Source: Brevibacillus massiliensis
GTDB taxonomy: Bacteria; Bacillota; Bacilli; Brevibacillales; Brevibacillaceae
NCBI RefSeq assembly: GCF_000311785.1
Contig: NZ_HE978535.1
Location: 1 to 64,000, forward strand
Reading direction: 5' to 3'
Length of the DNA: 64,000 nucleotides
In this document: piece after piece, positions 1-64,000 of the stretch
How positions within the stretch are numbered: position 1 is the stretch's first letter
Layout: each line of letters begins with the position of its first letter
Position numbers and translations under genes: made by a program
The notes under the pieces: model-generated
What the model saw: the letters and a program-made list of their open reading frames with translations, nothing else
Database searches by the model: none
Told to the model about the DNA's origin: nothing

Positions 1-32
1 AAAAAAACCGGTCAGGTAAGAGGGGGGAAAAA

Positions 33-1949
33 ATGTTTGCAAAGGACTTATCTATCGAAAAACTGCTATCCTTTTATCCGGATGAAGGCAAAATTTTCTT
101 TAAGGATTTTCGGACAATTCTAATTGGGACTGATGCCATGGGTACTTTACGGAAAGATCTCATTTCCGCATTGGGAATGGATCGGGCAAAAAGGTTTTTG
201 CTGCGATATGGTTGGCATTGCGGAACCAATGATGCCATCCATATTAAAGGAATGTTTTCCTCGGAGAATGACTCCGAGTGGCTTTTTGCAGGTCCTGTCA
301 CTCACTCGATTATCGGACATGTTCTTGCTAAACCGATCGAGCTTTGGGGCAATAGGGAAACAGGCGAGTTTTACGAGGAAGGAATCTGGTACAATTCATA
401 TGAAGCAGAACAGCATATTAAGCATTTCGGCTATCATCATGAGCCAGTATGCTCGACTTTAATTGGTTATGCGGGTGGGTATTGCAGCCAATATTTAGGC
501 CGGAAGGTGATCTTTAAAGAGGTGGAGTGCGTCGGTAAAGGTGACCCCCATTGTCGATATATAGGCAAACCCATTGAAGATTGGGAAACCGAAATCCAAA
601 GTGAATTGCTTTTCTATGAAGAGGAGAATTTGGCCATTGAATTGGACAGAGCTTATCGCCGGATTGAAAAACAGAAGGATGAATTAAAGAACGTCCTGAG
701 AATCAATGAAAGATTATCGAACGTCTTAATCCAAGGCGAGGGGTTAGCCACGATTGTTAAAGTGTTGGGCGAGAACCTCCGCACAACGGTTGTATTAGAA
801 GATAAAAATTTTAACTTGCTTGAATCATTTGGCCACTATATCCCTCACCCTTTCATGAAGTTTATTCAATTACCCGTCAGGAAACAAGCACAAAGGATCC
901 AGCGATTAATCCAAGAAAAGAGAACCGTTCACCTTTCTGTTCCCGACCATATCGGTTGGAAGCATGAACGTCTCATCTCTCCTATCTTATTGAAGAATGA
1001 AATATGCGGATTTCTCTCCTTGATCAAACAACAGGACACGTTTAATGAAATGGAAGTCATTTCGTTGGAACGAGCTTCTAGCATTTGTGCGGCCCAGTTC
1101 CTTAATGAGTGGACCACCATTGAAGCGGAACAGCGCATTAAAGGAGAATTGCTTGATGAGCTCATGATGGAAAATCCCAATATAGAAAATCTTTTCTACA
1201 GGATGAAATTAATGGGTTACGATCCGGACAAACCTCATTATGTCTTTGTCTTCAGCCTGCAACAGAACCATGATAGCCATATTCAACAATGGGAGTCCTA
1301 TTTGATGGAATTAAGTAAAAGGATAGCGGATGCCATCCACGATCAGTTGAAATTGTATGGTAGAAACTATCTTGTTTCCAGAAGACTGGATAAAATTAGT
1401 GTCCTTATTCCCGAAGATATATTGAACAAAACGAAGCTTGAATCTAAGGCCTTCGGAGAATTAATGGTGAATCTCATTAGCACCATCAATAAAGATTTCA
1501 GGATTATTCTTGGTATTAGTTCGCTTTGCAATGGGATAAGTACATTTCGAATGGGGTACGAAGAGGCTATCAAGGCTATTGAAATGGCACAAACAGGGAG
1601 ATTGAAATCAAATGTGATTTCCTTTGATGAACTGGGGTTTTTGGGCATTCTTCTTCATGCAAAAGACGCACAACATTTGGAGATTTTTGCCATGAGACTT
1701 CTTAAGGATTTAGTGAAGTACGATCAGGAAAAAGGAACCGAATTATTAAAAACGCTATATATTTTTTTAGAAAACCAGGGAAATATCCATAATACGTCCC
1801 AAGAAATGATGATTTCAATCGGTGGGCTTAGATATCGTCTCAAACGTATTCAGGAGATCAGCAAGATTGACCTGACAAGGGAAAGGGACTTATTCGATAA
1901 GCATTTAGCATTGAAAATACTTTTATTTTATGGATTATTCAAAATATAG
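33..1949 (+). CDS. XylR_N/V4R sensor fused to a PucR-type HTH regulator
   Basis: Probable transcriptional activator of the adjacent pyridine-degradation operon. Residues about 10-105 resemble the XylR/DmpR N-terminal aromatic-sensing domain. Residues about 120-185 form a V4R domain with the characteristic cysteines (PVCSTLIGYAGGYC, GKGDPHCRY). A coiled-coil linker follows at about 195-235. The C-terminal 60 residues match the PucR/CdaR helix-turn-helix (LYIFLENQGN, then LRYRLKRIQEIS). There is no sigma-54 AAA+ module, so it should act on a sigma-A-type promoter. ATG start 5 nt after AGGGGGG. A terminator follows it, so it is its own transcription unit. The effector is unknown; a hydroxypyridine is inferred from the neighbours. 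Confidence 0.8.
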   Translation: MFAKDLSIEKLLSFYPDEGKIFFKDFRTILIGTDAMGTLRKDLISALGMDRAKRFLLRYGWHCGTNDAIHIKGMFSSENDSEWLFAGPVTHSIIGHVLAKPIELWGNRETGEFYEEGIWYNSYEAEQHIKHFGYHHEPVCSTLIGYAGGYCSQYLGRKVIFKEVECVGKGDPHCRYIGKPIEDWETEIQSELLFYEEENLAIELDRAYRRIEKQKDELKNVLRINERLSNVLIQGEGLATIVKVLGENLRTTVVLEDKNFNLLESFGHYIPHPFMKFIQLPVRKQAQRIQRLIQEKRTVHLSVPDHIGWKHERLISPILLKNEICGFLSLIKQQDTFNEMEVISLERASSICAAQFLNEWTTIEAEQRIKGELLDELMMENPNIENLFYRMKLMGYDPDKPHYVFVFSLQQNHDSHIQQWESYLMELSKRIADAIHDQLKLYGRNYLVSRRLDKISVLIPEDILNKTKLESKAFGELMVNLISTINKDFRIILGISSLCNGISTFRMGYEEAIKAIEMAQTGRLKSNVISFDELGFLGILLHAKDAQHLEIFAMRLLKDLVKYDQEKGTELLKTLYIFLENQGNIHNTSQEMMISIGGLRYRLKRIQEISKIDLTRERDLFDKHLALKILLFYGLFKI

Positions 1950-1957
1950 ATAAAAAT

Positions 1958-1995
1958 AAGACTCCAATCTGTAAAAGGATAAGGAGTCTTTTTTT
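1958..1995 (+). terminator. Intrinsic terminator after the regulator
   Basis: Perfect 8-bp stem AAGACTCC (1958-1965) / GGAGTCTT (1983-1990) followed by a T run. It separates the regulator from the monooxygenase operon. Confidence 0.8.
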
Positions 1996-2013
1996 ATCGA
2001 ATTTGTATGATTC

Positions 2014-2040
2014 GTATAAAAAACTATTGTGTTTTTATAC
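2014..2040. promoter_or_regulatory. Inverted repeat, candidate operator of the pyridine operon
   Basis: Perfect 9-bp inverted repeat GTATAAAAA (2014-2022) / TTTTTATAC (2032-2040) in the AT-rich stretch between the regulator and the HpaB-type gene. A second small palindrome, AATTTCAGAAATT, lies at 2102-2114. Either could be a binding site for the upstream regulator. I could not fix -35/-10 boxes with confidence. Confidence 0.35.
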
Positions 2041-2167
2041 ATAACATTCAAACAAAAAACAACAAAACAGAAATAGTTTTCAATATATTAAATAAATAGA
2101 AATTTCAGAAATTAAATATTACTATTATCACCGTAGGAACCAAAAAACATTTCGTGGAGGAGATAAC

Positions 2168-3673
2168 GTGGCAAATACCAAGGTAACAGCAAAGTTTTTA
2201 AAAACAGGGGAAATGTTTAAGGAGAGCCTTCGAGATGGCCGAACCGTTTATTACAAAGGGGAGTTAATTCCCGATGTGACGGCCCATCCGGCTACCAAAG
2301 GCGGCATCGATATTATGGCTAAAATCTATGATGCCCAGCATAATCCTGAAACTCAAGATATGCTTACTTATTTTGATCCCAAGCTGGGAGAACGCGTTAG
2401 CAGAGCTTGGATGCTCCCGAGAACAAAAGAAGATTTAAAAAGCCGGCGAGAACTGACCGATTATATCGCATGGGAAACCTTTGGCGTATTTGGTCGTCCT
2501 TTTGACCTTGCACCTCTCGTTCCTGTGGGAATGGCAGCGCATCTCTCCAAATTCCGCAGCAAAAGACCCGAGTACGCAGAAAATGTTCTACACTATATTG
2601 AATATGCTCAGAAAAATAATTTGATGGGACCGGAAGTCTTGGTTGATCCTCAAAATGATCGTTCGAAAGCAGCTGCGGGTGGAGCCCGGATGTTCGATGA
2701 TGAATTGGGAACGAAAATCAAAGGAGGAGACTCCACACCCGCTTTGCTCCGGGTGGTGAAGGAGACAGAAGAAGGGATCTATATTAGTGGGGCAAAGGCT
2801 GTCGGCTCCATTGCTTCCCAAGGAAATGAAATGATTCTTTCCAACCTGATACGACCAGGGTTGTTACCGGAAGAATCGTTATGGCTAGCTGTTCCGATAA
2901 ATGCGCCAGGCATCCATATTGTATGTCGTGAAACAGTATCTGCAGATTCTTCCAGTTCCTATGACCATCCTGTAAAATCCCGTGGGGAAGAAATGGATTC
3001 CTTCCTGATTTTTGATAACGTTTTCGTGGAAAAATGGAGAATCTTCAATTACGGGGTTCCGGAACTGAATGAGTTGTACGGTGATGTAGTGCTCGGCGTA
3101 CATTGGAACGTTCTCTCTCGCTTGGCTTCCAAAGCGGAGATGTATGCGGGAGCGGCTCAGTTGATTGTCGATGCATTGGGAACAGGGAAAATTCCAGGCG
3201 TACGTTCCATCGTATCGAACGTCATCCATTATGCGCAAACCCTTCGCGCTTACGTTCTGGCCGCCGAAGAACTGGCCCAATTGACCGAGGATGATGTGAT
3301 GTGGCCCGATGTGAACATGCTTACGGCCGGGCGCCTCCATGGAATTGAGAAATACCCTGAAATTATTCATAATCTGCAGGAACTGTGTGGCCAAGGGTTG
3401 GTGATGAGGTTTTCTGAAAAGGATTATGAACATCCATTTATCGGAAGGAAATTAGAAGAGCTATTGTTCGGACGTGATCTGACTTCCAAGCAGAAGAACC
3501 TGTTAATGAACTTCATTTGGGATATTACAACGGATTCGCACGCCGGACGTGTTGCGCTGTTTGAAAACGTAAATGCGCTTCCAGCTCCATTATTGCGTGA
3601 ACGTTTATACCATGAATACGATAGGTCTTTTTTCATGCACAAAATTCGTAAATCCATTGGGCTTCCTCTATAA
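2168..3673 (+). CDS. HpaB-type FADH2-dependent aromatic monooxygenase (large component)
   Basis: Group D flavin monooxygenase of the 4-hydroxyphenylacetate 3-hydroxylase (HpaB) family, 501 aa, usual family length, with the acyl-CoA dehydrogenase-like fold expected. It uses reduced FAD from a partner reductase (encoded at 5680) to hydroxylate a phenol-like ring. GTG start chosen because GTGGAGGAG sits 5 nt upstream. All following genes of the cluster process 2,5-dihydroxypyridine, so the inferred role is hydroxylation of a hydroxypyridine (2-hydroxypyridine, or 6-hydroxynicotinate/6-hydroxypicolinate with later or concurrent decarboxylation) rather than 4-hydroxyphenylacetate. The family call is firm; the substrate is inference. 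Confidence 0.85.
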   Translation: MANTKVTAKFLKTGEMFKESLRDGRTVYYKGELIPDVTAHPATKGGIDIMAKIYDAQHNPETQDMLTYFDPKLGERVSRAWMLPRTKEDLKSRRELTDYIAWETFGVFGRPFDLAPLVPVGMAAHLSKFRSKRPEYAENVLHYIEYAQKNNLMGPEVLVDPQNDRSKAAAGGARMFDDELGTKIKGGDSTPALLRVVKETEEGIYISGAKAVGSIASQGNEMILSNLIRPGLLPEESLWLAVPINAPGIHIVCRETVSADSSSSYDHPVKSRGEEMDSFLIFDNVFVEKWRIFNYGVPELNELYGDVVLGVHWNVLSRLASKAEMYAGAAQLIVDALGTGKIPGVRSIVSNVIHYAQTLRAYVLAAEELAQLTEDDVMWPDVNMLTAGRLHGIEKYPEIIHNLQELCGQGLVMRFSEKDYEHPFIGRKLEELLFGRDLTSKQKNLLMNFIWDITTDSHAGRVALFENVNALPAPLLRERLYHEYDRSFFMHKIRKSIGLPL

Positions 3674-3696
3674 ACATCATTGTATACGGAGTTGAT

Positions 3697-4527
3697 ATGA
3701 AAGTGGATACGAACCAAAGTATGTTTAAAGATGTTTATATCAAGGGGATGGATGTTGATATCCATCTCCTGACTAAAGGGAATCAAAATGGGATACCGTT
3801 GATTTTTCTGCCGGGCATTACAAGCTATTGCAACTCCTTTCTGGATGTGTTGAAGCGAATCCCTGAGGAATATTACTGTTTGTCAGTGGATCTTCGAGGA
3901 AGAGGAAAATCTACTTGGCCCTCCCAAGGATATTTATTAAAAAATTACATGGATGACTTACTTTATGTTGTAAATTATGTGATTTCGAATCCGATCTCAC
4001 CATTTTTAATTGGACATTCCATGGGGGCTCGAATTGCTGCAGCTTTTGGAAGTCAATTCCCGAAATTACTATCGGGCATCGTGCTAGTTGACCCGCCGAT
4101 TCATGGACCGGGTCAAAGAGAAGAATATCCTACGCCGTTAGCAGCATTCCTTGAACAAAAAAAGGCGGTGGATGAAGGAGTGATTAAACGATTTAATTCC
4201 TATTTTCCGCATTTCAATGAAGCACAATTAATACAACGGGCAGAAGAGTATAGAAATGTTGCCAAACAAGCCATTATCGAATCGTATCATTCATTTAAAA
4301 AAGAACCATTGCACGTTTATATCAAATCGCTTTCGATTCCGTCCTTATTATTGCAGGCAGAACTGGGAGACACCATCAGGGATGAGGAAGCGGAACTGAT
4401 TAAAAGGATTAATCCCAATATGGGAACCTGCAAAGTAAAGGGTTCAGGCCATATGATTTACAAGGAAAAACCTGATGAATTTATTCATTACACATTAGAT
4501 TTTGTTAATGATACGCTCAACCTCTAG
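3697..4527 (+). CDS. nicD: N-formylmaleamate deformylase (alpha/beta hydrolase, NicD-like)
   Basis: Hydrolyses N-formylmaleamate to maleamate and formate, the step after ring cleavage of 2,5-dihydroxypyridine. The 276-aa alpha/beta hydrolase has nucleophile elbow GHSMGA with Ser108, Asp132 in LVDPPIHGPG and His252 in GSGHM. The spacings 108-132 and 108-252 equal those of the known Pseudomonas putida NicD triad (S101, D125, H245). The PPxxGPGxREEYP stretch after the Asp is also NicD-like. The gene starts 23 nt after the monooxygenase stop and lies directly before nicE, consistent with one operon. Other alpha/beta hydrolase roles are possible in isolation but not in this context. Confidence 0.85.
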   Translation: MKVDTNQSMFKDVYIKGMDVDIHLLTKGNQNGIPLIFLPGITSYCNSFLDVLKRIPEEYYCLSVDLRGRGKSTWPSQGYLLKNYMDDLLYVVNYVISNPISPFLIGHSMGARIAAAFGSQFPKLLSGIVLVDPPIHGPGQREEYPTPLAAFLEQKKAVDEGVIKRFNSYFPHFNEAQLIQRAEEYRNVAKQAIIESYHSFKKEPLHVYIKSLSIPSLLLQAELGDTIRDEEAELIKRINPNMGTCKVKGSGHMIYKEKPDEFIHYTLDFVNDTLNL

Positions 4528-4561
4528 TTCGTTGGATTTTAGGTATCAGGAGGGATCAAAT

Positions 4562-5326
4562 TTGAAGAAAAATTACCGAATCGGCCTTATTGTTCCAAGC
4601 TCAAATACAACCATGGAAACGGAAATTCCCACGATGCTGCGCTGGAGAGAGCAGGTGGATGAGGAAGTCTCGTTTACGTTTCATTCCAGTAGGATGCGGA
4701 TGAAGCACGTGACAAAAGAAGAACTGACGAAAATGGACCAAGAAAGTGACCGCTGTGCAGCAGAGCTATCAGATTCCCGCTGTGATGCACTTGCTTACGC
4801 CTGTTTAGTTGCGATCATGGCCCAAGGTCCAGGATATCATGTATCATCTGAGGAACGTTTATCGAAAATTGCACAGGAAAATGGGGGAGCAGCACCGGTT
4901 ATTAGCAGTGCGGGAGCACTAATAACCGGAATACAGGCAATTGGCGCAAGAAAAGCAGCATTGATTGCCCCCTATATGAAGCCTTTAACCCAAATGGTGA
5001 TTAACTATATCGAATCAGCAGGAATCGAAGTGACAGACTCAATCAGTTTAGAGGTAGCGGATAACCTGGAGGTAGGGAAGCTAGATCCTATGAATTTAAT
5101 TGAAATTGCCGATCAATTGGATCTTAGCAACACAGAAGCGATCGTTTTGTCCGCATGCGTACAAATGCCGTCACTTCCTGCAATTCAAGTTGTTGAAGAT
5201 CGTTTAGGACTGCCTGTCCTTTCAGCTGCTACGTCAACGGTGTTTAAATTATTAAGCAAATTAAACATAAAACCTTACGTTCCCAATGCGGGAAAGTTAT
5301 TATCAGGTGATGTTCATTCTTTCTAA
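4562..5326 (+). CDS. nicE: Maleate cis-trans isomerase (NicE-like)
   Basis: Asp/Glu racemase superfamily enzyme converting maleate to fumarate. The two catalytic cysteines are present as Cys81 (YACLVA) and Cys199 (LSACVQMPS). Their separation of 118 residues equals that of Cys76/Cys194 in the characterised Nocardia enzyme. VPSSNTTMETEIP and HSSRMRMK are maleate-isomerase signatures. I chose the TTG at 4562 (254 aa) because AGGAGGG lies 7 nt upstream. A reading from 4502 would overlap nicD and lacks a ribosome site. Final enzyme of the lower pathway, feeding the TCA cycle. Confidence 0.87.
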   Translation: MKKNYRIGLIVPSSNTTMETEIPTMLRWREQVDEEVSFTFHSSRMRMKHVTKEELTKMDQESDRCAAELSDSRCDALAYACLVAIMAQGPGYHVSSEERLSKIAQENGGAAPVISSAGALITGIQAIGARKAALIAPYMKPLTQMVINYIESAGIEVTDSISLEVADNLEVGKLDPMNLIEIADQLDLSNTEAIVLSACVQMPSLPAIQVVEDRLGLPVLSAATSTVFKLLSKLNIKPYVPNAGKLLSGDVHSF

Positions 5327-5342
5327 TGTGGAGGTGAGATCC

Positions 5343-5645
5343 CTGAATATTGAGGATATCCTTCGAATCAAAGCTATGATATCTGACGAATTGGACTATT
5401 TCTACAATAGAATACAAGAATGCGAACACTCAAAATGGATCTTATTATCCAAAAAAGAAAAAATTATGAAAGATCAAGTGGAAAATGGAATGAATGATTT
5501 CCATGAACAAGAGCTTAGAAATATTGCGGAGGAGCTCAATAGATTTAAAGCTGAGAAACATTTTTTAGTAAAAAAGATTAACAAATTAGAGGTAAAGAAT
5601 AAGCAGTTTTTATCTGATTTTTTGAAAAAATTAGATGTCGAATAG
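5343..5645 (+). CDS. Small coiled-coil protein of unknown function in the pyridine operon
   Basis: Not recognised. The frame is open from 5286 to 5645 (119 codons) and is highly charged (K/E-rich) with heptad-like spacing over most of its length, so an alpha-helical coiled coil is likely. No signal peptide, membrane segment or metal motif. The start is unclear. A strong GGAGGTG at 5330-5336 points to a CTG at 5343 (about 100 aa). An in-frame ATG at 5310 has only a weak site, and the ATG at 5286 lies inside nicE. It sits between nicE and the flavin reductase, so it belongs to the operon. Possible adaptor or reductase partner; no function is asserted. Confidence 0.6.
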   Translation: MNIEDILRIKAMISDELDYFYNRIQECEHSKWILLSKKEKIMKDQVENGMNDFHEQELRNIAEELNRFKAEKHFLVKKINKLEVKNKQFLSDFLKKLDVE

Positions 5646-5679
5646 CGACAACCTTGCAGCTGTGAAAGGAGGAGAATGA

Positions 5680-6168
5680 ATGCAAGAAGTAAAAGATAAA
5701 TTTCGCGAATCCATGAGTCGATTGGCTAGTGGAGTAACCGTTGTAATGACTGAAGTGGACGGCCGACCTTGGGGGCTAACCGTAAGTGCGTGTTGCTCGT
5801 TATCGATGGAACCGCCTCTTATTTTAGTAAGTCTAGCAACGAAGGCAGCAAGTACTCAAGCCATCATCAATTTTAACCGATTTAGCGTCAGTATCCTCGC
5901 GGAGGATCAAGTGGAAGTAGCAAAATTAGGGGCGAAACCAGGCGCTCCAAAGTTTTTTGAGGATTTTGTGGAAACTGATGATGGTTTTCATTACGACGTT
6001 AAAGATGCACTGGCAAATATTCACTGTAGGGTGGAACAGATAATCCCTGCAGGTGATCATACCATTTTTATAGGATATGTTGAAAACGTATTATTAGGTG
6101 AAGAAAAATCTCCATTACTTTATTTTGGTAGACAATTTGGAGTGTTTAACACGGGTTTAACGGGTTAA
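5680..6168 (+). CDS. Flavin reductase component (HpaC-like)
   Basis: 162-aa NAD(P)H:flavin oxidoreductase of the HpaC/RutF split-barrel family. It supplies reduced flavin to the HpaB-type oxygenase encoded 3.5 kb upstream in the same operon. Diagnostic features are RLASGVTVVM near the N terminus, SACCSLSMEPPLILVSL around residue 45, and C-terminal GDHTIFIGYVE followed by PLLYFGRQFGV. ATG start after AAAGGAGGAG. Whether it uses FMN or FAD cannot be read from the sequence. Confidence 0.88.
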   Translation: MQEVKDKFRESMSRLASGVTVVMTEVDGRPWGLTVSACCSLSMEPPLILVSLATKAASTQAIINFNRFSVSILAEDQVEVAKLGAKPGAPKFFEDFVETDDGFHYDVKDALANIHCRVEQIIPAGDHTIFIGYVENVLLGEEKSPLLYFGRQFGVFNTGLTG

Positions 6169-6231
6169 ACAAAAATAAATACGATCCAGGATTGGTGTAC
6201 CTGATCTTGTGATGGTTACGGGAGGGGTATC

Positions 6232-6879
6232 ATGGCAGCAATACTTAAGGATGATGAAGTTTTTTTTAAAGAAAGAGGATTTGGAAAACAATTAGGCTTC
6301 GGCAATAAGCCAGGCTTGATCGTAGTCGATTTGATTATTGGGTTTACCGATCCAACGATGCCTATGGGATCTGACCTTACCGAGCAAATTGAAAATACCA
6401 ATATTTTATTAGACCGTGTGCACCAAATGGGGTTCCCCGTATACTTTACAGCGATTTCTTATGATGATGATACATTTGCTGACTCAGGGATATGGTATAA
6501 GAAGATGGAGGGTTTAAAGACCCTGAAATCCGGTACCGAGGCGGTAAAGGTGGATCCAAGATTGAATAAACGGCCAGGGGATGGATTAATTATTAAAAAA
6601 TATGCCTCGGCATTCTTTGGGACGGATCTGATCGCTCGACTAAACACAAACCATGTGGATACCGTGGTTATCGTAGGATGTACAACCAGCGGATGCATTC
6701 GTTCCACCGTTGTTGATGCTTTGCAATATGGGTATAGGCCGATTGTTGTAGAAGATGCAGTAGGTGACCGTTCATTGGCATCACATGAACAGAGTCTTTT
6801 TGATATGCGCCAAAAATATGCAGAAATTCTTAAAACCACGGAAGTGGTAGATACGATATCCTCAATATATAGCAAATGA
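6232..6879 (+). CDS. nicF: Maleamate amidohydrolase (isochorismatase-like, NicF)
   Basis: Cysteine hydrolase converting maleamate to maleate plus ammonia. 215 aa. The isochorismatase-family triad is visible: Asp33 (VVDLIIGF), Lys123 (KKYASAFFGT) and Cys155 (GCTTSGCIRSTVVDA). The GCTTSGCxR signature is shared by N-carbamoylsarcosine amidase and NicF. The neighbouring nicD, nicE and nicX decide for NicF. ATG chosen for the GGGAGGGG site 6 nt upstream. Confidence 0.87.
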   Translation: MAAILKDDEVFFKERGFGKQLGFGNKPGLIVVDLIIGFTDPTMPMGSDLTEQIENTNILLDRVHQMGFPVYFTAISYDDDTFADSGIWYKKMEGLKTLKSGTEAVKVDPRLNKRPGDGLIIKKYASAFFGTDLIARLNTNHVDTVVIVGCTTSGCIRSTVVDALQYGYRPIVVEDAVGDRSLASHEQSLFDMRQKYAEILKTTEVVDTISSIYSK

Positions 6880-6908
6880 TTAGTTCGGAATCACGTGAAA
6901 CTTAAATA

Positions 6909-6971
6909 GAGCTTGTAAGCGGGGGTATTACAAGCTCATCGTTTCCTAAACATGGCCGTGATCTATCACGG
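6909..6971 (+). promoter_or_regulatory. Two stem-loops in front of the RibF-like gene
   Basis: A perfect 10-bp hairpin GAGCTTGTAA (6909-6918) / TTACAAGCTC (6928-6937) and a second hairpin CCGTGA-TCTA-TCACGG (6956-6971) lie in the 104-nt gap before the RibF-like gene. The second abuts the GGTGGGGGTG ribosome site. Neither has a T run, so mRNA stability or translational control is more likely than termination. No FMN-riboswitch consensus is visible here. Confidence 0.5.
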
Positions 6972-6983
6972 TGGGGGTGTGCC

Positions 6984-7829
6984 ATGGAATGTTACAAGGA
7001 CTTGTATGATGGAAAGTTGAATGGATTGGAATCAGGAACGTATATCGCCATTGGGACATTTGATGGTGTACACAAGGGACATCAAGAGCTCATAAGAAGA
7101 GTTGTAAAGGAAAGTAAAAACAATTATGGCAAGAGCTTAGTCATTACATTTGATCCCCTGCCAAAAGAATTTTTTAGTAGCGAACCTTCTATTCGTTTGA
7201 CTACTTCTTCTATAAGGGCGGAACGGATCGCGTCATTGGGCGTGGATATTTTACTTGAGTATACCTTTAATGATCAGTTTTCAAGAATTCGAGCAAATGA
7301 ATTTTTAACAAATATTCTAGTTCCATTGAACCCAAAGAAAATATTTATAGGTAGGGATTTTAAATTTGGCTATAAAGGATCAGGTGAACTTTCAGATTTG
7401 CTTCAGGCTGGGAAAAGGTATGGATTTGAGGTAGAGTTGTTGGATTTTGTGTTTTCCCGCAATCAACGTATATCCAGTACAAGAATACGCGAAGCAATTC
7501 GTGCTGGTGATATCGAGCTGGCTAATCAGCTGATGGGAAAGCGCCACGAGATTCATGGTTCCATGGTAAGAGCTATTCATGAATCAAAGCTGTTATTTTT
7601 ACCTTACAACAACGTCATAATCCCACCGAACGGAGAGTATATGGTTTCTCTTTATTATCGGGATAAGGAACATTTTACAACAGCGAGGATTATGGAAGGC
7701 AACCAACCTTTAGAAGTTAAATGGTCAAAATCTTTTCTCCATGATGATCTTCATTCAAATGTTGCGCTTTGCTTTTTGAATTCTATGTCTATGGTAGAAA
7801 GAGGTGTTTATATTGAATCATTTATTTGA
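6984..7829 (+). CDS. RibF-like FAD synthetase with degenerate riboflavin kinase half
   Basis: 281 aa. Residues 1-185 are an FMN adenylyltransferase domain with GTFDGVHKGH (residues 24-33) and SSTRIRE (164-170), the nucleotide-binding motifs of bacterial RibF. The C-terminal riboflavin-kinase half is shorter and lacks the GRxLGFPTAN signature. At the matching place it reads SKLLFLPYNN, and the following strand pattern is also diverged. Prediction: it makes FAD from FMN but cannot phosphorylate riboflavin. Its place between nicF and nicX suggests dedicated FAD supply for the flavin monooxygenase. A housekeeping ribF should exist elsewhere in the genome. Confidence 0.78.
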   Translation: MECYKDLYDGKLNGLESGTYIAIGTFDGVHKGHQELIRRVVKESKNNYGKSLVITFDPLPKEFFSSEPSIRLTTSSIRAERIASLGVDILLEYTFNDQFSRIRANEFLTNILVPLNPKKIFIGRDFKFGYKGSGELSDLLQAGKRYGFEVELLDFVFSRNQRISSTRIREAIRAGDIELANQLMGKRHEIHGSMVRAIHESKLLFLPYNNVIIPPNGEYMVSLYYRDKEHFTTARIMEGNQPLEVKWSKSFLHDDLHSNVALCFLNSMSMVERGVYIESFI

Positions 7830-8853
7830 CGAAATGGTAGATTTATTTAGGGCCGAACTTCAATTATGCAACTTAAAACCTACAGAAACAATGGCTGTGT
7901 TAACCTCTGGAGAGACCCGGGCCGATTATGCCAAAGCATTTTTAAAGGCTGCTTCGCAAATTGGCGCAAACGCTTACGAACTGAAACTCCCGCCAGCGAA
8001 CAGAGGAATGGCAGGCTCATTCGGCATCACTCCCATAACAGACAATCGGGTTGCGGTAGAATGTTTGAAGAAGGCGGATCTGGTCATTGATTTAGTTCTC
8101 CTTCTATTTTCAAAAGAACAGTTGGAACTTCAAAACGAAGGCGTAAGAATATTAATGGTCGTCGAACCTTTTGATGTGATCAAAAGAATGTTTCCCAAAG
8201 AAAGTGATAAGCAAAGGGTGCTTTATGCCACAGAGCTCTTAAAAAACGCGAAGGAACTAAGATTCACCAATCAGGCGGGTACCGATGTTCAATACCAGTT
8301 GGGGCAATATCCAGTCCTTGTCGAATATGGTTTTGCCGACCAGCCGGGAAAATGGGATCACTTGCCAAGCTGTTTTGCTGCCACTTCGGGCAATGATGGT
8401 GGAGTGGAGGGGATTGTCGTGATGGACAAAGGAGACATTTTCTTCCCTTTTAACCGGTATATACAGGATCCCGTAAGTTTAACCATCAAAGATGGCTTTG
8501 TCACAAAGATCGAAGGAGGATTTGACGCCATGCTGATGAGAGAGTATATCGAAAGCTTTCATGACCCTCGAGCATACGCAATATCTCACATCGGCTGGGG
8601 ACTTAACGACCGTGCCCAATGGCATAGTTTGGCATTGGACAATCAGGTATTCGGCATGGATGGACGCGCGTTCTATGGAAATGTCCTATTCTCCTTGGGT
8701 CCCAATTCTGAATTGGGCGGAACGAACGATACTCCTTGCCATCTTGATTTGCCGATGAAAAATTGTACCTTATACCTTGACGGTAAATTAATTGTGAAAG
8801 ACGGAGATATTGTGATCGATGAGATGAAACCTGTTACACCAGAGCAAGTTTAG
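7813..8853 (+). CDS. nicX: 2,5-dihydroxypyridine 5,6-dioxygenase (NicX-like)
   Basis: Ring-cleaving non-haem Fe(II) dioxygenase producing N-formylmaleamate from 2,5-dihydroxypyridine. 346 aa from the TTG at 7813, chosen because GAAAGAGGTG lies 6 nt upstream. A GTG at 7804 in frame is less well placed. The metal ligands expected from P. putida NicX (H265, H318, D320) correspond to His259 (ISHIGWGLND), His310 and Asp312 (DTPCHLDLP). It overlaps the end of the RibF-like gene by 17 nt, indicating translational coupling. Last gene of the operon. Confidence 0.88.
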   Translation: MNHLFDEMVDLFRAELQLCNLKPTETMAVLTSGETRADYAKAFLKAASQIGANAYELKLPPANRGMAGSFGITPITDNRVAVECLKKADLVIDLVLLLFSKEQLELQNEGVRILMVVEPFDVIKRMFPKESDKQRVLYATELLKNAKELRFTNQAGTDVQYQLGQYPVLVEYGFADQPGKWDHLPSCFAATSGNDGGVEGIVVMDKGDIFFPFNRYIQDPVSLTIKDGFVTKIEGGFDAMLMREYIESFHDPRAYAISHIGWGLNDRAQWHSLALDNQVFGMDGRAFYGNVLFSLGPNSELGGTNDTPCHLDLPMKNCTLYLDGKLIVKDGDIVIDEMKPVTPEQV

Positions 8854-9130
8854 GATTTGTTGAATGATCATTTTTTCTTAGGTTTTACGAGGTTTTATAG
8901 GCTCTTAGGTCGAATTGAAATGCGAGGAAAATGCGAATTTCTCGCAAAGATCAGAAGCACGGATAGGCCGGGAGGAGTCAGCACTTCGTTAGTCAATGAT
9001 TAAATCATGAAAAATGGCGAGAAAAACAATTACAATTTTCACCTGTTTTGGATTTTTTACAGTACGCAAATAAGAAGTCCTCCTGAAAACCTTATTTTCT
9101 GACTTGTATAACAAAGAGATTCGACAAGAA
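8854..9130. other. Intergenic, no gene seen
   Basis: AT-rich stretch after nicX without a convincing reading frame. It contains a short inverted repeat TGCGAG/CTCGCA around 8920-8946 with no T run. No transposon ends or RNA gene recognised. Confidence 0.5.
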
Positions 9131-9160
9131 AGACAAAAGCCTCCCCATGTTGGGAGGCAA
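9131..9160 (-). terminator. Intrinsic terminator of the small minus-strand gene
   Basis: Stem GCCTCCC/GGGAGGC with a 6-nt loop. On the minus strand it is followed by TTTTG and a T-rich stretch, immediately downstream of the stop of the small gene at 9172. Confidence 0.6.
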
Positions 9161-9171
9161 AATTTCCAATC

Positions 9172-9345
9172 CTAATAGGGTGAGTTTTCGTATTTTTGCC
9201 TTGCTTCTTCAATAGTTTTGTAATCGAACGTCCTGTAGATCGACCTTACCAACTCTTGAATCTGTTTCTGAGAATACCCCAATTCCTCAGCCCCGATTAT
9301 CGCATAGCCTAGACAGGCGTTGTTACTCCATTCCTGAGGTTCCAC
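9172..9345 (-). pseudogene. Small protein remnant, probably frameshifted near its N terminus
   Basis: 57-codon frame beginning at a GTG (9345) with good codon texture: EPQEWSNNACLGYAIIGAEE near the start and a C-terminal RTFDYKTIEEA helix. A terminator follows directly. Upstream, in a different frame, HLRKLIELDM reads like the missing N terminus, so a single frameshift is likely. There is no ribosome site at the GTG. It resembles short helical hypothetical proteins of Bacillales, but the family is not identified. End coordinates could be off by one base. Confidence 0.4.
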
Positions 9346-9629
9346 ATGTCAAGTTCTATGAGCTTCCTCAGATGCTGTGACTTATTACCGTTTTCATTGG
9401 CATGGTTGTTGCTTTCATAAAGAGACATAGCGAAGTAAGAATCATGTCATGGAGGAATGTTCTTTGAAAAAAACGTGATTTGTCTTTCTTTCTACTCCTG
9501 TACCAGCACCTAATGGATCGAGCAAGCCGATGGACCCAGCAATTCCTTTGTGGGCCGACTGGATTTCCGCTGGCGGTAATCATATGAACGATCCGGTTAT
9601 GCTCTCTGTTGACAAGACAGCCACAGTGC

Positions 9630-10377
9630 AGAAACGGCAGCAGTTGCAGGCCGGGCAATAAACCCGATTCGAACCACCATACCGGTTCCTGCTGTTTCAG
9701 GGACGGCCCTGTTCATGCCATCCTTGGTAGAAGCGGCCGCCGGTCTCGGTGTCAAATTTGTTTCGGTGTTTCCGAATAACAAGAAACTTGGAAAAAAGAC
9801 CATATACGGGGTCATGGTCCTGTCAGATGTGGAGAACATCGGAACCGCTTGCCCTGTTGGAGGCGTCCTATTTAACTGCACTTCGAACGGGTGCTGCTAC
9901 CGGTCTCGCAACCAAACACCTGGCGCGCTCCGACGCAAAAGTGCTCGGGGTGATCGGCACTGGAGTGCAATCCAGAGGGATCATTTCCGCTATCCGTGAG
10001 GTGAGGTCAATCGAATTTTGCGCCGAGCACATCGGCTCAGGGGTACATGTGAACGCCGTTGGTTCATTTCGTCCCGACATGCAGGAACTGCCGGGAGAAT
10101 TATTTGTCAGACGTCCGAAAGTGGTGGTCGAATCGGTTGAGGCAGCGCTAGAGGAAACGGGCGATTTGCTCATCCCTATGGAACAGGGACTTTTTAGTGA
10201 ATCATTGCTGTACGCAGAGCTGGGCGATATTGTGGCAGGCAAAAAAAGGGCCGCGAAAATCGGGAAGAAGTTACGATTTTTAAGTCGGTCGGGTTGGCTG
10301 CAATGGATGTTGTAGTTGGTAAAGCTCTTTACGACCGTGCTGTGGCACTCAAGCTTGGGCAGCAAGTACCACTTTAA
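9630..10377 (+). pseudogene. Ornithine cyclodeaminase / mu-crystallin family pseudogene
   Basis: Fragments of an NAD(P)-dependent ornithine cyclodeaminase/pyrroline-2-carboxylate reductase-type protein are spread over different frames. First comes ALFMPSLVEAAAGLGVKFVS with a preceding AINPIRTTIPVP. Then LTALRTGAATGLATKHLAR and KVLGVIGTGVQSRG (NAD-binding loop) appear in a second frame. VHVNAVGSFRPDMQELP follows, and the closing VTIFKSVGLAAMDVVVGKAL returns to a third frame. At least two frameshifts and an internal deletion of roughly 60 codons after SIE are needed. A relative of this family would fit the (hydroxy)proline/opine genes next door, so this may be a dead member of that cluster. Confidence 0.8.
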
Positions 10378-10448
10378 CGGGGAAGTTTCAGACAAAACCC
10401 CTTGAGACAATTGTAGTCCAAGGGGTTTCCTTCATATGGAGATGAAAT

Positions 10449-11657
10449 CTAAGCACCAGTGTTTTGTTGTGCATACATGCTGCTGATCGTTCTCCGTCCT
10501 TTCTCAATGTAGGGGTCGAATTGGATAACAGCGTGTTCACGGACAACTTCTACCTTTTTCATCGCTGTTTGCAGCAGTTTTTTCTCGGGAAGCTTTCCGA
10601 ACTCGTCGGCAATCGAGAGCCCGGCAACCGTCCCTTGAGCTGCAGCCACTTTGGCACTTTCAATGCCTGTAATGTTTCCGGCCACGTAAAGTCCTGCGAC
10701 AGGTGTCTGCATGCGTTCATTGTGCAACGGTATATGGCCACCAAGCTCCGGGAGGTAAGCAAACGGGCAGCCTGCCACCGCTGCAAGCTCAACAAGCGGA
10801 GAAAGTCCGCCAGCAATGCAAACGAAGTCGGCTGGAATTACTTTTTCCGTTCCCAAGACCGGTTCTCCTTTGGTGTTGACCTTCACGATTTTGACGCCTT
10901 CCACCTGCTTGTCACCAAAAATCTCCAGAGCGGCTACTTTTACCTGTATGGGGATTCCCCACATCCGAATGCCGCTGCTGGGCAGGAACGAAAGCGCCAG
11001 CTTTAGCATGGCTTCCGATTTGATCAGTTTGCTGCCAAGTCTGATGAAGGTGGATGGGGCGAGGTGGGCCAAACGCAACATGGACTGCATCACTTTCTCC
11101 GGGTTTCCCGAATCCTTGGTTAAAAGATTTCGGGCAGGAAGCACTATTCTGTCGACATGAATTCCTGCCAATTGCAGTTCGCGCGCGATTGCCAACGATA
11201 ACACATTAACACCTATGACAATGCCGCGGTTCCCCACTTTTACCCGCTGAACGTTGGTCATGACTTGAGCTGCTCCAATCGACATGACGCCTGGAAGAGT
11301 CCAATCAGGCAGAGGGATGGTAGTCTCAGCTGCTCCGGTAGCCAGGAGCAGCTTGGGCACCTCAATGATTCCACGGGTAGTCGAAACACGCCAGCCCGTT
11401 TCCGTTTTTGCCACGTCGTACACAGAGACTCCGCAGTCGATATGGACGCCAAGGTTTTTCGCCTGTTCAACCAGACGTTTGGCTTCAGCCATGCCGTTCC
11501 ACCAACTGCCGTCCGGCTCTTCATGCAACTGTCCGAGCAGTCGGCCGCCGGGGAGAGTAAATTCGTCGAGAATGTTTACCTGTAGACCATGCTGTGCACA
11601 GGCTATACCTGCTGAAAGGCCGGCCGGACCTGCGCCTACGATCAGGACATCCGTCAT
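10449..11657 (-). CDS. FAD-dependent oxidoreductase subunit of a (hydroxy)proline/opine-type dehydrogenase
   Basis: 402-aa NAD(P)/FAD-binding protein of the HcnB/OoxA/LhpF-like group. It starts with the dinucleotide-binding VLIVGAGPAGLSAG, has a second Rossmann motif near residue 145 (GNRGIVIGVNVLSLAIARE), and the C-terminal FAD motif VAGLYVAGNITGIE. The ATG overlaps the stop of the [2Fe-2S] gene (ATGA), so the two are coupled. In known complexes this subunit works with a ferredoxin-like subunit and a DAO-type subunit, here encoded divergently at 14186. Substrate unproven: D- or L-hydroxyproline, proline or an opine. Confidence 0.8.
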   Translation of the reverse strand: MTDVLIVGAGPAGLSAGIACAQHGLQVNILDEFTLPGGRLLGQLHEEPDGSWWNGMAEAKRLVEQAKNLGVHIDCGVSVYDVAKTETGWRVSTTRGIIEVPKLLLATGAAETTIPLPDWTLPGVMSIGAAQVMTNVQRVKVGNRGIVIGVNVLSLAIARELQLAGIHVDRIVLPARNLLTKDSGNPEKVMQSMLRLAHLAPSTFIRLGSKLIKSEAMLKLALSFLPSSGIRMWGIPIQVKVAALEIFGDKQVEGVKIVKVNTKGEPVLGTEKVIPADFVCIAGGLSPLVELAAVAGCPFAYLPELGGHIPLHNERMQTPVAGLYVAGNITGIESAKVAAAQGTVAGLSIADEFGKLPEKKLLQTAMKKVEVVREHAVIQFDPYIEKGRRTISSMYAQQNTGA

Positions 11658-11992
11658 CGATGCTCTCCTCCTTTCTTCAGAGGGGAAGGAAGTTGGACGC
11701 TTGATTCAACATTCATGCCTTCTTCAACAAGTGTGAGGCATGCGCGTTTTCCTTGAACACCGTTTACTGTCACACGGCATTCAAAGCAGTGTCCGATGTT
11801 GCAGTAAATGCCGCGAGGAGTTCCTTTTTCTTCGTGCACGCGCAACGTACGTACCCCATTGGCAAGCAACGCGGCGGCAATCGTTTCAGATTCGTATGCC
11901 ATATAAGTGTTGCCGTCAAAGCGAAAGGAGAGTGATTTGCGATTCTGCATGGCTCCTAGAATAGGGTGTTGTTCAATTCTCCCAAATGTCAT
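11654..11992 (-). CDS. [2Fe-2S] ferredoxin-like subunit (HcnA/OoxA-gamma type)
   Basis: 112-aa plant-type [2Fe-2S] protein with the cluster ligands in YCNIGHCFECRV and a fourth Cys in KRACLT. This is the small subunit found with FAD-dependent opine, hydroxyproline and HcnABC-type dehydrogenases, passing electrons between flavins. Packed between the BFD-like gene (overlap of 4 nt) and the FAD subunit in the same minus-strand operon. Confidence 0.85.
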   Translation of the reverse strand: MTFGRIEQHPILGAMQNRKSLSFRFDGNTYMAYESETIAAALLANGVRTLRVHEEKGTPRGIYCNIGHCFECRVTVNGVQGKRACLTLVEEGMNVESSVQLPSPLKKGGEHR

Positions 11993-12258
11993 TTTTTCCC
12001 TCCAAGAAGATCAAAGGTAACGGGGCGAACGGGAGGCTGATAACTGAGCGGTACGGCATCCCCAGGCGCGATTCCGGTTACCTCTTTGACTACCATGTCA
12101 ATTAGATTGCGGCATGTCCGGCCTCCGCAGTATCCCATCCCGGCTCTGGTTCTGAGTTTTAGTTCCCGAGACGAACACTGATAGGAATTTGCTGTCTCTT
12201 GCAACTCCTGCAAGGTAACTTCTTCACAACGGCAGACTACGATTTGATTTGGCTCCAT
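11989..12258 (-). CDS. BFD-like [2Fe-2S] domain protein
   Basis: About 89-aa protein with the bacterioferritin-associated-ferredoxin-like motif: CRCEEV near the N terminus and GYCGGRTC near residue 60. In related dehydrogenases this domain is fused to or encoded beside the FAD subunit. Start set at the ATG at 12258 because AGGAGG lies 5-6 nt upstream. The longer frame reaching 12330 would run over the promoter. First gene of the sigma-54-type minus-strand operon. Confidence 0.82.
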   Translation of the reverse strand: MEPNQIVVCRCEEVTLQELQETANSYQCSSRELKLRTRAGMGYCGGRTCRNLIDMVVKEVTGIAPGDAVPLSYQPPVRPVTFDLLGGKK

Positions 12259-12318
12259 GACGATATTCCTCCTGATTTGTAGGTGATTGTGAAGAGGTAT
12301 GATCACACTATCTCCAAA

Positions 12319-12334
12319 TGCAAAAAACATGCCG
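12319..12334 (-). promoter_or_regulatory. Candidate sigma-54 promoter of the dehydrogenase operon
   Basis: On the minus strand CGGCATGTTTTTTGCA places GG and GC at the -24/-12 spacing of sigma-54 promoters (consensus TGGCACNNNNNTTGCW, two deviations at the left element). It lies about 60 nt upstream of the BFD-like ATG and shares its bases with the terminator of the activator gene. Confidence 0.55.
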
Positions 12335-12351
12335 AGAATTTTCTCGACATG
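12322..12351 (-). terminator. Terminator of the sigma-54 activator, overlapping the next promoter
   Basis: Immediately after the activator stop (12352-12354), an 11-bp stem CATGTCGAGAA / TTCTCGGCATG (one G.T pair) is followed by TTTTTT. Its right arm and T tract are also the -24 element and spacer of the candidate sigma-54 promoter for the downstream operon. Confidence 0.8.
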
Positions 12352-14003
12352 TCATGACGGGACGTCTGTATCAAAGTTGGAGCTTGTTTTTTTTGGCGAG
12401 ATCGGAATGTTCAATTTATGCATTCGATTGTACAGAGTTTTGCGGGAGATCCCCAGTCTTTTCGCAGCCGCTTGTTTGTTACCGTTCTCCAGCTCCAGCG
12501 CGTGCAGAATCTTGTTTCGATCATGTTGATCTCGCTCCTCTCGCAGATGCAGTAGGTCCGAGCCAAATAGAGCCGGATTTGTTTTGGGCTTTGGCGCCAG
12601 TGAGAAGGGGAGATACTCTTCGCTGATCATCCCGTCTGTAGCAAAAACCACCAGCCGTTCCGCCGTATTGCGCAGTTCCCGGATATTACCCGGCCAGTGG
12701 TAATCCAACAGATGATGCATCAGGTTGGGAGAGATACCTTGAATCGGGCGATTGTACTGCATGGAAAATTCGTATAAAAAGAACTGAAACAGTTCAATGA
12801 TGTCTTCTTTTCGTTCACGGAGTGGTGGGATCGTCAGACTAAACACATTTAGTCGATAATACAAATCCTCGCGAAACTTTCCTTCGGCGATGAGTGACGT
12901 TAAATCCCGATTGGTAGCGGCGACCACCCGGAAATCCGCTTCGATTTTTTTTGTTCCACCTACGGGATAATAGGCTTTTTCTTGCAACACTCGTAGCAGC
13001 TTAACCTGCATATCGAGAGGCATTTCGCCTATCTCATCGAGGAACAGGGTCCCGCCTCGGGCCAGTTCAATCATCCCTTTTTTCCCTTTTGATCGGCTCC
13101 AGAGAAAGCCCCTTTTTCATACCCGAATAATTCGCTTTCAAATAATGTAGGAGGAATCGCTCCGCAGTTAATTTCCACGAAGGGGGCACCTTTCTCTTCC
13201 CTGATATGGTGGAGAGCCCTCGCAAACAGCTCTTTTCCTACACCGCTTTCCCCCAAAATCAGCAAGGTGGTTTTCGTGGAAACCAGCTTGCTGATCATGT
13301 TTTTAATATGGGTAATGGCCTTGCTTTTTCCTTTGATTTCATAGAACGGGTCAGAGGAAGGCTTGAGCTTTGCCATTTCTTGCTGCAGGTGATGCACCTT
13401 TTTGGTGGCATCGTATAGTTCCTGATTTAAGCGTACTTGACTAGTAATATCGGTTTCAGTCGCGACCGCACCAATGATTTTCCCGTTGAGGCGAATCGGA
13501 TTGGTGTTGATCACCACAAACAGGTCTTCGCGCGGCTGATGATGCTTTCGATAAACCGCTTCGCCCGTCTGCAGCGTTTTGAGCATTGCCAGCATCTCGG
13601 CTGAAAAGAAATTTGTAATCGGCTTACCCAGGAGTTCCTTTGCCTTGAGGGAAAAGATTTGCTCTGCCACTTGCGACCAAACGACCACATTGGAGTTTTC
13701 ATCAATCACGGAAATCGACAAATCGAGGGTTTCAATCAGTGTCGTGAAGTACGCCTCCAGGTACTGAAACGACTGAAAGACTGCCTGCATGACGTCGGTT
13801 TGATGTAGACATCCAACCAATTGGCCACTTGCATCCGTCACCCAAAGGGGATCGCTCTGTTGAAAAAGGGGAATTGCGTAGGACAAGGGGGCGTCTATGG
13901 GGACGGACAACCTCTGGGTATTCGATTGCCAACTGTTTCTGTTTTCATCGGGTACTTTTTGGATCAACTGTTCCCAAGGCGGAAGTTTATGTTTCAAGAG
14001 CAC
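12352..14003 (-). pseudogene. Sigma-54-dependent activator (PAS-AAA+-Fis HTH) split by a -1 frameshift
   Basis: Enhancer-binding protein in two frames, 13071-14003 and 12352-13074. The first part has a CBS-like segment, a PAS domain (about residues 95-190), Walker A GESGVGKE and the sigma-54 contact loop GAFSGA. The second resumes exactly at GGTLFLDEIGEMPL (Walker B) and ends with a Fis-type HTH (AAKRLGISRKTLYNRM). The break lies in AAAAAAG, followed by GGA TGA. A -1 shift on the heptamer A AAA AAG would restore the full protein of about 550 aa. It may be a true mutation, a sequencing error or programmed frameshifting. GTG at 14003 or TTG at 13997 are the possible starts. Likely controls both flanking dehydrogenase units. 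Confidence 0.82.
13077..13083 (-). other. dnaX-type slippery heptamer A AAA AAG at the frameshift
   Basis: Zero-frame codons are GGA AAA AAG GGA TGA. Slipping back one base on A AAA AAG continues as GGG ATG ATT GAA into the second open frame without loss of any residue. A GC-rich hairpin (GGCCCG/CGGGACC) begins about 13 nt downstream. Confidence 0.6.
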
Positions 14004-14020
14004 TCACCACTTCTCATTAG

Positions 14021-14090
14021 TGTGTAAAAAGATTCGTAGTTTCACAGTGACTTACACATATTTTAGCATTTGTGTGAAAATTTTTACACA
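14021..14090. promoter_or_regulatory. Candidate activator-binding sites (UAS)
   Basis: TGTGTGAAAATTTTTACACA at 14071-14090 is a near-perfect palindrome (one mismatch). Extra half-sites are TGTGTAAAAA at 14021 and TTACACA at 14052. They lie between the divergent activator and DAO genes, about 55-125 nt upstream of the expected sigma-54 start site, a fitting place for an enhancer-binding protein. Confidence 0.5.
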
Positions 14091-14120
14091 TTCTTTTTTG
14101 GTCTACTTCGTTTTCTGCGT

Positions 14121-14136
14121 TGGCACGCGCCTTGCT
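14121..14136 (+). promoter_or_regulatory. Sigma-54 promoter of the DAO-type dehydrogenase gene
   Basis: TGGCACGCGCCTTGCT matches the sigma-54 (-24/-12) consensus TGGCACRNNNNTTGCW at every defined position. GG is at 14122-14123 and GC at 14134-14135. The expected start site is near 14147 and the gene ATG is at 14186. Confidence 0.88.
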
Positions 14137-14185
14137 CTGTACTTAAATAGAAAATAACAATTATTACTTAGGGAGATCCAACATC

Positions 14186-15370
14186 ATGAACAGATCCCAT
14201 TTCGAAGTAGCGGTCATAGGTGGCGGTATTATCGGCAGTGCGATCGCCTATTTTGTGGCGAAAGATGGACTGAGTGTCACAATTTTGGAAAGGGGAGATT
14301 TAGTCAGCGGGACATCCTCACGATGTGACGGCAATATCCTGGCAATTGATAAAGACCCAGGTTTTGACAGCCAAATGTCTTTAAAAAGTCAGCAACTGGT
14401 ACATCAATTGAGCAAGGAACTGCGGTTGCCTTTTGAGTATCGGGCTCCTGGCAGCATCCTGGTGTGTGAGAGCGAAGAGGAAATGGTGGCTGCGGAAAAA
14501 TGGGTTAGGCGCCAGAATGAAGCCGGTCTGGCTTTCCGTATCATCGACCGCCAGGATCTCAAGCAGGAATCGCCGTTTTTCGCAGATGACCTATTGGGGG
14601 GAGTGGAATGCGCAACGGACTCGTTGGTAAATCCGTACATGTTTACCTTCGCTTTATGTGATGGCGCACAACAGTACGGGGCACAAATCTTGACGAAAAC
14701 AGAGGTTACGGGCATCAAAAAGGATGCCGAGGGTTTCTTCCGGATTGACTCTACGCGCGGGGAGATAACTGCCAAAAAGGTTGTCAACGCCGCGGGGGTC
14801 TGGGCGCCTCGCATCGGTGCAATGGTGGGAATTGATATTCCTATCCGGCCGCGAAAAGGACATCTGATCGTAGCATCAAGACAGGTGCCTGTCGGACAGA
14901 GAAACGTGATGGAATTCGGTTATCTTTTGTCCAAATTTGGCGGGCAAAGAAAGGTGGATCCGGATACGGAAAAATACGGCGTAGCGCTCGTATTTGAGCC
15001 TACGGAGAGCCAAAACTTCCTCATCGGGAGCAGCCGTCAATTTGTCGGCTTTCACACGAAAGCGGACATGAACGTTGTGCGTGTCATCGCGCGCAGAGCG
15101 ATTCGATTTTATCCCAAAATGGCTGACATGAACGTCATCCGTACGTATACGGGACTTCGACCGTGGACGGAAGACCATTTGCCGATCGTATCGCAAGTAG
15201 CCGAGATTCCAGGTTTTTATATCGCGGCCGGACATGAAGGAGACGGAATCAGCTTGGCTGCGGTTACAGGCAAGCTCATAGCGGAACTGATCGCGGAGAA
15301 ATCAGAAACGATTATTCCAACAGAACCGCTTCGTCTCCATCGTTTTTCCAAGAAAGGAGGTGAAACGTGA
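14186..15370 (+). CDS. DAO-type FAD oxidoreductase (catalytic subunit of proline/hydroxyproline/opine-type dehydrogenase)
   Basis: 394-aa D-amino-acid-oxidase-superfamily flavoprotein. N-terminal VAVIGGGIIGSAIAYFVAKD binds FAD; RPRKGHLIV and the C-terminal GFYIAAGHEGDGISLA are typical of the HcnC/OoxB/LhpB group. Likely oxidises a secondary amine such as D-/L-hydroxyproline, proline, sarcosine-like compounds or an opine, passing electrons to the FAD/[2Fe-2S] subunits encoded on the other strand. Expressed from a near-perfect sigma-54 promoter 50 nt upstream. The gene ends with a strong GGAGGTG whose coupled frame (GTG at 15367) stops after 18 codons. Confidence 0.82.
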   Translation: MNRSHFEVAVIGGGIIGSAIAYFVAKDGLSVTILERGDLVSGTSSRCDGNILAIDKDPGFDSQMSLKSQQLVHQLSKELRLPFEYRAPGSILVCESEEEMVAAEKWVRRQNEAGLAFRIIDRQDLKQESPFFADDLLGGVECATDSLVNPYMFTFALCDGAQQYGAQILTKTEVTGIKKDAEGFFRIDSTRGEITAKKVVNAAGVWAPRIGAMVGIDIPIRPRKGHLIVASRQVPVGQRNVMEFGYLLSKFGGQRKVDPDTEKYGVALVFEPTESQNFLIGSSRQFVGFHTKADMNVVRVIARRAIRFYPKMADMNVIRTYTGLRPWTEDHLPIVSQVAEIPGFYIAAGHEGDGISLAAVTGKLIAELIAEKSETIIPTEPLRLHRFSKKGGET

Positions 15371-15552
15371 AATGGGAGTACACGAGACGCGTGATCTGCC
15401 ACAACACAAAGAAGCCATCATAATGGAAGCCACCTGTCCAACGAGGGGCAGTTGAAGATTATTTAAGGTGGTGATTCCAATGAACGAATCCTTTATGACT
15501 TATCCGAATATTCCGATTTAAGCTGCAGATTCTAAAAAGGAGTTGAAAACAT
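15367..15552 (+). other. Junction with truncated coupled frames and a 13-aa leader ORF
   Basis: GGAGGTG at 15356-15362 feeds a GTG at 15367 overlapping the DAO stop (GTGA), but this frame ends at 15423. A second short frame starts at ATG 15372 (27 aa). At 15481-15522 there is a 13-codon ORF (MNESFMTYPNIPI) preceded by AAGGTGGTG. These look like the stump of a lost operon gene and possibly a leader peptide before hyuA. GC content rises sharply just after 15550. Confidence 0.4.
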
Positions 15553-17604
15553 ATGCGCATCTCTGTTGACGTTGGCGGAACGTTTACCGATGTGGTAGTT
15601 CTGGATCCTGCCACTGGAACCCTGCGCCTGGAGAAGGTCGAGACCGTCCCGCGCAACCCGGCCAGCGGCGTTCTGGAGGGGTTTCGCAAGGCAGACGCTC
15701 GATTCGGCGAGATCGACTACTTTGTCCATGGCACTACCCTGGGGCTGAACGCCCTGCTCACCCGCACCGGGGCAAAGGTGGCGATTGTCACTACCAGGGG
15801 GTTTCGGGACGTGTACGAGCTGGGCCGTACCGACCGTGATACCATGTACGACTTCAAGTACCGCAAGCCGAAGACGCTAGTGCCCCGTCACCTGCGGTTT
15901 GAGGTGGCAGAGCGGCTGGACTATCAAGGAAACGTCCTGACTCCTTTCGATCGGGAAGGGGCTGTGTCGGTGGCCCGGCAAATTCGGAATGAGGGGGTTC
16001 GCGCCGTGGTGGTCTGCTTCCTGCACAGCTATACCAACCCGGCCCACGAGCTTGCGATGGAAGAGGTCCTGCACCAGGAGTACCCGGAAGTCTCCGTCAC
16101 ACTCTCGCATCGGCTGACCCGGGAGTATCGGGAGTATGAGCGCACCAGCACAGCAGTCATCGATGCGTATATCAAGCCAATCATGCGTACTTATCTCGAT
16201 CGGCTGGGCAGCGAACTGCGGAACCAGGGATACCGGGGCCAGTTTCTGCTCACCCGTTCGGGCGGCGGAGCCATGACTGCGGCGGCGGCCAAGGAGGAGC
16301 CAGTACACTCGGTGATGTCCGGCCCGGCAGGAGGGGCGATCGGTGCCGCCTACCTGGCGGAACTGACAGGCTACCGCAATCTGATCACGTTGGACATGGG
16401 AGGAACAAGCCTGGACACTACCATGGTGGTGGATGGGCAGATCTCAGTGGAGAACGAGGCGACGGTGGAGCATCTGCCAATCTCCACTCCGATGATCGAC
16501 ATCCGCACGATCGGTGCCGGCGGCGGCAGTATTGCATGGATCGATGATGGTGGAGCACTCCAGGTAGGCCCGCAGAGCGCTGGTGCAGACCCAGGTCCCG
16601 CCTGTTACGGTAAGGGCGGGGAGAACGCAACGTTTACGGATGCCGCCCTCACCATCGGCTACCTGGATGAGAAGAACTTCCTCGGGGGTGCCATGAGCAT
16701 CGACACGGATCTTTCCCGCATGGCGATCGAGCGCTTGTCCGGGCAGCTAAGCCTTTCGTTGTACCAGACGGCCGCTGGCATCATACGAATCAGTGAGGCC
16801 AAGATCACCGGGGCCATCCGCGAAATCTCGGTGGAGCAAGGATATCACCCGAAGGACTTCGCTCTCCTTGGCTTTGGCGGCGGGGGCGGGCTGGTGGCAT
16901 GCAACGTGGCGCGGGAGATCGGGATTCCCACCGTCATCATTCCACCGGGGCCGAGCAACTTCTCGGCTTGGGGGATGATGATGGTCGATGTGGTCTATGA
17001 TTTTGCCCAGACCCACGTGACAGGACTCGTCGACGCCGACTTGGCAGCGGTCAACGAACTGTACGGCAACCTGGAGGCGAGCGGTCGGGAGGCACTGGGT
17101 CGAGACGGGTTTGCCCCGCAGGACTGCCGGTTTATTCGCTGGGCAGAGATGCGCTATGAAGGTCAGGAGCACACGGTGAAGATCGAAATTCCGGACGGGG
17201 AGCTGACTTCCGACCACATCCCCCGGATTGCCGCGAGCTTCGGTGATGCCCACGAGATGCAGTATGGTCACCAAACGACAGACCCGGTTCAGATTGTTAC
17301 CCTGCGTGTGCGGGCGGTAGGTGTGCTGCCCAAGCCAAAGATTGCCAAGCGAAAGCAAGGAACCGGCGATGTTGGTCCAGCTTTCAAGGGCAGCCGTGCC
17401 GTGTACCAGTCGACCCTGGACAGTTTTGTGCAGTACAGAGTCTATGACCGGTTCAAGCTGCTGGCCGGGGATCAGGTAGCCGGGCCGGCCATTATCGAGG
17501 AGCCAAGCCACACAACCATCGTCCACGAAGGAGACTTGGTAACGGTCGGAGATTACGGGGAGCTTGCGATCGCTATTTTCTCAACCAAAGGAGGCATAGC
17601 ATGA
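15553..17604 (+). CDS. hyuA: Hydantoinase/oxoprolinase family subunit A
   Basis: 683 aa. Opens with the ATPase phosphate-binding signature SVDVGGTFTDVVVLD and contains VHGTTLGLNALL, LLTRSGGGAMTA, LDMGGTSLDT and FGGGGGLVA, all characteristic of HyuA/5-oxoprolinase N-terminal and HydA domains. With HyuB it would hydrolyse an imide or lactam ring (N-methylhydantoin, 5-oxoproline or similar) using ATP. ATG preceded by AAAAAGGAG. Overlaps hyuB by 4 nt. Much more GC-rich (GCC/CTG/CGG codons) than the genes to its left. Confidence 0.88.
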   Translation: MRISVDVGGTFTDVVVLDPATGTLRLEKVETVPRNPASGVLEGFRKADARFGEIDYFVHGTTLGLNALLTRTGAKVAIVTTRGFRDVYELGRTDRDTMYDFKYRKPKTLVPRHLRFEVAERLDYQGNVLTPFDREGAVSVARQIRNEGVRAVVVCFLHSYTNPAHELAMEEVLHQEYPEVSVTLSHRLTREYREYERTSTAVIDAYIKPIMRTYLDRLGSELRNQGYRGQFLLTRSGGGAMTAAAAKEEPVHSVMSGPAGGAIGAAYLAELTGYRNLITLDMGGTSLDTTMVVDGQISVENEATVEHLPISTPMIDIRTIGAGGGSIAWIDDGGALQVGPQSAGADPGPACYGKGGENATFTDAALTIGYLDEKNFLGGAMSIDTDLSRMAIERLSGQLSLSLYQTAAGIIRISEAKITGAIREISVEQGYHPKDFALLGFGGGGGLVACNVAREIGIPTVIIPPGPSNFSAWGMMMVDVVYDFAQTHVTGLVDADLAAVNELYGNLEASGREALGRDGFAPQDCRFIRWAEMRYEGQEHTVKIEIPDGELTSDHIPRIAASFGDAHEMQYGHQTTDPVQIVTLRVRAVGVLPKPKIAKRKQGTGDVGPAFKGSRAVYQSTLDSFVQYRVYDRFKLLAGDQVAGPAIIEEPSHTTIVHEGDLVTVGDYGELAIAIFSTKGGIA

Positions 17605-19376
17605 CCAAGAGTGCAGACTTTACCAATTTTACACAAAAAAGCGGCGCCGATAAACACGGAGGACACATTGAGGTGCAGGTTATCCATAACTATTTGCTGT
17701 CGGCAGCCCGGGAAATGATGCGGAACTTGAAGCGAACGGCCTATGACACCATCATCTATGAGATTCAGGACTTCGGCTTGGGGATCTACGACCGCGACTG
17801 TCGGTTGCTCGCGGAGGCGCCCGGCCTCGCCATTTTCACACGGGGCAATGACTTTGCTCTCCGGAAGATGGTGGCGTTCCTGGGAGAAGAGAACATACAC
17901 CCCGGTGATGTGATCCTGTTTAACTACCCATACTGGAGTTCCAATCACACCCTTGACGTACTCGTCACTTCCCCGATCTTCTTTAATAATCAGTTGGTCG
18001 GGTACGCCGCATGCAAAGCCCACTGGCTGGATCTGAACCAACAGGACCCGGGTTATTGCCTGGACACCACCAGCATTCACAATGAAGGGCTGGTCTTGCC
18101 CGGGCTCAAGATTTACAAGCGAGGGGTTCGCGACCAAGAGGTGGAGAACATTATTCGGTTCAACTCCCGCATTCCGGACCGGGTCATCGGCAACATGAAC
18201 GCCCAGATTTCCTGCTGTCGGACCGGAGAGCGGCGGGTCCGGGAACTGGTCGAGAAGTTCGGACTGGAAACATTTAACGCCGCCGCCCAGGAGATTCTGA
18301 ACCACGGCGAACGGATTGCCCGGGCACGGCTTGCGGCCCTGCCCAAGGGAACGTGGACCGCTGAGGATTGGGTGGATGATGACGGGGTAGATAAGGATAC
18401 CATGCTCAAGATCATGGTGACCGTCACCGTCACGGACACCGAGTTTATCGTGGATTTCACCGGTACCCATGAAGCTGTAAAGGGCCCTGTCAATCTGCCC
18501 CTTGGTTTGACGGAAGGGGTTTCGGCTCTCGCCTTTAAGGGACTCACTACCCCAGACTCTCCGGCCAATGATGGCAACTTCCGTCCGCTGAAGGTAATCG
18601 CTCCGGTGGGGTCACTGGTGAACGCCCAGCCTCCGGTCGCTACCTTCACGATCTGGCCATCCATTCACATCCCGGAAATTATCTGCAAGGCTCTCGCCCC
18701 CGCCATGTCTGAGGTGGTGCCCGCCTGCTCCGGAGGAGAGGTAGTCTCTGTGATGGGGGTAGGCAGGCATCCCGTCACCGGCAAGGTCTGGCTGGAGGCC
18801 ACCAATGAGGCTGTCGGATTTGGTGGCCACGCCGGGGGCGACGGAGAAAATGGGATCATGCACCTGTCCGAGCCGGGCTGCCGCAACAACCCGGTCGAGG
18901 TATTGGAGAACAAGGCTCCCTTATTGATCGAAGCATATTATTTGCGCCAGGACTCATGCGGGGCTGGCGAGCACCGCGGTGGGTTGGGTGCGACCCGCAT
19001 CTACCGGTTTACCGCTCCCGGCAACGCTGTGACGATTCTGAAAAAGACGAAGACTCGCCCCTGGGCGTTGAATGGCGGACTGGAGGGGGATCCCAATCGC
19101 ATTATTGTGTGGCCTGGGACTGAACGAGAGTGGCGGACGGGCGCCATCAATGAGTCTTTACAGGCGGGGGATGTGCTGATCAGCAGTGCCGGCGGCGGAG
19201 GAGGCTGGGGGAACCCCTTGCGGCGCAGCCCCGATAAGGTGCTGGAGGACGTGCGCAACGGGTACGTTTCGCTGGAAAGCGCGCAGCGTGACTATGGCGT
19301 GGTCATCGATACCGCCAACTGGATCGTCGACGCCGAGGCGACAGCCAAACTTCGCCGGGAACGATCGGGGGCCTGA
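17601..19376 (+). CDS. hyuB: Hydantoinase/oxoprolinase family subunit B
   Basis: 591-aa HyuB family protein, partner of HyuA. Visible signatures: YDTIIYEIQDFGLGIYD near residue 50, GDVILFNYPYWSSNHTLD, LPLGLTEGVSALAFKG, and the C-terminal glycine-rich SSAGGGGGWGNPL. ATGA overlap with hyuA indicates translational coupling. Substrate specificity cannot be read; the following dipeptidase suggests a peptide- or amino-acid-derived cyclic compound. Confidence 0.88.
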   Translation: MTKSADFTNFTQKSGADKHGGHIEVQVIHNYLLSAAREMMRNLKRTAYDTIIYEIQDFGLGIYDRDCRLLAEAPGLAIFTRGNDFALRKMVAFLGEENIHPGDVILFNYPYWSSNHTLDVLVTSPIFFNNQLVGYAACKAHWLDLNQQDPGYCLDTTSIHNEGLVLPGLKIYKRGVRDQEVENIIRFNSRIPDRVIGNMNAQISCCRTGERRVRELVEKFGLETFNAAAQEILNHGERIARARLAALPKGTWTAEDWVDDDGVDKDTMLKIMVTVTVTDTEFIVDFTGTHEAVKGPVNLPLGLTEGVSALAFKGLTTPDSPANDGNFRPLKVIAPVGSLVNAQPPVATFTIWPSIHIPEIICKALAPAMSEVVPACSGGEVVSVMGVGRHPVTGKVWLEATNEAVGFGGHAGGDGENGIMHLSEPGCRNNPVEVLENKAPLLIEAYYLRQDSCGAGEHRGGLGATRIYRFTAPGNAVTILKKTKTRPWALNGGLEGDPNRIIVWPGTEREWRTGAINESLQAGDVLISSAGGGGGWGNPLRRSPDKVLEDVRNGYVSLESAQRDYGVVIDTANWIVDAEATAKLRRERSGA

Positions 19377-19379
19377 ACC

Positions 19380-20441
19380 ATGCGACTCATCGACTTACAC
19401 AGCGACATCCTGGTAGATGTAATCTGGCGAAGATCGCGTGGAGAGCACAGGGTAATAGCCGAACGCCATCTGCCTGTTTTGCGAGCCGCCGGCATCACCG
19501 CCCTAGGCCTGACGATTTGGATAGAATTGGATCAAACTCACCGGGCGGCTGCTCGCACCCGTGAGACGCTGGCTGCCCTGGCGGCAGAACTTAGTGAGTC
19601 TGCCGGGGAGCTTGCCCTGGTCAGGACCCCGTCTGAGGCTGAAACGGCAATGGCGGCAGGACGCCTGGCGCTGCTGCTGACGATCGAGGGGATGGCAGCT
19701 TTGGACGAGGACCCGGCCCTCTGGCCAGATCTTTGTACCCAGGGCCTTACCTCCGGCCTCTTGACGTGGAATGAGGCAAACGCCTTTGCCAGCGGCTTCC
19801 CAGGTTATGGATACGAGGAGGCACGTGCGCTGTCCACCTCCGGTAAAGGCTCATGGCTGTTAGGGATGCGCGGCCCTGGGGAAGGCGAGGTGCGGGGGAT
19901 CACCACCAAGGGCCGCACTCTGCTGCGCCAGATGGCTGCCGGCGGTGTGATGCTGGACTTGTCCCATTTGAACGAACGCTCCTTCTGGGACGCGCTGGAG
20001 GCCTACCCTGGCCCTGGGGTGCTGGCTTCCCACTCCAATGCCCGTACCGTTTGCGATATTCCGCGCAACCTGACGGACGAACAAATCAAGGCAATCGCGG
20101 AGCGGGACGGGGTTATCGGCTTGAATGCCTTTCCGGCGTTTGTTGACTCCGACCATCCGGGGCTGGACCGGTACATCGACCACGCCGTCTATATCGCCGA
20201 CCTGGTGGGGATTCGGCACCTTGGTTTCGGGTTTGATTTTATCAGCTACATGGATGACGAGGCGCTTGAGAGCATCGGCGGTCGTCTGCCAGGCAATCCG
20301 GAGTTGGACGGACCGGCAGACGTGCCCCGCCTGATGGCCCGGATGGAAAAGCGGGGGTTCTCCCGTGCAGACCTGGAAGCCATGGCCTGGAGCAACTTCG
20401 CCCGTGTCTGGCACTCGGCTGTTACTTGCGCGGCCGGATAG
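19380..20441 (+). CDS. Membrane dipeptidase (renal dipeptidase) family metallohydrolase
   Basis: 353-aa peptidase M19 family protein. LIDLHSDILVDV carries the metal-binding HxD near the N terminus, LLLTIEGMAAL supplies the bridging Glu, VMLDLSHLNERSFWD and GVLASHSNAR give the two further His ligands, and HLGFGFDFISYMDD the later Asp. It starts 3 nt after hyuB, so it is in the same operon and shares its high GC. M19 enzymes cleave dipeptides, often with a D-residue, which could be the products of ring opening by HyuAB. Confidence 0.85.
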   Translation: MRLIDLHSDILVDVIWRRSRGEHRVIAERHLPVLRAAGITALGLTIWIELDQTHRAAARTRETLAALAAELSESAGELALVRTPSEAETAMAAGRLALLLTIEGMAALDEDPALWPDLCTQGLTSGLLTWNEANAFASGFPGYGYEEARALSTSGKGSWLLGMRGPGEGEVRGITTKGRTLLRQMAAGGVMLDLSHLNERSFWDALEAYPGPGVLASHSNARTVCDIPRNLTDEQIKAIAERDGVIGLNAFPAFVDSDHPGLDRYIDHAVYIADLVGIRHLGFGFDFISYMDDEALESIGGRLPGNPELDGPADVPRLMARMEKRGFSRADLEAMAWSNFARVWHSAVTCAAG

Positions 20442-20685
20442 CGCAGGCGATAGATCAGAAGCGGACGCCTGGTCGAGGCGGGGATGGGGTCTCCGTTACC
20501 TGGTGTCCGCAACTCTATTAAGAAAAAACCTAAATAGCCTGTTGCAGATCAGTAGATGGACAAAGTGTTTCTCTGGCAAACGTTTGAAGAATGGATGAAT
20601 AGAATGGATTACCAGTCCAAACGAACATCCAGAGGCCGACAGAGAAGGAATTAGGACTTGGTTGTCGGTGTCTCCTTTGTCATAA
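20442..20685. other. Intergenic stretch without a gene
   Basis: No convincing frame, promoter or terminator. GC content drops again after about 20510, marking the right edge of the GC-rich hyu block. Confidence 0.4.
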
Positions 20686-20853
20686 ATGCATAAAACTACC
20701 AAATGGACAGTGGCTACCTTTTGTTTGGATGCTGTCGCTTTTGGTTTCGGAGTTGGAATTTTGGTTCTGAATACTCTGATAAGTATTGGGCTTATTTTTT
20801 ATGCAACGCTAGTGGAAGGAACTGAAAAAAATTATAAGCTGGAGGTAGGTTGA
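20686..20853 (+). CDS. Small predicted membrane protein or remnant
   Basis: 55-aa frame from ATG 20686 with one long hydrophobic stretch (AVAFGFGVGILVLNTLISIG, continuing LIFYATL) after a short charged N terminus, and a polar tail. Family not recognised. No good ribosome site, but a GGAGG near its end serves a following ATG at 20856 whose frame ends after 22 codons. The pair looks like the remains of a small-subunit/transporter operon rather than a working unit. Confidence 0.35.
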   Translation: MHKTTKWTVATFCLDAVAFGFGVGILVLNTLISIGLIFYATLVEGTEKNYKLEVG

Positions 20854-21046
20854 TCATGTTGAAAAAGGATTGGCTCCCCAGTCTATATGTGACGAGAAGT
20901 TGTTTACGGAAACGCAGGAGTTGAAACGAATAAAACCGACGCCCCTATAAATGTTGGAAACAAGCATGATAGGAACAAATGGTTCAGAACCGAGTGGGAA
21001 CCCTGTTTCGATAAAATAAGACAATAGGATTGCAAGCGCAAAACGA

Positions 21047-21086
21047 ATCGCCCTTTGCCGGCATGGCGAGTGTCGGCAAGGGCGAT
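21047..21086 (-). terminator. Terminator of the secreted propeller/BIG2 gene
   Basis: Long stem ATCGCCCTTTGCCG / CGGCAAGGGCGAT (one bulge) directly downstream of the minus-strand gene, followed on that strand by a short T-rich stretch. Confidence 0.65.
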
Positions 21087-21102
21087 TTGTACATGGACGC
21101 TG

Positions 21103-22596
21103 CTACTTTTTCACCTGGACCGTGAATGTTGCACGTTTCCCCTCGAAGGCAGCGGTGATTTCCGCCTTGCCCTTTTGTTTTGCCGTTATTTGCCCGTCTT
21201 TGCCTACCGCGGCCACTTTTTCGTCGGATGATTTCCACTCGACCGCGTCGGTCAACGCTTCCTCCGTGCCGTCATCATAAACGGCCTCGACCTGAAGCTG
21301 TTTGGTCTCCCCGAGAGCCAGTTTCAATTTGTGATCGTAGGCATGAAGCGAGAGGAGCTTCTTTGCCTTCCCGTATTTGATCAGGTAGATATCCCGCTTG
21401 TCGGCAAGCGTTGTGCTTTTTTCCCAATATTCACCCAACAGCAGGTAATCGCCGGCCCCCTGGGGAACCGCCCCGATCACCCGCACTTGCGGGAAGGAGA
21501 CGGTTTTCTCAGCCAACACGTTGCCGGACTCATCCAGCGTCATGAAACTCCAGTCTGATGGCTCATTCCTTTCCGACTCGAGCAGCGCGATCAGCATATA
21601 GCCGCCATCAACCCTCTCAGAGAGGGATAAGCCGATTTCACCGCTTTCTTCTTCTCCGTACTGCTGCCGCCAGACGACATCTCCCTTCGCATCAATGTGC
21701 CAGGCAACGATGTCATTGTACGCCGGATCGTACCTGTAGCGGTTCACATATCCGGCAATGAGCAGTCCGCCGTCGCTTGCGGGCAGGACCGAGCGGATCG
21801 TGACAGAACCAACCTCATCATAGGTCTGCTCCCAGATGACCTCGGCCTCTCCGGTCAGCTTTGCGATGTACAGCTGCGAGTCGCCGGATGACGCTGTCCC
21901 TTGTACATAGATGTCGCCGCTGTCCGTTACAAGTACCCGGTCCGCCGAGCTGAAGCTCCTCGTGGCCAATGTCTTGTCCCATTCGATTTCGCCTGAGGCT
22001 CCGATCTTTACGACATGGACGAGAGAACTTTTGCCTCCCTCATAGCCGCCGGGGTAGTATCGTCCTGCAGCGATCCAGCCGCCGTCGGACGTTTCCGAGA
22101 AATCGCTGTACAACAGGGAATAGTACTGCGGGATCATCGCTCCGCCTTCCACTGCAATCTTTTTCGTCCACACCGTCTTTCCGGTTTCGCTGAGGCGGAT
22201 CAACTGCAGCTTTTCCGGTTCGGAGCGAAGCGCTCCCATCACGAGAAAACCGCCTGTCTTTGCCTGTTTGACGCTCGCGATCCAGAAGTCCTCCGGCATT
22301 CGCCTGGTCCATTCTTCTTCACCGGCCGCGTCTGCTTTCAACAATAGCGGGGGAAGGATATGATATTCGGTGTCTGTTGTGTCTGCCCAGACGAGCGCTC
22401 CGCCGTCTTGAGCGGCCACGACCCTCTTTACTAACTCCCGCGTCTCATCCATGACAAAGCGTTTCTCCCACTTCAGTTGCAGTTCTTCTCCCGCCGCGGA
22501 AGCTTGACCGACCATGAGAAAAGCCGCCAGCAAAACGAGAGCTGTCCGCATGGTCAAGCGCGGGAAGCAGCGTCTAACGGTCTCTTTTGCCCACAT
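21103..22596 (-). CDS. Secreted propeller-like protein with C-terminal BIG2 domain
   Basis: About 497 aa. The N terminus has a Sec signal peptide (LVLLAAFLMVGQASA) after a basic region. Residues about 45-400 hold repeats of the type DGGxxxxG.....GDxxWxxxxG, typical of a beta-propeller built from 'delta-60'-like repeats. The last 80 residues are a bacterial Ig-like BIG2 domain (LALGETKQLQVEAVYDDGT, then VAAVGKDGQITAKQKGKAEI). Function unknown; a cell-surface or exported binding protein. ATG at 22596 chosen for the AAAAGGAG site. An upstream ATG at 22620 is possible. Confidence 0.75.
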   Translation of the reverse strand: MWAKETVRRCFPRLTMRTALVLLAAFLMVGQASAAGEELQLKWEKRFVMDETRELVKRVVAAQDGGALVWADTTDTEYHILPPLLLKADAAGEEEWTRRMPEDFWIASVKQAKTGGFLVMGALRSEPEKLQLIRLSETGKTVWTKKIAVEGGAMIPQYYSLLYSDFSETSDGGWIAAGRYYPGGYEGGKSSLVHVVKIGASGEIEWDKTLATRSFSSADRVLVTDSGDIYVQGTASSGDSQLYIAKLTGEAEVIWEQTYDEVGSVTIRSVLPASDGGLLIAGYVNRYRYDPAYNDIVAWHIDAKGDVVWRQQYGEEESGEIGLSLSERVDGGYMLIALLESERNEPSDWSFMTLDESGNVLAEKTVSFPQVRVIGAVPQGAGDYLLLGEYWEKSTTLADKRDIYLIKYGKAKKLLSLHAYDHKLKLALGETKQLQVEAVYDDGTEEALTDAVEWKSSDEKVAAVGKDGQITAKQKGKAEITAAFEGKRATFTVQVKK

Positions 22597-22970
22597 GCCT
22601 TTCACACTCCTTTTCACCAAAATGGCAATATTTGTTTGCTTCCCCCTATATATAAGAAAAGCGGGATGGTTTGTACAGGAACCGAACTCCTAGTAACAAA
22701 TAGGAAGATAGCTCCCTTTTTTAACGTAATCACCTGTCTCTCCTACTTCGTAACCAGAAACATGGATCTGTAGCCCAGTATTTTCCATGCGAATTATCAA
22801 GCAATGTTCGCGTCCGGCACTGCTGCCAAACCCTCATCGCATCTTCGAAAAGGTGGACTTGCCAGCATCTGGCTCCATTTGGGAGGAAAAGGGAGGCTCG
22901 GTCCGGTCAGCGGCAGTATTGGAAAGTGAGCCGAGAATCTCGCCAATTATCAGAATATATCGGGGATGAG

Positions 22971-22999
22971 TTGAAATTTTTGCTGTGGTACCATATAAA
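22971..22999 (+). promoter_or_regulatory. Sigma-A promoter of the riboswitch-ehu transcript
   Basis: TTGAAA (22971-22976), 17 nt, TATAAA (22994-22999). Predicted start near 23006, about 45 nt before the riboswitch. Confidence 0.7.
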
Positions 23000-23048
23000 A
23001 CAGAAAGCGACAAACTGATTTTCGGCTTTCTTTTCAACTGAATACAAA

Positions 23049-23182
23049 AGGCCTAATTCCATCTCCGGATGGGAGCGGGGGAACCAGGTTTTTGGGGTTA
23101 ATCCTGAAAGTGTCATCAGGAGGGATGTTTTGGCGTTCAGCTTCTCTGCCATCCTACCCGTCAGCTAACCTCGTCGGCTAAC
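23049..23182 (+). promoter_or_regulatory. c-di-AMP riboswitch (ydaO-yuaA class)
   Basis: The conserved core elements of the ydaO class occur in order: GAGCGGGGGAACCA, TTGGGGTTAATCCTG, AGGAGGGA, and the hallmark ACCCGTCAGCTAACCTCGT at 23156-23174. The left arm GCCTAATTCC and right arm GGCTAACGC close the aptamer. It lies between a sigma-A promoter and a strong terminator, upstream of an osmolyte importer. Members of this class bind c-di-AMP and switch genes off. The boundaries are approximate. Confidence 0.9.
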
Positions 23183-23298
23183 GCAGAGAAGATCCTGGAA
23201 AACCAGCTGCATGAATAATCGGAATATTCCGTTTATTCAGCGGACAGGGCACTGTCTGAGGATTGGGTCGTTGTCGGCCTGATATACAGGCTATGAAT

Positions 23299-23365
23299 AC
23301 CGGTGCAGACTTTTTCCTGGAACTTCGGTTCTAGGGGAGAAGCAGGCACCGGTTCTTTATTTTTA
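23299..23365 (+). terminator. Terminator / expression platform of the c-di-AMP riboswitch
   Basis: Outer stem ACCGGTGC (23299-23306) / GCACCGGT (23346-23353), inner stem with a GAAC-TTCG-GTTC tetraloop, then TTCTTTATTTTT. It lies 24 nt before the ehuB start, so readthrough is needed for ehuBCDA expression. Confidence 0.85.
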
Positions 23366-23388
23366 AGCAATAGAAAGGGGTAAAAACA

Positions 23389-24276
23389 TTGAACAAAAAG
23401 GGGCTTTCATTTTTGCTGACAGGAGTATTGTCGATAGGGTTACTGATGACAGGATGCAGCAGTTCCGGGGGTACAGCGACCGAGGGGAGCGGAGTCTCTA
23501 CACTTGAAAAGGCCAAGAAGCAAGGATTCGTGACGGTCGGATTCGCCAATGAGAAGCCGTACGCGTATGCGACACCGGATGGCAAGCTGAGCGGTGAGGC
23601 GGTCGAGGTAGCGAGAGAGGTGCTCAAGAACATGGGCATAGGCGAGATGAATGGGGTACTGACGGAATTCGGCTCCTTGATCCCGGGACTGAACGCCAAA
23701 CGCTTTGACATCATTACGGCGGGGATGTACATCACTCCCGAGAGGGCCAAAGAGGTAGCCTTTGCCAACCCGGAGTACAGCATTGGCGAAGCTTTGGCAG
23801 TGAGGAAAGGGAACCCCAAGGATTTGCACAGCTATAGGGATATCGCCGAAAAGAAGGCAAAAGTCGGCGTGATGGGTGGTGCGATCGAGATTGACTATTT
23901 GAAAAAGTCGGGCGTTGGCGATGACCAGTTGGTGATCGTAACCGACCAGCCCTCGGCTGTGGCGGCACTGCAATCAGACCGGGTGGACGCAATCACGATG
24001 ACGGGACCGTCTCTGCAAGCGGTGCTGGATTCGGCAAAGGATAGCGGCATCGAGAGGGTCATGGAGTTCGAGCAGCCGGTCATTGACGGAAAGAGTATCC
24101 GAGGCTACGGGGCTGCTGCTTTCCGCAAAGAAGACCAGGATTTTCTGGAAGCGTACAACAACGAGCTGCAAAAGCTGAAAGAGTCCGGCAGGCTGCTGGA
24201 AATTCTGGAGCCGTTCGGCTTTACGGAGCAAGAGCTGCCGGGTGACATGACAGCAGAACAGCTCGTCAAGGAATGA
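23389..24276 (+). CDS. ehuB: Ectoine/hydroxyectoine ABC transporter substrate-binding lipoprotein
   Basis: 295-aa solute-binding protein with a lipoprotein signal (LSIGLLMTGC). Strong EhuB signatures throughout: GFANEKPYAYATPDGKL, GVLTEFGSLIPGL, RFDIITAGMYITPERAKEV, DQPSAVAALQSDRVDAITMT and LEILEPFGFTEQELPGDMTA. Captures ectoine and hydroxyectoine outside the membrane for EhuCD/EhuA. TTG start after AAAGGGG. First gene behind a c-di-AMP riboswitch, which fits osmolyte control. Confidence 0.92.
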   Translation: MNKKGLSFLLTGVLSIGLLMTGCSSSGGTATEGSGVSTLEKAKKQGFVTVGFANEKPYAYATPDGKLSGEAVEVAREVLKNMGIGEMNGVLTEFGSLIPGLNAKRFDIITAGMYITPERAKEVAFANPEYSIGEALAVRKGNPKDLHSYRDIAEKKAKVGVMGGAIEIDYLKKSGVGDDQLVIVTDQPSAVAALQSDRVDAITMTGPSLQAVLDSAKDSGIERVMEFEQPVIDGKSIRGYGAAAFRKEDQDFLEAYNNELQKLKESGRLLEILEPFGFTEQELPGDMTAEQLVKE

Positions 24277-24302
24277 GGCAGACAGAAAGGAGCAGGCACC
24301 TT

Positions 24303-24959
24303 ATGAATACAGATGCAGGGGCCGGATTCTTGGCGCCGCTGATGAGCGGTGCCGGAATGACGGCACAGATATTCGCATATTCGGCTGTTCTCACCATTGT
24401 CATTGCTTTTCTCGCAGGTTTCGGCCGGATGTCAAAGTATGCCCCGATACGCATCGCAACTGCGGTCTACGTCGAATTTTTCCGCGGCACTTCCCTGATG
24501 ATTCAGTTGTTTTGGTTGTTTTTTGCCCTGCCGCTGCTCGGCCTCGAGCTCACGCCGCTGGCAGCCGGACTTGTCGCGCTGGCATTCAACTACGGCGCAT
24601 ACGGCTCGGAGATTGTCCGCAGCTCGATTCAGGCGGTCCCCAAGGGGCAGGTCGAGGCGGCCATTGCGCTCAACATGACGCCCTTTCAGCGAATGAAAAA
24701 AATCGTCCTGCCCCAAGCGGTCGCCATGATGCTGCCGGCATTTGGCAACCTGCTGATCGAACTGTTAAAAGGGACATCGCTTGTTTCGCTGATTACGCTG
24801 GCAGACTTGACGTTTAAGGGCATGCTGCTTCGCACTTTTGACATTTCCAGCACTCCGCAAATCCTGGGGCTGGTGTTGATCATGTACTTCGTCATGGCAG
24901 CGGTCCTCACGCTTGGCGTTAGACTGCTTGAAAAACTTGTCACAGCCGGGAGGGCTTAG
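24303..24959 (+). CDS. ehuC: Ectoine/hydroxyectoine ABC transporter permease EhuC
   Basis: Polar-amino-acid-type permease (about 218 aa) with several membrane segments and the EAA loop QVEAAIALNMTPFQRMKKIVLPQA around residue 115-140. ATG at 24303 chosen for AAAGGAG upstream. An ATG at 24273 overlapping the ehuB stop (ATGA) is an alternative. Forms the membrane channel together with EhuD. Confidence 0.88.
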   Translation: MNTDAGAGFLAPLMSGAGMTAQIFAYSAVLTIVIAFLAGFGRMSKYAPIRIATAVYVEFFRGTSLMIQLFWLFFALPLLGLELTPLAAGLVALAFNYGAYGSEIVRSSIQAVPKGQVEAAIALNMTPFQRMKKIVLPQAVAMMLPAFGNLLIELLKGTSLVSLITLADLTFKGMLLRTFDISSTPQILGLVLIMYFVMAAVLTLGVRLLEKLVTAGRA

Positions 24960-24961
24960 GT

Positions 24962-25612
24962 ATGTGGAATTGGGAATTCGCCATGTCTGTGCTGCCCAAA
25001 TTGCTCAGTGTCATTCACATCACGATCATCACGACGATACTTGCGTTTTTTCTGGCTTTGATCCTCGGATTGCTGCTCGCTTTGGGGCGGCGCACAAGGC
25101 TGAAGCCGCTGGCCTGGGCCGTCGCGCTCGCGACCGAATTTATCCGCAGCACGCCGCTGCTGATCCAGCTGTACTTTCTCTACTTCGCGCTTCCCGTCTA
25201 CGGCATTCACTTCTCCGCCTTGACCATCGGGGTACTCGGCTTGGGAATCCACTACAGCACCTATCTGTCAGAGGTGTACCGCTCAGGCATCGAAGCGGTG
25301 TCCAAAGGTCAGTGGGAGGCGGCAACCGCGCTCAATTTTTCCAGATGGAAAACCTGGACCAAAATCATTCTGCCGCAGGCGATTCGGCCGATTACCCCGG
25401 TGCTGGGCAACTACCTCATCGTCATGTTCAAGGAGACGCCGCTGCTTTCGACGATTACTGTGGTTGAGATGATGGCGACGGCCAAGATGATCGGCGCCGC
25501 TTCTTTCCGCTACGTGGAGGCATTTACCATTGTCGGTCTCTTGTTCCTGCTGCTCAGCTACCCGTCTGCACTGCTCGTCCGGCGCTTGGAAGCGCGCATC
25601 AGCTTAAAATAA
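24962..25612 (+). CDS. ehuD: Ectoine/hydroxyectoine ABC transporter permease EhuD
   Basis: 216-aa second permease of the HisMQ family. Membrane segments begin at residue about 12 ([20 protein letters not shown]). The EAA motif is at [20 protein letters not shown]. It starts 2 nt after ehuC ends (TAGGTATG), with GGGAGGG inside ehuC as ribosome site. Confidence 0.88.
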
Positions 25613-25629
25613 GAAAGGGGATAGATCGT

Positions 25630-26454
25630 ATGAACATGCCGCTCGCAACGAAAGAGGAGGCCACGCCGGCTGCCGGCCGGTTGACCCCGGTTGTCCGCTA
25701 CCAGAATATCAGCAAGTCGTTTGGGGACCTGCAGATACTCGATGGGATCAATCTCGATATCGCACCCGGCGAAAAAGTGGCGGTAATCGGACCCAGCGGT
25801 TCCGGAAAAACGACGCTCGCCCGCCTGCTCATGACCTTGGAGGAGCCCACCTCCGGAACGATTGAGGTGGACGGAGAACTGCTCTGGCACAAGCGGGTGA
25901 AGGGAAAGCTGGTTCGGGCCAACGAAAAGCATCTGCACAGAATTCGCGGAAATATCGGTATGGTCTTCCAGCATTTTAACCTTTTTCCGCATCTGACGAT
26001 TCTGCGAAATTGCACGGAAGCGCCCATTCACGTGTTGGGCATGCCCAAAGAGGAGGCCAGGGAAAGGGCAGTAGAAATGCTGAGAAAGGTAGGACTTGAA
26101 GATAAAAAGGAGGCTTATCCTTCCCAGCTGTCAGGCGGACAAAAACAGCGGGTCGCCATTGCCAGGGCGCTTGTCATGCGGCCAAAGGTCATGTTGTTTG
26201 ACGAACCGACATCCGCGCTGGATCCGGAACTTGTCGGCGAAGTTCTCGCTGTGATCAAGGAGATCGCCCGCGAAGGAGATATGGCGATGCTTCTCATCAC
26301 GCATGAAATGGAATTTGCCAGCGAAGTGGCGGATCGAGTGGTCTTTACGGATGGAGGAAAAATTGTTGAACAAGGCCCGCCCGATCAGATCTTTGGGGAT
26401 CCCCAGAGTCCGCGACTGCAATCATTCCTGACGAGGTTTCGCACCAAACGGTAG
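25630..26454 (+). CDS. ehuA: Ectoine/hydroxyectoine ABC transporter ATP-binding protein
   Basis: 274-aa ABC ATPase: Walker [12 protein letters not shown] (about residue 55), Q-loop [10 protein letters not shown], signature [15 protein letters not shown], Walker [16 protein letters not shown]-loop LLITHEM. Standard polar-amino-acid importer ATPase. Starts 17 nt after ehuD following AAAGGGG. Completes ehuBCDA. Confidence 0.9.
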
Positions 26455-26586
26455 ATGGTTCCCCCAAAAAGAATTTTATCGCTTTGCCTTGTAACTATTC
26501 TCACTTAGCACCGTCCTATATTAGAGGCATGGCAAAGGGAAGATTTTCCTGCCGTAATCATCAGTCAGATACGAGGTGCGAGTTTT

Positions 26587-27618
26587 GTGAGATTGCGTAG
26601 TCCCCTGATCGCAGCGGCAGCGGCTGTGGTGATGCTGACCGGATCACCTGCCATGAAGGCTGCCGCTGACACATCTTATCAATCAATCCAGCTTGCAGAT
26701 TTAACACTACAGGAAGCAGTAGAAAAAACCCTGGGGAGCAATATCGACCTGGCGATCCTGCGGCTTGATCTGGATTCGGAAGAAGCGAAATTGCAGCTGG
26801 CCCGCTTCGCGTCCAAGAACATCAAATGGGATACAGTCACGTCTCTGGACCGGGCGCTGAGCAAATACGAATCCCTAGCCAAGGCGGAAAAAGAAAAGGA
26901 ATTGAAGCGCTATTCCGTAGAAGCGCAGGAAAAAAAGCTGAAGCTGGACACCGCCAGGGCTTTTTATGAAGCGCTCTACATGCAGGAAAATCTGGATCTA
27001 AAAAGGCGGCAATTTGCCCAAAACGAGACGGATGAGGGGAAACAGGCGATCGCGGATGCCGAAGGAAATTTTCGGAAAGCCTTGTCCCGGTTAAATGAAT
27101 GGATGGGCGAGAGTGACGGGACGCAGTGGAAGTTGAACGAGAGTCATATTCATCAATCCTACGAACTGCCCGCACTTGAGCATGCAATTGAAAAGGCCTT
27201 GCAGCAGCGGACGGAAATTCTCAAAAAACAGGCGGAACTGAAAGCATTGGAAGTGAGAGCCAACCTGATCTACCTGTATTCCTCCCTGGAGACATACCGG
27301 GGGCAAATCGCCAAGAACGATGTGAAGAAAGCGGGATTGGAGCTCATAAAGTTACAGGAGGCGGCGAAGAAGGATGTGACGGCGAATTACGGCAAGCTTG
27401 AATCCGCCATCGCCAAGCAGGCCGAGATGAGTCAAGCGCTTAAGGCAGCAGAGGAAAGCGATCAGACGGCGAAAGACCAGTACCAAAAAGGCCAGATCAC
27501 CCTGACTGAACGGAGGCAGGCGGAAGAATCGTGGTACAAAGCCAAGGCAGATTATCTGGCGGCCGTTTACGCCTGCAATCTCGCTATGGCCGCTTATGAA
27601 TACTCGATTGGAGAGTAA
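26587..27618 (+). CDS. TolC-family-like secreted coiled-coil protein
   Basis: 343 aa with a Sec signal (LIAAAAAVVMLTGSPAMKAAA). The following LTLQEAVEKTLGSNIDLAILRLDL is the outer-membrane-efflux-protein (TolC) N-terminal motif, and the remainder is long alpha-helical hairpins rich in K/E/A/Q. Bacillales lack an outer membrane, so it cannot act as a classical TolC duct. Such proteins occur in some Bacillales, often annotated as TolC family. Shorter than TolC (about 430 aa), with only one clear repeat start. GTG start behind GAGGTG. Function unknown. Confidence 0.7.
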   Translation: MRLRSPLIAAAAAVVMLTGSPAMKAAADTSYQSIQLADLTLQEAVEKTLGSNIDLAILRLDLDSEEAKLQLARFASKNIKWDTVTSLDRALSKYESLAKAEKEKELKRYSVEAQEKKLKLDTARAFYEALYMQENLDLKRRQFAQNETDEGKQAIADAEGNFRKALSRLNEWMGESDGTQWKLNESHIHQSYELPALEHAIEKALQQRTEILKKQAELKALEVRANLIYLYSSLETYRGQIAKNDVKKAGLELIKLQEAAKKDVTANYGKLESAIAKQAEMSQALKAAEESDQTAKDQYQKGQITLTERRQAEESWYKAKADYLAAVYACNLAMAAYEYSIGE

Positions 27619-27637
27619 GCATGACATAGACAGGAAG

Positions 27638-27678
27638 ACACGCTGCATGCCGGATGATCGGCTTGGGCGTGTTTTTTT
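27638..27678 (+). terminator. Terminator after the TolC-like gene
   Basis: Outer stem ACACGC / GCGTGT with inner pairing TGCCG/CGGC, followed by a run of seven T. Confidence 0.75.
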
Positions 27679-27686
27679 ACGTAATC

Positions 27687-27741
27687 ATTACCTAGATAAT
27701 AATGTTCCTGATGATGATAACTGTCAAATTATCTGGTAATT
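27687..27741. promoter_or_regulatory. Two MarR-type operator candidates
   Basis: ATTACCTAGATAAT (27687-27700) and AATTATCTGGTAATT (27727-27741) are inverted repeats sharing TTACC(T)AGATAA. The same core, TTACCTAGCTAA, occurs on the minus strand at the promoter of the second marR gene at 34317. They lie upstream of the exporter-marR unit. Confidence 0.5.
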
Positions 27742-27919
27742 CCGTCGGTTTATGCCCGGTTGCGGCGGAAACAGGGCGCTTTTTCCGGAGGCTGAACGAG
27801 GCGGGAGGGCTTTGGCAACGGGAATGTTCTAGGGATTTTGCAGTCCTGTTTGGTTGCGGTATACTTGTGGGGTACTGCAGATTGGCGGAACAAGCACGAG
27901 GATGGAAGGATTGAGCTTT

Positions 27920-28897
27920 ATGGCTTTAAAAATAGGATACCGTACCGTAAAAACAGCAATCGGAACCGGAGTGTCCATCTTGATCGCCCAGCAGATGGGG
28001 CTCGCCTTTTACGCGGCTGCCGGGACGATTACGATTCTCTGCATTCAGGTGACCCGCAAACAGTCGCTCCAGACGGCAGTCAAACGGATCCTGGCCTGTC
28101 TGCTTGGGCTGGTGATTGGCGTCGCCCTGTTTCCCTTGCTCGGATTTCAGCCGGTAACGCTGTCGCTGCTGATACTTGTCTATCTCCCGCTGGCCGTCCG
28201 CTTTAGGATTCAAGAGGGGTTCGTCACCAGCATGGTTGTCCTGCTGCACCTCTATTCCCTGGAACGGCTGGATGCGGCGGCGATTCTGAATGAACTGGCC
28301 CTGCTCGTCATCGGAGTCGGCGTCGCCCTCTTGGCCAATCTCTATATGCCCAGCCTGGAAAAGGAACTGAAGGGCATGGTGGCAGCGGTGGAACGCAACT
28401 TCGCCATCATTTTGCAGGAGTTTTGCTACTACTTGCGCCACGGTCAAAGCGATTGGAACGGCCAGGAGATGCTGGAGACGGAGAAGCTGCTGAAGGAGGC
28501 CAAACTGCTTGCTGTCCGTGATGTCGAAAACAGGATTGGCGGAAAGGAATACACGTTTTACGACTATTTCGTCATGCGGGAAAAGCAGTTTGAATATTTG
28601 GAGCGGATGCTCCCCCTCGTGTCAACGCTGAGTGTGCAGGTGCCTCAAGGCCGGCAGATTGCGGACTTTTTGGACCAGTTGAGCCATTCGATCCACCCTG
28701 GGAACACAGCCTATCGGTTTTTGGACAAATTGCGCCTGATGCGCGAGGAGATCCGGGAAACCCCGCTTCCGCAGACGATCGAAGAATTTGAGACCCGTGC
28801 CGCGCTTTTCTACCTGCTGCACGAGATTGAAGAATACCTGTATATCAAGCACAAGCTTGGCAAGAGGGGCCCCGCACAGGAGAAACAGTACACGTAA
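27920..28897 (+). CDS. Aromatic acid exporter family (FUSC/ArAE-like) membrane protein
   Basis: About 325 aa. The first 150 residues contain four to six membrane segments with the Bacillus YqjA/ArAE pattern (MALKIGYRTVKTAIGTG near the N terminus). The rest is a cytoplasmic alpha-helical domain (EKLLKEAKLLAVRDVEN..., FYLLHEIEEYLYIK). Proposed exporter of aromatic acids or similar amphiphiles. ATG at 27920 chosen after GGAAGGA; the frame is open further upstream. A marR gene follows 200 nt later and likely controls it. Confidence 0.78.
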   Translation: MALKIGYRTVKTAIGTGVSILIAQQMGLAFYAAAGTITILCIQVTRKQSLQTAVKRILACLLGLVIGVALFPLLGFQPVTLSLLILVYLPLAVRFRIQEGFVTSMVVLLHLYSLERLDAAAILNELALLVIGVGVALLANLYMPSLEKELKGMVAAVERNFAIILQEFCYYLRHGQSDWNGQEMLETEKLLKEAKLLAVRDVENRIGGKEYTFYDYFVMREKQFEYLERMLPLVSTLSVQVPQGRQIADFLDQLSHSIHPGNTAYRFLDKLRLMREEIRETPLPQTIEEFETRAALFYLLHEIEEYLYIKHKLGKRGPAQEKQYT

Positions 28898-29099
28898 CCC
28901 GGCTCCATCTGGCGTGCGCGGCGGCACGACGTCCTGCGGCTACGGGAACGAGCTTCTTCCCAATCAATGGCTGTAGTCGATTTGTGATAATGGAACTTTT
29001 TTGATAATATCCAAAACGTTGAGCAGCGATTTGAATCAAGAACAGCAGGTCTGACTTGCCCCTGCATCTCCTTAAAACAAGTCTGTTTGGAGGAAAGAA

Positions 29100-29525
29100 A
29101 TGGATCGGTATGGACATAAAATCAACCAGGCAGCGAGGAAATTTGCCAAGAAAACAAACGAACAGCTCTCTTGTCTGGGCTTGTACAGCTCTCAATGGGC
29201 GATTATTTTTTGCTTGCATAATCGCGGCCCACTCACGCAAATCGAGATCGGCTGTTATCTCAACGTGGAAGCTCCCACGATCACCAGAACCGTGGCGAGG
29301 CTGGAAGAATTGGGGTATGTGGTGAGAGAGGCAGGGGAGGACAAACGGGAGCGGAAGGTATTTTTAACTCCCAAAGCAGCCGAGATGATTCCCTTGTGGC
29401 AGAAGGAGGTAGACCGGTTGGAAGCAGTTGTGGTACAAGACATCGAAGAACACGACCTGGCTGTATTTCAGCGTGTTTTGCAGCAGATGATGAAAAATCT
29501 CGATTCGTTACAAAGAACGGAATGA
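29100..29525 (+). CDS. MarR-family regulator, paralogue 1
   Basis: 141-aa winged-helix repressor: YGHKINQAARKF at the N terminus, HTH region LTQIEIGCYLNVEAPTITRT, wing DKRERKVFLT, helical dimer tail. ATG after GGAGG. A clear paralogue of the protein encoded at 34354; both share YGHKINQAAR, QWxxIxxL and the wing. Probably responds to a phenolic ligand and controls the aromatic-acid exporter upstream. Confidence 0.85.
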   Translation: MDRYGHKINQAARKFAKKTNEQLSCLGLYSSQWAIIFCLHNRGPLTQIEIGCYLNVEAPTITRTVARLEELGYVVREAGEDKRERKVFLTPKAAEMIPLWQKEVDRLEAVVVQDIEEHDLAVFQRVLQQMMKNLDSLQRTE

Positions 29526-29886
29526 GCCGTAAAACGTGGGGTTCATGTTTGACAAGGCTCATTGAACAAAAAGCCGGTTATTTTCACCAAGATTTGGATA
29601 TGGGCGTCGTGGCGGAAGTCTGGTGGGCATCAATGAGCGACTTGCCGTCACCCAACTGCTGGAGGGGCGCAAAGCGCCGGAATGTCTCGCAAACGATAAC
29701 GTGCGGCTTTTTTTCTACGGCATGTTCGCCGACAAAGATCGTTAAATATGGTTGCAGGCAGCTTTTGCCGCTGCTTCCCAGCCGCTGTCAAAGCGGCTAT
29801 TTCGATTCAGAATCATTTTTCCCCGCCCTGATTGGTGGTAATATAATTCTGAATAATAAAAACCTTTCGCGTCAGGGGAAGTGGAC
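29526..29886. other. Gap with a possible gene remnant
   Basis: No intact gene. A short plus-strand frame around 29610-29745 (GINERLAVTQLLEGRKAPEC, ending FFYGMFADKDR) has coding-like composition and may be the tail of a lost gene, not identified. Confidence 0.3.
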
Positions 29887-30152
29887 ATGTCAAAACCTTT
29901 CGATGTCATCGTAAACGGATTGGGCAGTATGGGCAGTACGGCGATCTATCAAGTTTCTTTACGTTCACCGCCGATCAGCACTTTGTCATCTCCTCGCATC
30001 CGAAACACCCGCAGGTCGCGATAGCCGCCGGATTTTCCGGGCACGGCTTCAAATTCGCGAGTGTGGTGGGAGAGATTTTGGCTGACTTGGCCACTGTCGG
30101 AACAACGTCCCATCCCATCGAGCTGTTTCGGCCGGAGAGGCTGATGACGTAG
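29887..30152 (+). pseudogene. N-methyltryptophan/sarcosine oxidase (SolA-like) with large internal deletion
   Basis: The N terminus [22 protein letters not shown] is the FAD-binding start of a monomeric sarcosine oxidase-type protein. About 22 codons in, it jumps (with a frame change) to the C-terminal part: [16 protein letters not shown], then [20 protein letters not shown] and the ending [12 protein letters not shown]. Roughly 300 codons are missing relative to the about 380-aa family. Confidence 0.85.
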
Positions 30153-30205
30153 GGGATGCCTTTCCTCATGGCATATGATAAAATATTACAAAAATATGAA
30201 AAGGC

Positions 30206-31096
30206 GTGAGGATATTGGCACTCTCTAAAGAAAATACCGTTGTTGGTTTCATCGGACTTGGCGTGATGGGCAAAAGCATGGCGTCCCACATTCTGAAAGC
30301 TGGCTACGAGCTGGTCGTCTACAACCGAACCAAGGCCAAAGCCGAGGAGCTGCTGGCATCCGGGGCGCAGTGGCAGGATACCGTTGCAGGAGTTGCCGCA
30401 AAGGCCAATGTCGTGATAACCATGGTCGGCTATCCGCATGATGTTGAAGAGGTTTACCTGGGCGAGGGAGGGATTATTCCCAACGGACAAGCCGGCAGCT
30501 ATCTGATCGATATGACGACCTCCACGCCGTCGCTCGCTGAAAAGATCTATACCGCAGCGAAGGAGAAGGGCATGCACGCATTGGACGCACCCGTCTCCGG
30601 CGGAGATGTCGGGGCGCGGGAAGCCCGTTTGACGATTATGGTCGGCGGAGACGAGGAAGACTTCGAAGCCGTGAGGCCGATCCTTGGCCTGATGGGAACC
30701 AATATCGTACGGCAAGGAAAAGCGGGGGCAGGTCAGCATACCAAAATGTGCAATCAAATCACCATCGCTTCCAACATGATCGGAGTCTGCGAGGCGATCG
30801 CTTACGCGAAGAAAGCCGGACTTGACCCTGCCCGCGTACTGGAAAGCATCGGGACAGGAGCGGCAGGCAGCTGGTCCTTAAACAATTTGGCTCCGAGAAT
30901 GATCGCGGGCAATTTTGACCCGGGCTTTTACGTCAAGCACATCATTAAGGATATCGGCATTGCCTTTGATTCGGCGAAAGAGATGGGACTGATGACGCCC
31001 GGACTGGAGCTGGCAAAATCGCTGTACGAGGAACTTGCCGCCCAGGGGGAAGAAAACAGCGGCACACAGGCGCTCATTAAACTGTACGACAAGTGA
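30206..31096 (+). CDS. NAD(P)-dependent beta-hydroxyacid dehydrogenase (2-hydroxy-3-oxopropionate reductase-like)
   Basis: 296-aa member of the 3-hydroxyisobutyrate/tartronate-semialdehyde reductase family. Rossmann motif GFIGLGVMGKSMASHILKAG, substrate-binding DAPVSGGDVGARE, catalytic Lys in GQHTKMCNQI. Reversible NAD(P)H reduction of a short hydroxy-oxo acid. GTG at 30206 or TTG at 30215 are possible starts. A terminator follows at 31191. Substrate not determinable here. Confidence 0.82.
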   Translation: MRILALSKENTVVGFIGLGVMGKSMASHILKAGYELVVYNRTKAKAEELLASGAQWQDTVAGVAAKANVVITMVGYPHDVEEVYLGEGGIIPNGQAGSYLIDMTTSTPSLAEKIYTAAKEKGMHALDAPVSGGDVGAREARLTIMVGGDEEDFEAVRPILGLMGTNIVRQGKAGAGQHTKMCNQITIASNMIGVCEAIAYAKKAGLDPARVLESIGTGAAGSWSLNNLAPRMIAGNFDPGFYVKHIIKDIGIAFDSAKEMGLMTPGLELAKSLYEELAAQGEENSGTQALIKLYDK

Positions 31097-31190
31097 ACAA
31101 GCAGCGGGATACACCGGTCATCCTTCGCGATGGCCTCTTTATTTTCTTGCTGTTACAGACATGGCAGGATCGCCGAGAAAAGCAAAAGCA

Positions 31191-31235
31191 GGGATGCCAC
31201 TGGTATGAATTCCCCAGGAGCATCCCTTTTTCTCT
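31191..31235 (+). terminator. Terminator after the beta-hydroxyacid dehydrogenase
   Basis: GGGATGC (31191-31197) / GCATCCC (31220-31226) followed by TTTTTCTCTTT. Confidence 0.75.
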
Positions 31236-31294
31236 TTGCTTTCCGCTCATCACGAGTTTTTTTCAGCTAAAAGAAAGCCGTTCTGCTTTCATCG

Positions 31295-32179
31295 CTATGC
31301 CCCAAGCTGGCAAACGCGGTTAATCAAGGTGCCGATCTGGGAAATCTCGATCTCAACCCTGTCACCGTCTTCCAATGTGAAGTCGTTGGGAGGGACGATG
31401 GTCGTTCCGGTCAGCAGCACAGTTCCATCGGCCAGTTCATTGTCGCGCAGCAGAAAGGAGACCAGTTCATCCAGCGAGCGATGCAATTGACCGGTATTGG
31501 CGAAGCCTTCGACCATTTTTTCTCCATTCCGAAAAATCCGGCAAGCCATCTGGAATTGATACGGATCGCCAACCGTTTCGGCCAAACGGATCGCCGGACC
31601 GATGGAGCACGAGTTTTTCCAGATTTTCGCCTGCGGCAAATAGAGTGGATTTTCTCCCTCGATGTCGCGGCAGCTCATGTCATTGCCGATCGTATACCCC
31701 AGGATCTGTCCCGTTTTGTCAAGCACCAGCCCCAGCTCCGGCTCGGGGATTTGCCAATGGGAATCACTGCGAAGGCATACCGCCTGATCGGGACCGACAG
31801 TGCGCGACGGAGTGGACTTTAAGAAAATCTCGGGCCGCTCGGCATCGTAAACCTTGTCGTAAAAGGTGGTTGTATCCAGCTTTCCGCCGGTTGCTTCGTA
31901 ATTCCGCGCTTCCCTGCTTCGTTCATACGTGACCCCGGCGGCCCATACTTCCGGGGCGACGATTGGCGTCAGCAGCGAAAGTTGTTCCATGGAAACGGCA
32001 AGGGGTGCGGAAGCGGAGATGGTCTCGTCAATCAGGGCGAGCGGTGTTATCCCACGCTGACGGGCCAGGCGTACCAGTTCCAGAAAATCGCTGTACGGCA
32101 GCGTGTAGACGTGCTCCTCGTCGGTGACAGCGGCAAGGGCAGGAACAGATTGTTCATTTACATAACGAATGATGCGCAT
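31295..32179 (-). CDS. Fumarylacetoacetate hydrolase family protein
   Basis: 294 aa. The FAH fold metal-binding acids are visible (IPEPELGLVLDKTG with ExE, and IGNDMSCRDIEGENPLYLPQAK). Closest in style to 2-keto-3-deoxy-sugar-acid dehydratases/2,4-diketo hydrolases (TTFYDKVYDAERPEIFLK, ending FTLEDGDRVEIEI). ATG behind GGAGG. Convergent with the beta-hydroxyacid dehydrogenase; both suggest sugar-acid or short oxo-acid catabolism, but no pathway is complete here. Confidence 0.8.
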   Translation of the reverse strand: MRIIRYVNEQSVPALAAVTDEEHVYTLPYSDFLELVRLARQRGITPLALIDETISASAPLAVSMEQLSLLTPIVAPEVWAAGVTYERSREARNYEATGGKLDTTTFYDKVYDAERPEIFLKSTPSRTVGPDQAVCLRSDSHWQIPEPELGLVLDKTGQILGYTIGNDMSCRDIEGENPLYLPQAKIWKNSCSIGPAIRLAETVGDPYQFQMACRIFRNGEKMVEGFANTGQLHRSLDELVSFLLRDNELADGTVLLTGTTIVPPNDFTLEDGDRVEIEISQIGTLINRVCQLGA

Positions 32180-32212
32180 GAGAAAGACCTCCGACTTTTT
32201 TATATTATAAAA

Positions 32213-32533
32213 CTAAGTTTTAAAATAACGACCTAACGGGAACACCGGGACTCGTACGAGCATCCCATAACCCAATTCCGCAGACATACTTCGCGAAGCT
32301 TCCAGCAGCATCGCGGCAAACCAGGGCAGAAAGACTCCCCTTTGTTTGAAATGATAAAACCGCAGACGATTATTCTGATCATTCAGATTGAGTCTTATTG
32401 TAGTCTCAATTCGGGCAAACTGCAACAGCAATGATGAAAATTTTTCGAAAAATCGTATTGTTTCCGTTTGCATCAAGACGCATAAAATACCGATCATGGC
32501 CAGGATGCAGATGGATGCCGGGGTCTCATTTTG
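32213..32533 (-). other. Coding-like minus-strand fragment, possibly membrane protein tail
   Basis: The minus-strand frame ending at 32213 reads PASICILAMIGILCVLMQ, then FARIETTIRLNLNDQ and LPWFAAMLLEASRSMSAELG. It has one hydrophobic segment and then an arrangement faintly like the tail of an EcfT/CbiQ-type membrane protein. The frame continues upstream opposite the aminotransferase remnant, where it is probably only a shadow. Identity unproven. Confidence 0.25.
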
Positions 32534-32767
32534 AATGGAATTACCAGAAGCACGGTCATGGAGCTTTCCCGCGGATTGGGAATCGAGGTAGTTGAAGAAC
32601 CATTCAACCGGGAATTTTTGCTGGCAGCGGATGAAGTTTTCTTGACAGGAACCTATCTCGAGATCGTCCCCGTAAACACAGTGAACGGGACACAGATCGG
32701 GCCGCACAAGCCGAAGGACGTCACCAAATCGTTGCAAAAGAAGTTGGCCCAGTTGGTCTCCCGTTGA
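32531..32767 (+). pseudogene. C-terminal remnant of a class IV (branched-chain/D-amino acid) aminotransferase
   Basis: 78 codons equal to the last quarter of a PLP-dependent class IV aminotransferase: LNGITRSTVMELSRGLGI, then ADEVFLTGTYLEIVPV and IGPHKPKDVTKSLQKKL. The first about 200 residues, including the PLP lysine, are absent. Confidence 0.85.
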
Positions 32768-32803
32768 ACTGGGCAGCATTTCATGGATCCATTGTGAATC
32801 ATT

Positions 32804-33421
32804 TTATTTTTCCAGCAAAGCCAGCCGGATGGCGATAAAGGAAAAGATGCCGGCTTTTGCCCGGTTGATCCAAAGCGCGACGCGCGGCTTGCCGACCAGC
32901 TTTTGTCCGACGCTGCCGGCAAACAGGGCGAGCAGCGAAAAAAGCAGGATGGCCTGTGCCATGAAGATGAGTCCCAGCTCGATCATCTGCAAGGCTGCGC
33001 TGCCCTGATGCGGCGATACAAATTGGGGCAGCAGTGCCAAAAAGAACAGTGATACCTTCGGGTTCAGCACATTCATGAGGATCCCCCTGCGGTAAAGAGC
33101 GGGAAGACTCAGCTTGTCAACCTTCTTGGCAGTCAGCGGCCCCTCCCGCAAAGCCTGCCAGGCGAGGTAGAGCAAATAGACGGCGCCGGCGTATTTGACG
33201 ATTTGAAAAGCGAGGTTGGACTGATACAAAATAGCGGATAAGCCCAGTCCGGCAGCCATCGTATGAACCGTTATGCCTGTGCACAAACCGAGTGCTGTCG
33301 CCAATCCGGCCCTGCGGCCGTACGATACGCTCTGCGCCACCACGAACAGATTGTCCGGGCCGGGGGACAGCGTCAGCAGCATGGAGACCCCGATAAACGA
33401 CAATACAGTAGATAATTCCAT
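32804..33421 (-). CDS. LysE/RhtB family amino acid exporter
   Basis: 205 aa with about six membrane helices. The N-terminal LTLSPGPDNLFVVAQSVSYG and GRRAGLATALGLCTGITVH are the LysE/RhtB signature, and LNPKVSLFFLALLPQFV the central one. Likely exports a neutral or basic amino acid or homoserine-like compound. ATG after GGGAGGAG. Confidence 0.88.
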   Translation of the reverse strand: MELSTVLSFIGVSMLLTLSPGPDNLFVVAQSVSYGRRAGLATALGLCTGITVHTMAAGLGLSAILYQSNLAFQIVKYAGAVYLLYLAWQALREGPLTAKKVDKLSLPALYRRGILMNVLNPKVSLFFLALLPQFVSPHQGSAALQMIELGLIFMAQAILLFSLLALFAGSVGQKLVGKPRVALWINRAKAGIFSFIAIRLALLEK

Positions 33422-33565
33422 AAAAATCTCCTCCCAACATGTAGTGTCATTTTACCACAATCGCGCGATTTACGACTCAACAAACTGGAAGCATTTACAA
33501 AGAGAACAGATCGCAAAAGCAGGAAAAACTACCGTCAAAACATTGTGCACCAAGGAGGAAACAGC

Positions 33566-33703
33566 ATGGCCTACCAGTGCTATTACTGCGATCACCAGAC
33601 GGAGAGTGTCCATTACGTCACCTTTTACGAGCCTGAGAGAGAACACAGTGAGCTGCTGTGTGACGAATGCTACTCGGAGTGGCTGGAATCAATAAAAGGG
33701 TAA
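33566..33703 (+). CDS. Small double-CxxC (zinc-ribbon-like) protein
   Basis: 45-aa protein with CYYC near residue 5 and CDEC near residue 34, a probable zinc-binding mini-domain. It is acidic and lacks a membrane segment. Strong AAGGAGG 7 nt before the ATG. Stop followed by a short GC-rich repeat. Resembles tiny CxxC proteins of Bacillales; function unknown. Confidence 0.65.
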   Translation: MAYQCYYCDHQTESVHYVTFYEPEREHSELLCDECYSEWLESIKG

Positions 33704-33827
33704 ATGCGGCGGCCAAACAAGCCGCTATTTTTTATGGGCTGTCACAACGGGAGAAAACACGCATTACTGGCATACGCGACTTTTGCCTCAATATACTGTA
33801 GTAAATTATTAGGGGAGGAGGATAAAA

Positions 33828-34190
33828 ATGGGAGCTCGTCTGTTAAAAATATCGGTCGTCTACTTCGTCATCGGCGTGCTGCTTGGCATGTACATGTCCA
33901 TGTCGCAGATGTTTACGCAGATCGGAGTGCACGCCCACATCAATTTGCTCGGCTGGGTATCGTTGGCGCTGGCAGGTCTTATCTATCATTTGTTTCCCCA
34001 AGCCGCCGAGAGCCGTCTTGGTGTTTGGCACTTTTGGCTGCACAACATTGGTTTGCCGGTGATGATGATTGGCCTGTTCTTTTTCATGCAAGGTCATAAA
34101 GCGATGGAAGCGGCGATTATCATTGGATCGATTGTCACAATCATCGGGATTATCCTGTTTGCCGTAAATGTCTGGCGGAACGTTCGGTAA
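33828..34190 (+). CDS. Small CcoN-like (cytochrome oxidase subunit I-like) membrane protein
   Basis: 120 aa with four predicted membrane helices. HAHINLLGWVSLALAGLIYH equals the segment of cbb3-type oxidase subunit I that carries a haem-ligand histidine, and HFWLHNIGLPVMMIG adds two more His. Far shorter than CcoN (about 470 aa), so a stand-alone relative, possibly haem-binding or an assembly/redox-sensing protein. ATG after GGGGAGGAGG. Single-gene unit. Confidence 0.65.
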   Translation: MGARLLKISVVYFVIGVLLGMYMSMSQMFTQIGVHAHINLLGWVSLALAGLIYHLFPQAAESRLGVWHFWLHNIGLPVMMIGLFFFMQGHKAMEAAIIIGSIVTIIGIILFAVNVWRNVR

Positions 34191-34291
34191 GAGCGGCTTT
34201 TGCCTTTCGACCCTCTGGCGGAGCAATCTGCAGGAGGTTTTTTTGTACGGAAATCCTGCCAACAAGGCTTGCCGACAGTCAAGTTTCTTGA

Positions 34292-34334
34292 TTGACGGAA
34301 TGCCGCCTACGGACTATACTTAGCTAGGTAAGTA
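34292..34334 (+). promoter_or_regulatory. Sigma-A promoter with overlapping MarR operator
   Basis: TTGACG (34292-34297), 17 nt, TATACT (34315-34320). The inverted repeat TACTTAGCTAGGTAAGTA (34317-34334) covers the -10 and start site, as expected for an autorepressed marR unit. Confidence 0.75.
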
Positions 34335-34353
34335 TTTGAAGGGGGAACCGTAC

Positions 34354-34782
34354 GTGGTTGTATACGGCCATAAAATCAATCAAGCGGCAAGGGTATTCTC
34401 CAAACAGCTGAACGAGCGTTTATCCCCCCTCGGTTTGTACAGCGCACAATGGGGCGTGATCCTGCGATTGTCGGAGCACGGAGCATGTACGCAAACGGAG
34501 TTGAGCGATTACTTGTGCGTCGAGCCCCCGACGATGACCCGCACGCTGGCGCGCATGGCTGAGTCAGGCTGGATTGTACGGGAAACGGGGGCGGACCGGC
34601 GGGAGCGGAAGGTCTGCTTGACAAAAGCGGCCAGCGAAAAGTTTCGCAGCTGGCAGCAGGCATCGGACGAACTGGAAGCAAAGGCGCTGCAGAACATCGA
34701 CGAGCAGGAGCTTGCTGTATTCAATCGCGTCATCGAACAGATGATGAACAATTTATCAAGAAAAGAAGTGAAGGATGAGTAG
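34354..34782 (+). CDS. MarR-family regulator, paralogue 2
   Basis: About 142-aa MarR protein. VVVYGHKINQAARVF start, HTH TQTELSDYLCVEPPTMTRT, wing DRRERKVCLT. GTG at 34354 follows GAAGGGGGAACC; an in-frame start at 34336 is less likely because it falls on the operator. Paralogous to the gene at 29100. Overlaps the downstream YczE-like gene by a few bases and is probably co-transcribed with it. Confidence 0.83.
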   Translation: MVVYGHKINQAARVFSKQLNERLSPLGLYSAQWGVILRLSEHGACTQTELSDYLCVEPPTMTRTLARMAESGWIVRETGADRRERKVCLTKAASEKFRSWQQASDELEAKALQNIDEQELAVFNRVIEQMMNNLSRKEVKDE

Positions 34783-35446
34783 TGGAGTGAGGGAACCGTT
34801 GCATGGAGGAACCGGCTTGTCGCAAGGGACAAAGCTGGCGATCAGGTGTGTCTTGTTTTTTGCTGGACTGTTTGTTTTGGCCTTGGGGGCCGTATGCATG
34901 ATGCAGGCACAGCTGGGGGTGGCCTCTTGGGATGTGCTGCATATCGGCTTGACCCATTTAACCTCCCTGTCGGTGGGGACATGGGTACAGATAATCGGAA
35001 TTTTGATGATCGCGATCACCTGTCTGATCGAGCGCAAATGGCCGCGTATTGGCAGTATAGTCAATATTGTCATGATTGGCTTTTTTATCAATTGGCTGCT
35101 TTCGTTGAACCTGGTGCCGGTCTACCCGTTTTTGTGGGCGAGAGTCGTCATGCTGTTGGTCGGCATCGTCCTGATGGGATTTGGCGCCGGCATGTACGTG
35201 GCATCCAACATTGGCGCCGGACCGCGTGACGGTCTGACCCTGGTGCTGGCGGAACGCTCGGGCTGGTCGATCCGCATGGTGCGGACGATTTTGGAAGGAA
35301 CCGCTCTGCTGCTCGGCTGGCTGGCGACTGGACCCGTCTCAGTTGGCACGTTCGCATCCGTTCTGTTGATCGGCCCGGTCATGCAGGCGTCCTTGCGATT
35401 TTGGCGAAAACGAATGGAAAAGCTGGCAGCCGCCGCGGTATCGTGA
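34775..35446 (+). CDS. yczE: YczE/YitT-like integral membrane protein
   Basis: 223 aa, five to six membrane helices. Conserved AQLGVASWDVLHIGLT, then GMYVASNIGAGPRDGLTL and TFASVLLIGPVMQASL match the YczE/YyaS family. In Bacillus YczE lies beside surfactin genes and affects lipopeptide production; general function unknown. The ATG at 34775 overlaps the marR end, indicating coupling. Confidence 0.85.
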   Translation: MSSGVREPLHGGTGLSQGTKLAIRCVLFFAGLFVLALGAVCMMQAQLGVASWDVLHIGLTHLTSLSVGTWVQIIGILMIAITCLIERKWPRIGSIVNIVMIGFFINWLLSLNLVPVYPFLWARVVMLLVGIVLMGFGAGMYVASNIGAGPRDGLTLVLAERSGWSIRMVRTILEGTALLLGWLATGPVSVGTFASVLLIGPVMQASLRFWRKRMEKLAAAAVS

Positions 35447-35461
35447 CGGCTGCTTTTTTTA
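35426..35461 (+). terminator. Terminator at the yczE end, convergent with fdhD
   Basis: GCAGCCG (35426-35432) / CGGCTGC (35447-35453) plus TTTTTTT. The left arm lies inside the yczE coding end. Confidence 0.75.
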
Positions 35462-36277
35462 TTGCGCCTTGCCTGGCAGCGTACCGGCCGTGATCCGCTC
35501 AGGCCTGGTGTACACGTTCAGCTTGCCGCCTCGGATAAAGCCTACGGCGGTGATCCCCAGCTCTTCGGCCATCTGTAGGGCCAGATCGGTTGGCGCTGAT
35601 TTGGAGAGGAGAATGGCCGCTCCGATCTTGGCCGCCTTCAACAGGACCTCGGAAGAAATTCGGCCGCTGAACACGAGCAGCTTATCGCTGGTTTCGACTC
35701 CTTCCCGCAGGCAGTAGCCGTAGATTTTGTCCAGTGCGTTGTGGCGTCCGATATCCGAGTAGCTGACGAGCATCTCCTGGCCGCTGCACAGCGCGGCATT
35801 GTGGACGCCCCCCGTCTGGCGATGGATCAGGGAGGACTGCTGCAGTGTGTCCATCAGGTGAAAACACTGCTCCACGGAGACGCTTACCTGTGAATCGACG
35901 GGTTTGGCCGCTCTGGCATCGCTGTAGAAGTAAAACGATTGGCGGCTTTTGCCGCAGCAGGAGGTAATCCGCCGCTTGGTGAAGAAGCTCTGCTGGAGCT
36001 TGAAGGCTTGATGAAGATCGACATAGGCAAAGCCTTTGGCTGTATCGATGGCAATCTGTTTCACTTCCGCAGCGGAGCGAATCACTCCTTCGGAGGCCAG
36101 AAAGCCGATGGTCAATTCCTCCAGGTCGGCAGGCGTACAGACGACAGTCGCAAATTCCTGGTCGTTGACAAAGATCGTCAACGGGTACTCTGCCACGATC
36201 TCGTCATCTTCCAGAGTGAATACACTGTCGCGGTATTTGGCTACAGATCTGCTGATGGTGATGGGCATCTCATGCAT
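35459..36277 (-). CDS. fdhD: Formate dehydrogenase accessory sulfurtransferase FdhD
   Basis: 272 aa. FdhD hands sulfur to the molybdenum cofactor of formate dehydrogenases. TIGFLASEGVIRS, TGGVHNAALC, DIGRHNALDKIYGYCL and GRISSEVLLKAAKIG are family signatures. The redox-cysteine region reads SCCGKSRQSFYF instead of the E. coli-type CGVCGK, as in other Bacillales. Divergent from the OFA antiporter and next to a molybdoenzyme, so it serves that enzyme. Confidence 0.92.
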   Translation of the reverse strand: MHEMPITISRSVAKYRDSVFTLEDDEIVAEYPLTIFVNDQEFATVVCTPADLEELTIGFLASEGVIRSAAEVKQIAIDTAKGFAYVDLHQAFKLQQSFFTKRRITSCCGKSRQSFYFYSDARAAKPVDSQVSVSVEQCFHLMDTLQQSSLIHRQTGGVHNAALCSGQEMLVSYSDIGRHNALDKIYGYCLREGVETSDKLLVFSGRISSEVLLKAAKIGAAILLSKSAPTDLALQMAEELGITAVGFIRGGKLNVYTRPERITAGTLPGKAQ

Positions 36278-36374
36278 CTTGCTCCCTCTCCTCTGTACAG
36301 GATGCGTCTATCATAACATATTTTTGCGTCAAACAATTCTGAGAAGGCAAACGAAAAAAATTGTCTAAAAATGG

Positions 36375-36403
36375 TTGCGATGAAACCGCATACATGCTAG
36401 TAT
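36375..36403 (+). promoter_or_regulatory. Sigma-A promoter of the antiporter leader transcript
   Basis: TTGCGA (36375-36380), 17 nt, TAGTAT (36398-36403). This gives a leader of about 320 nt before the coding start at 36731. Confidence 0.5.
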
Positions 36404-36558
36404 AAGACCTAGAAGTTGTCATAAATTTGTAACAAACGCTTTGGCTGCGATTGAGGAAATGATCCTCTTTTCTCCTGTCCAAAAGTCCGGACGGAATTGT
36501 TGTATCGGAATAGCGATCCTGTTGCCGATCAACATTTTTTCGGCGTAACGCGTGTGCT

Positions 36559-36660
36559 GTTGATACTAGGCAGTGTTCCTGCTGAAGATTAACTGTCGCA
36601 TTTCACTGTGCGAGGGTGTTTTGCCCGTACCCACATTGAAAGACGGCAGTTTTTCTTTTG
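36559..36660 (+). promoter_or_regulatory. Conserved leader motif plus terminator (copy A)
   Basis: A 37-nt element (36559-36595) begins GTTGATACTAGG, has a small GCAG/CTGC hairpin and ends CCTGCTGAAGATTAACTG. It matches copy B before the molybdoenzyme at 29 of 37 positions without gaps. Its last bases AACTG open a hairpin that closes with CAGTT (36647-36651) and runs into TTTTCTTTT. Inside are two smaller stems (TCGCA/TGCGA, GGGT/ACCC). No known riboswitch class recognised. Confidence 0.65.
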
Positions 36661-36730
36661 CCCATAAGCTGGTGGATAAAAGCGGCATTTGCTACTTTCA
36701 CCAGCAATCAAATCAAAAGGAGGAAAAGCA

Positions 36731-37990
36731 ATGGAAAACGTAAAAAATCGTTGGCTGATAGCGGCCTCGGCAGTAGGAATCCACATTTCCATCGGTTCCG
36801 TGTACGCCTGGAGCGTCTATACGAAGCCGCTGATGAACCAGTTTCAATGGGGATTGAAAGAGGTATCATTCACATTCAGCATTGCGATTTTATTCCTGGG
36901 ACTGTCGGCTGCCTTTTTGGGCCACTTCGTGGAAAAACACGGCCCGAGAAAATCCGGCACACTCGCGGCCTGCTTTTTCGGGGTCGGGACTGTCGGGGCT
37001 GGCCTGGCCGTCACCCTCGGGTCGCTCCCCTTGCTCTACCTGTGTTACGGCGTTCTCGGGGGAATCGGACTTGGCGTCGGGTACATCACGCCCGTCTCAA
37101 CACTGGTCAAATGGTTTCCGGACAGACGCGGATTGGCAACGGGCCTGGCGATCATGGGCTTTGGATTCGCTTCATTAATATTCAGTCCGATCGAGGCCAA
37201 GCTGATCTCCACGGTCGGGATTGCCAACACCTTTTTTATCCTGGGCATAATCTTTTTTATTCTGATGTTTGCTTCAGCGCGCTACCTGGCTCCGCCGCCG
37301 CAGGGGTGGCTGCCGGAAGGATTTAAGCAAAAAGTGGAGTCGGGCGAGAAAAAGCTGGCCGTCGACTTGTCTGAACTGACGGCGAATGAAGCGGTAAAAA
37401 CCCGCCGGTTTTACTTGTTGTGGCTCATGCTGTTCATCAATGTCACCTGCGGCATCGCGATTCTTGCCGTCGCATCGCCTATGGCTCAGGAAATCGCCAG
37501 GATGACTCCGGCCACTGCCGCAGCGATGGTAGGTTTGATGGGACTCTTTAACGGACTGGGACGGATCGGCTGGGCGTCTTTTTCCGATTACATCGGGCGG
37601 CCCAACACGTATACGGCGTTCTTTTCCATCCAATTGATCGCGTTCTTTCTCCTGCCGTCCATCTCCAATGCCCTATTTTTTCAACTGCTGATCTTCCTGA
37701 TCATGACCTGCTACGGCGGCGGTTTCGCTTCGATTCCGGCCTATATCGGCGACTTGTTTGGCAAGAAACAGCTGGGGGCGATCCACGGCTACATTTTGAC
37801 TGCCTGGGCCGCAGCCGGCCTGGCCGGGCCGATCTTCGCTTCCTGGGTGCGTGAAACAGTCAACAGCTACTCGCTCATCATGTACATTTTTGCCGGGATG
37901 TTTGTCGTGGCGCTGGCGATCTCCCTCTTGATCCGGCTGGACATTGCCCGGCTGCGAGCCAAACTGGAGACGGCTCGGGCGCAGGGGTAA
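36731..37990 (+). CDS. OFA-family MFS antiporter (oxalate/formate antiporter-like)
   Basis: 419 aa, 12 membrane segments. The N-terminal HISIGSVYAWSVYTKPL and the LGVGYITPVSTLVKWFPD segment are the OxlT/OFA signature. Expected to exchange formate, oxalate or another small monocarboxylate. ATG at 36731 chosen for AAGGAGG. The long structured leader and the fdhD/molybdoenzyme neighbours suggest formate transport. Confidence 0.87.
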   Translation: MENVKNRWLIAASAVGIHISIGSVYAWSVYTKPLMNQFQWGLKEVSFTFSIAILFLGLSAAFLGHFVEKHGPRKSGTLAACFFGVGTVGAGLAVTLGSLPLLYLCYGVLGGIGLGVGYITPVSTLVKWFPDRRGLATGLAIMGFGFASLIFSPIEAKLISTVGIANTFFILGIIFFILMFASARYLAPPPQGWLPEGFKQKVESGEKKLAVDLSELTANEAVKTRRFYLLWLMLFINVTCGIAILAVASPMAQEIARMTPATAAAMVGLMGLFNGLGRIGWASFSDYIGRPNTYTAFFSIQLIAFFLLPSISNALFFQLLIFLIMTCYGGGFASIPAYIGDLFGKKQLGAIHGYILTAWAAAGLAGPIFASWVRETVNSYSLIMYIFAGMFVVALAISLLIRLDIARLRAKLETARAQG

Positions 37991-38016
37991 ATCCGCAGAG
38001 GTTGACAGCGTCAGAA

Positions 38017-38045
38017 TTGCGAAAAAAACTGTCAAGTGTTACAAT
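38017..38045 (+). promoter_or_regulatory. Sigma-A promoter of the DUF2294 gene
   Basis: TTGCGA (38017-38022), 17 nt, TACAAT (38040-38045). A 7-bp inverted repeat TTGACAG/CTGTCAA (38002-38008, 38029-38035) brackets the -35 region. Confidence 0.55.
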
Positions 38046-38084
38046 ATTCTCATCGCTAAGAATGTACAAAGGAAATGGCTTGCC

Positions 38085-38447
38085 ATGAACAAATATGAAG
38101 CGGAATTCAGCAATCTTGTCCGGGCATTTCGGAAACGGCACATGGGCAAAGGTCCGAGTAAGATCCACACGACCTTTTGCAAGCAGTGGGCGATCTGTGT
38201 GATGGAAGGCAATCTTTCACCGGTCGAAAAGTTTATTGCCAGCGCAGATGAAGGGAAACAGATGCTGCGGGCAGCCAGGACGGAAATGGTGAAGGAGATG
38301 TACCGCAAAAACCGGCCGGTGGAGATGGAGGCGTTTCTTGGTGCCCGGTTTGTCGACTTGTTCGTCGATATTGATATCGACAGGGACTACGGCATGTCGA
38401 TCTTCGTCTTTGATCAAAACATCGAAGAAAAATTTAACAAGGCGTAA
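38085..38447 (+). CDS. DUF2294 domain protein
   Basis: 120-aa cytosolic protein with the DUF2294 pattern: GKGPSKIHTTFCKQWAICVM, LSPVEKFIA, VKEMYRKNRPVEMEAFLGA, and an acidic DIDIDRDYG end. DUF2294 genes are common in Bacilli; the function is unknown. Its place between the OFA antiporter and the molybdoenzyme suggests a link to formate metabolism. ATG at 38085 after AAGGAAATGG. Confidence 0.78.
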   Translation: MNKYEAEFSNLVRAFRKRHMGKGPSKIHTTFCKQWAICVMEGNLSPVEKFIASADEGKQMLRAARTEMVKEMYRKNRPVEMEAFLGARFVDLFVDIDIDRDYGMSIFVFDQNIEEKFNKA

Positions 38448-38483
38448 CAGCCCGCCGCACGCCGCGAAAAACACAGGTGCGAT

Positions 38484-38573
38484 GTTGGTACTTGGTAGCG
38501 ACCCTGCTCAAGATTAACCGCCGAGATTTCCTCTTTTCAGCATTGCGAAAAGATGATTTCCCGGTGGTTTTTT
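38484..38573 (+). promoter_or_regulatory. Conserved leader motif plus terminator (copy B)
   Basis: Second copy of the 37-nt element (38484-38520): GTTGGTACTTGG, GTAG/CTGC hairpin, then CCTGCTCAAGATTAACCG. Its last bases form the left arm AACCGCCG of a terminator whose right arm is CGGTGGTT (38562-38569), followed by TTTT, with an inner CTTTTC/GAAAAG stem. Located 43 nt before the molybdoenzyme ATG. Confidence 0.68.
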
Positions 38574-38615
38574 GCTCATGGCGAGCGTTTGGCTTCAAGA
38601 AAGGAGTAGCGACAG

Positions 38616-40967
38616 ATGGGGAAAACAAAACACACCGGTCCGATTAAATTGGATACTTCATGGAAACCGTCGTTGTGGGCGAGCTACATGCCGATGGGGC
38701 TTGGCAAGGTCAAGCCGCACCACATCCGCGATACCATGAAGGTCATCTACGAGAACAAGGACAACCTTGCCTACGCCTGGCGGATTTTGTCTCAAGGGGT
38801 GTGCGACGGCTGTGCGCTTGGGGTGTCGGGGCTGTACGATCAAACCCTGACCGGACCGCATGTCTGCACGACCAGGCTCAATGTGCTGCGCCTGAACACC
38901 ATGCCGGCCATCGAGCCAAAGTGGCTGGAGGATGTCGAAGCGCTCCGCAAGCTGGACAGCACCGAGCTGCGCAAGCTGGGGCGGATTCCGTACCCGCTCT
39001 CCCGCAAACCGGGGGAAAAGGCATTTACCCGGATCAGCTGGGATGAAGCGCTGGACCGGATCGCCCGGAAGATCAGGAGCATCGATCCAAAACAGCTTGC
39101 GTTTTACCTGACCTCGCGCGGAATCACCAATGAGGTCTACTACACCGCGACGAAGGTAGCCCGTTTTTTAGGAACGAACAATATTGACAACGCTTCCCGG
39201 ATTTGCCACTCGCCCAGCAAAACCGCTCTGAAGCGCTCGCTCGGCATCGGCGCTTCCAGCTGCAATTACAAGGATTGGATCGGGACAGACGTGCTGATTT
39301 TCTGGGGCTCGGTGGCGGCCAACAACCAACCGGTGTCGACCAAGTACATGTACGCGGCCAAAAAAGCCGGGACGAAGATCATCATGATCAATCCCTACCG
39401 CGAACCGGCGATGGAAAACTACTGGATCCCTTCCATTCCGGAGAGCGCGCTGTTCGGCACGAAAATCGTCGATGACGTCTATCAGGTGAACATCGGCGGC
39501 GACATCGCCTTCATGAACGGGGTGATGAAGCACTGGTTTGAGATGGAGGAGGCGGCGCCGGGATCGGCGATTGACCGGGAGTTTGTCGACGCTCACGCCA
39601 ACGGCTTTGAACAGCTGAAGGCCCATGTGATCAGCCAGGACTGGGAGTTGATCGAAAAATCCTCCGGACTGTCGCGGGAGCGCATTGGAGAATTTGCCAA
39701 GCTTTTGGCAGCGGCCAAGTCGGGGGTATTCGTCTGGAGCATGGGACTGACCCAGCACCGGTTTGGCACCGACAACGTCTCCCAGGTAGCCAATCTGGCG
39801 ATTCTGCGCGGATTCATCGGGCGGGAGCACTGCGGCGTGATGCCGATTCGCGGCCACAGCGGGGTGCAAGGTTCCGGCGAGATGGGGGCGGAGCCGATGT
39901 CACTGCCCGGCGGGGTGCCGCTCGACGAGGAAAACATCAAGCGGATGGAAGCCTTATGGGGATTTGAAATCCCTCGCTGGCAAGGAGACATCGTCGGTGT
40001 CAGCCTGGAAAATACCCTGCTTCCCGACGGGCACGAACGTAAGACCCGGCTGTTTTACACCAGCGGCGGCAACTTTTTGGAGACGATGCCCGACCCGGCG
40101 TTTATCAAGCAGTGTCTGGAAGCGGTTGAGCTGCGGGTTCACCAGGATATTATCTTGAACACCTCGACACTGGTTGACGCCAAGGAAGAAGTGATCGTCC
40201 TGCCTGCGATGACGAGATACGAACAGCCCGGCGGGGGGACGTCTACCAGCACCGAGCGGATGGTCTACTTCACGCCGGAAATCAAAGGGCCCCGCATCGC
40301 TGAAGCCCGCTCGGAATGGGAGATCTACGTCGATCTGGCCTCGCGCGTCTACCCGGAGAAAAAGCACTTGATCCACTTTAGCGACGCCAGACAGATCCGT
40401 GAAGAGATCGCCCGGGCCAATCCGAATTACGACGGCATACAGCACTTGGAAAAGCGCGGGGACGTCTTCCAGTGGGGCGGCGCCTGGCTGTGTGAAGGGG
40501 GCATTTGCCCGACGCCGGACGGCCGGGCCAACCTGATCCCGATCGATCAGCCGGAGCTGCGCAAGCCGGAAGGCCACTTTTACGTCACCACCCGGCGCGG
40601 CAAGCAATTTAACTCGATGATCTACAGCGAGACAGATCCGTTCAACGCGGCGGACCGGTACGATGTATTGATCCATCCTGAAGACGCGGCAAAGCTCGAC
40701 ATCCTGGAAGGGACGGCGATTGTCGTGTACAATGAACACGGGGTATTCCAGGGCCGGGCCAAGTTCGCCGAGACGAAACCTGGGAATATTCAGGTCTACT
40801 GGCCCGAGGGGAACATCCTGATCCCCAAAGGGGTATATGAAGAATTCGCCGGTATTCCGGAGTACAATACGGCGGTCATTGTGGAGAAAGCGGAAACGTA
40901 CCACGCCCACAAGGACACCAGGTACGTGGAAAAAAGGATTGAAGAGCTGGAGATGTCTGTCGGCTAA
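38616..40967 (+). CDS. FdhA/YdeP-family molybdopterin oxidoreductase
   Basis: 783-aa molybdenum-bis-MGD enzyme of the TIGR01701 'Fdh-alpha-like' (YdeP) group. N-terminal CDGCALGVSG and a later Cys resemble an Fe-S/cofactor site. SRICHSPSKTALKRSLG, NPYREPAMENYW and RGHSGVQGSGEMGAEP are cofactor-binding segments. LILNTSTLVDA-type and C-terminal molydopterin dinucleotide-binding (RGKQFNSMIYSETDPFNAAD) domains follow. No twin-arginine signal, so cytoplasmic. Formate oxidation is the usual annotation but is not proven for YdeP proteins. ATG after AAAGGAG, downstream of leader copy B. Confidence 0.87.
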   Translation: MGKTKHTGPIKLDTSWKPSLWASYMPMGLGKVKPHHIRDTMKVIYENKDNLAYAWRILSQGVCDGCALGVSGLYDQTLTGPHVCTTRLNVLRLNTMPAIEPKWLEDVEALRKLDSTELRKLGRIPYPLSRKPGEKAFTRISWDEALDRIARKIRSIDPKQLAFYLTSRGITNEVYYTATKVARFLGTNNIDNASRICHSPSKTALKRSLGIGASSCNYKDWIGTDVLIFWGSVAANNQPVSTKYMYAAKKAGTKIIMINPYREPAMENYWIPSIPESALFGTKIVDDVYQVNIGGDIAFMNGVMKHWFEMEEAAPGSAIDREFVDAHANGFEQLKAHVISQDWELIEKSSGLSRERIGEFAKLLAAAKSGVFVWSMGLTQHRFGTDNVSQVANLAILRGFIGREHCGVMPIRGHSGVQGSGEMGAEPMSLPGGVPLDEENIKRMEALWGFEIPRWQGDIVGVSLENTLLPDGHERKTRLFYTSGGNFLETMPDPAFIKQCLEAVELRVHQDIILNTSTLVDAKEEVIVLPAMTRYEQPGGGTSTSTERMVYFTPEIKGPRIAEARSEWEIYVDLASRVYPEKKHLIHFSDARQIREEIARANPNYDGIQHLEKRGDVFQWGGAWLCEGGICPTPDGRANLIPIDQPELRKPEGHFYVTTRRGKQFNSMIYSETDPFNAADRYDVLIHPEDAAKLDILEGTAIVVYNEHGVFQGRAKFAETKPGNIQVYWPEGNILIPKGVYEEFAGIPEYNTAVIVEKAETYHAHKDTRYVEKRIEELEMSVG

Positions 40968-41001
40968 TCCTGCGCTTTGCTCGTACGGGAGGAATTTGGT
41001 G

Positions 41002-41640
41002 ATGACAGAGATAACGTTGGGCGCAGCGATTATGGCCGGGGGGCAGAGTCGGCGGATGGGAACGGCTAAAGAGTGGCTGGATTGGGGCGGGCGTCCGCTC
41101 CTTTTCCAGCTTCTTGAAGGTTTGCGGGCGTCCGGATTGCCTCACCTGGTGGTTGCAGGCGAGGCCACCGGCGAACGCTGGCGAGAGCTCAAGCAACAGG
41201 GGATCGCGGTGATCCGCGACGAGGGTGGATCATATGGTCCGGCCAGCGGGATTTGCGCCGCCTTGAAGAGCACGAGGGAGGATGCGCTGCTTGTCATGTC
41301 ATGTGACCTGCCGTTTGCGGATTCCGGACAAATCAGGCGCCTGGCAGCGTTGAAACAGGAGCTGTTGGGCTGGGATGCGCTGATTCCGGAGGCCGGGGGG
41401 CGGATCCACCCGCTGTTTGCGCTGTACCACTCCCGCACGCTGCCAGCCTGGGAAGAAGCGCTCGCAGCTAGGCAGTACCGGATCACGTCGGTATTGGCCA
41501 AGCTGCGGGTGAAGCGGATCGCGGAAGGTTACTTTGACGAGTGGGCGACGTTCAACATGAACACCCCTGACGAGTATCGCCTGGCTTTGGCAGAGAGGAG
41601 GAGAAGAGATGCGCTTTCACCGGGAGACGGTAACCGTTGA
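41002..41640 (+). CDS. mobA: Molybdenum cofactor guanylyltransferase
   Basis: About 212 aa. GAAIMAGGQSRRMGTAKEWLD is the nucleotidyltransferase signature, VMSCDLPFADS the metal site, and NMNTPDEY the end motif. Converts Mo-molybdopterin to the guanine dinucleotide form needed by the adjacent enzyme. ATG at 41002 chosen for GGGAGGA. Overlaps moeA by about 30 nt. Confidence 0.9.
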   Translation: MTEITLGAAIMAGGQSRRMGTAKEWLDWGGRPLLFQLLEGLRASGLPHLVVAGEATGERWRELKQQGIAVIRDEGGSYGPASGICAALKSTREDALLVMSCDLPFADSGQIRRLAALKQELLGWDALIPEAGGRIHPLFALYHSRTLPAWEEALAARQYRITSVLAKLRVKRIAEGYFDEWATFNMNTPDEYRLALAERRRRDALSPGDGNR

Positions 41641-42853
41641 GGAAGCAGTCCGCAGACTGCTGGCAGGTGCTGCCCCGATCGGCGTGGAAGAGGTGCCGCT
41701 TGCCGAGGCGCACGGACGGACGCTGGCCCGGGATTGCCGGGCGGATTGCGATCTGCCCTCGTTTGACCGGGCCTCTCTCGACGGGTATGCCGTTCGGGCG
41801 GCAGACACTGCCGGGGCCGCCGTGCAGTCACCGGTGCGCCTGCAAGTAGTCGGCTGTCTGAAGGCGGGTGACGTTCCCGCAAGGCCGATCAACCGCGGTG
41901 AGGCGGTGCGAATCATGACGGGAGCGATGATGCCGCCGGGGACTGATGCCGTCGTGATGTTTGAGCAGACGGAGAGTCCGGGAGAGTGGCTGGATGCCGT
42001 CTTGATCAAGCGAGAGCTGCGTTCGGGAGAGAATGTCGCCCGCAAGGGACAGGAAGTTTCTGCCGGTGAACGGGTGCTGGCGGCCGGCGAGCAGATCGGA
42101 GGCGGAGCCTTGGCCGTCCTCGCTACCTTCGGGATGACGCCGGTCCCTGTCTACCAAAAGCCGCGTATCGGCATCCTCTCGATCGGCGACGAATTGGTCG
42201 ATCCCGCGCTGACCCCTCCGCCCGGGAAAATCCGCGACAGCAACGCGGTGATGCTCTGCGGCCTGATTCACGAGTCAGGGGGAATCCCGGTCGTGTGCCG
42301 GCGCCTGCCGGACGACCTGCAGCTGGCAAAGGACGAAATCGACCGGGTGCTTGGGCAGGTTGATCTGTTGGTGACGACCGGAGGAGTTTCAGTAGGAGAC
42401 AAAGACATCATCGCGGCGCTTGTAGACGAACCAGACGTGGAACTTCTGTTCAACCGCGTGGCGATGCGACCGGGTAGCCCGACAACCGCCATACGCCGGT
42501 GCGGCCGGCTGATCTGTGCCTTGTCGGGGAATCCCGGCGCGTGTTTTACGGGTTTTCACCTCTTGGTCAGGCCGCTCTTGGCCAGGTTGGCGGGCAGAGG
42601 TGATGCTACCCAGCTGCCGAGCCAAAAGGCGCTGCTCATCTGCGACTATTCCAAGCCTTGTCCGTACCCCCGCTATGTGCGGGGCCGGCTGCAGCTGCAG
42701 GAGACGACGCTGTACGCCATACCTGACGGGTTTGACAAGTCAGGGATGCTGAGGACGTTAAAAGACGCCGAGTGTCTGATCGTCATTCCCCCTGGAGGCA
42801 GGGGGCGGGCAGCCGGAGAGATCGTGGAGGTAATTCCGTTTCGCTTGCGATAG
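41609..42853 (+). CDS. moeA: Molybdopterin molybdenumtransferase
   Basis: 414-aa MoeA: LPSFDRASLDGYAVRAAD, IMTGAMMPPGTDAVVMFEQT, IGDELVDP, LVTTGGVSVGDKD, VAMRPGSPTT and LSGNPGACFTGF are the family blocks. Inserts molybdate into adenylylated molybdopterin. Overlaps mobA; mobB follows after 30 nt. Confidence 0.93.
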   Translation: MRFHRETVTVEEAVRRLLAGAAPIGVEEVPLAEAHGRTLARDCRADCDLPSFDRASLDGYAVRAADTAGAAVQSPVRLQVVGCLKAGDVPARPINRGEAVRIMTGAMMPPGTDAVVMFEQTESPGEWLDAVLIKRELRSGENVARKGQEVSAGERVLAAGEQIGGGALAVLATFGMTPVPVYQKPRIGILSIGDELVDPALTPPPGKIRDSNAVMLCGLIHESGGIPVVCRRLPDDLQLAKDEIDRVLGQVDLLVTTGGVSVGDKDIIAALVDEPDVELLFNRVAMRPGSPTTAIRRCGRLICALSGNPGACFTGFHLLVRPLLARLAGRGDATQLPSQKALLICDYSKPCPYPRYVRGRLQLQETTLYAIPDGFDKSGMLRTLKDAECLIVIPPGGRGRAAGEIVEVIPFRLR

Positions 42854-42883
42854 TCTTTCAGATGAGAAGCGAGGTGAGACACC

Positions 42884-43408
42884 ATGGCGGCATCGCCCTT
42901 GATCATGCAGTTCGTCGGTTATGCCAATTCCGGCAAGACCACGATCGTGACGCAGTTGGTCAGGTATTTTCAAAGCAAGCATTTCCGGGTTGGTGTGATC
43001 AAACACGATGGACATGACCACGATTGGGACGAAGGAAAAGATACGCATCGTTTTCGCCAGGCTGGCGCGCCGCTCGTGGCGATCCAGTCACAGAGCAAAA
43101 CGGGTTGGTTTGAGCAGGCCGCTGTGCCGCTTGAACAGCTCGTCGCGAGAATGGAAGCGGCCGGGGCCGAGATCGTGCTGATTGAGGGCTTCAAGCGGGC
43201 CCATTACCGCAAATTGGCGCTTATTCGCCGCGAGGCTGATTTGCCGCTGATTGCCGATGTGACGAACTGCTGCGGTATCGTCAGCTGGCTGCCGCTTCCC
43301 CCGCAAAAGCTTCCGGTCTTTTCTATTGACCACGGGCAGCAAATCGGGGATTTTCTGCTGGATCTGCACGAACAGGAACGGTCGGCCGACAGCGGAGAGG
43401 ATATTTGA
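42884..43408 (+). CDS. mobB: Molybdopterin-guanine dinucleotide biosynthesis adaptor MobB
   Basis: 174-aa P-loop protein: GYANSGKTTIVTQLV (Walker A), KHDGHDHDWDEGKDTHRFRQAGA and VLIEGFKRA are MobB signatures. Supports MobA. Last gene of the molybdenum operon. Confidence 0.92.
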   Translation: MAASPLIMQFVGYANSGKTTIVTQLVRYFQSKHFRVGVIKHDGHDHDWDEGKDTHRFRQAGAPLVAIQSQSKTGWFEQAAVPLEQLVARMEAAGAEIVLIEGFKRAHYRKLALIRREADLPLIADVTNCCGIVSWLPLPPQKLPVFSIDHGQQIGDFLLDLHEQERSADSGEDI

Positions 43409-43434
43409 CCGTTCTCCGAAAAACGTGTTAGGAT
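43405..43434 (+). promoter_or_regulatory. Sigma-A-like promoter of the FliF-like mini-gene
   Basis: TTGACC, 18 nt, TAGGAT. The -10 overlaps the left arm of an inverted repeat TGTTAGG/CCTAACA. Confidence 0.45.
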
Positions 43435-43473
43435 GGTACTAGCTTTTCAGCCTAACAGTGGGAGGACATCAAG

Positions 43474-43746
43474 ATGGCGGATAAACGAAAACGTACGATT
43501 CTGATTGGAGTACTGGTACTCTTGATTGTCGTTGCCCTGGCCGCGTATTTCTTTACGCGGAACAACACGCCGTACGTGCCGTTGTTTTCTTATGATTTGA
43601 ACAAAGAGCAAATGCAAGAAGTCGAGGACTTTTTAAAGAAAGGACACTACGACTTCCAAACGGATAAAAAGGCGATCCTGGTACATGAAAACGAGAAACA
43701 GGAGATTTTGCTGGAAGCAAGCAAATCGGGCATTCCATCGAAGTAG
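43474..43746 (+). CDS. Stand-alone FliF-like N-terminal domain protein
   Basis: 90 aa. Basic N terminus, one membrane helix (ILIGVLVLLIVVALAAYFF), then YVPLFSYDLNKEQMQEVEDF and ILVHENEKQEILLEASKSGI, which parallel the first ring-building motif of FliF/YscJ. The full FliF in this window has YVSLYNQRLSEQEVGMIKQ and ...ELAAQGIP at the same spacing. Lacks everything after that domain. Its own promoter and terminator indicate a single-gene unit. Function unknown. Confidence 0.7.
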   Translation: MADKRKRTILIGVLVLLIVVALAAYFFTRNNTPYVPLFSYDLNKEQMQEVEDFLKKGHYDFQTDKKAILVHENEKQEILLEASKSGIPSK

Positions 43747-43762
43747 CGGCAGCGCATCAAGA

Positions 43763-43797
43763 GGGGCAGCGGTAAATGGCTGCCTTTCTTTTTTTTG
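43763..43797 (+). terminator. Terminator after the FliF-like mini-gene
   Basis: GGCAGC (43765-43770) / GCTGCC (43779-43784) followed by TTTCTTTTTTTT. Confidence 0.8.
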
Positions 43798-43922
43798 CTC
43801 AAAAGCTGCCAGAGAGGATCCTGTAAAATCTAGTATTGTTAAATAAACCCAAAAAAGTGGCAAAGAAAAGGAAAAGTCATTACAATAAGACTAATGGACT
43901 ACGACAAAGAGTAGGGTGAGCG

Positions 43923-44822
43923 ATGCGAGTATTCTGTTTCTTTCTGGCTGCCATTCTTCATGCCGACCCCACCGAGGTTTTATTTGATCTTTACCATGTG
44001 ACCAAACGGATCAACGAACCGCAGCATCGTGAGCTGATCAGGGGATCCGTTCGCCTGCCCCGGCGCTATTTTGACTTTCTCGTGCAGAGCGGAGTGATGG
44101 AGGCGCAGGGACTTGACTCGTACCAGCCTTCCAGTGTGGCTCCGGTAGCGATCGGGATGAATATCAAGTCGCTTGGCACGACTGTCCTGTTCGATATGTG
44201 TTTTTCGCCGCAAACCTACAAGCTCTGGCAGAATACCGATGCCATGATCGAAGAAATTTCGCTGCCGGCCGACTTGTTTGAAGAGTACGTCTACCGATTG
44301 GGCGCCCTCAGCAGGTTTCGCTATCTGGGGAAGGTAGACGATCCGCTTACGGCCGTGAGACTGGGCGAAAACGACATGATCGAATTCAAGCGCGACTTTT
44401 TGCAGTCGAAAGGAAATATCATTAAAACAGTCGTAGCCTTTGCCAACAGCAACAACGGAAACCTGTTTCTCGGCATCGACGACAACGGGGAAATTGTCGG
44501 GGTGAATGAGGAATTGAGCCAGTACGAGGACCCCGACAAGTACATTCTGGCGATTACACAGTATATTCAGGACAAGACAACTCCCCTCTTGGCGCCGTTT
44601 CCCAAGATATCGCTGAAGCAGGTGGAGGATAAATACGTTGTCGTCATCTTTGTCGAAGTGGCTTCCGACTTGATTTGCGGACTGGACAAAAACGGGGAGA
44701 AATTCGTCAGCATCCGAACCAACAACCGGTCGGTCATTGTCAAGGACCCTCATCAAATTGGCGAAATTTACGTGAAGAGAAGACTGGGCAGCGAGGTAAG
44801 CCGAAGGTTGGGATTACTTTAA
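43923..44822 (+). CDS. AlbA_2/Schlafen-type putative nucleic-acid-binding protein
   Basis: 299 aa. Residues about 145-265 are a divergent AAA_4/AlbA_2 domain: ENDMIEFKRDFLQSKGNII, AFANSNNGNLFLGIDDNGEIVG and IRTNNRSVI. The N-terminal 140 residues are not recognised. Cytosolic. ATG after GAGTAGGGTGAG. Could be a regulator or RNA-acting enzyme; no defence neighbours are present. Confidence 0.7.
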   Translation: MRVFCFFLAAILHADPTEVLFDLYHVTKRINEPQHRELIRGSVRLPRRYFDFLVQSGVMEAQGLDSYQPSSVAPVAIGMNIKSLGTTVLFDMCFSPQTYKLWQNTDAMIEEISLPADLFEEYVYRLGALSRFRYLGKVDDPLTAVRLGENDMIEFKRDFLQSKGNIIKTVVAFANSNNGNLFLGIDDNGEIVGVNEELSQYEDPDKYILAITQYIQDKTTPLLAPFPKISLKQVEDKYVVVIFVEVASDLICGLDKNGEKFVSIRTNNRSVIVKDPHQIGEIYVKRRLGSEVSRRLGLL

Positions 44823-44838
44823 TACAAGGAGGTCGCTG

Positions 44839-45915
44839 ATGGAAAAGCTTTGGCGGATCAGACTTGGCCTAATGTGTCTGGTATGTCTGATTCTCTACGG
44901 TTGTTCTGCGAATCCGCAAAAACCTAACGCCGCTGAGCGCAATCTGATTGTCCAAAATGTCGATTCTGTTGAAAAGGTTTCTGTACTGACGACGGAAGGC
45001 CAGGATATACCCTTGGATGTAAAGGACTTCTCCCGCGGGCTGCTGGAGCTGGAGGGGGAGGTTGTGACGACGGATCAACCGCTGCCCGTAAAAGATGTTA
45101 AATTCTCCCTGATCGTCTACCGCGCCGTAGAAGCCCCGCTTATCATTGACGTCGGTGAAAACGTCTGCCGGATCGGCGAGGCTTCGTACAGCGGACCGGG
45201 GGCCCGCAACTTTTACAGCTGGGTCAGGGAACTGATCGGCGCTGCCCTCTTCCAGCAAGACCAGGTGGAATCGGTGGACATCGTCGCGTCCGATCTCAAT
45301 ATCTCCCAATTCTCGCAAAAACAGGAAGCCAATGAGCTTTGGGAATTTCTGCGCAGCGGAGAATACCGCGAAAAGCCGGGCAACCGGCAGTTTCCGCTTT
45401 ACCCCTACTATCGGCTAAAGTTCGACACAGGCAAAAGCATCATGGAAGTCACGGTGCTGACTCCGGCCCTCGTCTCCGTGAAAATGGGGAAAGAAATCAT
45501 CTATTATCATGTCTCGGGCCAAATGTTTGCGTGGTTGACAGGCAAGCTTCCGCTTCAACCGCCGGATGAAGAGACGATACATATGCTGTTTAAAGCATCC
45601 GGAGTAAAACTGCTGCCTGTCGGCCGAACGGCAGAGGCAGTTGATTGGAAAGTGGCCGATTCGATCGTCCAGCAGGGAATCGTGCATCAAGTGGTGCGGG
45701 TGCTGCAGCACGGTACGGCCCTGCCAGGCAAACCGGCGCAAGCGGCAAACCGGGCTGAGTACGTGCTCAGGTTTACCGTAGGAGAGAAAGTAACGGACGT
45801 CGCAGTCTATGAGCACGCTTTCTCGCTCGGCGGCAGCTGGTATGAGCGCCAGGATGCAGGACGCGATATTTTGGCGCTGTTCGGGACGTTTGAACAGCCG
45901 AAAAAATCTTCATGA
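44839..45915 (+). CDS. Lipoprotein of unknown function
   Basis: 358 aa with a lipoprotein signal ending LILYGC (lipobox, Cys22). The rest is alternating strands with no recognised domain. Starts 17 nt after the AlbA_2 gene, so probably the same transcript. ATG after AAGGAGG. Confidence 0.7.
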   Translation: MEKLWRIRLGLMCLVCLILYGCSANPQKPNAAERNLIVQNVDSVEKVSVLTTEGQDIPLDVKDFSRGLLELEGEVVTTDQPLPVKDVKFSLIVYRAVEAPLIIDVGENVCRIGEASYSGPGARNFYSWVRELIGAALFQQDQVESVDIVASDLNISQFSQKQEANELWEFLRSGEYREKPGNRQFPLYPYYRLKFDTGKSIMEVTVLTPALVSVKMGKEIIYYHVSGQMFAWLTGKLPLQPPDEETIHMLFKASGVKLLPVGRTAEAVDWKVADSIVQQGIVHQVVRVLQHGTALPGKPAQAANRAEYVLRFTVGEKVTDVAVYEHAFSLGGSWYERQDAGRDILALFGTFEQPKKSS

Positions 45916-46080
45916 GAAGCTGTACATTTGGTGACGCTAAGAAAGAACTTGTATGGAAGTCATGACAGCCGCTCGTTTTTTGTCGTAAAATGTCTTTAGC
46001 ACCTCGATGTATTGCAGGATTTTTTGGCTTGAAAGAGAATACTATCATGTTGGGTTTAGACTGTAATAGGAGGATGGAGA

Positions 46081-47241
46081 ATGAACATTCATGAGTATCA
46101 AGGTAAAGAGATACTGAAGCAATACGGTGTAAAAGTTCCGGAAGGCCGCGTTGCTTTTACCGTCGACGAAGCTGTCGAGGCAGCCAAGGAACTGGGAACG
46201 CAGGTCGTGGTAGTCAAGGCGCAGATTCACGCCGGCGGTCGCGGTAAAGCAGGCGGCGTCAAGGTAGCGAAGAATTTGGACGAGGTGCGTACATACGCGA
46301 ACGAGATTTTGGGGAAAGTGCTTGTCACCCACCAAACCGGCCCGGAAGGAAAAGAAGTGAAGCGCCTTCTGATCGAACAGGGCTGCGATATCAAGAAAGA
46401 ATACTACGTTGGTCTGGTCGTTGACCGTGCTACCGGCCGCGTCACGATGATGGCATCCGAAGAAGGCGGTACGGAAATCGAAGAAGTGGCCGCCCGCACC
46501 CCGGAGAAAATCTTCAAGGAAACCATCGATCCGGTCACCGGGCTGACGCCGTTCCAGGCTCGCAGACTGGCGTTTGCCATCAATATTCCCAAAGAGTTGG
46601 TCAACAAAGCGGCGAAATTCATGATGGGCCTGTATCAGGCGTTCGTCGAAAAAGATTGCTCCATCGCAGAAATCAACCCGCTGGTCGTCACCGGTGACGG
46701 CGAAGTAATGGCGCTCGACGCCAAATTGAACTTTGACAGCAACGCTCTGTTCCGCCATCCGGAAATCATGGAGCTGCGCGACTTGTCGGAAGAAGACGAA
46801 AAAGAGATCGAAGCTTCCAAGTACGACCTGTCCTACATCGCTCTCGACGGCAATATCGGCTGCATGGTCAACGGTGCCGGTCTGGCGATGGCGACGATGG
46901 ACATCATCAAGTACTATGGCGGAGATCCGGCGAACTTCCTGGACGTAGGGGGCGGCGCCACCGAGGAGAAAGTGACCGAAGCCTTTAAGATCATCTTGTC
47001 CGACGAGAAGGTGAAGGGGATCTTCGTCAACATCTTCGGCGGCATCATGAAGTGTGACATCATCGCAAACGGCGTCGTTGCCGCGGCAAAACAAGTGAAG
47101 CTGGATCGTCCGCTGGTCGTTCGCCTGGAAGGCACGAATGTCGAGCTCGGGAAGAAAATTTTGAACGAGTCCGGCTTGAACATCGTCGCTGCCGAATCGA
47201 TGGCGGACGGCGCGGAAAAGATCGTCTCTTTGGTGAAGTAA
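46081..47241 (+). CDS. sucC: Succinyl-CoA synthetase beta subunit
   Basis: 386-aa ATP-grasp subunit: [17 protein letters not shown] at the start, [52 protein letters not shown] and [15 protein letters not shown]-cycle enzyme forming succinate plus ATP/GTP from succinyl-CoA. ATG after AGGAGG. First of the conserved sucCD-dprA-topA order. Confidence 0.96.
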
Positions 47242-47317
47242 GGACTGCCTGCGTGCTGCAGCTCCCGACTTGGAGCTTGGCTTCTTCTACATGTTAAAAA
47301 AGGTGGGAAATAACGCG

Positions 47318-48223
47318 ATGAGCATTTTGATCAATAAAGATACGAAAGTCATTACACAGGGCATTACCGGCGCCACAGGCTTGTTCCACACTCGTCAAGC
47401 TGTGGAATACGGCACCAAAATGGTAGGCGGCGTCACTCCGGGCAAAGGCGGTACCGAGGTAGACGGAATCCCGATCTTTAACACTGTTCGGGAAGCTGTC
47501 GAAGCTACCGGAGCAAACGTATCCGTCATCTATGTTCCGCCGGCTTTTGCCGCAGACTCGATCATGGAAGCGGTCGACGCCGATCTGGACTTGGTCATCT
47601 GTATCACAGAAGGCATTCCGGTGCTGGACATGGTGAAAGTGAAGCGCTACATGGAAGGCAAAAAGACCCGTTTGATCGGTCCGAACTGCCCGGGCGTCAT
47701 CACTCCCGGCGAATGCAAAATCGGGATCATGCCTGGTTACATTCACCAACCGGGCAAAGTGGGGATCGTCTCCCGTTCCGGTACCTTGACGTATGAAGCG
47801 GTTCATCAAACCTCGACCCGCGGCATCGGTCAATCCACGGCGGTCGGCATCGGCGGCGACCCTGTCAACGGCACCAACTTTATCGACGTGCTGAAGCTGT
47901 TCAATGAAGACCCTGATACGGAAGCGGTGATCATGATCGGGGAAATCGGCGGTACGGCGGAAGAAGAAGCAGCCGAATGGATCGCGGCCAACATGAAGAA
48001 ACCGGTCGTCGGTTTTATCGGCGGGCAAACAGCGCCTCCAGGAAAGCGCATGGGCCATGCCGGCGCAATCATTTCCGGCGGAAAAGGAACCGCTGCCGAA
48101 AAAATTGCCAAACTGGAATCTTGCGGTGTTCGCGTCGCGAAGACGCCTGCTGTCATCGGAGAAACGCTGGTTGAACTGCTGAAAGAAAAAGGCATGCTGG
48201 ATAAAGTGATGGTTTCTCGTTAA
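47318..48223 (+). CDS. sucD: Succinyl-CoA synthetase alpha subunit
   Basis: 301 aa: [20 protein letters not shown] (CoA-binding), [17 protein letters not shown], phosphohistidine in [21 protein letters not shown] at 47318 chosen for AAAGGTGGG; the frame is open further upstream but without a ribosome site. Operon with sucC. Confidence 0.96.
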
Positions 48224-48231
48224 GCAAACGG

Positions 48232-48267
48232 GAAGAGGGGACGAAACAGTCTCCTCTTCTTTTTTTG
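48232..48267 (+). terminator. Terminator after sucD
   Basis: GAAGAGGGGAC / GTCTCCTCTTC (one mismatch) followed by TTTTTTT. Confidence 0.85.
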
Positions 48268-48321
48268 TCGCCATGTCTGTCTCTTCTTATAATGAAGAAA
48301 AACGGTGAGGAGAGCTGCCCT

Positions 48322-49461
48322 ATGGTATACTCGGTAGAGCTTGAAGAACGGGACTGGCTGTATTCCCTGGTCTGCATCAAAGGGATTGGACGCAAGACGC
48401 TTCGCCGCATGTACGAGACAGTCGGTTCTTTTCGCGGATTGTCTATGAAAATAGGTAATCAGCTGGATGGGCTGCGCCTGTCTGCAGCCGTTCGCGATAC
48501 GCTGGAGCAAAAGCTTCAGCCCCATCAGGTAAGCCTGGACAAGCAGCAGCGCACTGCTGCCGGATTGTCGTTTACCTGTTTCCTGGATTCCGCTTATCCC
48601 GCCGTTCTTCGCGAGATGCCCGACCCGCCGCTGCTTTTGTTTTACAAGGGAAATGTCGATTTGCTTCGTCAGCCGATGTTCGCTGTTGTCGGAACGCGCA
48701 GACCGACACCCTACGGCAGATCCGTCTGTCAGTATTTGACGACCGGCTTGTCGAACGCCGGTTTTGTGATCGTCTCCGGACTGGCGCACGGAATCGATGC
48801 CGAGGCTCATCGCGCCGCCTTAAAAACGCCGGCCAAGACGATTGCCGTGCTGGGCTGCGGCATCGACCAGATCTATCCCCGGCAAAACCTCCCGCTGTAT
48901 CGGCAAATTGCCGAGGAGGGGCTGATCCTGTCCGAGTACCCGCCGGGCGTGCAGCCTGTCCCGGGATTGTTTCCCGAACGCAACCGGCTGATCAGCGGGC
49001 TGTCCTGCGGGGTTCTGATCGTGGAGGCGGCGGAGCGGAGCGGTTCGCTGATCACGGTTGACTGTGCGCTGGAGCAGGGGAAAGATGTGTTCGCCGTGCC
49101 GGGACCGATTTTTTCAAATGTGAGCAAAGGGCCGAATAACTTGATCAAACAAGGGGCAAAACTCGTATCAAACTGGGCGGATATTCTGGAAGAATACCCT
49201 GGATGGGCTTTTGCAGAGCCCGATATGGATCACTCTCCGCAGCCGTCGGTCAGTGCCGGAGAGCAGGTTGTACTCGGTCTTTTGTCCTATGAGCCGCTGC
49301 ATTGGGATGAACTGCACGGGCAAATGGACGAGGAGTGGCGGCGCGAGCTGGACCGCCATTTGGTGCTTCTGGAGGCAAAAGGGTTTATTTCTTGCCTGCC
49401 TGGAGGATTTTACGTGAAGCGGAGGGAAAATGGATATGTGTCTCAGGCGTTTGACAAATGA
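48322..49461 (+). CDS. dprA: DNA-processing protein DprA
   Basis: 379 aa. Rossmann-like DprA core: FAVVGTRRPTPYG, VIVSGLAHGIDAEAHRAAL, TIAVLGCGIDQIYPRQN, GLILSEYPPG, FPERNRLISGLS and EQGKDVFAVPGPI. C-terminal winged-helix tail. Loads RecA on incoming single-stranded DNA in transformation. ATG at 48322 chosen for GGTGAGGAGAG. Confidence 0.94.
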   Translation: MVYSVELEERDWLYSLVCIKGIGRKTLRRMYETVGSFRGLSMKIGNQLDGLRLSAAVRDTLEQKLQPHQVSLDKQQRTAAGLSFTCFLDSAYPAVLREMPDPPLLLFYKGNVDLLRQPMFAVVGTRRPTPYGRSVCQYLTTGLSNAGFVIVSGLAHGIDAEAHRAALKTPAKTIAVLGCGIDQIYPRQNLPLYRQIAEEGLILSEYPPGVQPVPGLFPERNRLISGLSCGVLIVEAAERSGSLITVDCALEQGKDVFAVPGPIFSNVSKGPNNLIKQGAKLVSNWADILEEYPGWAFAEPDMDHSPQPSVSAGEQVVLGLLSYEPLHWDELHGQMDEEWRRELDRHLVLLEAKGFISCLPGGFYVKRRENGYVSQAFDK

Positions 49462-49514
49462 AAACGCATATTGAATAATTAGGGAGATTCATTTCCCGAA
49501 GGGGGAGGAAAATA

Positions 49515-51593
49515 GTGGCTGATACGCTTGTAATCGTCGAATCACCGGCGAAAGCAAAAACAATCGGAAAATATCTCGGCAGCAAATACATGGTAAAAGC
49601 GTCAATGGGCCATGTGCGTGACCTCCCGAAGAGTCAGATGGGCGTAGATGTAAACAATCAATTTGATCCTAAATATATAACCATTCGCGGCAAGGGCGAC
49701 GTCTTGAAGTCGCTCAAAGACGCGGCCAAAAAAGCCAAAAAGGTATATCTCGCTGCCGACCCGGACCGCGAAGGGGAAGCGATTGCCTGGCACTTGGCTC
49801 AGTATCTCGGTTTGGACACATCCGATCCGATTCGCGTCGTGTTCAACGAGATCACGAAGGATGCGGTGAAGGATGCCTTCAAGCATCCGCGGCGGATTAA
49901 CATGGACCTCGTCAATGCGCAGCAAGCACGAAGAATCCTGGATCGGTTGGTTGGTTACAACATCAGTCCACTGCTGTGGAAAAAGGTTCGCAAAGGACTG
50001 AGTGCAGGGCGGGTGCAATCGGTAACGGTCAAGATGATTATCGACCGGGAAAAAGAAATCCAGCAGTTCGTGCCGGAAGAGTATTGGACAATCACCAGTA
50101 CGCTTGTCTCCGAGGGGAAGGCATTTGAAGCCCGCTTTCACGGCTTTGGTGAGGAGAAAGCGGACATCCGCTCCCAGGCGGAGGTGGAAAAAATCCTTGA
50201 GCAGATCAAAGACCGTCCGTTCGTCGTGCAAAAGGTGAACAAGCGGGAGCGGCGCCGCAATCCGGCTCCTCCGTTTATCACCAGTTCGCTGCAGCAGGAA
50301 GCGGCCCGCAAGCTGAACTTCCGGACGGCCAAGACGATGATGATCGCCCAGCAATTGTACGAAGGGATCGACCTGGGCAAGGAAGGCACAGTCGGTTTGA
50401 TCACCTATATGCGTACCGACTCGACAAGGATTTCGACGACCGCCCAGGAAGAGGCAAAGAGTTTTATCACCGAACAGTTTGGAGGGGAGTACGCCCTCGC
50501 CGAAGCGCGGACTCACAGCAAGCGGGAGACAGCGCAGGATGCCCACGAGGGCATTCGCCCCACGTCCGTGCTGCGCCGCCCCGATGACTTGAAGGAGTAC
50601 CTGTCCCGCGATCAACTGCGGCTGTACCGCCTGATCTGGGAGCGCTTTTTGGCCAGCCAAATGGCTTCGGCCGTCCTGGATACCATGTCCGTCGATATTG
50701 AAGTGAACGGGATCTACTTCCGCGCCAGCGGCTCCAAAGTGAAGTTTCCCGGCTTTATGAAAGTGTACGTGGAGGGCAGCGACGACGGGAGCAAGGAGGA
50801 AAATACCCTGCTGCCGCCGCTGGAAGAAGGACAAGTGCTGGAGCACCAGGCGACGGAGCCCAATCAGCATTTTACCCAGCCTCCGCCCCGATATACAGAG
50901 GCGAGACTGGTCAGAACGCTGGAGGAAAACGGCATCGGCCGTCCCTCCACGTATGCGCCGACGCTGGAGACGATCCAAAAGCGCGGCTACGTCGCACTGG
51001 AAGACAAGCGTTTTATTCCCACTGAATTGGGAGAAATCGTCATCTCGCTGATCGAAGAGTTCTTCCCCGAGATTCTCGACGTCGAGTTTACCTCGCAGAT
51101 GGAGAGCGATCTGGATAAGATCGAGGAGGGCATGGCCGACTGGGTGAAGGTGCTCGATCTGTTTTACGACGAATTCGCCAAGCGAGTCGAAGTCGCCGAG
51201 GAACAGATGAAAGAGGTGGAGATCAAAGACGAGGTTTCCGACGAATTGTGTGAAGTGTGCGGCCGCCACCTCGTGTACAAGTTGGGCCGCTATGGCAAGT
51301 TTCTGGCCTGCTCGGGTTTTCCGGAGTGCCGCTTTACCAAGCCGATCGTCAAAGAAATCGGAGTGAGCTGCCCTTCGTGCAAAACGGGCTCGATCATCGA
51401 GCGCAAGAGCAAGAAGAGCCGGTTGTTCTACGGGTGCTCCAATTATCCCGAGTGCGATTACGTCTCATGGGATAAGCCGATCGCCCGCCCCTGCCCGAAA
51501 TGCTCCAGCATGATGGTGGAGAAAAAGCGCAAAAAGCAAGGGGTCAGTGTCGTCTGCACGCAGTGCGATTATCAAGAGGAAGCCGATTCTTAA
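49515..51593 (+). CDS. topA: DNA topoisomerase I
   Basis: 692 aa type IA topoisomerase. [23 protein letters not shown] and [11 protein letters not shown]; active-site Tyr in [14 protein letters not shown]; three C-terminal four-Cys zinc modules (CEVCG...CSGFPEC, CPSCK...CSNYPEC, CPKCS...CTQC). Relaxes negative supercoils. GTG start after GGGGGAGGA. Confidence 0.96.
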
Positions 51594-51612
51594 CAGATAG
51601 AGAGGGTTCACC

Positions 51613-52926
51613 ATGACTCAACCACATGTAACGGTCGTTGGGGCCGGCCTGGCAGGCAGTGAGGCTGCCTGGCAGATCGCTGAAGCGGGAGTCGCTGTGA
51701 CACTGTATGAAATGCGTCCGCGAAAGCAAACGCCCGCCCACCATACCGATAAATTCGCCGAGTTGGTCTGCAGCAATTCGCTGCGGGCCAATTCCCTTGC
51801 CAATGCAGTTGGCGTGTTGAAAGAGGAAATGCGACGGCTCGGCTCGGTGATCATCGCGGCAGCCGATAAATGCGCCGTACCTGCAGGAGGTGCGCTGGCT
51901 GTCGACCGGCATGAATTTGCCGCCTATGTGACCGAGGCTGTCCGCAATCACCCGTTGATCGAAGTAAAAACGGAAGAGGTTACTCAGATCCCGGAGGGGA
52001 TCGCCGTGATTGCGACCGGCCCGCTGACCTCGCCTGCTCTCTCCGAAGAGCTGAAAAAGCTGACCGGGGAGGAGTATTTGTACTTTTACGATGCGGCCGC
52101 GCCGATCCTCGAAAAGGACTCCATCGACATGGACAAGGTGTTTGTCGCTTCCCGCTACGATAAAGGGGAAGCGGCCTACCTCAACTGCCCGATGAACGAG
52201 GAAGAGTTTGACCGGTTCTACGAAGCGCTGATCACGGCAGAAGCGGCGCCGCTGAAAGAGTTCGAGAAAGAGGTGTACTTCGAGGGCTGCATGCCGATTG
52301 AAGTCATGGCCAAGCGGGGGCGCCAGACGATGCTGTTCGGCCCGCTCAAACCGGTCGGATTAATCGACCCTCGTACGGGAAAACAGCCGTTTGCTGTCGT
52401 TCAGCTCCGCCAGGACAACAGTGCCGCTACCCTGTATAACATCGTCGGATTCCAGACCCATTTGAAATGGCCGGAGCAGAAGCGGGTCTTTTCCCTGATT
52501 CCGGGATTGGAGCGGTGTGAGATCGTGCGCTACGGCGTCATGCACCGCAATACGTTTATCAACTCTCCGAAGCTGCTGTATCCGACGTATCAGTACAAGG
52601 AACGGGATACGCTGTTTTTTGCCGGGCAGATGACCGGGGTGGAGGGATACGTGGAATCGGCGGCATCCGGATTGATGGCAGGAATGAATGCTGCCCGTCT
52701 GGCGAAGAATGAAGAACTGATTGTCCTTCCACGAGAGACAGTGATTGGCAGCATGGCTCATTACATCACGACGGCAGAGCCAAAACACTTTCAGCCGATG
52801 AACGCCAACTTCGGGCTGGTCGCCGAGCTGCCGGTCAGAATCCGCAACAAAAAAGAGAAAAATGAGCAGTTGGCTAAGCGGGCGTTGTCCACTATTCTGA
52901 ATTTTACACAAAATAGACACAACTGA
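51613..52926 (+). CDS. trmFO: Methylenetetrahydrofolate-tRNA-(uracil-5-)-methyltransferase
   Basis: 437-aa FAD/folate-dependent enzyme that makes m5U54 in tRNA. FAD motif [36 protein letters not shown] with one redox Cys, [14 protein letters not shown] with the second, [16 protein letters not shown] at the end. Lies 20 nt after topA. Confidence 0.95.
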
Positions 52927-52986
52927 AGTTGATAACTCTTTTTTTACTGTGGTAATATAGTATTGCCTTCAAGGAGTGCGTGTGAG

Positions 52987-53967
52987 ATGGACAAAAAAGC
53001 CGATCTGGCTGTTTGGATCGATGACTTTGTACACTATCTGAAGGTGGAAAAAAACGCATCTCCCCATACTCTCAAGCAGTACATGGGGGACGTCTCCGAA
53101 TTTGCCGAGTTTATGGAACAGCACCAGATCGACACTTTGGCTGCCGTTTCTTACTTTCACGGACGCTCTTTTCTCGCCCATCTAACCAAACGTGGTTTAT
53201 CGCGGCGGAGTATGGCACGTAAACTCTCCAGTTTACGCAGTTTTTTTCGCTTTCACATGCGTGAAGGCCGCATCTCGGAAAATCCGTTTCAACTTGTGTC
53301 TACACCCAAACTGGAAAAGAAACTCCCGTCTTTTCTCTACCCACAGGAGATTCAGACTCTCCTTTCGTTGCCGGATCCAACTACTTCGCTCGGACAGCGT
53401 GACTTGGTCATCTTTGAGCTGTTGTACGCATCAGGAGTTCGCGTCTCTGAATTGGTGACGCTCACTTGCGACAGGCTTGATTTGTCGAACGGTGTCGCCC
53501 TGGTGTACGGAAAAGGGGCCAAAGAGCGGTATGTCCCGATTGGCAGTTATGCTGTGAGCGCCATTCGGCAATACATAGAAGTGGGTAGAATTTCTTTGCT
53601 TGCGGATAAACAGGAGAACGGAGTATTGTTACTCAATTACCGTGGAGAACCGCTTTCTGACCGTAGTGTGCGCCGCGTGGTGGACAAATACGTGCAGGCT
53701 GCGGCTTTGCGGCTTTCAATCTCGCCCCATACACTGAGGCACACTTTTGCCACACACATGCTGAATGCCGGTGCAGATTTGCGTACAGTACAAGAGCTGT
53801 TAGGCCACGTAAACATCTCGACAACCCAGATCTACACACATGTGACAAAGGAGCGTTTGCGGGAAGTGTATGATTCCGCACATCCGCGGGCAGAAAAACG
53901 AGGAGGTCGTTCCGAAGATGGAACCATTTCACGCCACGACCATTTTCGCGGTTCATCACAACGGTGA
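52987..53967 (+). CDS. xerC: Tyrosine recombinase XerC (CodV)
   Basis: About 326 aa; resolves chromosome dimers. Catalytic residues: Arg in [24 protein letters not shown] (HxxR), [14 protein letters not shown] (His and nucleophile Tyr). N-terminal SAM-like domain. ATG at 52987 after GGAGTGCGTGTGAG. The frame continues about 24 residues past the usual end (AHPRA) and overlaps hslV by 50 nt, longer than the about 300-aa relatives. Confidence 0.92.
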
Positions 53968-54472
53968 AGCAGCGATGGCCGGAGACGGCCAGGTGACGAT
54001 CGGCAACAGCATGGTCATGAAGCATGGTGCGAAGAAAGTTCGCAGGCTTTTTCGCGGAGAAGTCATTGCCGGCTTTGCCGGTTCTGTCGCTGACGCAATC
54101 ACCTTGTTTGAAAAGTTTGAAGCAAAGCTGGAAGAATTTCACGGAAACCTGCAGCGGGCCGCTGTTGAGCTGGCAAAGGAGTGGCGCTCCGACAGAGTCC
54201 TGCGCCGCCTCGAGGCGATGATGATCGTGATGAATCGGGAAAACTTGCTGCTCATCTCCGGGAACGGAGAGATCATTGAACCGGACGACGGGATTTTGTC
54301 GATCGGCTCAGGAAGCGGCTTCGCTCTGGCTGCAGGCCGCGCCTTGAAAAAATTTGCGCCCCACCTGCGCGCGAAAGAGATTGCCGAAGCCGCGCTCTTG
54401 ACCGCTGCGGAAATCTGTGTGTTTACCAACAGCAACCTTGTTGTCGAAGAGATGACCACCGCGAAGGGGTGA
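53918..54472 (+). CDS. hslV: ATP-dependent protease peptidase subunit HslV (ClpQ/CodW)
   Basis: 184 aa proteasome-like subunit, double-ring peptidase partner of Hsl[22 protein letters not shown] and [14 protein letters not shown] are family motifs. The N terminus [12 protein letters not shown] has six residues before the TT pair that aligns with the catalytic Thr of E. coli HslV; B. subtilis ClpQ has a similar extension but with Ser. ATG at 53918 chosen for AGGAGGT. Confidence 0.93.
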
Positions 54473-54479
54473 AAACGGA

Positions 54480-55874
54480 ATGCTCAAACTTGAACAGCTT
54501 ACTCCGAAAATGATCGTGGAACACCTTGATAAATACATTGTAGGACAGTCGCAAGCGAAGCGGGCGATCGCCGTGGCACTGCGCAACCGCTACCGCCGCA
54601 GCCGCCTGCCGGAAGGATTGATGGAGGAAGTCGTTCCGAAAAATATCCTGATGATTGGGCCGACCGGGGTGGGAAAGACGGAGATTGCCCGTCGGATTGC
54701 CCGCCTGACGGGAGCGCCGTTCATAAAAGTCGAAGCGACGAAGTTTACTGAGGTTGGGTACGTTGGACGGGATGTTGAATCCATGGTACGCGATCTGATT
54801 GAGACAGCGATTCGCATGGTGAAAAGCGAAAAGATGGAAACAGTCAAGGAAAAGGCAGAAAAGCTGGCAGACGAAGCGATCGTGAACATTCTTGTGCCGT
54901 CAAAAAAGCAACAAAGCGGTTTTAAAAATCCGTTTGAGATGCTGTTTCAAAACCAGCAAAACCAGTCGCAGCAAAACGACAGTGAAGAGGCTTCTCTTCG
55001 GCAGCAGCGGAGACAGGCGGCCTTTCAGCTCGCCTCCGGGCAGCTGGAAGACCAGGTGATCGAGATTGATGTGGAAGATCAGTCCTCGCCGGTGTTTGAT
55101 CTCTTCCAGATTCCCGGGGCGGAACAGATGGGCATGCAAATGCAAGACATGCTCGGAAATCTCTTGCCAAAACGGACCAAGAAGAGAAAATTGCGAATTA
55201 AAGAAGCGCGAAAGGTATTAATTCAACAAGAAGCGCAAAAACTGGTAGATATGGATGAAGTGATTCAAGAGTCCATTCACCGGGCGGAGCAGCACGGAAT
55301 CATCTTTATCGACGAGATTGACAAAATCGCCGGTAAAGACGGCCGGGGACCCGACGTTTCGCGCGAAGGCGTGCAACGCGATATTCTGCCGATTGTGGAA
55401 GGGTCTACGGTGATGACCAAGTACGGTCCAATCAAAACGGACTACATCTTGTTCATTGCAGCGGGAGCCTTTCATACGGCTAAACCGTCCGACCTGATTC
55501 CCGAGCTGCAGGGACGTTTCCCGATCCGGGTCGAGCTCGCCAGTTTGAAAGTGGAGGACTTTGTAAGTATCCTCACCGAGCCGAAAAACGCCTTGATCAA
55601 GCAGTACGTCGCGCTTCTGGAAACAGAGGGCATCCGCATCGAATTTACCCAGGAGGCGATTTTCGAGATCGCCCGACTGGCAACCGAGGTGAATCAGTCC
55701 ACTGACAACATCGGGGCGAGGCGCCTGCATACGCTGCTGGAGAAGTTGCTGGAAGACCTCTCCTTTGAGGCTCCCGATATCCATCTTGAAGTTGTGAAGA
55801 TTACGCCCGAGTATGTTCGGGAAAAGTTAGGTAGTATCGTGCAAAATCGAGATTTAAGCCAGTACATCTTGTAG
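54480..55874 (+). CDS. hslU: HslU ATPase (ClpY/CodX)
   Basis: 464-aa AAA+ unfoldase: [15 protein letters not shown] (Walker A), [11 protein letters not shown] (Walker B), pore motif [14 protein letters not shown], and an intermediate domain rich in Q/N at about 145-190. C-terminal sensor and tail ending LSQYIL that docks into HslV. Starts 7 nt after hslV. Confidence 0.95.
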
Positions 55875-55911
55875 GACATCAATTGTAGAGAAGTTTAGGA
55901 GGAAGAGAGTC

Positions 55912-56691
55912 ATGGATTTGTTATCGAAAATCAGAAGAATCAACCGGATGCTGCAAAAGTCAGCAGGTCATGCAGTCAACTTCAACGAAATGGCGCAGGT
56001 CTTGAGTGATGTCATCGACGCCAACATCTTCGTTGTCAGCCGCAAAGGCAAAATGCTCGGCTACGGCATCGCGCAGGAAATTGACAACGAGCGGATTCGC
56101 GCCATGTTAAGCGAACGCCGTTTTCCGGAAGACTACAGCGCAAATCTGTTGAAAGTGGAAGAGACATCAGCAAACCTTGGCATAGACAGTCCGTATACCG
56201 CATTCCCGGTGGAGATGAAAGAAGTATTCAGCTCCGGCTTGACAACGGTCGTTCCGATCATCGGCGGCGGCGATCGCTTGGGCACCCTGCTTCTCGCCCG
56301 CGTCAACAAGCAATTTGGCGAAGACGAATTGATCCTCGCTGAAGTAGGGGCCACTGTCGTGGGAATGGAAATTCTGCGCGAACGCGCCGAGGCGATCGAA
56401 GAGGAAGCCCGCAGCAAAGCTGTCGTCCAAATGGCAATCAGCTCGCTCTCCTACAGCGAATTGGAAGCAGTCGAACACATTTTTGAAGAATTGGACGGAA
56501 AAGAAGGTCTCTTGGTCGCTTCAAAAATTGCTGACCGCGTCGGCATCACTCGTTCGGTGATTGTGAACGCTCTGCGAAAATTGGAGAGCGCCGGGGTTAT
56601 CGAATCGCGTTCTTTGGGTATGAAAGGGACCTTTATCAAGGTGCTGAACGAAAAATTGCTTCCGGAACTGGAAAAATTGAAAACGACGTAG
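55912..56691 (+). CDS. codY: Global regulator CodY
   Basis: 259 aa. GAF domain for branched-chain amino acids (N-terminal 155 residues; [15 protein letters not shown] start) and C-terminal winged helix [32 protein letters not shown]. Represses nutrient-limited functions in Bacilli. ATG after AGGAGGAAG. A terminator follows. Confidence 0.96.
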
Positions 56692-56721
56692 ATCTCCGTC
56701 ATGAGAATGTCATAAAACAGG

Positions 56722-56751
56722 GCAGCCGCAGTGATCGCGGCTGCTTTTTTT
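56722..56751 (+). terminator. Terminator after codY
   Basis: GCAGCCGC / GCGGCTGC followed by TTTTTTT. Confidence 0.88.
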
Positions 56752-57192
56752 GGGGAGAACGGGCTGTGATCATTGTCACAGTCAAAGGTGATCCTGTTTT
56801 TTATACTAAAAAAGCTTTGGCAAACACGGTCTTGCCTAGCGAAGAAAGCGAGAGGGAATTTTTTCATGACAAAAGTCCCTTTTTTTAATATGGTTGAAAC
56901 TGACAAATAGGTATATCAGTTTGTCGGATGGTCCAAGATGGCTGATGAATTGAGTCTTTGGTATGGAATTGTATCATATTGTAAAAAAAAGCTTTTTTAA
57001 CGAAATTGATTTTGATATGATTTATTCGGAGTTGTAATGTCGAAAAAACAGGAATCTTCTTATCTTTTGTAGGGTTGGACAGGCGATCCCGAAAACTCGA
57101 CATGTTTTCACAAAATTTCACAGTAAGATGTTTTTGTGATGGATGAAGTGGGTATTTGTATCTATAAGGCAAACTGAGGGGGTACGGTTGAT
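56752..57192. other. Upstream region of the fla/che operon
   Basis: 440 nt, AT-rich, without a convincing gene. It must contain the fla/che promoter, but I could not assign -35/-10 or a sigma-D box with confidence. The GGGGGTACGG ribosome site of flgB lies at its end. Confidence 0.5.
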
Positions 57193-57600
57193 ATGGATCA
57201 ATTGCAGCTGTTGGCTCGAGCGTTGGACGTGGGGATGCTCAGGCAGCGCACGATCGCCAACAACATTGCCAACATGGATACTCCGCAATTTAAAAGCAAA
57301 CAGGTCGTCTTTGAAGATCTGCTGCATCAAGAGTTGAGTGGAGAAGGGGAAAGCGGACTGGCCGCCTACAGAACGGACCCTCGCCATATTGCCTTTGGCT
57401 CGGGACAAGCTGGCGCCGTGCCATATCCGCAAATCGTGTCGAATCCGGACGCTTTGGTGCAGAACAACGGCAACGACGTAGATGTTGAATACGAAATGAA
57501 TCAGCTTGCGAAAAATACGATCTGGTACAACGGTTTAGTCCAGATGACCAACGGGTATTTTACCAAATTGAAGACCGTAATCGACGGCGGAGGGAGGTAA
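57193..57600 (+). CDS. flgB: Flagellar basal-body rod protein FlgB
   Basis: 135 aa; proximal rod protein. LLARALDVGMLRQRTIANNIANMDTP is the flagellar rod N-terminal motif; the C-terminal helix VEYEMNQLAKNTIWYNGLVQM packs against it. First gene of the fla/che operon. ATG at 57193. Confidence 0.95.
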   Translation: MDQLQLLARALDVGMLRQRTIANNIANMDTPQFKSKQVVFEDLLHQELSGEGESGLAAYRTDPRHIAFGSGQAGAVPYPQIVSNPDALVQNNGNDVDVEYEMNQLAKNTIWYNGLVQMTNGYFTKLKTVIDGGGR

Positions 57601-57606
57601 TCTGAA

Positions 57607-58068
57607 GTGAATTTGTTTCAAGGAATGGATACGTCGGCATCGGCTTTGACCGCCAACCGGCTTCGACTCGATACGATTGCAGCCAACGTGGCGAATGCGA
57701 AATCAACCCGCGCCCGGTTGGTAAACGGCGTCTGGGAGCCGTACCGGCGCAAGATCGTCGAGGTGCAGCCCAAGACGAATCAATCATTTGAGAATTTGCT
57801 GCAGGCGGCCGTCGGAAACGTCAGCAGCCGACCCGAACAAGGTGTGAGGGTTACGGCGATCCGGGAAGATGAAACCCCGTTTCAGCGCGTGTACAATCCG
57901 GAATCGCCTGATGCTGATGCGGACGGTTATGTTCTCATGCCAAATGTCGACATCATGAAAGAGATGGTCGACATGATTTCCGCCTCTCGATCATATGAGG
58001 CCAACGTGACAGTGTTAAATGCCGCTAAAAGCATGATGATCAAAGCGTTGGAAATCAACGGGAGATAA
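57607..58068 (+). CDS. flgC: Flagellar basal-body rod protein FlgC
   Basis: 153 aa rod protein: FQGMDTSASALTANRLRLDT, NVANAKSTRA, GYVLMPNVDIMKEMVDMISA and SYEANVTVLNAAKSM are diagnostic. GTG start, 6 nt after flgB. Confidence 0.95.
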   Translation: MNLFQGMDTSASALTANRLRLDTIAANVANAKSTRARLVNGVWEPYRRKIVEVQPKTNQSFENLLQAAVGNVSSRPEQGVRVTAIREDETPFQRVYNPESPDADADGYVLMPNVDIMKEMVDMISASRSYEANVTVLNAAKSMMIKALEINGR

Positions 58069-58083
58069 GGGGAGTAATCATTA

Positions 58084-58383
58084 ATGGAAATAAGCCAGAT
58101 AGCGAAAGTCGCGTTACCGCCGCAAGCGGCGCCAGCGGGAAAGGCATCGGCTGCGGAAACCGCGAAATCTTTTGCGTCATTTTTGTCTGATTCGCTCGAG
58201 CAGTTGAATAACTCACAGCTGGAAGCATCGAGACTGACCGAAAAGTTTGTCGCAGGAGAAATCCAGGATGTTCACCAGGTGATGCTCGCAGGAGTGAAGT
58301 CGTCGACCGAACTGCAGCTTGCCGTGCAAGTGCGAAATAAAGTGATAGAATCCTACCAAGAGATCATGCGCATGCCGCTCTGA
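58084..58383 (+). CDS. fliE: Flagellar hook-basal body protein FliE
   Basis: 99 aa; joins the MS ring to the rod. FASFLSDSLEQLNNSQLEAS, DVHQVMLAGVKSSTELQLAV and the C-terminal VRNKVIESYQEIMRMPL are the family signature. Confidence 0.95.
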   Translation: MEISQIAKVALPPQAAPAGKASAAETAKSFASFLSDSLEQLNNSQLEASRLTEKFVAGEIQDVHQVMLAGVKSSTELQLAVQVRNKVIESYQEIMRMPL

Positions 58384-58414
58384 TACGGTTGGTAATTTCT
58401 TGGTGAGGTGAATT

Positions 58415-60001
58415 ATGAACGAACGACTTACGCTATATAAAGAACGAATCACGCAGACGTGGAATCGGCTGACAGGCAAGCAAAAGTTGTTGATCACAGG
58501 GACTGTACTCTTCCTGCTGATCTCACTCGGACTCTATGCATACATAGCTTCCAAACCGGTGTACGTCTCCTTGTACAACCAAAGATTGAGCGAACAGGAA
58601 GTAGGCATGATCAAGCAGGAATTGGACAGCAGACAGATTCCGTACCGAATCGTCGGAAATGGAACGGGCATTGAAGTGCCGCAGGCTGTAGCCCAGGACA
58701 CCATCGTGGAACTGGCGGCACAGGGAATACCGCGTGAAGCCAGCATCAGCTCTGATATTTTTTCCGGTGCCGGGCCGTTTGGCATCACCGACAATCAGTT
58801 TCACATGCTGAAAAAGGACGCTCTGCAGCTGGATTTGCAAAAAATGCTGGAGCGGGTCCGCGGTGTCCGCTCTGCGAAAGTCATGCTGACCCTGCCCGAA
58901 GAGGGAGTCTGGGTAACAGACAAGCCGGATTCTGCCACTGCTTCCGTCGTTGTCGATGTAGAGCCGGGTACACAGCTAAACCAGCAGCAAATCAAGGCCT
59001 TATATCATCTTATTTCCCACAGCGTGGAAAAGCTTCCGGTTGAAAATATCACGGTCACCGACCAGTACTTCAATCCGTTGGAAATGACGGATGAAGAGGA
59101 CAGCGCAGGCAGCTTGACCGGATTCCAACAGCAAGAAAAAATCAAGGCAAACATCGAAAGAGAAATCCAACAAAACCTGTACAATCTGCTCGGCACGATC
59201 ATGGGCAGAGACAAGGTGATCGTTCACGCTGCCGTTCAGATGAACTTTGATAAGGAAAACCGCGTCGAAAATCTGGTGGAACCGGTGGACAAGGAGAATA
59301 ACGAAGGGATTATCATCAGTGCCGAGAAGATCTCCAAGACCTTTAGCGGAAAAGGTGCCCCGGCAGGCGGCATAGCCGGAACCGGTCCCAATGACGTGCC
59401 CAGTTTTCCTTCTGCTGCCGGACAAGGTGCTGACAGCGACTACGAGGAACTGCATGACAAGGTGAATCGGGAAGTCAATCGGATCACCCGGAATATCACG
59501 GCGAGCCCATACCAAATTGAAGACCTGACGATCAACGTGGGCGTCGAACCGCCTGACGGAGGGCAGCTTGATCAGGCGACATTAGACAATATCAAGCAGG
59601 TACTGCGCAATGTCGTCAGGGTGACGCTAAGCAGAAAGAACGTACAGTTGTCTGAACAAGACCTCGACCAGCGAATTTCTGTGATTCCGCGCACCTTTGC
59701 CGGAAAAGTGACAGATCAGCAGCAATCTTCGGTCAGTCCTTACCTTCTTTACGGTGCGGGCGCACTGGCGCTGCTCGCTCTCGGCGCCGTTGCCTTTCTC
59801 GTTATCCGACGCAGAAACCGTACGGATCAGGCGCTCGACGAGCCAATCAATGACATGCCCGCTCCGCAGTTGAGCGAAATCCCGGATATTCAGCGTGAAG
59901 ATAGCGAAGAAGTCATTGTCCGCAAACAATTAGAGAAGCTGGCCCGCAGCAAGCCTGACGAATTTGTCACGCTGCTGCGAACATGGCTGGCCGAGGATTA
60001 G
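58415..60001 (+). CDS. fliF: Flagellar MS-ring protein FliF
   Basis: 528 aa. Membrane helix near residue 25, ring-building domains (YVSLYNQRLSEQEVGMIKQ; LDLQKMLERVRGVRSAKVML; PYQIEDLTINVGVEPP), second membrane helix at about 445-465, and a C-terminal FliG-binding tail ending VTLLRTWLAED. ATG after GGTGAGGTG. Confidence 0.95.
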   Translation: MNERLTLYKERITQTWNRLTGKQKLLITGTVLFLLISLGLYAYIASKPVYVSLYNQRLSEQEVGMIKQELDSRQIPYRIVGNGTGIEVPQAVAQDTIVELAAQGIPREASISSDIFSGAGPFGITDNQFHMLKKDALQLDLQKMLERVRGVRSAKVMLTLPEEGVWVTDKPDSATASVVVDVEPGTQLNQQQIKALYHLISHSVEKLPVENITVTDQYFNPLEMTDEEDSAGSLTGFQQQEKIKANIEREIQQNLYNLLGTIMGRDKVIVHAAVQMNFDKENRVENLVEPVDKENNEGIIISAEKISKTFSGKGAPAGGIAGTGPNDVPSFPSAAGQGADSDYEELHDKVNREVNRITRNITASPYQIEDLTINVGVEPPDGGQLDQATLDNIKQVLRNVVRVTLSRKNVQLSEQDLDQRISVIPRTFAGKVTDQQQSSVSPYLLYGAGALALLALGAVAFLVIRRRNRTDQALDEPINDMPAPQLSEIPDIQREDSEEVIVRKQLEKLARSKPDEFVTLLRTWLAED

Positions 60002-60014
60002 GAGTGAACAACAG

Positions 60015-61028
60015 ATGGTTCGCGGAACGAAAGAACTGACGGGCAGACAAAAAGCGGCAATTCTGCTGATCACGCTTGGTCCAGAGGTATCCGCACAAGT
60101 GTTCAAAAACTTGCGCGAAGACGAGATCGAACAGCTAACCTTGGAAATTGCCAATGTGAGAAAGGTAGACAACCTGGAAAAGGAAAAGGTATTGGCAGAA
60201 TTTCATCAGATAGCCGTTGCGAATGAAGTGATCGCCCAAGGCGGGATCACCTACGCCAAAGAAATTCTGGAAAAAGCGCTGGGTGCATCTAAAGCGATCG
60301 ATATTATTAACCGCCTGACCGCAAATTTGCAAGTGCGTCCGTTCGATTTTGCCCGCAAAGCCGACGCCAGCCAAATTTACAACTTTATTCAAAATGAACA
60401 CTCACAGACGATCGCACTGGTCTTGTCCTACCTCGATCCGGAACAGGCGGCGATGATCTTGTCGGCGCTCCCGCAGGATCGGCAGGCTGACGTGGCAAAG
60501 CGCATCGCCATGATGGACAGCACATCTCCCGAGGTGATCGCCCAAGTGGAGCAGGTGCTGGAACAGAAGCTGTCGGCCACAGTCAGCCACGATTACACAC
60601 AGGCAGGCGGCATAGAGGCGATCGTCAAGGTCCTCAACGGAGTAGACCGAAGCACGGAGCGCACGATCCTCGACTCTTTGGAAATTCAGGATCCAGAGCT
60701 TGCGGAAGAGATCAAGAAGCGCATGTTTGTGTTTGAAGATATCGCTACCCTTGACAATCGCTCCATCCAGCGGGTCATCCGGGATGTCGATGGCGCCGAT
60801 TTGCAATTGGCGCTGAAAGTGTCCAGCGAAGAAGTAAAAGAGACGATTTTCCGGAATATGTCCAAACGGATGGCCGAGACCTTCAAAGAAGAGATGGAAT
60901 TTATGGGGCCTGTCCGTTTGCGGGATGTTGAAGAAGCTCAGTCGCGGATCGTCGCGACGATCCGCCGCCTGGAAGAGGCGGGTGAAATCATCATCGCCCG
61001 CGGCGGAGGGGATGATATCATTGTCTAG
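60015..61028 (+). CDS. fliG: Flagellar motor switch protein FliG
   Basis: 337 aa: LTGRQKAAILLITLGPEVSA at the start, LSYLDPEQAAMILSALP (EHPQ-like region EQAA), MFVFEDIATLDNRSIQRVIR and GPVRLRDVEEAQSRIVA in the torque domain. ATG at 60015 chosen because TAGGAG lies 9 nt upstream; the frame is open back into fliF. Confidence 0.95.
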   Translation: MVRGTKELTGRQKAAILLITLGPEVSAQVFKNLREDEIEQLTLEIANVRKVDNLEKEKVLAEFHQIAVANEVIAQGGITYAKEILEKALGASKAIDIINRLTANLQVRPFDFARKADASQIYNFIQNEHSQTIALVLSYLDPEQAAMILSALPQDRQADVAKRIAMMDSTSPEVIAQVEQVLEQKLSATVSHDYTQAGGIEAIVKVLNGVDRSTERTILDSLEIQDPELAEEIKKRMFVFEDIATLDNRSIQRVIRDVDGADLQLALKVSSEEVKETIFRNMSKRMAETFKEEMEFMGPVRLRDVEEAQSRIVATIRRLEEAGEIIIARGGGDDIIV

Positions 61029-61839
61029 GATTATCAAAGCTTCGGGATATTTGGCTTCTTCTGAAAAAATCGCCCTTTCCGTAACCGCTCCTGCATTAAA
61101 GACGGAACAAGTTCAGGAAAGGTTGCAAGAAAATCAAAAAATGTTTTTGGAAGCAAAAAAAGAGGCGGCAGCCATTATCCGCGATGCGGAAGAAACGGCT
61201 GAAACACTGCTGGCGGAAGCTGCCAGACAGGCAGAGCTGCGGCGTGATCAGGCAGAAAAGGAAATGGCCAAGTGGCGGGAAGAACGTCTGCAGGAAATAG
61301 AAGAGATGGCGCAGCAGCGCTATGAGCAGGCGAGGCAAGAAGGGTATGCAGCCGGGTACGAGGCCGGCAAGCAAGCTGCCATGGAGGAAGAGCGGGAGCG
61401 GGTTGAGCGGGCCGGCCGGCTGCTGGAGCAGGCGCATAGCGAAAAAGAGCGCATCATTAACGAAGCAGAGCCGTTTCTCGTCGGCCTCAGCACGGAGATC
61501 GCAAGGAAGATCATCGGCAGGGAGTTGGCGGCCGCACCCGAACAGGTGCTGGCCATGGTTGGAGAGGTTCTGCGCCGCTCTCGCGTGCATGGCGAGATTA
61601 CGGTTTGCGTCAACCACCGCTTCTACGATTTTGTAGCGGAAAATCGCGCCGAGCTGTTGGCGCTGTTGGATGGACAAGCTGAATTGTCGATCATCCCCGA
61701 TTACTCCGTCCAGGACGAAGGATGTGTAATCCGTACCCCGCTCGGCAGCGTGGATGCAAAAATCGACACACAATTGAAGGAGATTAAGCAGGTTTTGCTG
61801 GAGATCGCGCGGGGAAGTGAAGCATATGAGGCTACTTGA
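61021..61839 (+). CDS. fliH: Flagellar assembly protein FliH
   Basis: About 272 aa. Long E/A/R-rich coiled coil (residues about 25-130) followed by a FliH/V-ATPase E-like domain (VGLSTEIARKIIGRELAAAP; DYSVQDEGCVIRTPLGSVDA). Negative regulator and partner of the FliI ATPase. TTG at 61021 or ATG at 61012, both overlapping the fliG end; GGAGGGG at 61005-61011 favours the TTG. Confidence 0.9.
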   Translation: MSRIIKASGYLASSEKIALSVTAPALKTEQVQERLQENQKMFLEAKKEAAAIIRDAEETAETLLAEAARQAELRRDQAEKEMAKWREERLQEIEEMAQQRYEQARQEGYAAGYEAGKQAAMEEERERVERAGRLLEQAHSEKERIINEAEPFLVGLSTEIARKIIGRELAAAPEQVLAMVGEVLRRSRVHGEITVCVNHRFYDFVAENRAELLALLDGQAELSIIPDYSVQDEGCVIRTPLGSVDAKIDTQLKEIKQVLLEIARGSEAYEAT

Positions 61840-63142
61840 TCTCTCGAAATACACGCATGCGCTGCAGATGCTCGACCCGATCCGCGTCAACGGAAAAGTG
61901 ACCCAGGTCGTCGGGTTGACCGTGGAAGCGCATGGCCCTGAGGCGAAGCTGGGTGAGGTCTGCCTCATCTATCCGCAGCACAACCAGGAACCGCTGTTAG
62001 CGGAGGTCGTCGGGTTTCGGGATCACAAGGTTTTGCTGATGCCGCTCGGAGAGTTATCAGCGATTGGCCCCGGCTGTGACGTGGTCGCGACCGGCAAGCC
62101 GCTTTCCGTAAAGGTGGGCCCGGAAATTCTCGGGACGGTGCTTGACGGTTTGGGACGGCCTTTGGACGGGACAAGCCTGCCGTCCGGTTTGGCGGTTTAT
62201 CCGACGAACAACCTGCCGCCAAATCCGCTGCAGCGTCCAAGGATCTCGGAGCCGCTGGGTGTTGGCATTCGGGCCATCGACGGCCTCCTGACGGTGGGAA
62301 AAGGCCAGCGGGTAGGAATATTCGCCGGTTCGGGTGTCGGAAAGAGCACACTCCTCGGGATGATCGCCCGCAATACCAGTGCCGATATTAACGTCATCGG
62401 CCTGATTGGTGAGCGCGGACGCGAGGTGATGGAATTTATTCACCGCGACCTTGGCGAGGAAGGTTTGAAGCGGTCGATCGTCGTGGTCGCCACATCAGAC
62501 CAGCCGGCCATGATCAGAATCAAGGGGGCGTTGATCGCCACCTCCATCGCCGAGTATTTTCGCGATCGGGGCCTTAACGTGATGCTGATGATGGATTCCG
62601 TCACGCGCTTTGCAATGGCCCAGCGCGAGGTTGGCCTGGCGATTGGAGAGCCGCCTGCGACCCGCGGATACACGCCGTCGGTATTCGCTCTGCTGCCGAA
62701 GCTGCTGGAGCGGGCCGGTACGGCGAAGAGAGGCAGCATCACCGCTTTTTACACGGTGCTGGTCGATTCGGACGACATGAACGATCCGATTGCCGACGCA
62801 GTTCGCGGTATTCTCGACGGCCACATCGTGCTCGACCGTAAAATCGCCCAAAAAGGGCACTTTCCGGCAATTGATGTGCTGGCGAGCGTAAGCCGGGTGA
62901 TGAATGAGATTTGTACCGATGAGCACCTGGCAGCGGCCCGCCGGCTGAAGCAACTGCTGGCGACATACCGGGAGTCGGAGGACTTGATCAATATTGGCGC
63001 GTACAAACTGGGGACGAATCGGGAGATCGACGAGGCGATTCGCAGCCGGGAGCTGATTCACCAGTTTACGGCCCAGGGGACGCACGAGCCGGCGGAGCTT
63101 GCGGAAAGCGTAAGCGAGCTGACAGCAAAATTTTCGGGGTGA
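61826..63142 (+). CDS. fliI: Flagellar export ATPase FliI
   Basis: 438 aa F1-beta-like ATPase: GIFAGSGVGKSTLLGMIAR (Walker A), GLIGERGREVMEFI, VMLMMDSVTRFAMAQREVGL (Walker B) and PTRGYTP-like ATRGYTPSVFALLP. Powers type III export of flagellar subunits. ATG at 61826 overlaps fliH by 14 nt. Confidence 0.95.
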   Translation: MRLLDLSKYTHALQMLDPIRVNGKVTQVVGLTVEAHGPEAKLGEVCLIYPQHNQEPLLAEVVGFRDHKVLLMPLGELSAIGPGCDVVATGKPLSVKVGPEILGTVLDGLGRPLDGTSLPSGLAVYPTNNLPPNPLQRPRISEPLGVGIRAIDGLLTVGKGQRVGIFAGSGVGKSTLLGMIARNTSADINVIGLIGERGREVMEFIHRDLGEEGLKRSIVVVATSDQPAMIRIKGALIATSIAEYFRDRGLNVMLMMDSVTRFAMAQREVGLAIGEPPATRGYTPSVFALLPKLLERAGTAKRGSITAFYTVLVDSDDMNDPIADAVRGILDGHIVLDRKIAQKGHFPAIDVLASVSRVMNEICTDEHLAAARRLKQLLATYRESEDLINIGAYKLGTNREIDEAIRSRELIHQFTAQGTHEPAELAESVSELTAKFSG

Positions 63143-63148
63143 GTACAG

Positions 63149-63601
63149 ATGAGTACGTTTCGCTTCCAACTGCAAAAAATCGTCGATTTAAAGGAAAAAG
63201 AGAAGGAACAAGCTGAGTGGGCGTTTGGCCTCTCCCAGCAGCGGAAGGCGGAAGAGGAGCAGAAGCTGATGCAGCTTGACCGGCATCGCGAAGAAGTGAC
63301 CCAATCGCTGTTCGAATTGCAGCACCAGTCTTGCAGTGCTGCCCAGTTGATGGAGATTGCCCGCTACCGGCATGCGGTGGAGAGGGCGATTGCCACGCAA
63401 AAGAAAACCTTGTTCGGTTGTGAGCAGGAATTGGAGCGCTGCAAACGCCGGTTGACCTTCCACATGCAGGAGTCCAAATTGTGGGAGCGAATGCGCGAGA
63501 AGGCCAAGGAGCAATTTGAAGACAGCGAGCGCAAGCGGGAGCAGAAAGAGCTGGACGAAATGGGCGTAGCGCGCTACATCCAGCGAGTGAAGCAAGCCTG
63601 A
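63149..63601 (+). CDS. fliJ: Flagellar export chaperone FliJ
   Basis: 150-aa antiparallel coiled coil (FRFQLQKIVDLKEKEKEQAE start, LDEMGVARYIQRVKQA end), the typical FliJ/central-stalk-like export component. Starts 6 nt after fliI. Confidence 0.9.
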   Translation: MSTFRFQLQKIVDLKEKEKEQAEWAFGLSQQRKAEEEQKLMQLDRHREEVTQSLFELQHQSCSAAQLMEIARYRHAVERAIATQKKTLFGCEQELERCKRRLTFHMQESKLWERMREKAKEQFEDSERKREQKELDEMGVARYIQRVKQA

Positions 63602-63614
63602 AGGGAGGTTCCCC

Positions 63615-64000
63615 ATGGAAGAGATACAGGAAGAGAGAGCGTACAGCAAATGGGAATGGTTTTTCTACATGCTGGTCATACCGGCGCTCTTTGCCAGCCT
63701 TCTGGGCGGAGTTCTCCTGAGCCTGCTCGGCGTTGACGTCATCGGAAAACTGACGTCTGCGGCGAAAGCGATCCCGTACGTCGGACAGCTTGCAGGCGGC
63801 GTGGAAAAAAGCGGCAGCGATACAGCTGCGCCGCCGGCAAAAACACAGGAGGCGCCGCTTCAGACAAAGCTGGCCGAATCGAACCAGACGATCCAACAAT
63901 TGAAATCAGAAGCGGCTGAAAAAGACACGACAATCCAAGCCATGCAAAAACAGGTGGACGAGCTGAAACGGGAACTGGACGACAAACGGGCAGACGAAGA
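63615..64000 (+). CDS. ylxF: YlxF/MotE-like flagellar-operon protein (partial, runs off window)
   Basis: Open from ATG 63615 (after AAGGGAGG) to the window end, at least 128 residues. One N-terminal membrane helix (FYMLVIPALFASLLGGVLLS), a linker, then a K/E-rich coiled coil (LAESNQTIQQLKSEAAEKD). Position after fliJ and layout match YlxF of the Bacillus fla/che operon, an MgtE-N-like protein. The C terminus is not in view. Confidence 0.8.
   Translation, partial: MEEIQEERAYSKWEWFFYMLVIPALFASLLGGVLLSLLGVDVIGKLTSAAKAIPYVGQLAGGVEKSGSDTAAPPAKTQEAPLQTKLAESNQTIQQLKSEAAEKDTTIQAMQKQVDELKRELDDKRADE

Follow-up and report, generated by a model that had tools for sequence, protein, structure and literature searches.

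How a hydroxylated pyridine could enter a pathway of 2,5-dihydroxypyridine (2,5-DHP) degradation through a two-component flavin monooxygenase is the question raised by an operon of Brevibacillus massiliensis. The window analyzed, 64,000 nucleotides in length, runs from base 1 of contig C1 in a genome of 5.06 Mb. The open reading frame (ORF) listing reveals that all of the named genes of the operon (2168 to 8853) are present, intact, and encoded on a single strand in the order HpaB, NicD, NicE, small orphan ORF, HpaC, NicF, FAD synthetase, and NicX, and that adjacent genes either overlap or are separated by no more than about 100 bases. Because of this close arrangement, and because a strong terminator splits the regulator from hpaB, the region is predicted from its anatomy to be a single transcription unit. 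As the initial annotation had proposed, matches to characterized homologs and domain families (Table 1) reveal a complete 2,5-DHP-to-fumarate gene set together with a two-component HpaB/HpaC-type entry enzyme. The operon includes two further genes beyond the list of that annotation, those of the FAD synthetase-only protein and the small orphan ORF. No single-component NicC is encoded within positions 1 to 8853, no recognizable transporter is present in the operon, and no Rfam elements were found in positions 1 to 12000. We put at about 70% the probability that this operon makes 2,5-DHP from a hydroxypyridine and degrades it.

Table 1. Coordinates of the operon and its upstream elements in the window
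Feature	Coordinates	Strand	Evidence
Regulator, XylR_N + V4R sensor half and PucR-type GGDEF_2 + HTH_30 output half	33..1949	+	Pfam
Intrinsic terminator	1958..1996	+	Sequence and fold
HpaB-type oxygenase component, FADH2-dependent, proposed hydroxypyridine hydroxylase	2168..3673	+	GTG start; HpaB_N 2.9e-67, HpaB 2.4e-34 (Pfam)
NicD-type N-formylmaleamate deformylase, alpha/beta hydrolase	3697..4527	+	4l0c match 4.4e-25
NicE-type maleate cis-trans isomerase	4562..5326	+	4fq7 match 4.6e-85
Small orphan ORF, 119 aa as listed	5286..5645	+	Without Pfam or NCBIfam match
HpaC-type flavin reductase	5680..6168	+	PF01613 (Flavin_Reduct) 6e-36
NicF-type maleamate amidohydrolase, isochorismatase fold	6232..6879	+	3ot4 2.7e-42, 4l07 5.4e-42
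FAD synthetase (RibF-like) without riboflavin kinase domain	6984..7829	+	FAD_syn 1.5e-44; no kinase domain match (Pfam)
NicX-type 2,5-dihydroxypyridine 5,6-dioxygenase	7804..8853	+	7cn3 (P. putida NicX) 2.8e-96

The four lower steps are those of the Pseudomonas putida nic cluster (NicC-NicX-NicD-NicF-NicE), and the homologs have conserved active sites. The NicD triad S108-D132-H252, with spacings of 24 and 120 residues, and the NicE cysteine pair, 118 residues apart, match 4l0c and 4fq7, respectively, and the identical spacings noted in the initial annotation are thus borne out. The start of NicE is most likely the TTG at 4562, which follows AGGAGG, rather than 4502. NicF has all of its catalytic residues (D33, K122, and C155). 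In NicX, all four Fe ligands are kept (H262, S297, H313, and D315, corresponding to P. putida His265, Ser302, His318, and Asp320), as are the substrate contacts E174 and H186 (Glu177 and His189) and the equivalent of Leu104. The earlier statement that all of these enzymes keep their catalytic residues therefore holds for the NicX metal site, NicD, NicE, and NicF but not for the second shell of NicX, where Phe102 occupies the position of P. putida His105. The same Phe is present in the second NicX of this genome and in every relative examined; in P. putida NicX, the H105A variant is dead and the H105F and H105M variants are active (PMC7910607). The operon NicX is predicted to convert 2,5-DHP to N-formylmaleamate.

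HpaB has the HpaB_N and HpaB domains, and a flavin reductase gene is linked to it; these features place it among the two-component FADH2-dependent monooxygenases. Its top library names are 4-hydroxyphenylacetate (4-HPA) hydroxylase, as would be expected of an ordinary 4-HPA or phenol hydroxylase lying by chance ahead of nic genes. However, its scores are far under the equivalog cutoffs (248.4 versus 480.2 bits for TIGR02309 and 121.5 versus 885.2 bits for TIGR02310). In a tree that has long branches on some outer rows and was built without E. coli-type HpaB, the NicX-linked HpaBs and a few more distant plasmid relatives group together, apart from Thermus thermophilus HpaB, TftD, NpcA, and a CphC-type enzyme (support 100/99). 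The 4-HPA site consists of Arg100-Tyr104-His142 and is conserved in FAD-dependent HpaB (PMC10537072). The operon HpaB keeps the first of these as R110 but has L114 in place of Tyr104 and E156 in place of His142, and this Leu/Glu combination is invariant in all 24 NicX-linked HpaBs. Moreover, HpaB accompanies NicX at all related Bacilli loci, and a NicX homolog lies beside HpaB in the closest alphaproteobacterial loci too. A chance placement of a 4-HPA or phenol hydroxylase is thus very improbable, and the enzyme falls outside the 4-HPA hydroxylases; a firm position inside them would have refuted the initial annotation. Since its clade is separate and both Tyr104 and His142 are replaced, the operon HpaB is not filed as a 4-HPA hydroxylase, and it very likely shares the flavin chemistry of that enzyme.

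Compared with T. thermophilus 4-HPA 3-hydroxylase HpaB/HpaC (2yyg/2yyk), the operon enzyme has a common fold family, the Arg100 equivalent, and a separate flavin reductase but differs in the pyridine-pathway context and additionally in the change of Ser197 to Leu. The chloro- and nitrophenol monooxygenases TftD, NpcA, and the CphC-type enzyme belong to the same superfamily and are also FADH2-dependent, whereas the plasmid NpcA and CphC-type relatives share about 31 to 33% identity with the operon HpaB and have another gene context. The NicX-linked HpaBs are best read as a new clade of two-component enzymes that would hydroxylate a hydroxypyridine to 2,5-DHP, with 3-hydroxypyridine as the most likely starting compound.

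HpaB homologs with 86 to 89% identity were found in nine other Bacilli genomes and on two plasmids of Peribacillus frigoritolerans. Two of the nine genomes are from Aneurinibacillus, and the rest are from Bacillus/Neobacillus species, Neobacillus niacini among them. HpaB is the only recognizable entry enzyme of the module at these loci, and such copies occur in 3 of 399 sampled Bacilli genomes, the window's own included. The usual layout is MerR-isochorismatase, HpaB1, NicE, HpaC, NicF, FAD synthetase, HpaB2, NicD, and NicX, often with an NCS1 permease next, and a shorter set (MerR, HpaB, NicD, NicX, and NCS1) is present in A. terranovensis. In contrast to the usual layout, the window has one HpaB, another regulator, and no permease. 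The recurrence of the gene set in nine genomes and on two plasmids indicates that the gene grouping is not due to chance. The G+C content of the operon is 42%, compared with 53.7% in the remaining part of the window, which follows it, and 37 to 43% in the related clusters. The sporadic presence, the plasmids, the GC shift, and the HpaB identity of 86 to 89% across other Bacilli families fit acquisition of the operon by transfer, which had been suggested before from its AT richness. No pattern match on viral contigs encodes a relative of this HpaB.

Among the accessory proteins, HpaC shares 71 to 80% identity with its counterparts at those of the other Bacilli loci where it occurs. Homologs of the FAD synthetase are present in most of the related Bacilli clusters (47 to 51%) and in three alphaproteobacterial clusters (28 to 29%), and this protein is proposed to be the dedicated FAD supply of the operon. 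A homolog of the small orphan ORF (45%) was found by tblastn in the same position only in Aneurinibacillus tyrosinisolvens among the related Bacilli loci; the true start of this ORF is probably downstream of the NicE stop.

The N-terminal half of the regulator is MobR-like (NCBIfam), and this protein is likely an aromatic-sensing activator of the operon. The terminator that follows it (fold of -13.5 kcal/mol, z of -3.3, and then a T run) implies that the operon needs its own promoter within 2000 to 2140. The regulator type is absent from the flanks of the other HpaB-NicX loci (L056 to L066); relatives with 41% and 30% identity occur in genome G033, the latter at a locus shared with another HpaB-family gene. 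An entry gene hidden upstream past the contig end was also considered and is unlikely, as the related clusters start at the MerR regulator and have no further upstream gene in common.

The predicted sequence of reactions is as follows. HpaC would reduce FAD using NAD(P)H, and HpaB with FADH2 and O2 would form a C4a-hydroperoxyflavin, held by the conserved Arg110, and hydroxylate a monohydroxypyridine para to the hydroxyl to give 2,5-DHP. NicX would then yield N-formylmaleamate, NicD would remove formate, NicF would remove ammonia, and NicE would isomerize maleate to fumarate, with the operon FAD synthetase sustaining the FAD supply.

Contig C6 of the same genome carries another nic cluster, of the conventional kind, the NicX, NicE, NicF, and NicD of which are 81%, 67%, 65%, and 54% identical to those of the operon, respectively. 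This cluster, the type of which is also found in a genome of the same family (G008), also encodes a MerR-isochorismatase protein and an ABC transporter of the branched-chain type. Its single-component FAD monooxygenase is NicC-like, with 6-hydroxynicotinate 3-monooxygenase (8uiq, 1.2e-65) among the matches. Given this NicC-like enzyme, the HpaB operon would be a separate, second way into 2,5-DHP, and a second DHP-forming route would be most useful for a different substrate. For the same reason, the idea that HpaB serves the C6 cluster was rejected. Alternatively, HpaB/HpaC could be a second 6-hydroxynicotinate 3-monooxygenase acting by decarboxylative para-hydroxylation, which would make the operon a redundant nicotinate branch. 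The product has to be 2,5-DHP, TftD and 4-nitrophenol 4-monooxygenase of the superfamily act para to a hydroxyl, and the other HpaB-cluster genomes lack a close NicC (best matches of 31 to 36%), all of which suit such an activity. However, this genome already owns the NicC-like gene within a full nic cluster, and nicotinate dehydrogenase genes were not recognized in the HpaB clusters, in contrast to the Variovorax cluster with its xanthine dehydrogenase-type genes. In addition, an NCS1 permease (Transp_cyt_pur) is encoded in several of the related clusters; permeases of this family carry neutral N-heterocycles and are a better match for a neutral ring than for a carboxylate. A search of the window's own genome found no NCS1 permease. 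Redundancy with the nicotinate branch is therefore rather improbable, and a distinct hydroxypyridine remains the preferred substrate.

The nearest HpaB relatives outside Bacilli are those of Alphaproteobacteria (46 to 50% identical), at loci with NicX homologs, flavin reductase, amidases, and, in some cases, FAD synthetase. In Rhizobium sp. ACO-34A and R. daejeonense, the HpaB relative is accompanied by pyridoxamine-pyruvate transaminase (641.8 bits versus a cutoff of 600), and homology indicates the same association in Ochrobactrum quorumnocens. These loci also have a GMC oxidase, named pyridoxine 4-oxidase in the ACO-34A record, and a lactonase-like gene at these loci scores below the 4-pyridoxolactonase cutoff. 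The transaminase links these loci to pathway I of vitamin B6 degradation in Mesorhizobium loti, but where that pathway has a known late ring-opening oxygenase, the Rhizobium loci have HpaB, a NicX-like protein, and amidases. In the B6 vitamers, which are 3-hydroxypyridines, the C6 position para to the hydroxyl is free. Glu177 of NicX contacts N1 and O1 of 2,5-DHP (PMC7910607); Bacilli NicX keeps the equivalent Glu, and the alphaproteobacterial relatives have Gln there, so that the ring they cleave may be a substituted one.

Since the clade context is linked to B6 and the Bacilli lower pathway demands unsubstituted 2,5-DHP, 3-hydroxypyridine, attacked at C6, is the favored substrate, with a likelihood somewhat short of even. 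The same course from 3-hydroxypyridine through 2,5-DHP and N-formylmaleamate to maleate/fumarate is known from Agrobacterium sp. DW-1 (PMC6525221), and the excerpt of that report considered here names no gene for its initial reaction. Against this substrate, electrophilic flavin hydroxylation is chemically less favorable at the electron-poor C6 of 3-hydroxypyridine than at C5 of 2-hydroxypyridine. In addition, the link to B6 runs through relatives with just 46 to 50% identity, in which NicX has Gln in place of Glu177; the ring that they act on may be a different one.

Hydroxylation of 2-hydroxypyridine at C5, which is electron-rich and para to the 2-hydroxyl, is a serious rival even if unlikely. 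For a flavin hydroperoxide, it is chemically the easiest way to 2,5-DHP, the pyridine beta-hydroxylases known so far require an alpha-hydroxyl para to the site according to the same excerpt (PMC6525221), and the NCS1 permeases of related clusters carry pyrimidine-like rings; against it, the sole informative clade context found outside Bacilli is vitamin B6, a 3-hydroxypyridine. Decarboxylative ipso-hydroxylation of a carboxylated hydroxypyridine (5-hydroxypicolinate or 6-hydroxynicotinate) is slightly less likely again, and some other substrate is improbable. Beyond the preferred 3-hydroxypyridine reading for Bacilli, a tentative extension is a new clade of two-component flavin hydroxylases that spans phyla, is specific for 3-hydroxypyridine rings, and is paired with ring-opening dioxygenases of the NicX type. 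It would serve the breakdown of 3-hydroxypyridine in Bacilli and, on Rhizobium/Ochrobactrum plasmids, a third route of B6 degradation that has not been described.

Relative to the P. putida nic cluster, the operon has the HpaB/HpaC entry in place of single-component NicC, a dedicated FAD synthetase, a different regulator, and no nicotinate dehydrogenase, and it is regarded as a variant of the maleamate pathway, not a new kind of system. In the open literature searched for the pairing of HpaB with NicX or dihydroxypyridine, for an HpaB-based B6 route, and for Bacillus pyridine pathways, nothing that matches this operon was found. The operon is a real, coherent, and mobile unit that is apparently undescribed in that literature, with its reactions predicted from sequence. 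Alpha-hydroxylation is usually performed by molybdenum enzymes, as stated in the excerpt on strain DW-1 (PMC6525221), and the operon would add a flavin-based, molybdenum-free entry to 2,5-DHP metabolism. The Leu/Glu mark at the Tyr104/His142 positions next to nicX would let databases correct "4-hydroxyphenylacetate 3-hydroxylase" labels, and the distribution of the operon points to a mobile pyridine-degradation module in Bacilli.

The Brevibacillus massiliensis genome carries, besides the HpaB operon, a second nic cluster of the conventional type, with a single-component NicC-like enzyme. The MerR-isochorismatase fusion gene is also found at the equivalent position in most of the related HpaB-NicX clusters of other Bacilli (L056 to L066). 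In the isochorismatase domain of the fusion, Ser replaces the catalytic Cys and the Lys is missing, and the protein is probably a pseudo-enzyme that senses a pathway intermediate.

Coordinates of the features described
Feature	Location	Remark
XylR_N-V4R-PucR regulator	window 33-1949	
Ornithine cyclodeaminase pieces	window 9715-10315	frames shifted
MerR-type HTH fused to isochorismatase (maleamate amidohydrolase-like) domain	L054:15251-16072; L039:18843-19703	
Second nic cluster	L039:8718-19703	contig C6, same genome as window
OYE-type oxidoreductase and ETF subunits	L058:2672-8055	Neobacillus niacini
Second NicE homolog (71%) with its surrounding cluster	L065:8272-14181	Peribacillus plasmid

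Seven of the Bacilli clusters (L056 to L058, L060, L061, L063, and L066) each contain two closely similar HpaB copies. In the tree, the copies of A. tyrosinisolvens and V5-8f group by genome, which suggests recent duplication or gene conversion. Among neighboring genes, the ornithine cyclodeaminase fragments are probably a pseudogene. The OYE-type oxidoreductase and ETF genes lie directly upstream of the HpaB-NicX cluster of Neobacillus niacini and possibly encode an N-demethylation system, and the second NicE homolog lies within a CoA-transferase/dehydratase/HMG-CoA lyase-like cluster.

Relatives of the window regulator occur at L091 (41%) and L092 (30%), the latter locus also containing another HpaB-family gene. 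On Rhizobium and Ochrobactrum plasmids (L067, L068, and L084), HpaB is clustered with a NicX homolog, two amidases, and B6 genes, and the NicX homolog of the two Rhizobium clusters has Gln at Glu177 (Pseudomonas putida NicX numbering). These plasmid clusters are candidates for a third route of vitamin B6 degradation.
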